A stretch of 20,125 nucleotides of DNA from a virus: the IMG/VR virus record IMGVR_UViG_3300022538_000264, positions 1 through 20,125 of that record. One strand, 5' to 3'. The position numbers and the translations under genes were made by a program. Every line of letters starts with the position of its first letter. The first letter of the stretch is position 1. Shown in pieces: positions 1 to 20,125 of the stretch. The notes below the pieces were generated by a model. The model was not told the origin of the DNA, ran no database searches, and saw only the letters and a list, made by a program, of their open reading frames with translations.

Positions 1-450
1 CATTGCTTCCGAGACATCAAGGATCGATTCCAACGCCCTAGGGAATACATCACCACCGATTGATTTAAAAGTCAATAATAATGCTTGCGCTCCGATAGTG
101 GCTTCATCCCCTACTTTCGTTACATTTTGCAATTCACTTGCCATCACCTTTAATTCATCGGCTGTGAGTCCAGCGGCGTGTCCAGTGGCTTTTAAAGTTT
201 GGTCTAATTTTGCTTCTGCTGATTCCTGTATCTGGAAAAGATTTTCGGCCTGTTTCCCTAAATCAAACAATTTTTTTGCAACTAATGCAAAACCTATGCC
301 AGTAAATAATTTTCCTAGCGTTGACCCTAGTTTAGCCGTTGATTCTCCGAATTTCTCTGTATTTTCTTTTGAGGTTTTAATAGATTTATCTAATTTTGAG
401 TTGTCACCTACAATTTCTACACGCATTGCGCCTAATAGATCAGCTGCCAT
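1..450 (-). CDS. Tail tape measure protein, N-terminal part (cut by window edge)
   Basis: This is the first 150 codons of a long phage gene that runs off the left edge. The translation begins MAADLLGAMRVEIVGDNSKL. The pattern of a short beta-like start, a Lys/Ser/Thr-rich helix, a hydrophobic stretch (about residues 45-62, GKLFTGIGFALVAKKLFDLG) and then long helices is typical of tape measure proteins. Such proteins set tail length and are ejected during DNA entry. The start ATG (448-450) has a GGAGA box upstream and shares its A with the TAA of the preceding small gene. It lies directly after the tail-assembly chaperone pair, which is the expected position. Only the N-terminus is visible, so any lytic or membrane domains further on are unknown. 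Confidence 0.85.
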   Translation of the reverse strand, partial: MAADLLGAMRVEIVGDNSKLDKSIKTSKENTEKFGESTAKLGSTLGKLFTGIGFALVAKKLFDLGKQAENLFQIQESAEAKLDQTLKATGHAAGLTADELKVMASELQNVTKVGDEATIGAQALLLTFKSIGGDVFPRALESILDVSEAM

Positions 451-608
451 TATAATAAATCTCCATATTTTTCTTTTAAATCATCCAGGGTCCTGTTTGC
501 CTTTTCATCTGATATTTCATCTTTAAAAGTAAACCCATGTAAAATATGATCATATCTATACTTCACTGACCACATATAAATTATCTCGTCTATGGCCAGT
601 TCTTTCAT
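450..608 (-). CDS. Tail assembly chaperone, frameshift extension (gpT-like)
   Basis: A 52-codon frame starting MKELAIDEIIYMWSVKYRYD and ending DDLKEKYGDLL. It sits between the main tail chaperone and the tape measure gene. Its start (ATG 606-608) overlaps the upstream stop as TGATG, and its stop overlaps the tape measure start as TAATG. The frame is also open upstream through the end of the previous gene, back to a seven-A slippery run at 617-623. It is therefore most likely made mainly as the C-terminal extension of that gene by -1 ribosomal frameshifting, as with lambda G/GT. In lambda the T part recruits tail tube subunits to the tape measure. Independent translation by coupling at TGATG is also possible. 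Confidence 0.75.
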   Translation of the reverse strand: MKELAIDEIIYMWSVKYRYDHILHGFTFKDEISDEKANRTLDDLKEKYGDLL

Positions 609-1090
609 CACATAACTTTTTTTGTATCCACAGTTTGTAATGAGCTCTGTAATAATCTGGCTAATGCTTCTGGTGTTATTGTGTCCATTATCAGGAGCAT
701 CGCCTCTGTCGCTTTCTGTTCCCGTTCCATCTCTTTTTTTTTAGTCCCTATTATCGGTTCAAGAGCATTATCTATAAATTGGGATAGAGCGTTTATATCC
801 ATATGTTTTAAGATGTAATCTTTAGTCAGCAGCTGTCTTTTAACCCAGTCAAATAGAGTAACAATTTTAAAATCCTGACGTATGAGCAAAAAAACAACGT
901 CAAGCATTGCAATATAAAAATCCATATCTGTGGTTATTGATTTATTTTCTTCAGTTCCTTTTTTGCTGATCCTGTTAAATAAATCTGTAGCTTTCAGCGA
1001 TCTCTCAGCAGATATCCAGATTTTAAACTTCTTTTTCCCGATAGATAAAAACTTATCTCCTGGTATTAATATCTTTAAATCTTCTTCCAT
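608..1090 (-). CDS. Tail assembly chaperone (gpG-like)
   Basis: 160 aa, starting MEEDLKILIPGDKFLSIGKK. The start ATG (1088-1090) has an AAAGGA box. Position identifies it: the gene lies between the major tail protein and the tape measure gene, where siphophages keep the gpG-type chaperone that coats the tape measure during tail assembly. The N-terminal half looks alpha/beta, with a hydrophobic helix near residues 60-75. The C-terminal half is helical and charged, with a KKKEMEREQKATEA segment. The last codons are ACA AAA AAA GTT ATG TGA. The A_AAA_AAA run at 617-623 is a textbook X_XXY_YYZ slip site, and a -1 shift there yields a fusion of about 213 aa with the next frame. No sequence-level family assignment was possible by eye. 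Confidence 0.75.
   Translation of the reverse strand: MEEDLKILIPGDKFLSIGKKKFKIWISAERSLKATDLFNRISKKGTEENKSITTDMDFYIAMLDVVFLLIRQDFKIVTLFDWVKRQLLTKDYILKHMDINALSQFIDNALEPIIGTKKKEMEREQKATEAMLLIMDTITPEALARLLQSSLQTVDTKKVM
617..623 (-). promoter_or_regulatory. Programmed -1 frameshift slippery site A_AAA_AAA
   Basis: On the minus strand the chaperone frame reads ACA AAA AAA GTT ATG TGA. The seven A's fit X_XXY_YYZ in the zero frame. After a -1 slip the next codons are AGT TAT GTG ATG AAA GAA, which enter the 52-aa frame with no stop. Position before the tape measure gene matches the conserved tail-chaperone frameshift of siphophages. Confidence 0.75.
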
Positions 1091-1101
1091 TATTTATCCT
1101 T

Positions 1102-1132
1102 TAAAAATGCCCCCGGCATCAGATACCGGAGG
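1102..1132 (-). terminator. Intrinsic terminator after major tail protein gene
   Basis: Minus strand: a 9-bp stem CCTCCGGTA / TGCCGGGGG (two G-T pairs), 5-nt loop, then CATTTTT. It starts a few bases after the major tail gene stop and lies before the tail chaperone. It probably ends most transcripts there, with some read-through. Confidence 0.8.
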
Positions 1133-1139
1133 TAGTTAA

Positions 1140-2024
1140 TTATGCAATCACTTCATTGTAGTAGTTTGTTTCCCGGAGATTTGCTCCATCTGCTCTATCT
1201 GGATCACTCTCACCAACCAACGAAATTGGCACTGTTACAGTCGGACTGGTATCATCTTTGTTTTTAAAAGTGATAACTTCCCCGGCATTTACGATGCAAT
1301 AGAAAATATCATACTGAGCGACATAATAGTACGGCGTCCCGACGGCAATGCTCAGCTCGGCAGCTACAACAGAATCAGCTTTATCAACAGTTCTATTGAT
1401 CATTCTTATACCGACTCTTCCGGCTGCAACTAATCCACCTGTAGTCACCTTAGTGTTTACTGATGGTGTATAATCATACAGCACAGTCATTGTCTGGACC
1501 TCTGTCGTAACAGTTGTTGAATCAATAACCATAATTGACCATTTACCTGTACTTGCATCTTTAATCAGAGAATAATCAGCAGGTGTAGCAATAACACCGT
1601 CAACAGATCCTGTAATTGATGTTATAGACGGTGATGTTCCGTCTGCGTTCTGCCCTTCGATCTCAAAAGGGACATCAAATAACCATGCACCGGATGCCTG
1701 AACCTGTGAAGCTCCAACAACAGGAGTACCGGCAGTCTGTGAGACAACATCGATTCCACCTCGTAAAGCAGCTATTTTAACAGGGTCATTTTCCCATAGA
1801 TTACCTGTTACTACGATTTCCTGTGATGCTACCCCGTCGGCCCTTGCAGGCTTTGCTGCATTATCCGGCTCTCCATCAAGCGGCGCAATAGTCTCTGTCA
1901 TTACAAGAGCGTCAGCCGCCCCAAGCCCAGTAAATGAGGCAAAATTATCGAGTGTATAAAACATTGCTGCTGACCCGATTTGTACCGTTTTTTCATTTAA
2001 TACCTGTGTTTGATTTAAACCCAT
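1140..2024 (-). CDS. Major tail (tube) protein
   Basis: 294 aa, starting MGLNQTQVLNEKTVQIGSAA. It is rich in Thr, Val, Ser, Gly and Ala with predicted beta strands throughout and no membrane segment, as expected for a tube-forming protein. The start has an AAGGAG box with good spacing. It lies just after the tail terminator gene and just before the chaperone pair, the standard place for the major tail protein, and is followed by a strong intrinsic terminator, which fits a highly expressed structural gene. The middle (about residues 125-200, SITSITGSVDGVIATPADYS onward) could be an Ig-like or similar inserted beta domain; this is a guess from composition. The name rests mainly on position and composition. 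Confidence 0.72.
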   Translation of the reverse strand: MGLNQTQVLNEKTVQIGSAAMFYTLDNFASFTGLGAADALVMTETIAPLDGEPDNAAKPARADGVASQEIVVTGNLWENDPVKIAALRGGIDVVSQTAGTPVVGASQVQASGAWLFDVPFEIEGQNADGTSPSITSITGSVDGVIATPADYSLIKDASTGKWSIMVIDSTTVTTEVQTMTVLYDYTPSVNTKVTTGGLVAAGRVGIRMINRTVDKADSVVAAELSIAVGTPYYYVAQYDIFYCIVNAGEVITFKNKDDTSPTVTVPISLVGESDPDRADGANLRETNYYNEVIA

Positions 2025-2037
2025 TTTTTAACTCCTT

Positions 2038-2049
2038 CCCGATATCGGG
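2038..2049. repeat. 12-bp perfect palindrome CCCGATATCGGG
   Basis: It lies in the 57-bp gap before the major tail gene, just upstream of its ribosome binding site. No function is evident. It could be a weak hairpin or a protein site. Confidence 0.4.
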
Positions 2050-2081
2050 TACTATACATATGATAACTGTTTTTTCTATAT

Positions 2082-2477
2082 TTATCTATATTCTAATCTC
2101 AATTCAACTATTACACCGCTCTGGTCGGGATCGTTTACGCTTCCAGTTATAGAACTCTCGAATCTTGCAACAAACCCGCTAACGCCTCCCTGCGAGTCCC
2201 TAAAGTACTCATTTACAGCATTAGCGACATTCTGACTTTCATTTTCTGAGGAAGCATAACAGGAAACGGTTATATTGCTAGTCCCAACTCCATACTGAAC
2301 ATCTGTAATAAGTCTTCGAATTGATATAGCCGGTAGATTTGTCTGCTCTTCCGGGAATGTTCCAATTAATACGAGCGGAAATATTGAATCTATTCCCCCA
2401 GATTTAAACTTACCGAGTAAATCAGTGATTGCCGATTCTTCTTTTATCAGTGCTAATACAACTTCTAAATCAGTCAA
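2082..2477 (-). CDS. Tail terminator / tail completion protein
   Basis: 131 aa, starting (M)TDLEVVLALIKEESAITDLL. Features match small tail terminators (DUF3168/gpU-like): an N-terminal helix, a central strand block (residues about 48-75, AISIRRLITDVQYGVGTSNI), a helix with VANAVNEYFRD, and C-terminal strands. Tail terminators cap the growing tube and meet the head connector. It lies between the HK97-gp10-like gene and the major tail protein, the usual order. The start codon is TTG (2475-2477), with only a weak AAGGCGG box upstream, overlapping the previous gene by 8 nt. No ATG is available nearby, so translational coupling with a rare start is likely. Confidence 0.7.
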   Translation of the reverse strand: MTDLEVVLALIKEESAITDLLGKFKSGGIDSIFPLVLIGTFPEEQTNLPAISIRRLITDVQYGVGTSNITVSCYASSENESQNVANAVNEYFRDSQGGVSGFVARFESSITGSVNDPDQSGVIVELRLEYR

Positions 2478-2814
2478 CGTATTTTACCGCCTTGTATAAT
2501 TTTTTGAATATGCTGTTTATTTTTTTGATTGATGTAAAAAAAGCAGGTCTTAAAAATGGATATGCTTTGTGAAATCTTGTTCCAAACTCAATATAAGGAG
2601 CGTATTCTGTAGGGGTTCCAACGAAAGCCCTTGTTTTATCAACGGCCCTGGTAATACTCTGCTTTAAAGTTCCGGTATCGACATTGACTTTTTCCACTGC
2701 TTTACCTTCCACAAGTATTGCAGACTCATGCAATGCCTTAGTTGTTGCAATATCAAAATCTTTCATAGCAATTGAGCCATTCCACTTTAGTTTAGATTTT
2801 ATTTCAAAGCTCAT
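2470..2814 (-). CDS. HK97 gp10-like head-tail / tail component
   Basis: 114 aa. It contains the recognisable core of the HK97-gp10 family: VDTGTLKQSI (about residues 45-54), then FVGTPTEYAPYIEFGT (about 64-79), then PFLRPAF (about 86-92). Members are neck proteins encoded next to the tail terminator. The start overlaps the previous stop as ATGA, so it is in the same translationally coupled set. The length is typical or slightly short for the family. Confidence 0.88.
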   Translation of the reverse strand: MSFEIKSKLKWNGSIAMKDFDIATTKALHESAILVEGKAVEKVNVDTGTLKQSITRAVDKTRAFVGTPTEYAPYIEFGTRFHKAYPFLRPAFFTSIKKINSIFKKLYKAVKYVD

Positions 2815-3173
2815 CTTTTTATACTCGCTGTAACAACAAATACCTCGTCGAGATCTAATGCATTCTCCCCATTGTATAAATCGTATGTTTCTTCAACGCC
2901 GTTTTTTGTGACTATTGCGGTATCTCCCGGGAGAATGTTACCTGTAATTTTTATAGGATCAAGGATTATTTTGTGTGTTGAGGGATTGTTTATCCGATCC
3001 ATCACAAATTGTTCATTTGCTGATAACTGACCAAATCCGGCAAGACCGTCAAATTTAGTAACAGGACTACCATATTCTGGTTGCCCTGCTGCATCAAACC
3101 CGGTTATCTCACCAAGTCCCTGTATCACAACAGGGGTTTGCATCTCTTCTGCAAAACAATCAAGAAAAGCCAT
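2811..3173 (-). CDS. Head closure (stopper) protein, probable
   Basis: 120 aa, starting MAFLDCFAEEMQTPVVIQGL. Small all-beta-looking protein with turns such as LPGDTAIVTKNGVEETYDLY (residues about 82-101) and a C-terminal strand EVFVVTASIKR. This resembles SPP1 gp16 / lambda gpFII-type head closure proteins, which plug the portal exit after packaging. It lies between the connector adaptor and the HK97-gp10-like gene, as expected. The start overlaps the upstream stop (TAATG). The call is from position plus a general beta-rich pattern; no diagnostic motif is visible. Confidence 0.6.
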   Translation of the reverse strand: MAFLDCFAEEMQTPVVIQGLGEITGFDAAGQPEYGSPVTKFDGLAGFGQLSANEQFVMDRINNPSTHKIILDPIKITGNILPGDTAIVTKNGVEETYDLYNGENALDLDEVFVVTASIKR

Positions 3174-3838
3174 TAGTGACCCCCTTGATACTGTGGAAAT
3201 GCTTTCACAAACCAGGAAGGCATCCCGTATTTATTATCTATCTCTTGATCTTTCCCGGCAAAAGACTTTGATACACCAAGAATAGACTTTGAAGCAAGAG
3301 AATTTGACGGTAAACTGGTCGAAGTCTGATTAATCAAATACTGTATACCCTTTGCAATTGTTGTCTGCATCCCGATAGTTACACCAATAAATAATTGTGC
3401 TGAAACATTGGTTTCTGTAGGGACAACTGACAATTTAATTACCGGGACTGAATAGGTTACACCATCAAACTCAATAGATCCACTATTGTAATAAATCTCA
3501 TCAATATAGGTTTCTGCAGGAATTCCTTCACCCTCGATAAGCTGACCAACTTTCAAATATTCCTCAAGATCATCAATAAAATAATCGTTATTTATTCCTG
3601 AACACCAAACACGACCGGATCTGTATTTATAATTGACACCATTACAAGTAAAGCCATACACAGGCACATACAGGACGTCTACAGTCACATCACCTATTAT
3701 CTGGTCGTTATACCTGTTATTTGTGATATCCTTCACCTTAGAGTCGATTATCGGTATTTGTGCGGTTATTACTGCATCCTGTGAAGTGTCCGATATCCCT
3801 AAAAGTGTTTTTGTTTTTGCCAGTGTTATTACTTTCAT
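3173..3838 (-). CDS. Head-tail connector (adaptor) protein, with insert
   Basis: 221 aa. The N-terminus (MKVITLAKTKTLLGISDTSQ, then DAVITAQIPIIDSKVKDITN) and the C-terminal helix (TTIAKGIQYLINQ) look like the gp6/SPP1 gp15 connector family: a short sequence, a helix ending in D..V...T.NRY, and a later long helix. That family is usually 90-200 aa. Here a beta-rich block of about 90 residues (about 52-145, with GFTCNGVNYKYRSGRVWCSG and VGQLIEGEGIPAETYIDEIY) lies between the helices, which suggests an inserted domain. The start overlaps the upstream stop (ATGA). The adaptor docks onto the portal and carries the closure protein. Confidence 0.62.
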   Translation of the reverse strand: MKVITLAKTKTLLGISDTSQDAVITAQIPIIDSKVKDITNNRYNDQIIGDVTVDVLYVPVYGFTCNGVNYKYRSGRVWCSGINNDYFIDDLEEYLKVGQLIEGEGIPAETYIDEIYYNSGSIEFDGVTYSVPVIKLSVVPTETNVSAQLFIGVTIGMQTTIAKGIQYLINQTSTSLPSNSLASKSILGVSKSFAGKDQEIDNKYGMPSWFVKAFPQYQGGH

Positions 3839-4386
3839 GTCAATATTTCCTGGAATAAAGGTGATGGAGTACCAATATGCAGACCCTGGAAAAGGAGTGT
3901 TTGGTCAACAAGTCCAGACATATCATCAGATACCCTTACACCAAGTTTGTCACCTGCTTTAAGCGTTACCGGTGCTCCTGCTTTTGCAAATGTCCACCTT
4001 GCATCTAATGATTCATTCCCTAATCCGTATTTTGATATATTAACGTCATAACAATATCTTCCCCAATCAACATTTGTTTTCACAGGGAAACCGTTCCCAA
4101 TCTTCAATTTAATTCCTCCGGTTTCAAAAAAGAACTCAATACCATTTGCAAGGGTTATTCCATTTCCATAGCTGCCAGAGTCAAAAGAACCTGAATCAAC
4201 AACATGCACCAAAAGTCTGTATACTAATATTTGTTCACCGGGCTGAGCCTCTATGTAATATTCTTTAGTACCGACCCCTGAACCAGAATAATTTTTATTG
4301 ATACTCTTATCACCCGTCAAAAGTCCATCGTCTGACGCAAATCTGAATAACTGAAAAGCGTCTATATCACTACCATTATAACCCAC
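3835..4386 (-). CDS. Unknown virion-module protein, possible head decoration
   Basis: 183 aa. The start is GTG (4384-4386) with an ideal AAGGAGGT box 6 nt upstream, so expression should be good despite the GTG. It has no recognised motif. The sequence is beta-rich, aromatic and Gly/Ser-rich (for example VGTKEYYIEAQPGEQILVYR, VVDSGSFDSGSYGNGITLAN, ending LLFQGLHIGTPSPLFQEIL), like a jelly-roll or other beta sandwich. It lies between the coat protein group and the connector. A decoration or head-fibre protein is an inference from place and composition; a neck component is the alternative. Confidence 0.45.
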   Translation of the reverse strand: MGYNGSDIDAFQLFRFASDDGLLTGDKSINKNYSGSGVGTKEYYIEAQPGEQILVYRLLVHVVDSGSFDSGSYGNGITLANGIEFFFETGGIKLKIGNGFPVKTNVDWGRYCYDVNISKYGLGNESLDARWTFAKAGAPVTLKAGDKLGVRVSDDMSGLVDQTLLFQGLHIGTPSPLFQEILT

Positions 4387-4398
4387 AACTACACCTCC

Positions 4399-4521
4399 TT
4401 ACTTCTTCAGTCTCCACCCGCATTTTTTATGATCTTCTACAAGGCTTTCTCTTACCTGTATATGGTGTTTTGTCCCGTGATACATATCGATGAGTTTTTG
4501 GGATTTCTTTTTATCATCCAT
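4399..4521 (-). CDS. Small basic protein, unknown
   Basis: 40 aa, MDDKKKSQKLIDMYHGTKHH to CGWRLKK. It overlaps the end of the 61-aa gene (ATG inside CCATGGATGA), and its TAA lies immediately before the AAGGAGGT box of the 183-aa gene, so it sits in a coupled operon. Lys/His-rich and helical, ending in WRLKK. No family recognised. Its fit into the operon, with no gap on either side, is the main support that it is real. Confidence 0.55.
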   Translation of the reverse strand: MDDKKKSQKLIDMYHGTKHHIQVRESLVEDHKKCGWRLKK

Positions 4522-4699
4522 GGGTTACACCTGATTTCTTCTCTGCTGCTTCTGCATCCTTTTTCAGCTTTGCATCTTCTGCTGATTTCTTCTGCTGTGA
4601 AGAGGTAAAATAACCGTTTCCATTCCAGATCTCTACATCTGATTTATTGCAAATAACAACGTCTTTCCCTTTATAAACTTTGACCGTTTCAACTCTCAT
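4514..4699 (-). CDS. Small virion-module protein, unknown
   Basis: 61 aa, starting MRVETVKVYKGKDVVICNKS. The start has an AGGAG box. The N-terminal half (to about residue 33) looks like a small beta unit with DVEIWNGNGYF. The C-terminal half is a charged Ala/Lys/Glu helix (QQKKSAEDAKLKKDAEAAEK). Small genes of this build are common just downstream of phage major capsid genes, but no function is assigned. It follows the coat-protein terminator and so depends on read-through or another promoter. Confidence 0.6.
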   Translation of the reverse strand: MRVETVKVYKGKDVVICNKSDVEIWNGNGYFTSSQQKKSAEDAKLKKDAEAAEKKSGVTHG

Positions 4700-4721
4700 T
4701 TTCTATTTCTCCTATAACTGA

Positions 4722-4742
4722 CAAAAGGAGCCCGAAGGCTCC
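4722..4742 (-). terminator. Intrinsic terminator after major coat protein gene
   Basis: Minus strand: GGAGCC TTCG GGCTCC followed by TTTTG. A perfect 6-bp stem with a UUCG tetraloop, placed 17 nt after the coat gene stop. Confidence 0.85.
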
Positions 4743-4758
4743 AATGATTTAAAATTGA

Positions 4759-5916
4759 TTAGCTCAACAGTATAACCGCGTGTTCCGGTTTAACCATCTC
4801 ATAACCCCAGGCAATACCGACAAAGTATGTAACCTGTCTAAACTGCTTGTATATAGCAACTTCAAACGCAAGACCACTAAAAGGATCAACGATAGTCATT
4901 CTGTCCTGTGCCTCATCCCCTTCAGTCGGAAGGGCAGGAAGTCTTGTTGCAAGGACAATAGAGTTTCTATCAAATGCAAGGTTCTGCCCTGTAGAGGTGG
5001 CCCCAACAGTAAGAGCAACGGCTGAAGTGGCAAGAGCAACTTTAAGCCCCGGCCCCGCAAGAACAAGAACGCCAGGAGCGGCAAGGCCTGTTTTAACAAC
5101 GTATTTAGTTGTATCACCGGCAAATGTGATTGTATCACCCGCAAGGATAGTTCCTGATCCAGTAATCAGAGTTATAGAAGTAGCCCCAATCGCATAACCT
5201 GCAGTATCAGAAGTATAAGAAGTTCCTGTTCCTTTTGTATGAGATGGAACCTGATTAGATTCTCCAACCATAAAAGACTGAATTCTTCCAAGTGCTCCGT
5301 TTCTGAGCATGTTATCAGTCCCGGCCTCGTTCACTTTAAATAGGACAGACTGTTTACCTCTCAGGCTTCCGGCGGATGCGTTTGAAAGCACCATATGAAG
5401 ATCTGAAGAAGGAGAACCGTTTACATTAAGAGCCTCAAGAGATCCAGCGAAATCTGACAAATTACCTGCAGTTGCAAAAGGTAATGTCCCGGCAGCACCA
5501 ACGGAGTTGGAGGTTTTTGTATACAGCCCGGCAACATCAACCTCAATCTCGTTTGTCAATTCTCTAAATGCCTGGGCGAATTTGTCTGAAAGAATAGGGT
5601 TAACCAAAGGATTATCGTTATTCCCTAGTCCTTTCTGTTCTTCCCCATTCCACGAAAACTGAACATATCTTGATTTAGATATTGATAAATCAACCTTTCC
5701 GATTGTCTGATCTGCTCCGGTAGGCCCAGTAGCCCCAGGTGTAATATCTGCGGCAGCGAAAGACGGTACAACAGGAGAAGAAACAGTCTGCCCCTTTGCC
5801 GCTCTCTCTATTCCTGAATCTCTACGAACTGCCGGGATAAATCCAACAAGTTCTCTCGATACTGTATCTAACGCATGATAAAGCGTTCCGATAAGCTCTG
5901 TTAATGTATTAGCCAT
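4759..5916 (-). CDS. Major capsid (coat) protein, P22 gp5-like HK97 fold
   Basis: 385 aa, starting MANTLTELIGTLYHALDTVS with an AGGAG box. The build matches the P22-coat family (PF11651 type): N-terminal arm followed by RDSGIERAAKGQTVSSPV, a helical spine (about residues 106-135), an inserted beta-rich I-domain-like block (about 225-312, with SITLITGSGTILAGDTITFA), and a typical end (about 313-384) with AFDRNSIVLATRLPALP, DPFSGLAFEVAIYKQ, IAWGYEMVKPEHAVILL. It forms the icosahedral shell together with the upstream scaffold gene, 13 nt away. It is followed by a strong terminator, as suits the most abundant virion protein. Family naming is from recognised pattern, not from a search. Confidence 0.86.
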   Translation of the reverse strand: MANTLTELIGTLYHALDTVSRELVGFIPAVRRDSGIERAAKGQTVSSPVVPSFAAADITPGATGPTGADQTIGKVDLSISKSRYVQFSWNGEEQKGLGNNDNPLVNPILSDKFAQAFRELTNEIEVDVAGLYTKTSNSVGAAGTLPFATAGNLSDFAGSLEALNVNGSPSSDLHMVLSNASAGSLRGKQSVLFKVNEAGTDNMLRNGALGRIQSFMVGESNQVPSHTKGTGTSYTSDTAGYAIGATSITLITGSGTILAGDTITFAGDTTKYVVKTGLAAPGVLVLAGPGLKVALATSAVALTVGATSTGQNLAFDRNSIVLATRLPALPTEGDEAQDRMTIVDPFSGLAFEVAIYKQFRQVTYFVGIAWGYEMVKPEHAVILLS

Positions 5917-5929
5917 TTGTTAGCTCCTA

Positions 5930-6577
5930 TTAATCGACAACAGAAAAGTCCTTACTAAGAGCAATTTCTCTCTGTTTGTCTATAGTCATTGACTCAAAGT
6001 CAGACCGTTTAATTGTTTTTGCAGGATCAACAGTGCTCGTTTTCGGCTTTGCATCTCCGTACAACTTCTTTATATCGTTACTTACACGCTCATCAACTGC
6101 GGATTTATACCGCTTTGCCTCACTTTCGAGTAAAGAAACAGCTTTATCCCCGTGATTCAGAAATAAATCAACATCACCGCTATAATCAAGCTCTTTTGCT
6201 TTTGCCTGCAATGATGATTTCAATACTGATCGTTTCCCTGTAGCCTCAAGAGCATCAATTCTCTCTTTCTGCTCTCTAATGATCTTCTGTTCTTTTGATT
6301 CTTCAGGGTTGACCTCTTTAATGGTCTTTTCCCTTTCATCTTTTAACAGACCCGGTAATTTATCAGCTGTGAATTTATCATCATGACTTTTTACTGCAAT
6401 AGATACTAAACTATCATTTGCACTTTTCAATAAATCAGTCTTGGCAATAAGTTCCTTTGCTTCTTCTACAGTCTTAACCCCTGCAAGTACATCTAAGCCC
6501 TTTACAAGTGTTTCAATTGCTGCAATATCAGCACCATCTTTCAATCCAGCTTTGATAAGCTTCAGTAATTCTTCCAT
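5930..6577 (-). CDS. Capsid scaffolding protein
   Basis: 215 aa, starting MEELLKLIKAGLKDGADIAA, with AAAGGA before the ATG. Highly charged and mostly helical, with a coiled-coil centre (about residues 82-115, ESKEQKIIREQKERIDALEA) and a helical tail. This is typical of DUF4355/GP20-like scaffolding proteins, which guide coat assembly and are then lost. Immediately upstream of the coat gene, as expected. A short Ser/Thr/Pro-rich linker near 175-190 (DAKPKTSTVDPAKTIKRSDF) precedes the C-terminal helix, which in such proteins binds the coat. Confidence 0.85.
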   Translation of the reverse strand: MEELLKLIKAGLKDGADIAAIETLVKGLDVLAGVKTVEEAKELIAKTDLLKSANDSLVSIAVKSHDDKFTADKLPGLLKDEREKTIKEVNPEESKEQKIIREQKERIDALEATGKRSVLKSSLQAKAKELDYSGDVDLFLNHGDKAVSLLESEAKRYKSAVDERVSNDIKKLYGDAKPKTSTVDPAKTIKRSDFESMTIDKQREIALSKDFSVVD

Positions 6578-6582
6578 TTAAT

Positions 6583-6702
6583 TCATCCTTTCCCGTTCCA
6601 GTACATGCCCGGATCAGTAAAATATTTTATCTTTACATAAGATTCTTTATACTTACCATGATACTACATGTATGTTAGGTTATCAATAGTTAAGTAATCC
6701 AT
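6583..6702 (-). pseudogene. Short reading frame interrupted by an amber codon (possible remnant)
   Basis: Minus-strand frame of 40 codons from ATG 6700-6702 to TGA 6583-6585: MDYLTIDNLTYM, then TAG (6664-6666), then YHGKYKESYVKIKYFTDPGM and YWNGKG. The part after the amber codon looks protein-like. There is no ribosome binding site before the ATG. It could be a decayed gene left where the island joins the scaffold gene, or chance. Confidence 0.3.
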
Positions 6703-6714
6703 GCAATTATAACT

Positions 6715-6740
6715 AAAAAAAAGCCCCCATTATGGGAGCT
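6715..6740 (-). terminator. Intrinsic terminator at the end of the Rha operon
   Basis: Minus strand: AGCTCCC ATAAT GGGGGCT (one G-T pair) followed by eight T's. It lies 25 nt after the stop of the 54-aa gene and separates the Rha operon from the scaffold and coat genes. Confidence 0.88.
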
Positions 6741-6764
6741 ATCTGTAAATATGGTGCAATTTAT

Positions 6765-6929
6765 TTATCTGTATATTTTGCAAAGGTCTTTCATATATCC
6801 TGAACCTTCAACATCATAATATCTTTCTTCATCTTCTCCGAACGCCTGGAAGATTGTTGTTATAGTTGTTGATTCATTAATACCAGCGGCTAATTCCACT
6901 TCACATTTGTACCATTTATTTTCTATCAT
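6765..6929 (-). CDS. Small acidic protein, unknown
   Basis: 54 aa, starting MIENKWYKCEVELAAGINES and ending SGYMKDLCKIYR. The ATG has an AAAGGA box. The gene is the third and last in the Rha operon, 12 nt after the previous stop and 25 nt before a strong terminator. The order of small beta-like segment, acidic EDEERYYDVEG and C-terminal helix gives no recognised family. Confidence 0.68.
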   Translation of the reverse strand: MIENKWYKCEVELAAGINESTTITTIFQAFGEDEERYYDVEGSGYMKDLCKIYR

Positions 6930-6941
6930 TCTATTTATCCT

Positions 6942-7214
6942 TTATCTCTGTATACTGTTTATCCCTTTAATTATAGCCCTATATATTTTTGCTTGCTGTT
7001 GGCAAATCTTTTTTTCTTTCTTTGCTAATTCACCGCAATGCAAATCCGATGTTTTCTCACCCCAAGTGTTTATACCGGATTTAGCTGTCGCAAGCTCTCT
7101 TTTATAAAAGTTCACCATTGTATCAACAAGATACCCGCCGTCCATCTTTTGATGTTTTACATATAGGTTCTTTGTCAATTCTAATATTTTTGAATATGGA
7201 TCTATATACTTCAT
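6942..7214 (-). CDS. Unknown protein in the Rha operon
   Basis: 90 aa, starting MKYIDPYSKILELTKNLYVK. Helical and basic, with KKEKKICQQQAKIYRAIIKG near the end. The start has a GGAGA box and overlaps the Rha stop as ATGA, so the two are translationally coupled. No known family seen. Co-expression with the regulator suggests a partner role, but that is inference only. Confidence 0.7.
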   Translation of the reverse strand: MKYIDPYSKILELTKNLYVKHQKMDGGYLVDTMVNFYKRELATAKSGINTWGEKTSDLHCGELAKKEKKICQQQAKIYRAIIKGINSIQR

Positions 7215-7870
7215 TTGATCTCCTTTGTTTCAAAGAGAGGCTTTAATATTGTCTGGATTTCTTTGTACTGTTTATCCATTTCAAGGAGAGGTTTAATAAA
7301 GGCTTCAGCCTGTTCTACTCGTTTTAATTCATCAGGTGTTAAATCGTCTCTGAAGTTTTCGCTGTAGTCAGATGCACATTGGTTCCGACCTGCTCTCCAT
7401 GTGTTCTGTTTATCTTTCAATCCGACAAGATCATAAACCATGTTTGTATAAAGACTATAGGCATGTCCGTGTGTTCTTTTTGGCTCTCCTGACTCCTGTA
7501 CTGCATCGGTTAGGGATTTACGGGTCTCAATGCCTATTGCTCTTGTTATCTCCTGTTTCTGAATATAGTCCCTCATCTTGAAGAACTCTTTTACAAGCTT
7601 CTTTTTAAACTTCTTCACCTTGTCGCTGTTCTTCATAAAGGTTGTAAGTAATGTGGCTTGCTGTTCATTCAGCATATACAGAGTCTTAGGCCTCCCACCT
7701 GACTTTTCGGGTTTAGTGATTTCAAATCGCATAACCCCAAACTCTTCAAGATCCTTATAATGATTAGTTATCAATCTTGTAATAGATCTTCTTTCTATGT
7801 CTGCCAACAATGCCAGACCCTCAGAATCAATAAAACACTTCTTGTTCTCTACTTTTATTATATCACTCAT
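7211..7870 (-). CDS. Rha family phage regulatory protein
   Basis: 219 aa. The first half matches the Rha (phage_pRha) pattern: DSEGLALLADIERRSITRLI (about residues 16-35), then FEITKPEKSGGRPKTLYMLN, then EQQATLLTTFMKNSDKVKKF (about 69-88) and LVKEFFKMRDYI. A second helical domain follows (about 125-215, HAYSLYTNMVYDLVGL, LTPDELKRVEQAEAFIKPLL). Rha proteins are phage regulators linked to control of lytic growth in hosts with altered IHF; the exact target here is unknown. The start ATG lies exactly 6 nt after a TATAAT with no ribosome binding site, suggesting a leaderless mRNA. It is transcribed away from the plus-strand gene cluster. Confidence 0.85.
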   Translation of the reverse strand: MSDIIKVENKKCFIDSEGLALLADIERRSITRLITNHYKDLEEFGVMRFEITKPEKSGGRPKTLYMLNEQQATLLTTFMKNSDKVKKFKKKLVKEFFKMRDYIQKQEITRAIGIETRKSLTDAVQESGEPKRTHGHAYSLYTNMVYDLVGLKDKQNTWRAGRNQCASDYSENFRDDLTPDELKRVEQAEAFIKPLLEMDKQYKEIQTILKPLFETKEIK

Positions 7871-7876
7871 AGTATG

Positions 7877-7906
7877 ATTATACAGTTATGTGTTATTTCA
7901 CGTCAA
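7877..7906 (-). promoter_or_regulatory. Rha promoter (TTGACG-N18-TATAAT)
   Basis: Minus strand -35 TTGACG (7901-7906) and -10 TATAAT (7877-7882), spacing 18. The ATG follows after 6 nt, so +1 should fall on the start codon. An ATAACACA motif (7889-7896) lies in the spacer. Confidence 0.7.
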
Positions 7907-7919
7907 TGTTATTATTGAC
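7902..7919. promoter_or_regulatory. Inverted repeat GTCAAT-N6-ATTGAC over both -35 boxes
   Basis: The arms 7902-7907 and 7914-7919 are perfect and cover parts of the -35 boxes of the two divergent promoters. It could be an operator for a shared repressor, or simply the by-product of two back-to-back -35 elements. Confidence 0.4.
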
Positions 7920-7943
7920 ACTTTATGCATGATTCTGTATAAT
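7915..7943 (+). promoter_or_regulatory. Consensus sigma-70 promoter for the plus-strand cluster
   Basis: TTGACA (7915-7920), 17 nt, TATAAT (7938-7943): a full match to the consensus with ideal spacing. Expected start near 7950, giving a leader of about 75 nt before the ATG at 8026. Confidence 0.85.
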
Positions 7944-7977
7944 TTATTTAGGTGTGATTTTAAATCGCATCTTGAAG

Positions 7978-8000
7978 GTTAATCACTTGAAATGATTAAC
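7978..8000 (+). promoter_or_regulatory. Hairpin in the 5' leader of the plus-strand cluster
   Basis: GTTAATCA (7978-7985), 7-nt loop, TGATTAAC (7993-8000): a perfect 8-bp stem located 25 nt before the start codon. It could stabilise the mRNA or be a protein site; there is no U-run, so it is not an intrinsic terminator. Confidence 0.5.
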
Positions 8001-8025
8001 TCAACAATGAGTAAAAGGAGAGATT

Positions 8026-8292
8026 ATGATACCAATACATTTTAAAGAGGCAACCATTGAATTAAAAAAGCCTCCAACAATGACAGATGAAGAATGTTCA
8101 AGCCTGTGGATATATAGCCAGAATGGGACATGTATAAGTTTGTGGACAACTTCACTATGGGAAAGGATAATGTTTCTATTTCATGGGCATGTATGGATAG
8201 GGATAATGTCAGGGGATACACAACCCCCTATATGGCTTGATTCTAAAAATTCATTATTTGAAAAACCAAAGAAAAACAGCCGTAGTGTTTAG
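8026..8292 (+). CDS. Small conserved-looking phage protein, unknown function
   Basis: 88 aa, starting MIPIHFKEATIELKKPPTMT. The ATG has an AAAAGGAG box. The pattern M.PI.FKEA, MTDEECSSL, then a hydrophobic SLWERIMFLFHGHVWIGIMS (about residues 44-63) followed by GDTQPPIWLD (about 64-73) recalls a family of small proteins with no known function seen in phages and plasmids of several phyla; this comes from memory, not a search. The hydrophobic part is short and contains charges, so membrane insertion is uncertain. First gene of the plus-strand cluster, expressed from a consensus promoter, so probably made early and strongly. Confidence 0.75.
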   Translation: MIPIHFKEATIELKKPPTMTDEECSSLWIYSQNGTCISLWTTSLWERIMFLFHGHVWIGIMSGDTQPPIWLDSKNSLFEKPKKNSRSV

Positions 8293-8306
8293 GCAAGGAG
8301 CTAATT

Positions 8307-8486
8307 ATGAAAACAAGAAAAGTTAAAGTAAAAAAGATTAAAATGTCTCTACGGGATCTATTCGCTTGTCATGCAATTTCTGTAGGGATTCTTTCAGACA
8401 AAAAGACAACTTATTACACTTATTGTGATGCGGCTAAACAGGCTTACGAAATCGCTGACGCGCTCATTGATGCGAGAAAAGGATAA
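8307..8486 (+). CDS. Small basic protein, unknown
   Basis: 59 aa, starting MKTRKVKVKKIKMSLRDLFA. The ATG at 8307 has an AAGGAG box 6 nt upstream and follows the previous stop by 14 nt. The first 12 residues are strongly basic. The rest (RDLFACHAISVGILSDKKTT, CDAAKQAYEIADALIDARKG) is helical. A basic N-terminal tail could bind nucleic acid, but nothing more can be said. Confidence 0.62.
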   Translation: MKTRKVKVKKIKMSLRDLFACHAISVGILSDKKTTYYTYCDAAKQAYEIADALIDARKG

Positions 8487-8490
8487 TATT

Positions 8491-8637
8491 ATGGATAATA
8501 AAAGATGGAGCAGATTGCATGATGAGAAAGAGCGTCTTGAATCTGAAATTGAAGCTTTGGTTAATAAATTATCATCAAAAGAAGTGGAACTGGTAGAAGT
8601 TAATCAGGATCTCGATGATTTTAACATTGAAAAGTAG
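8491..8637 (+). CDS. Small coiled-coil protein, unknown
   Basis: 48 aa, starting MDNKRWSRLHDEKERLESEI. The start at 8491 is preferred over an upstream in-frame ATG at 8425, because it follows the previous stop by 4 nt and has an AAAGGA box. Residues about 8-45 form one heptad-like helix (EKERLESEIEALVNKLSSKE, then LVEVNQDLDDFN), so it probably forms a dimeric coiled coil. Confidence 0.68.
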   Translation: MDNKRWSRLHDEKERLESEIEALVNKLSSKEVELVEVNQDLDDFNIEK

Positions 8638-8668
8638 TATTTAGTTATCAAATATAAGGTGGTAGAGA

Positions 8669-8845
8669 ATGAGTGAAGAACAAAAAGAAAAATGTCCTAA
8701 ATGTGGCGCTGATGTCAGATATTATCATTTAAGTACAAGGATGACGGGTACGATGTGGACTGCAACCGATGTTAGATGTTCAAAGAAATGTTCTGGGTTT
8801 GATATAATTAGGCATATTGATCACGCCCCGACTAAAAATCAATAA
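8669..8845 (+). CDS. Small zinc-ribbon protein
   Basis: 58 aa, starting MSEEQKEKCPKCGADVRYYH. It has CPKC (C9, C12) and a second pair CSKKC (C37, C41), a treble-cleft or zinc-ribbon-like arrangement. Zinc-ribbon proteins of this size occur widely in phages as nucleic-acid or protein adaptors. The ATG has a GGTGG-type box. No specific family seen. Confidence 0.68.
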   Translation: MSEEQKEKCPKCGADVRYYHLSTRMTGTMWTATDVRCSKKCSGFDIIRHIDHAPTKNQ

Positions 8846-8879
8846 TACAATCTAACTACTAAGAGATTAAGGAGAGGAT

Positions 8880-9041
8880 ATGAGAATCTTTAAATTGGTG
8901 ATTGCCTTTATCTTGATCGCTTTAGGGGTTGCAATAGCTGTAATCTCTGTTTTTGGGATATTTACTCATATAGAGGGATCATCTGAAGCGTGCACTACTG
9001 GCGTTTTAATTGCTGGGATAGGATTTATTATAAAACTATAG
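8880..9041 (+). CDS. Small membrane protein with two TM segments
   Basis: 53 aa, starting MRIFKLVIAFILIALGVAIA. Two hydrophobic stretches: about residues 4-27 and about 38-52 (CTTGVLIAGIGFIIK). The start has an AAGGAGAGGAT box. A short hairpin membrane protein could act as a superinfection-exclusion protein or a holin-like protein; no evidence in the sequence favours one. It lies in an early-type cluster rather than in a lysis module, which argues somewhat against a holin. Confidence 0.6.
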   Translation: MRIFKLVIAFILIALGVAIAVISVFGIFTHIEGSSEACTTGVLIAGIGFIIKL

Positions 9042-9067
9042 AGCTAACTATTATTAAGGAGAGATAT

Positions 9068-9295
9068 ATGATTGATTTTGATGATACTGTAAAAGAAATT
9101 CTTGGTAGGCCTAATTTTACTTGCGCAAAGATTGCAGAAAGATTGAGGGGTAAAGGCTTAGTTATAGAAAATAAATCAGAAGCAGAACAGGCAAATGTTT
9201 TATACTGGCTTTTAACTATGTATGAAAAGCATGGTTGTGAATGGAGGACTGAAGGGGATAAGTTTCTTAATGATCCTGATTCCGTAATAGCATAA
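9068..9295 (+). CDS. Small soluble protein, unknown
   Basis: 75 aa, starting MIDFDDTVKEILGRPNFTCA. The start at 9068 is chosen because it has an AAGGAGAG box; an in-frame upstream ATG at 8990 lies inside the previous gene. Helical with a central IAERLRGKGLVIENKSEAEQ and an end YEKHGCEWRTEGDKFL. It resembles small helix-rich proteins with a wHTH-like pattern (a helix, a LRGKGL turn, then a helix), which is only a weak hint. Last gene of the plus-strand cluster; a strong hairpin follows 17 nt later. Confidence 0.68.
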   Translation: MIDFDDTVKEILGRPNFTCAKIAERLRGKGLVIENKSEAEQANVLYWLLTMYEKHGCEWRTEGDKFLNDPDSVIA

Positions 9296-9311
9296 TAATC
9301 CAATCACTTAC

Positions 9312-9354
9312 TAACTATACGGCCTGACTTATTAAAAGTTAGGCCGTATAGTTA
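9312..9354. terminator. Long hairpin between convergent genes, probable bidirectional terminator
   Basis: Arms 9312-9328 and 9338-9354 form a 17-bp stem (one G-T pair), loop TTATTAAAA. It lies between the ends of the plus-strand cluster and the HNH gene and overlaps the HNH stop codon. Neither side has a clear T-run, so termination strength is uncertain; blocking antisense read-through or protecting 3' ends are alternatives. Confidence 0.6.
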
Positions 9355-9996
9355 TAGTTGTATCCCTAATTCATTACAAATATATTTTAATTTTTCTTGC
9401 CAACCTTCCTGGAGATGATTTGATTTCTTTATATTGGCATCCCTGGTTAATGGTTGTAGATTCCTGTAGTTAAAACAAACTAATTGATGATCTTCCAGGA
9501 GAAAATTGAAATAGTCATAAGGGATTATATGATCAATTGTGTGGATCTTTTCATCATATCCGATAGATACAAGGTAATCATAAGCTTGCTTTCCTGTACA
9601 GCCTAATAGCCTGTTTATAACTACAGCCCTATCACCTTTCTTGTATTTAATGGCTTTCCTTAATGCGATCCTGGCATCTTCTTTAATTCTGAAAGCTTCA
9701 TCATTCTTTAATCTGTCTTTTCTTTTTTGGTATAATCTCGCTTTATTCTCTTGATGCCATTTAGCACCATTTTTTTTATATTGGCCTTTATTCTCTACGT
9801 AATAATCCTCATGATACTTTTTATATCTTTTCTGCTGACATTTTTTACAGGTAGCCCTATATCTTCTATAAGAATACTCCCTATCACCTTGTTTATGGTT
9901 TGATATGAAAATATGGTAATTATCAACGCTTTGCTCTACCTGGCAAACTTTACATTTAATTTCTGTAATTCCTACTGTTCTATCTTTTATATCCAT
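9352..9996 (-). CDS. Free-standing HNH homing-type endonuclease
   Basis: 214 aa from the preferred start. Zinc-binding pairs CKVC (15, 18) and CKKC (50, 53) precede a basic helical linker (about 55-125). The HNH core is at about 153-195: TIDHIIPYDYFNFLLEDHQL with D155-H156, then N179 and the end DANIKKSN. Such enzymes nick or cut DNA and often move between phage genomes. It lies between the MuF-like head gene and the plus-strand island. An upstream in-frame ATG at 10026 lacks a ribosome binding site; the ATG at 9994-9996 lies exactly 6 nt after a TATAAT with a TTGATA -35, so a leaderless mRNA from this start is likely. The 11 stop-side bases are part of a hairpin. Confidence 0.82.
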   Translation of the reverse strand: MDIKDRTVGITEIKCKVCQVEQSVDNYHIFISNHKQGDREYSYRRYRATCKKCQQKRYKKYHEDYYVENKGQYKKNGAKWHQENKARLYQKRKDRLKNDEAFRIKEDARIALRKAIKYKKGDRAVVINRLLGCTGKQAYDYLVSIGYDEKIHTIDHIIPYDYFNFLLEDHQLVCFNYRNLQPLTRDANIKKSNHLQEGWQEKLKYICNELGIQL

Positions 9997-10002
9997 AGCA
10001 AT

Positions 10003-10031
10003 ATTATATGACATAAACGACATCATATCAA
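10003..10031 (-). promoter_or_regulatory. HNH gene promoter (TTGATA-N17-TATAAT), leaderless
   Basis: Minus strand -35 TTGATA (10026-10031), 17 nt, -10 TATAAT (10003-10008), then 6 nt to ATG 9994-9996. It starts inside the end of the MuF-like gene, so the HNH gene can be expressed on its own. Confidence 0.7.
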
Positions 10032-11152
10032 CTAACGATTCTACCGCTCTTATTAAACTTTAAATTGTGAGTTTTCATCCAGTCATTGAAGTTCTTATAT
10101 GTTGCCTCTTCAATCTCCCCTGTAACAGGGTTCCTTCCTGTTCGCCGCCCTGGTGGGGTATCTGGAACTACGTCTATTGACCGTCCCCTATCCTGGATGT
10201 CCCACCTTGCTACTCCAGAATTCCCTATAATCATAACTTTTAATCCCCCTGGATAAATAAAAGGCTTATCACATTCAACTTCCTGGCCATCAATTTGTGC
10301 TGACTGTTCCCGGGTTCTATTGTCCAGAGTCTCTATTGCTTTCCGTTTTAGCTCCAACCCTGCATCAATAGCGGCCTGTGTGTTGGCAAACGCTCCGCTG
10401 TTCATATTTCTTGCGCCCTCTGTTCTGGCTATCCTCAGAGCGTTTGAAGCTGATACTTCCATTCTCTCTTTTACATCTGAGGCAATATCTTTGAATACTT
10501 TCTGCAAGTCTTTTGCAGTTTTTACAGATGACTGGCCTTTCAATAATCCTTGTGTAATAACTTCCTGTAATTTCAAGAGGTCTTTTATTCTGTTGTCATT
10601 TAATGTTTTAGCAAGAGTTCCATGTTTTGGGAATAACGGTTTTAAGGCTTTCTTTTGTGCTTTTGATAGGCTATCCCATACTTTAGGTGTGCCTAATACT
10701 GAGGATTCAATAGTTGCTTTATTCAGGACTGCGAAATACTGGAAATCTTTAACTCCCTTGAATGCATCAGCAGAGAACCAGTTAACAGCATACATATTTT
10801 CATAATATTCATTGCTGATCGCCAGTGTGGATGATTCTACCTGTAGCAATCCTGCTTTTCCTGCAGCTTTGTTATATATGGCTGCTATCTGCGATTTGAG
10901 GGAGGCTAAACGGTTAAACTTCACGATCTCATTGTAATAATCTTCTGGCTTAACACCGGTTAAAAACTTCGTTCTGATTGCTTCAAGCTCTTTGGTTATA
11001 TCCTGCCATGCTTTTTTATACTGGTCTGTGATTTTCTTAGAGATCCCGGCTGGAACAGGATTCCCGTCTTTATCCCAGTTCCAGGCACCGATTAAATCCT
11101 GAGTTCTTTGTGTTGATATTTCCTGTAGTTCCTCAAGTGTTGATCCTGCCAT
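10028..11152 (-). CDS. MuF-like minor head protein (head morphogenesis)
   Basis: 374 aa. The MuF domain is at about residues 200-330: SVKTAKDLQKVFKDIASDVK, then SNALRIARTEGARNMNSGAF, then KAIETLDNRTREQSAQIDGQ and the following strand. The motif RTEGARN and the LDNRTR.QSAQ.DGQ segment are hallmarks. MuF proteins sit inside the head near the portal and are ejected or help head assembly. The start overlaps the portal stop (TAATG). The order TerL, portal, MuF is standard; the scaffold should follow directly but is 3.4 kb away behind the inserted island. There is no C-terminal toxin domain; the protein ends after a short basic tail. Confidence 0.9.
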   Translation of the reverse strand: MAGSTLEELQEISTQRTQDLIGAWNWDKDGNPVPAGISKKITDQYKKAWQDITKELEAIRTKFLTGVKPEDYYNEIVKFNRLASLKSQIAAIYNKAAGKAGLLQVESSTLAISNEYYENMYAVNWFSADAFKGVKDFQYFAVLNKATIESSVLGTPKVWDSLSKAQKKALKPLFPKHGTLAKTLNDNRIKDLLKLQEVITQGLLKGQSSVKTAKDLQKVFKDIASDVKERMEVSASNALRIARTEGARNMNSGAFANTQAAIDAGLELKRKAIETLDNRTREQSAQIDGQEVECDKPFIYPGGLKVMIIGNSGVARWDIQDRGRSIDVVPDTPPGRRTGRNPVTGEIEEATYKNFNDWMKTHNLKFNKSGRIVS

Positions 11153-12501
11153 TATTCAGTCTCATCAAATGTTATTGTATTTTGCGGCAATTCACCTTTC
11201 AATAATTCAAGTTCTTTTTCTGCATCCGGTATTAAATCTTTCGGTAAAAACTTAATAGCAGATTCTCTTGATATTATTCCTGTTAGTAGCTGTAATATTT
11301 CTGCCTTTGCTTTTACATCTACCGGAATGTTCCTTTTTGATGTAATGACAGCTTTATAGTCTTCAATGGCAATAGATGCAGTAGAAGCATTATACAGGTC
11401 CCCATACAGTTGTAATCTCCTATCTAATCCTTGCGAAAAATAGGTTTGTATTTGCGATGCTTTAAATTCCATCCCGATTAGCTTAAATGCAATAGCTATT
11501 CCTGACTGGTCACCATTTGCAAAACTTTCGGCTGTCATATCCGGGTCTTTTATTGATTTGTGGAATAATCTTTCAAACCTATCCATTAAATCACTGTAAA
11601 ATTCCTTTATCCCTCCGAACTCTTTTTGCAGATATTCTGGCCAGTGACTTACCTCTTCGCCTAATTCGTCGAGTATGCTTATTTCTCCATCGCTTAGCTT
11701 CTTTGCTAATGCATCCGTAACCTTTTTCCCAAAGAGCATAATCATTGCGTTGAAGCGATCTACCTCATTTAGTGATTTTGATAGTACTTCATCATGAGCA
11801 TCTATCAAGCTTTTCTCTGCTTCAAAATATGCCAATGACCGGCGGTTTGATCTAAAGACATTAACCGGGACTATTTTATATGGATATCTGGTTTCTTCAT
11901 CTTCCCTCATCCACACATCAGAGTCTTTCTTTTTAATCCATGTCTCTTTAAACTCAGGGTAATATATATCTGCTGTAATGGTCTCTTTCTGCTCTGTAAA
12001 ATGGATAGCTGATAATAGCTCTTTCTTAAGATCGGTTGAATGATTAAGCAATATCTCTGAGTTAGGGACAATTTTGTATTCGGCTGTTAATAGCCCTCCT
12101 GGAAGATTCTTTCTGTCAGAAGTCCACCATAATTCATATGATTCACCTTGGTTTAACGATTCTTCATAAAGTTCTGAATTCTCCAGGTCTACTTTATTGT
12201 ATGTGTCCATTGCATCCATATAAGCGATAAAGGGGTCAACAGTTGCTGATACCTCTTCTTTAACTTCTACCTCTTCGTATGAGGTTTTAACATCCCCGGC
12301 CCGTCCAGCATATCCGGCCATGTCTTCAACGGCTGATTTAGCCAAAGGTGTCGGGATTCTATTGTCAGGAGCTTTTCCGGCTTTCTTGTCCAGAATCGCA
12401 GGATTATTCCCGATGACATACCGCTCATTCTCTGCTATTGTCATGCGCTTTGATTTCATCGCACCATATAATTTATCTAATTCTTTGCTATTTACAGCCA
12501 T
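11152..12501 (-). CDS. Portal protein (SPP1 gp6-like)
   Basis: 449 aa, starting MAVNSKELDKLYGAMKSKRM with an AAAGGGG box. It matches the SPP1 gp6 family pattern: N-terminal YVIGNNPAI and NRIPTPLAKSAVEDMAGYAG (about residues 27-66), a central strand block with EETRYPYKIVPVNVFRSNRR (about 205-225), and the conserved helical stem SGIAIAFKLIGMEFKASQI (about 335-353). The portal is the dodecameric DNA gate at one vertex, powered by TerL during packaging. Between TerL (11 nt away) and the MuF-like gene. Length is normal for the family (about 450-500). Confidence 0.9.
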   Translation of the reverse strand: MAVNSKELDKLYGAMKSKRMTIAENERYVIGNNPAILDKKAGKAPDNRIPTPLAKSAVEDMAGYAGRAGDVKTSYEEVEVKEEVSATVDPFIAYMDAMDTYNKVDLENSELYEESLNQGESYELWWTSDRKNLPGGLLTAEYKIVPNSEILLNHSTDLKKELLSAIHFTEQKETITADIYYPEFKETWIKKKDSDVWMREDEETRYPYKIVPVNVFRSNRRSLAYFEAEKSLIDAHDEVLSKSLNEVDRFNAMIMLFGKKVTDALAKKLSDGEISILDELGEEVSHWPEYLQKEFGGIKEFYSDLMDRFERLFHKSIKDPDMTAESFANGDQSGIAIAFKLIGMEFKASQIQTYFSQGLDRRLQLYGDLYNASTASIAIEDYKAVITSKRNIPVDVKAKAEILQLLTGIISRESAIKFLPKDLIPDAEKELELLKGELPQNTITFDETE

Positions 12502-12512
12502 TATTTACCCCT

Positions 12513-13763
12513 TTAATGGAATGATTGCTCACTTGTATAATATCGCCTTTTTACTAAACTAGCAAACGAATCGGGAGCGTCATCATGCCCTGCATTCTCG
12601 TTATAGTCCATTATTTCAGCTATATATTCAGGATCACCTTGTTCAAGATCAAATATAACATCTTTCCAGCGTGCTTTCCCATATGTAGATATTTTATAGT
12701 ATTTATTCATTCCTTCATGATATCCGGTTCCCGAAATGCTTGTTAATCTGGATAGATCTTTTCGCAAGAATCCTTTATCTGCATTATTCTCACAGTCATA
12801 ACTATGGCACTGGAAACGCTCCATTTTAGACACTATCTGATTGTAATGGTTCTCAATGTGGCCTTCCATCATCCAGCCGACAACGTACAGTTTGCCGTCA
12901 ACTTCTGCAATTATAGTTAATGCGGTCCTATCTTCTCCACCATATGCAGCATCTATGTGAGCTAACGCCCTCGACCCTTCCGGGAATTTGCCATATTTAG
13001 GCTCTGGGAATAATATATCACCATCTGCTATATGTTTTAATTCATAGTTAGCAGCAAATAAAGAACCTGGCATGGCTGCTTTTCTCTCTGCTATAACTTC
13101 AGGGCTTAATATCCCGGTTTGATAGACTGTATGAGTCTTGGGTTTCGGCATAATTGAGAAAGCATCGTCTTTATGCCACGGAGTCCCTGTATTGAATATA
13201 TTGTGGTTCTCTTCTGAGGCTATATTGATTAGTTCGTTGTATTGGCTTTTTGTCTCTTCCCTTGCGGCAGTAGACACCCGGTCTTTTACTGTTACAATAT
13301 CATCAGTAAAAACAGAACCATGTTTTCCGGTAATTGATGATTTCAGACCCATTCCTAATAATTGTCGACCCATTGCCCCCTGGTAAGAGGATAGCTCGTA
13401 TTCGTTTGTATTATCTATAACCGGGTTCGGAAATATCCCGTAGATTGATTTATACAGTGTCTGTACCACTGGTTTTTGTATGTTCCTGGATACAGAAATG
13501 ATAACATCTTTTACATCTTCTGACGTTTTTCTCAGGAATAGTACATTATCTTTTGGTTTTGATATTACCCATAATGTAAGAGCAACAATTAGACATGTAG
13601 TTTTATATGATCCTCGATGAGCCTGTAGTGTAGCATTTTCTTTCATCAAGAGCATTTGGATTATCCAATCTTTGTGAAGATCTTCTCTTAGTTTTGTATA
13701 TCCGAGTGTATGAGCAAACGGGATAGGATTATCTAATATCTGTGATAATAGTTTTATGCTCAT
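12513..13763 (-). CDS. terL: Terminase large subunit (TerL)
   Basis: 416 aa. ATPase domain: Walker A-like HRGSYKTT (residues 49-56), Walker B VFTDD (151-155), coupling motif NTGTPWHKDD (191-200). Nuclease domain, RNase H-like: D271 in HIDAAYGGED, a second site in YDCENNADKG (322-331), and HDDAPDS near the end (393-399). TerL pumps DNA into the head and cuts the concatemer. It overlaps TerS as ATGA. The Walker A has Tyr in place of the usual Gly/Ala/Ser (GSYKTT), still compatible with a P-loop that has K54-T55. Length is somewhat short but all key residues are present. Confidence 0.93.
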   Translation of the reverse strand: MSIKLLSQILDNPIPFAHTLGYTKLREDLHKDWIIQMLLMKENATLQAHRGSYKTTCLIVALTLWVISKPKDNVLFLRKTSEDVKDVIISVSRNIQKPVVQTLYKSIYGIFPNPVIDNTNEYELSSYQGAMGRQLLGMGLKSSITGKHGSVFTDDIVTVKDRVSTAAREETKSQYNELINIASEENHNIFNTGTPWHKDDAFSIMPKPKTHTVYQTGILSPEVIAERKAAMPGSLFAANYELKHIADGDILFPEPKYGKFPEGSRALAHIDAAYGGEDRTALTIIAEVDGKLYVVGWMMEGHIENHYNQIVSKMERFQCHSYDCENNADKGFLRKDLSRLTSISGTGYHEGMNKYYKISTYGKARWKDVIFDLEQGDPEYIAEIMDYNENAGHDDAPDSFASLVKRRYYTSEQSFH

Positions 13764-14107
13764 TTGCTTTCATATAACTTCTGGAGCTTATCTAATACTG
13801 ATTCATCAATACTATGCGCTATCTCTTGCTTATCTTTCCACCCGAGCTGCTTAAGAGAAAATATAGCTACTGAACTATTTAATACATTATAGAGTCCTAA
13901 CTTTTCCAGTTGAACCTCTTTTTTTTGCATCAGCATTTTTATAGAGTCAGATAACTCGGTACAGGTATTTGCAAGTTCATACATATATTTCCAGTTCCAT
14001 TTGTTTAAATAACAGACTTCTTTAAATATAGGGATGTCTTCATTCTTAGTATAAACCTCGATAATTTTAGATATTTCTAATGGGTTATACTTTTTCGGAC
14101 GTGCCAT
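13760..14107 (-). CDS. terS: Terminase small subunit (TerS)
   Basis: 115 aa, starting MARPKKYNPLEISKIIEVYT with a GAGGTGG box. N-terminal basic helix-turn-helix segment (residues about 8-45), a central helical oligomerisation part, and a C-terminal motif AIFSLKQLGWKDKQE (about 81-95), which is common in small terminase subunits. TerS recognises the packaging site on DNA and delivers it to TerL, which follows with an ATGA overlap. It overlaps the end of the PLD-like gene by 23 nt. Confidence 0.82.
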   Translation of the reverse strand: MARPKKYNPLEISKIIEVYTKNEDIPIFKEVCYLNKWNWKYMYELANTCTELSDSIKMLMQKKEVQLEKLGLYNVLNSSVAIFSLKQLGWKDKQEIAHSIDESVLDKLQKLYESK

Positions 14108-14648
14108 TTATCCACCTCTTATGAAAATCATATAAATCTTTATCATTTACTATTGTGTAGTCTTCAATATGATCATTTTCGGAATAATTCCCCGATCCTG
14201 ATATTGTTATAAAATTTTTGCATGTTTTAATAATTGTTATTTTGCTATGGTTATATGCTGTTGAAAAACTCATATGTTTTGTTTGTTTGATTATATTTTC
14301 TATTTCTGACGCCTTTTGCCCTAGCAACATGTTATAGTTTTGCGAGAGCACCATATGGACCTTTTTGATATTACCGTCTTTTATTTGTTTGCTTATTAAT
14401 TTTGCGGCCTTTATTCCCATTCGATATGTTGATATATACATTTCATCAATAACACCATAGTTTTTAATAATCCATTCAGTAAATGCATGCCTTGTTATTT
14501 TTTTTTGCGTTACTATAGTGTATAATGTTTTTGGTTTTATTTCATTACCAATCAAATCTTCTATATTTGATATCTTGCATTTCTGAAGGAACTCATATTT
14601 AATTGCCTTTGCTTTGTCCTTCATCATTTTTATATCATTTTCTATCAT
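14085..14648 (-). CDS. PLD-like (HKD) protein next to terminase
   Basis: 187 aa. The C-terminal half carries a phospholipase-D-like signature: H134-S-K136 in AYNHSKITII, then GSGN (151-154) in FITISGSGNYSEN, then IEDYTIVND. This is the HxK...GSxN arrangement of one-HKD nucleases such as Nuc/BfiI types. The Asp normally four residues after K136 is not evident (K141), so activity may be altered. The N-terminal third is helical and basic. A DNA-processing or packaging-linked role is an inference from its place before TerS. The start is uncertain because no good ribosome binding site precedes ATG 14646-14648. Confidence 0.72.
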   Translation of the reverse strand: MIENDIKMMKDKAKAIKYEFLQKCKISNIEDLIGNEIKPKTLYTIVTQKKITRHAFTEWIIKNYGVIDEMYISTYRMGIKAAKLISKQIKDGNIKKVHMVLSQNYNMLLGQKASEIENIIKQTKHMSFSTAYNHSKITIIKTCKNFITISGSGNYSENDHIEDYTIVNDKDLYDFHKRWINGTSEKV

Positions 14649-14689
14649 TCCTATATTTTAACTCTTTTCTAGTAGTATGTCTAATCCAC

Positions 14690-14720
14690 AATAATTAGAC
14701 GGTATAAAAGTCTAATTATT
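14690..14720. repeat. 11-bp inverted repeat upstream of the PLD-like and TerS genes
   Basis: AATAATTAGAC (14690-14700), 9-nt loop, GTCTAATTATT (14710-14720). It overlaps the stop of the 70-aa gene. AT-rich; it could be a transcript 3' end or a protein site. A further GTCTAAT copy is at 14680-14686. Confidence 0.55.
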
Positions 14721-14928
14721 CTCTGTCTCTATATTGCATAATCACAAATCTTACCCAGTCAGTTGGTTTCCTGTGGTTGGTTGCTGACTCTGATTCATAC
14801 GCTCTCAGCGCCCTTACTGTGATTTCTTGCGGATTGTTGAGAATAGATCGTGCTATTTTATTCAGTTCATCACAGAACGCCTGCTGGTTCAGTTTCCCTC
14901 TGGTTGTTTTTATTTCTGATGCTTTCAA
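14716..14928 (-). CDS. Small possible DNA-binding protein
   Basis: 70 aa, starting MKASEIKTTRGKLNQQAFCD with a GGGAG box. Helical, with KLNQQAFCDELNKIARSILN and then ITVRALRAYESES, the layout of an HTH-like domain (about residues 12-52), ending KPTDWVRFVIMQYRD. No firm family. It is the last gene before the packaging module and could be a regulator or a TerS-associated factor; both are inference. Confidence 0.62.
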   Translation of the reverse strand: MKASEIKTTRGKLNQQAFCDELNKIARSILNNPQEITVRALRAYESESATNHRKPTDWVRFVIMQYRDRE

Positions 14929-14943
14929 AGTGTCTCCCTTAAT

Positions 14944-14980
14944 AATAAAATTACTGACCGCCTCCAGGTATGAAGACGGC
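14944..14980 (-). terminator. Possible intrinsic terminator after the 137-aa gene
   Basis: Minus strand stem GCCGTCTTC / GGAGGCGGT (three G-T pairs), 6-nt loop, then CAGTAATTTTATT. It sits 11 nt after a stop codon. Imperfect stem and delayed T-rich tract make it moderate evidence. Confidence 0.5.
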
Positions 14981-14990
14981 TGTAAGATGA

Positions 14991-15404
14991 TTATTTTAAC
15001 ATTTCTGCTATTGCTGAAATTTTAGATGCTGATTCTTCACGAGTAGAAAACTTTTCCAGTGTTGAAAACAATTCCTCAAGTGCTTTTTGGACATCTGACA
15101 GATTTATGTAATCGATCATATACCTTTCACACTTTTTACTCATGTCGTATTGATCAATAATAAATAATTCACATTCTCCGTGTATTACGGCAAGTTCTAA
15201 TTTTGAATATTCGCTAGACCATTTCGGACCAGATCCATAACCATTAGCTTCCGAGGCTCTGAATTTGATATCAATGCTAGTCCTTACATTCACATTGTCT
15301 GTTTTTTCTTCAATCCAACTCATAACATCATAAAGATCGTCTAATGTACTTTTTGTAACATTTTTTCTACTCTCAAAAGTCTTAACAATTTTCTGTGCAT
15401 CCAT
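14991..15404 (-). CDS. Unknown protein of the NTase-linked operon
   Basis: 137 aa from ATG 15402-15404, chosen because GGAGG lies 7 nt before it. The in-frame ATG at 15443 has no such box. It starts MDAQKIVKTFESRKNVTKST. It is acidic and helical at both ends, with a beta-like middle (ELAVIHGECELFIIDQYD) and a C-terminal helix ending LEKFSTREESASKISAIAEM. No family recognised. Third gene of a short operon that begins with the nucleotidyltransferase-fold gene; a hairpin follows its stop. Confidence 0.62.
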   Translation of the reverse strand: MDAQKIVKTFESRKNVTKSTLDDLYDVMSWIEEKTDNVNVRTSIDIKFRASEANGYGSGPKWSSEYSKLELAVIHGECELFIIDQYDMSKKCERYMIDYINLSDVQKALEELFSTLEKFSTREESASKISAIAEMLK

Positions 15405-15450
15405 CTGGACACCTCCATGTTTTTTATTATCCTGCATCTGCAAGATTTAT

Positions 15451-15488
15451 ATCCAGTGCCGGAATCGAACCGGCAAACCATTCTGGAT
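15451..15488 (-). other. tRNA-like minihelix (T-arm plus acceptor-like stem)
   Basis: Minus strand: ATCCAG, 8-nt link, GCCGG-TTCGATT-CCGGC, A, CTGGAT. The inner hairpin is a perfect tRNA T-arm (5-bp stem, TTCRA loop). The outer 6-bp stem mimics an acceptor stem. D- and anticodon arms are absent because the bases before it are coding. It could be a tRNA-derived attP core (3' end of a tRNA) or a decayed tRNA piece. It lies between two genes and overlaps a stop codon by one base. Confidence 0.55.
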
Positions 15489-15877
15489 TAACTTGCCCAT
15501 TCTTCCCGTGAACATATCTTCCAATTTTCACCATCAAAAGTGTGTCCATCACATGTCAAAATAGATTCTTCGTCATAACTCCATACTTCACATGTTCCAT
15601 TTTCGGGTTCTTTCCCTTCAATCGGAAGGCCAGTTAAATCATTTAGACAGTAATAACTAAATTTATCTTCATAAAGTATATGGCTATCAAAATAATTAAG
15701 AATATCGCACAATCCAGACAGCCCACCGAAATCATATAAAGTTTTAGCTGTTTCGATTAAATCAAGATTTTTCACATACTCCCATGATTCAGATAAATAC
15801 TCAGGTGTTTTCCCACAATTCCCTTTAGCCATCATAGCGGCAACTTTCATTACGTCACTTCTTGTATATTTTTCCAT
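15488..15877 (-). CDS. Unknown acidic protein downstream of NTase-fold gene
   Basis: 129 aa, starting MEKYTRSDVMKVAAMMAKGN with an AAGGAGATTAGAG box; the NTase-fold gene ends 11 nt upstream, so they are co-transcribed. The N-terminal half is helical (SESWEYVKNLDLIETAKTLY). The C-terminal half is acidic with several Cys and Trp (CEVWSYDEESILTCDGHTFD, ending WKICSREEWAS). No known family. A partner of the NTase-fold protein, as in two-gene toxin-antitoxin or modulator pairs, is possible but unproven. Confidence 0.6.
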   Translation of the reverse strand: MEKYTRSDVMKVAAMMAKGNCGKTPEYLSESWEYVKNLDLIETAKTLYDFGGLSGLCDILNYFDSHILYEDKFSYYCLNDLTGLPIEGKEPENGTCEVWSYDEESILTCDGHTFDGENWKICSREEWAS

Positions 15878-15888
15878 CTCTAATCTCC

Positions 15889-16296
15889 TTAAAACTTTAC
15901 ACTTTCAATAATTTTTTCTACTTCTGTAATTTCTCCAGCTTCGATATATTTTTTAGCTATATCAAAATTACAGACACCATTCATTTTTCTAACAAGAAAT
16001 TTTATGTCAAATTCTTTTGTATCGGCTTTGTCAAAGTTCATATTTTTACAATGCTGAACAAATGTGAATACTGACATATCAAGAAGGGATTGAAGAGATA
16101 CTTCATCACTGTTTAAATCCATGTTCCATATTTCTGTATAAAATGGATGATTTGCAGCGTTTACAATATCGTCTTCAGAATCATGTATAAAAAGTCTTGA
16201 ATCGGATTCGTCAAAAATAAGATAATCAACATCATCTGTATATCTTGATGATCCTAAATCTCTTAATTTCTGTCCACCAATCATTTTTTTTACCAT
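15889..16296 (-). CDS. Minimal nucleotidyltransferase-fold protein
   Basis: 135 aa. The start has IGG (residues 6-8), followed ten residues later by SRYTDDVDYLI (17-27): the hGG...RxTxDxD layout of NTase-fold proteins (DUF6036/AbiEii-like), with D22 and D24 as metal-binding candidates. Later, ADTKEFDIKFLVRKM (91-105) resembles the KD..Di.fLl segment of the same group. These enzymes transfer nucleotides to proteins, RNA or small molecules, and some are toxins. It is shorter than usual (often 200 aa or more), so it is a minimal version. It has an AGGG box, its own promoter region with repeated operators, and is the first gene of its operon. Family call is by motif; the reaction is unknown. Confidence 0.65.
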   Translation of the reverse strand: MVKKMIGGQKLRDLGSSRYTDDVDYLIFDESDSRLFIHDSEDDIVNAANHPFYTEIWNMDLNSDEVSLQSLLDMSVFTFVQHCKNMNFDKADTKEFDIKFLVRKMNGVCNFDIAKKYIEAGEITEVEKIIESVKF

Positions 16297-16321
16297 CTTT
16301 CTTCCCTCACTTTCTATACTA

Positions 16322-16352
16322 AGTATACTACATTTTTACTCTCTTGTGTTAT
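16322..16352 (-). promoter_or_regulatory. Putative promoter of the NTase operon
   Basis: Minus strand -10 TATACT (16322-16327), with AACACA at the -35 position (16345-16350) at 17-nt spacing. The -35 is a poor match, so help from a bound protein would be expected. It leads into an untranslated leader of about 20 nt with a GAGGGAAG box. Confidence 0.45.
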
Positions 16353-16384
16353 GTATGTGGGGTTTATTTACTCTTTTGTGTTAT
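16335..16384. repeat. Tandem 18-bp direct repeats, putative operators
   Basis: TTTACTCTCTTGTGTTAT at 16335-16352 and TTTACTCTTTTGTGTTAT at 16367-16384, one mismatch, 32 bp apart (about three helical turns). They lie in the noncoding stretch upstream of the NTase operon. The rest of 16385-16519 shows no gene that can be supported, only a frame of 16 codons at best. Confidence 0.7.
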
Positions 16385-16519
16385 TTTATTTAGGAAAGTA
16401 CTTAACAGATGTTAGTATAAGGCTTTTGTATTTTGCTGTCTAATGTGCGGAATTTCTAAGATATTAACCACTCGATTAAATCAATCATTATTTGTTTCTT
16501 TATCATGTAAACCTGGTAT

Positions 16520-16954
16520 TTAATCTCTTAAATCATTGTTTAATTCCTTTATCTGTTGTTCTAGTTCTTTGATGATTAACTGACTACCGTCAAATGCTAA
16601 CTCCATGCTTTTAAAGTCTTTCTTCAACTCTTCAATCTCTGCCTGTTGTTTCTTAATCTTCTTATCTCTATTTTCTAAGATACGGGCTGTGCCTTCAGAG
16701 ACTTTTCTCAGGTTTATATTTAGTTGGTCAATTAGTTTTTGAGATTTCTGTTGAGCTGATTTATACCCTTCCTCAAATATTGTTGTAAAATCATTGTGAT
16801 CAATGGGCTCACCAATATTGGTGCTATAATATAGCTCCATTGATAAATCTCTTATCTCATTTTCTTGGATAAGTTTTGATTCATTTTCCATTTCCAACGC
16901 TCCAATAATATCTCTTTGTATTCCGGTATATTCTGGCATATCAATCTTTTTCAT
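16520..16954 (-). CDS. Coiled-coil protein, unknown
   Basis: 144 aa, starting MKKIDMPEYTGIQRDIIGAL with a CGGAG box. Residues about 68-142 form a long coiled coil (AQQKSQKLIDQLNINLRKVS, ENRDKKIKKQQAEIEELKKD, IIKELEQQIKELNNDL). The N-terminal part is acidic. No recognised domain. It lies 12 nt after the small membrane protein gene in the early-type block. Confidence 0.72.
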   Translation of the reverse strand: MKKIDMPEYTGIQRDIIGALEMENESKLIQENEIRDLSMELYYSTNIGEPIDHNDFTTIFEEGYKSAQQKSQKLIDQLNINLRKVSEGTARILENRDKKIKKQQAEIEELKKDFKSMELAFDGSQLIIKELEQQIKELNNDLRD

Positions 16955-16966
16955 TTTTTACTCCGT

Positions 16967-17107
16967 TTATCCATGGTGTACCACCCATGCAATTACACCC
17001 AAAACAATTACAGAAAGTACGGCCCAGGTTAACCCGTGCGTGAATTTCTTAAATGTCCCTTCTGATTTTAGTATAACGATTATCGATTCAAGAATTATTT
17101 TTATCAT
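16967..17107 (-). CDS. Small single-TM protein
   Basis: 46 aa, starting MIKIILESIIVILKSEGTFK. A hydrophobic segment GLTWAVLSVIVLGVIAWVV at about residues 25-43 should span the membrane. It overlaps the end of the previous gene by about 20 nt. An in-frame ATG two codons upstream (17111-17113) is an alternative start; the ribosome binding site is weak for both. Function unknown. Confidence 0.5.
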   Translation of the reverse strand: MIKIILESIIVILKSEGTFKKFTHGLTWAVLSVIVLGVIAWVVHHG

Positions 17108-17432
17108 GTTCATGTCTCGCTTTTACTTTCTCATTTATCAACCGTATATTTTCTAGCCTTAACTCACTGTTTAATTCTCTCTGTTTTCTTAGCAATTCCC
17201 ATAGATGTTCTATCTCTCTGTTTTTTGCTGTTACTTTCCCAGAAAGAATAGCGTTCCTTGTCGGAGATTCTAGTTTCTTAACTTTTCCGGCTAATCCGAT
17301 ATGCTGTACCCTTGATGATATGTAAGGCAGTCTCTCGTTTAATCCATCTGCGCAAAATCTGCCGCCTTTCAGCTTGTAATTCTCTTTTAGAAAAGTATCT
17401 ATTTCTTCCAGTCTTTCTTTTGATCTTTTCAT
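17088..17432 (-). CDS. Helical protein with C-terminal coiled coil, unknown
   Basis: 114 aa from ATG 17430-17432, chosen because AAGGTGG precedes it and the stop of the previous gene overlaps that box. An in-frame GTG further up is less likely. Starts MKRSKERLEEIDTFLKENYK. The first half has an HTH-like pattern (GGRFCADGLNERLPYISSRV, about residues 25-44). The second half is a coiled coil (IEHLWELLRKQRELNSELRL, NIRLINEKVKARHEHDK). It could be a DNA-binding protein; function not known. Confidence 0.68.
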   Translation of the reverse strand: MKRSKERLEEIDTFLKENYKLKGGRFCADGLNERLPYISSRVQHIGLAGKVKKLESPTRNAILSGKVTAKNREIEHLWELLRKQRELNSELRLENIRLINEKVKARHEHDKNNS

Positions 17433-17434
17433 TT

Positions 17435-17560
17435 TTACCACCTTTTAAATAATGCCGGACTCTGAACCTCTTCTGGAGTCCGGCAAGGAGAATCATCAAC
17501 ATGAGAAATACAGACCTGTTTGTTTAAAACAACAATTCTATTTTCCAAATGTTCACCCAT
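17435..17560 (-). CDS. Small protein, probable, start uncertain
   Basis: 41 aa from ATG 17558-17560: MGEHLENRIVVLNKQVCISH to QSPALFKRW. No ribosome binding site precedes this ATG. The same frame stays open upstream to the end of the previous gene (LKQSLPAFRDAIKCTGSIAR) and looks protein-like, so an unusual start (CTG or a coupled event) could give a longer form of about 60 aa. Its TAA lies 2 nt before the next start, inside that gene's ribosome binding site region. The hairpin 17454-17484 is inside it. Confidence 0.5.
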   Translation of the reverse strand: MGEHLENRIVVLNKQVCISHVDDSPCRTPEEVQSPALFKRW

Positions 17561-17616
17561 GCGGGCTATACTGCCAGTGCATTTGATTGCATCCCTAAAG
17601 GCTGGCAGTGATTGTT

Positions 17617-17883
17617 TTAATTAGTACCAAAAAACTGTTTTCCTTCCTCCTCTTGTTCGCCTTCTCTTTCGGCTTCATCAAAAAGTCCCATCTGTCCGGC
17701 TGCTTCATCAATTTTATGCTGTGCAAAACTTATATTCAAAGCCACCGTCTTGTTCTGTGCCATTGCAAGGGTTGCGGTTTTATCAATAAGAGGGACATCA
17801 AATGTTATCCTCATAGTCCCGCCCTTTGCTGCCATTGTTGCAACTTTAATTACTTCGCCTTTAATAAAATATTCTGACTGCAT
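17617..17883 (-). CDS. Small conserved-looking protein, unknown
   Basis: 88 aa, starting MQSEYFIKGEVIKVATMAAK with a strong GGAGGTGG box. The N-terminal 50 residues are beta-like (KGEVIKVATMAAKGGTMRIT, FDVPLIDKTATLA). A helix with IDEAAGQMGLFDEAEREGEQ and an acidic tail follow. The LFDE-type acidic tail and small beta domain resemble proteins found in phage recombination or replication blocks, but no function can be named. Confidence 0.68.
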   Translation of the reverse strand: MQSEYFIKGEVIKVATMAAKGGTMRITFDVPLIDKTATLAMAQNKTVALNISFAQHKIDEAAGQMGLFDEAEREGEQEEEGKQFFGTN

Positions 17884-17918
17884 TCGCCACCTCCATAATA
17901 TATTAATCCTATACAGGA

Positions 17919-18077
17919 TTATTTACTCTGTGCCCATTTAAAAATACAAAAAGCTTTGTTTGTTTCAGAGCTCCGGTAATATGTCCCTTTTCCGGCAAGA
18001 AATGAGAAATCATAGTTGAGATCATTCCTTTTACAGAACGATTCGAATTTTTTTTGTTCTTTTTGATTATCTATCAT
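17919..18077 (-). CDS. Small basic protein, unknown
   Basis: 52 aa, MIDNQKEQKKFESFCKRNDL to SSETNKAFCIFKWAQSK. The ATG has a clean AGGTGG box, and a TATAAT lies 18 nt further up inside the end of the zinc protein gene, so it probably has its own promoter. No family recognised. Confidence 0.6.
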   Translation of the reverse strand: MIDNQKEQKKFESFCKRNDLNYDFSFLAGKGTYYRSSETNKAFCIFKWAQSK

Positions 18078-18095
18078 TTTTTACCACCTATCTCT

Positions 18096-18115
18096 ATTAT
18101 ATCACATTGTGTTAT
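18096..18115 (-). promoter_or_regulatory. Putative promoter with ATAACACA motif
   Basis: Minus strand ATAACACA (18108-18115), 6 nt, TATAAT (18096-18101), overlapping the end of the zinc protein gene. No good TTGACA is present upstream. The same arrangement occurs in the Rha promoter. Confidence 0.5.
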
Positions 18116-18785
18116 TTACATTCACGCCTTTTTTCATCTTATCAACCATTTCTTTGACTGTTTCGTTTAAAGGCTTAACAAATGTTAACCAGGGTTGAGC
18201 CAGCTCCCCTGATTTATATTTTTGCGTTGTTCCTTGTGGATCTGCCCGATACATCATCATTTGTCTGCAGCATTCTTTACACTGGCAAAATCCACATGAT
18301 TGGTCTTGTTTTTTCCCATACTGCTCGCAATTAATTGCAGTCATCCAATCCCCATTTTTTTTAATATCACCGTATATTGTGCAATATAAACAATCCTCTT
18401 TTACATCAATATAATTATCTGGAAGGATTTCATCTGTTTGGATAGATGAAATAAGATTCCCGCATTCTGGACATGCCCGTCCCAATTTTGAGTAACAGGA
18501 TCCGCATTTATCACATTTAAGCCATACCGGAGCACGTTTTTTATTCTTCTTTTCCACCTCAATCATAAAGTTATTTTTTTCTGCAAAATCATAAGCCAGA
18601 TATAATTTAAAAGGAGTATTGAACTTATGCTTTCTTACAATATGGTCATATACATCAGAAAGGTTTGGCTCTTTACATTTCCCGGCAAAGGTGCTTATTT
18701 GAGCATAAAAAGCACTATTCACATCTTCATCTTTTGATTTATATGTAGATACCATATCAGATATAAAAATCTCTTTTGTCATCAT
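18102..18785 (-). CDS. Cysteine-rich zinc protein, unknown
   Basis: 227 aa, starting MMTKEIFISDMVSTYKSKDE, overlapping the previous stop. The N-terminal third (1-75) is helical (EDVNSAFYAQISTFAGKCKE, VYDHIVRKHKFNTPFKLYLA). It then has a zinc ribbon CDKCGSCYSKLGRACPECG (C91, C94, C105, C108), a pair CLYC (132, 135), and a cluster CGFCQCKECC (164-173). It follows the DnaD-like replication gene, so a role in replication or DNA loading (loader- or primase-like accessory) is possible. No specific family seen. Confidence 0.7.
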   Translation of the reverse strand: MMTKEIFISDMVSTYKSKDEDVNSAFYAQISTFAGKCKEPNLSDVYDHIVRKHKFNTPFKLYLAYDFAEKNNFMIEVEKKNKKRAPVWLKCDKCGSCYSKLGRACPECGNLISSIQTDEILPDNYIDVKEDCLYCTIYGDIKKNGDWMTAINCEQYGKKQDQSCGFCQCKECCRQMMMYRADPQGTTQKYKSGELAQPWLTFVKPLNETVKEMVDKMKKGVNVNNTM

Positions 18786-19333
18786 CTGCCGTATTTCTCC
18801 TGTAATCTATCAAAAGAGGACCGTTTATCTTTTTCTTGATTTGGTTTTGATTCTGAAGGCTTAATATATGATTCTGATTCACATAGATATTCAGAGAAAT
18901 GTGTTGCAGAGAATAATGTAGACGGTCTAAGATATTCAGCCATTTTTGACCCTTTCCATATAATAGCTTTATGATCAATGACCTTCTTAAAATCCTCTAC
19001 AGAGAACTTTTCTTTCAGTCGGGCATTGATCATCCTTTTAACTGCTGTCGTCTCTCTGTAGCCTGTCAGTGATTGATTCCCGGTCATTTTACGCTTTGCA
19101 TCGTTTAGATAACGAAGGATTACTTTTATATCGGATATTTCTAATTTCGGTTCAAAAAGGGTTAATATATCATCTGCAAAATCATCTATTGAATCACTTT
19201 CTTCTGAAGGGGAAAAATCATCTTCAGTCATAGTACCATAAGACCAAGCACTCCAGACTCTATCACAATAGTAATTACCTTTAAGGTTTTCAACAATTAT
19301 TCTCTTGAGATCTTCTCTTCTGCTCTTTTCCAT
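18782..19333 (-). CDS. DnaD-like replication protein (Phg_2220_C-type C-terminus)
   Basis: 183 aa from ATG 19331-19333, chosen because AAGGATTGAT precedes it and it follows the previous stop by 1 nt; an upstream in-frame ATG at 19357 lies inside that gene. The C-terminal part (about residues 87-150) matches the conserved phage C-terminal domain: TGYRETTAVKRMINARLKEK, DFKKVIDHKAIIWKGSKMAE, YLRPSTLFSATHFSEYL, with RPSTLF at 136-141. Proteins with this domain load or recruit the replicative helicase at phage origins. The N-terminal part is acidic and not a clear wHTH. Confidence 0.8.
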   Translation of the reverse strand: MEKSRREDLKRIIVENLKGNYYCDRVWSAWSYGTMTEDDFSPSEESDSIDDFADDILTLFEPKLEISDIKVILRYLNDAKRKMTGNQSLTGYRETTAVKRMINARLKEKFSVEDFKKVIDHKAIIWKGSKMAEYLRPSTLFSATHFSEYLCESESYIKPSESKPNQEKDKRSSFDRLQEKYGR

Positions 19334-19334
19334 A

Positions 19335-19655
19335 TCAATCCTTATACGGCTTAACAAACAAACCGATTTTAGTATAGTAAACCCTTACTTGATTTATCCC
19401 TTTGTAATGCTCTTTGTACCATTCCCCAGGAATCCCGACACAGCTCCGATGCTCTGGGGAATACACTTTCCGAGACCCCAACCTCTTAAACCCTTTTTCT
19501 GCTGGTAATATGTTTGACTGGGAATAGAAAAGAGTATCACCATTTTCATAAATCTCTGCTTGCCCGGATTCAAGCCCGATAAATTCCCCCATAAAATTGA
19601 TCCTTGCTGTAAATCGTGGAGAAGGGGACATATAAATATTTTGTTTTTTCAGCAT
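19335..19655 (-). CDS. Unknown protein in early-type block
   Basis: 106 aa, starting MLKKQNIYMSPSPRFTARIN with an AGGAGATAAAGA box. Alpha/beta mix with a beta-rich first half (RINFMGEFIGLESGQAEIYE) and an end VRVYYTKIGLFVKPYKD. Its stop is 1 nt from the start of the replication gene. No family recognised. Confidence 0.68.
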   Translation of the reverse strand: MLKKQNIYMSPSPRFTARINFMGEFIGLESGQAEIYENGDTLFYSQSNILPAEKGFKRLGSRKVYSPEHRSCVGIPGEWYKEHYKGINQVRVYYTKIGLFVKPYKD

Positions 19656-19658
19656 TCT

Positions 19659-19976
19659 TTATCTCCTATCTAATATTTGCTGTGTTATTTCTTGTCTGAT
19701 TGCTTCTACATGAGCCTCTATAAGCTCAGTTTTGTTTGGAGACATTTGTACAGCACTATTACAATCTCCGCTGTGTGTGAGCTCCATATTAAGTTCGTGG
19801 TGGATAATTTCTTTTCCATATTTCTTTATTGTCCAGCGCCTTTGAGGTATTTTGTGGGCAAGCTCTATTTTATCGGATACTTTAAATAATTCGCCACATC
19901 CGGCACACCGGCCGTTTTGCTCTGAAAGCTTTCTTGCTTTCATTTCCTGTATATTTTCTTGTTCATAAAAGTTCAT
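19659..19976 (-). CDS. Small HNH nuclease
   Basis: 105 aa, starting MNFYEQENIQEMKARKLSEQ with an AAAAGGA box. Zinc pair C24-AG-C27, then LAHKIPQRR with A40-H41, HH (59-60), N63, H68 and CN (72-73): the layout of HNH domains with a zinc-bound core. Typical of small phage HNH enzymes that act on DNA ends or junctions in replication or packaging. It overlaps the previous gene by about 14 nt. Confidence 0.78.
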   Translation of the reverse strand: MNFYEQENIQEMKARKLSEQNGRCAGCGELFKVSDKIELAHKIPQRRWTIKKYGKEIIHHELNMELTHSGDCNSAVQMSPNKTELIEAHVEAIRQEITQQILDRR

Positions 19977-20125
19977 AATTTATTCCTTTTAATATGGTTT
20001 GGAATTCAGGTGATTTTACTTCAACTTGCAACATCTCAGAAATAAGATTATCAATTGTTTTTCTTCTCTGGCTCTTAGAATATGAACTCCAAGCCTTTAG
20101 CTTTCCAAGTATTTTGTCTTTATAC
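19963..20125 (-). CDS. C-terminal part of an unknown gene (cut by window edge)
   Basis: The last 53 codons of a frame that continues beyond the right edge: YKDKILGKLKAWSSYSKSQR, then helices with LISEMLQVEVKSPEFQTILK and GINYELL before TGA. Helical and basic. It overlaps the HNH start by 14 nt. Not enough to identify. Confidence 0.6.
   Translation of the reverse strand, partial: YKDKILGKLKAWSSYSKSQRRKTIDNLISEMLQVEVKSPEFQTILKGINYELL

Follow-up and report, generated by a model that had tools for sequence, protein, structure and literature searches.

A moron-like accessory cassette with a probable six-gene cargo operon between the minor head and scaffold genes of a phage with a P22-type coat protein

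In P22-like phages, the immunity I (immI) region is part of an accessory block known as the "ant moron", which may be missing altogether or comprise up to six genes, depending on the phage (PMC2629481). In SPP1, morons 8 to 10 are located between the MuF gene 7 and the scaffold gene 11 and are bracketed by transcription signals (PMC6316719). These two systems and the free-standing HNH homing endonucleases of phages are the closest known counterparts of a locus in a 20-kb virus record, the whole of which (20,125 nucleotides) was analyzed here and is termed the window. The structural genes of the window, encoding the small and large subunits of terminase, a portal protein, a minor head protein of the MuF type, a scaffold protein and a P22-type coat protein, lie on the minus strand. 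A first-pass annotation had singled out a 1.4-kb group of six tiny plus-strand genes, here termed g1 to g6, and likened it to moron or host-takeover/anti-defence sets. Our analysis indicated that g1 to g6 are the central operon of a larger unit, an insert of ten genes that also contains an HNH endonuclease gene, a divergent gene for a regulator of the Rha/antirepressor family (rha) and two small ORFs (Table 1).

Table 1. Features of the insert, with positions in the window
Feature	Position	Strand	Description
Whole accessory insert	6714-10026 (~3.3 kb)		Between minor head (MuF) and scaffold genes
Intrinsic terminator, right border	6714-6740	-	8-bp stem + T8; conserved in L012 and L139
u54	6765-6929	-	54-aa ORF, rha transcript
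u90	6942-7214	-	90-aa ORF, rha transcript
rha (Rha-like regulator)	7211-7870	-	PF09669 above Pfam cut-off
Divergent promoter of rha	7877-7906	-	TTGACG-18-TATAAT, 11/12, then CATACT and ATG (7870); predicted leaderless
Palindrome GTCAAT-N6-ATTGAC	7902-7919		Spans both -35 boxes; candidate operator
Sigma70 promoter of g1-g6	7915-7943	+	TTGACA (7915-7920), 17-bp spacer, TATAAT (7938-7943), 12/12; predicted start ~7950
Leader with two hairpins	7951-8001	+	7951-7971 and 7977-8001
g1	8026-8292	+	88 aa; member of phage family phrog_25433/11885/34105
g2	8307-8486	+	59 aa, basic, net charge +7; C-terminal domain phrog_2201
g3	8491-8637	+	48 aa, heptad pattern, predicted coiled coil
Linker 5' of g4	8646-8671	+	TATCAAATATAAGGTGGTAGAGAATG; 26/26 bp identical to L139, where a different gene follows
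g4	8669-8845	+	58 aa, CxxC + CxxxC; possible zinc-binding protein
g4/g5 linker	8850-8870	+	20/21 bp common to L139
g5	8880-9041	+	53-aa membrane protein, two hydrophobic stretches
g6	9068-9295	+	75 aa, predicted helical
19-bp stem hairpin	9312-9354		dG -29.9 kcal/mol, z -8.3; between convergent g6 and HNH genes; U-tract weak
HNH/endonuclease VII-like gene	9352-9996	-	PHROG match 1.3e-11; start 9996 likelier than 10026
HNH promoter	10003-10031	-	TTGATA-17-TATAAT, 11/12; -10 ends six bases before ATG 9996; predicted leaderless

The insert resembles the ant moron in being an accessory block within the late genes, with a putative antirepressor-family gene oriented with the late genes and small genes opposite, and in having a content that varies among relatives with syntenic structural genes. 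The P22 block, however, precedes the tailspike gene, between genes 16 and 9, while the insert lies between the MuF and scaffold genes, contains an attached HNH gene and encodes a Rha-type regulator whose C-terminal domain is of antirepressor type. Ribbon-helix-helix repressors of the mnt/arc type were not found in the window insert, although an ORF of ribbon-helix-helix type occurs in a relative (L139, below). The window cassette would work in a similar way, but its position and its mnt/arc content set it apart from the ant morons proper. With the SPP1 morons, the insert shares genome position, bracketing transcription signals and genes of unknown function; the SPP1 segment differs in consisting of three genes and a replication origin, and similar genes were not seen in the window. 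An SPP1-like origin in the insert was ruled out, as iteron-like repeats were absent. The likeness to free-standing homing endonucleases consists of an HNH gene placed directly after a conserved structural gene, missing from a close relative, and of flanking identity that declines toward the insertion from 0.85 to 0.63, but a far larger cargo than is usual separates the HNH gene from the opposite border. The catalytic motif of the HNH protein, DHIIP...NYRNLQPL...N..KSN, appeared intact by eye.

The wider genome was revealed by a 35-kb contig (L009/L010) that is 99.97% identical across the full window. The first-pass annotation had described g1 to g6 as opposite to all structural genes, which holds within the window, but other plus-strand genes exist in this contig. 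An overlapping pair of minus-strand ORFs (positions 3133-3601 of the reverse complement of the contig), of which one encodes a membrane segment at the N terminus and the other a lipoprotein-like sequence (SGCAS), resembles embedded i-spanin/o-spanin genes and suggests a Gram-negative host. An Rfam search of the window detected no RNA family.

Relatives more than 80% identical comprised one genome with an empty site (L012) and one with swapped cargo (L139). The portal, minor head, scaffold and coat proteins of L012 are 84 to 88% identical to those of the window (70% for the large terminase subunit), yet just ~0.2 kb separates the stop of the minor head gene from the start of the scaffold gene in L012, which is devoid of all ten insert genes and has kept the right-border terminator plus downstream sequence. 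In ~25 further relatives with P22-type coat proteins, no comparable multigene opposite-strand cluster was found between the head genes and the scaffold gene, a mechanical listing giving at most a few short ORFs before the latter, and tblastn detected none of the insert proteins. Apart from the near-identical contig, no viral contig was found to encode a close copy of the Rha-like, g6 or HNH protein. It was also observed that the window portal (11152-12501) is ~76 residues shorter at the C terminus than the portals of L012 (2846-4423) and L139, both of which have an extra 0.2 kb at the corresponding end of the gene.

In L139, whose large terminase subunit, portal and minor head proteins are 81 to 84% identical to those of the window, the same site is occupied by 2.8 kb, with a zinc-ribbon gene behind the minor head gene, followed by two small opposite-strand ORFs and then by divergent genes. 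The latter begin with a ribbon-helix-helix-type ORF (48 aa, NikA-like) and a gene for a 233-aa protein that shares 66% identity over its last 32 residues with the end of the window Rha protein. Neither opposite-strand ORF is related to g1 to g6. Their promoter is weaker (9/12), indicating that conservation of the locus does not extend to a full-consensus promoter. Despite the unrelated cargo, three linkers are common to the window and L139 in identical order and orientation, namely the two in Table 1 and a stretch of 13 bp over the Shine-Dalgarno sequence and start of g1. As chance matches in 300 shuffles reached 13 bp at most, only the 26-bp linker is decisive alone; the other two draw their weight from order and position. 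The g4 gene and a 64-aa ORF of L139 can be assigned to the same slot. In L139 (9903-11588) and L141 (7966-9910), the same packaging/portal/MuF module is accompanied by unrelated or very distant scaffold and coat genes, which places the insert at a joint where packaging and capsid modules are exchanged.

The suggestion of a moron was thus upheld: the cassette has its own predicted promoters (the 12/12 site and two 11/12 sites) and its own predicted terminators (9312-9354, with a weak U-tract, and 6740-6714, with T8), it is an insertion relative to L012, and a different cargo is present at the same site in L139. Base composition did not deviate (34 to 35% GC in the insert versus 35 to 38% in the phage) and hence gave no sign of recent transfer; such deviation is usual for morons but not required. 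As judged from its sequence, the locus is a clear new example, at a hot spot, of the already known moron phenomenon.

The promoter of g1 to g6 had been described as an exact TTGACA-N17-TATAAT, and a match at all 12 positions was confirmed. Markov shuffling of the window (60 shuffles, 1.2 Mb) produced no such site, and this is the only 12/12 site in the 35-kb contig. A scan of that contig detected only three sites of 11/12 or better, all serving insert genes; as ~1 such site per 20 kb is expected by chance, the weight rests on the placement of the three promoters rather than on their number. Strong expression of the operon, as claimed in the first-pass annotation, is predicted from the sequence. 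That annotation lacked the divergent rha promoter, the HNH gene and the 9312-9354 hairpin, which is probably a two-way terminator. Since the -35 boxes lie within a palindrome and the predicted starts are ~81 bp apart, the two divergent promoters, of g1 to g6 and of rha, probably compete. The 8-bp leader hairpin noted previously was located at 7978-8000 (GTTAATCA/TGATTAAC) and is preceded by a further hairpin of 9 bp, not noted before, but folding of the whole leader was just modestly unusual (z -2.3). The arrangement TATAAT-N6-ATG, from which leaderless messages are predicted, was seen at 9996 and 7870, both in the insert, and at none of the other window genes inspected.

The Rha-like protein also matched the anti-repressor family phrog_373 (4e-13), and 51% identity was found between its C-terminal half and the corresponding part of a protein from a relative (G004) that has an AntA antirepressor domain at its N terminus, which assigns the Rha-like protein to the antirepressor/Rha group of phage regulators. 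It was the only cassette protein with a PADLOC match, a weak one. Matches of rha DNA to streptococcal satellites raised the possibility of a satellite-phage element, which was rejected as the insert contains no integrase and sits inside the phage late region.

All six plus-strand ORFs have a Shine-Dalgarno sequence and a codon-usage score above that of all other frames, with support weakest for g4 (z 1.6). The features assigned to their products by the first-pass annotation were largely recovered, namely the basic protein (g2), the coiled coil (g3, a prediction from the heptad pattern) and the protein with two transmembrane segments (g5). For the proposed zinc ribbon of g4, the two cysteine pairs are present but the Pfam match was below threshold. 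The "conserved-looking" 88-aa protein, g1, belongs to a family that was detected at about 35 distinct loci of viruses or prophages and is marked by the pattern M-x-P-x-x-F-P-E-A ... K-P-x-x-M-T-D-E-E-C-G-S-L ... T-Q-P-P-V; 12 of 18 relatives matched phrog_25433, the window g1 itself falling below the threshold. On this evidence g1 is the only widespread gene of the six, a member of an unnamed phage family. Structure prediction, a check proposed with the annotation, yielded a g1 model (pLDDT 77) that matched uncharacterised phage proteins only and had no PDB match, while the fold model of g6 was too weak for a structure search. The g6 protein corresponds to a domain that stands alone here but forms part of larger fusion proteins in Pseudomonas phage PMG1 and Burkholderia phage BgManors32, and the C-terminal domain of g2 is common in phage early-region proteins. 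PHROG matches of the six proteins were all of unknown function bar one weak regulator-tail match. An NCBIfam match of g1 to FosX (E 0.013) was far below the cut-off and was attributed to chance.

Several observations were made on the g1 family. Homologues are unannotated in ctuI7215 (L004:4986-5231) and in Desulfofustis phage LS06-2018-MD02 (L005:4986-5318), and in the latter the start of an annotated dCMP deaminase overlaps the g1 ORF and is, therefore, probably wrong. One sub-branch (L096, L098, L099 and L005) has an additional hydrophobic segment at the C terminus that is probably a transmembrane helix. In L115 to L118 (about 5200-7900), g1 lies between the large terminase gene and a gene for a very large protein (about 880 to 900 aa). 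PHROG matches of neighbours include a head-maturation protease and "Bxa ADP-ribosyl transferase", which may be MuF-toxin-like fusions.

We consider it probable, at about three chances in four, that a self-contained accessory cassette occupies the joint of the packaging/portal/MuF and scaffold/capsid modules, with g1 to g6 as its cargo operon, and that it works in the manner proposed here. The architecture, the empty site, the different cargo and the conserved linkers between unrelated ORFs can be read directly; for transcription, regulation and exchange we infer the following. The cassette would comprise three transcription units, each preceded by a host sigma70 promoter close to consensus, of which the HNH gene and the rha-u90-u54 unit are oriented with the late genes and g1 to g6 run against them, divergent from rha; predicted hairpin terminators stand at the g6/HNH junction and behind u54. 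Host RNA polymerase could read these units independently of late phage activators, and g1 to g6 would, hence, be made early in infection (or from a prophage). The Rha/antirepressor-type protein would bind the 155-bp divergent region and set the balance between both units, as do the immI regulators of P22. Cargo would be exchanged through recombination at the short conserved linkers, and the adjacent HNH endonuclease may help spread by cutting cassette-less genomes near the end of the minor head gene. The six products would serve accessory functions (membrane, nucleic-acid or packaging related) and not be structural parts. A more specific version, in which the locus is a standing cargo slot whose linkers are recombination handles for one-by-one swaps of ORFs between a fixed leader and end, with the HNH protein driving spread and the antirepressor-type protein controlling the cargo, is tentative and rather improbable. 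Nothing usable was found in the literature on linker-based ORF exchange.

It is possible, if on the unlikely side, that the phage is virulent and uses g1 to g6 as an immediate-early operon for host takeover or counter-defence, the consensus promoter recruiting host polymerase on DNA entry and the small proteins inhibiting host enzymes or defences. The consensus sigma70 promoter, the strong Shine-Dalgarno sites and the tiny ORFs, with a membrane protein among them, are consistent with such a role, as is the presence of the g2 and g6 families in early regions of D3-like phages, where the g6 domain of PMG1 lies near a Lar-like gene. However, comparison of g1 to g6 with PADLOC, Pfam, NCBIfam, PDB and Foldseek gave no defence, toxin, inhibitor or solved-structure family, and the g1 family occurs mostly beside packaging genes and not in early operons. 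Integrase, resolvase and HTH_3 repressor genes were not found in the 35- to 37-kb relatives G001 and G002, as might be expected for a virulent phage, but these contigs may be incomplete. A toxin-antitoxin or defence island, for which no family matched, and a plasmid origin of the operon, likewise with no match, were both rejected.

The operon might instead be a lysogenic-conversion or superinfection-exclusion set from a prophage, a counterpart of the opposite-strand mnt-sieA side of P22 immI, though we are inclined to doubt this. The putative antirepressor-family gene along the late genes and the opposite-strand small genes, including one for a two-transmembrane protein, recall immI, as does the gene content of ant morons, given above. 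Against this, integrase was not found in G000, G001, G002 or G004, and the window cassette has no mnt/arc-type repressor.

A role in packaging or head formation, with g1 aiding terminase or portal function and the operon having simply moved, seems distinctly unlikely. A gene for the large terminase subunit lies within ~3 kb in at least 9, and probably at least 13, of the ~35 g1 loci, several of which have g1 directly between this gene and the portal gene or adjoining the former, and 61 larger neighbour proteins included terminases (phrog_38, n = 9; phrog_2, n = 4) as well as portal and head proteins. Other g1 loci, however, are in nucleotide-metabolism regions, L012 and other relatives have no operon at this site, and the window operon runs opposite to the late genes. 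Chance ORFs in a non-coding spacer behind a chance promoter can be dismissed: promoter-like sites were overall no more numerous than in shuffles, but there is only one 12/12 site, Shine-Dalgarno sequences and codon bias were seen for each of the six ORFs, and homologues of g1, g2 and g6 refute this explanation.

The reading of g1 to g6 as the cargo of an accessory cassette makes the locus a worked example of accessory genes entering and turning over where a tailed-phage genome is most constrained, with empty, occupied and swapped versions of one site and with reusable linkers between unrelated genes. The g1 gene points to a widespread, unnamed phage protein family tied to packaging genes. Exclusion, takeover and counter-defence functions usually reside in small cargo genes; if cargo is indeed swapped at linkers, scans for such linkers could collect unknown genes of this class.
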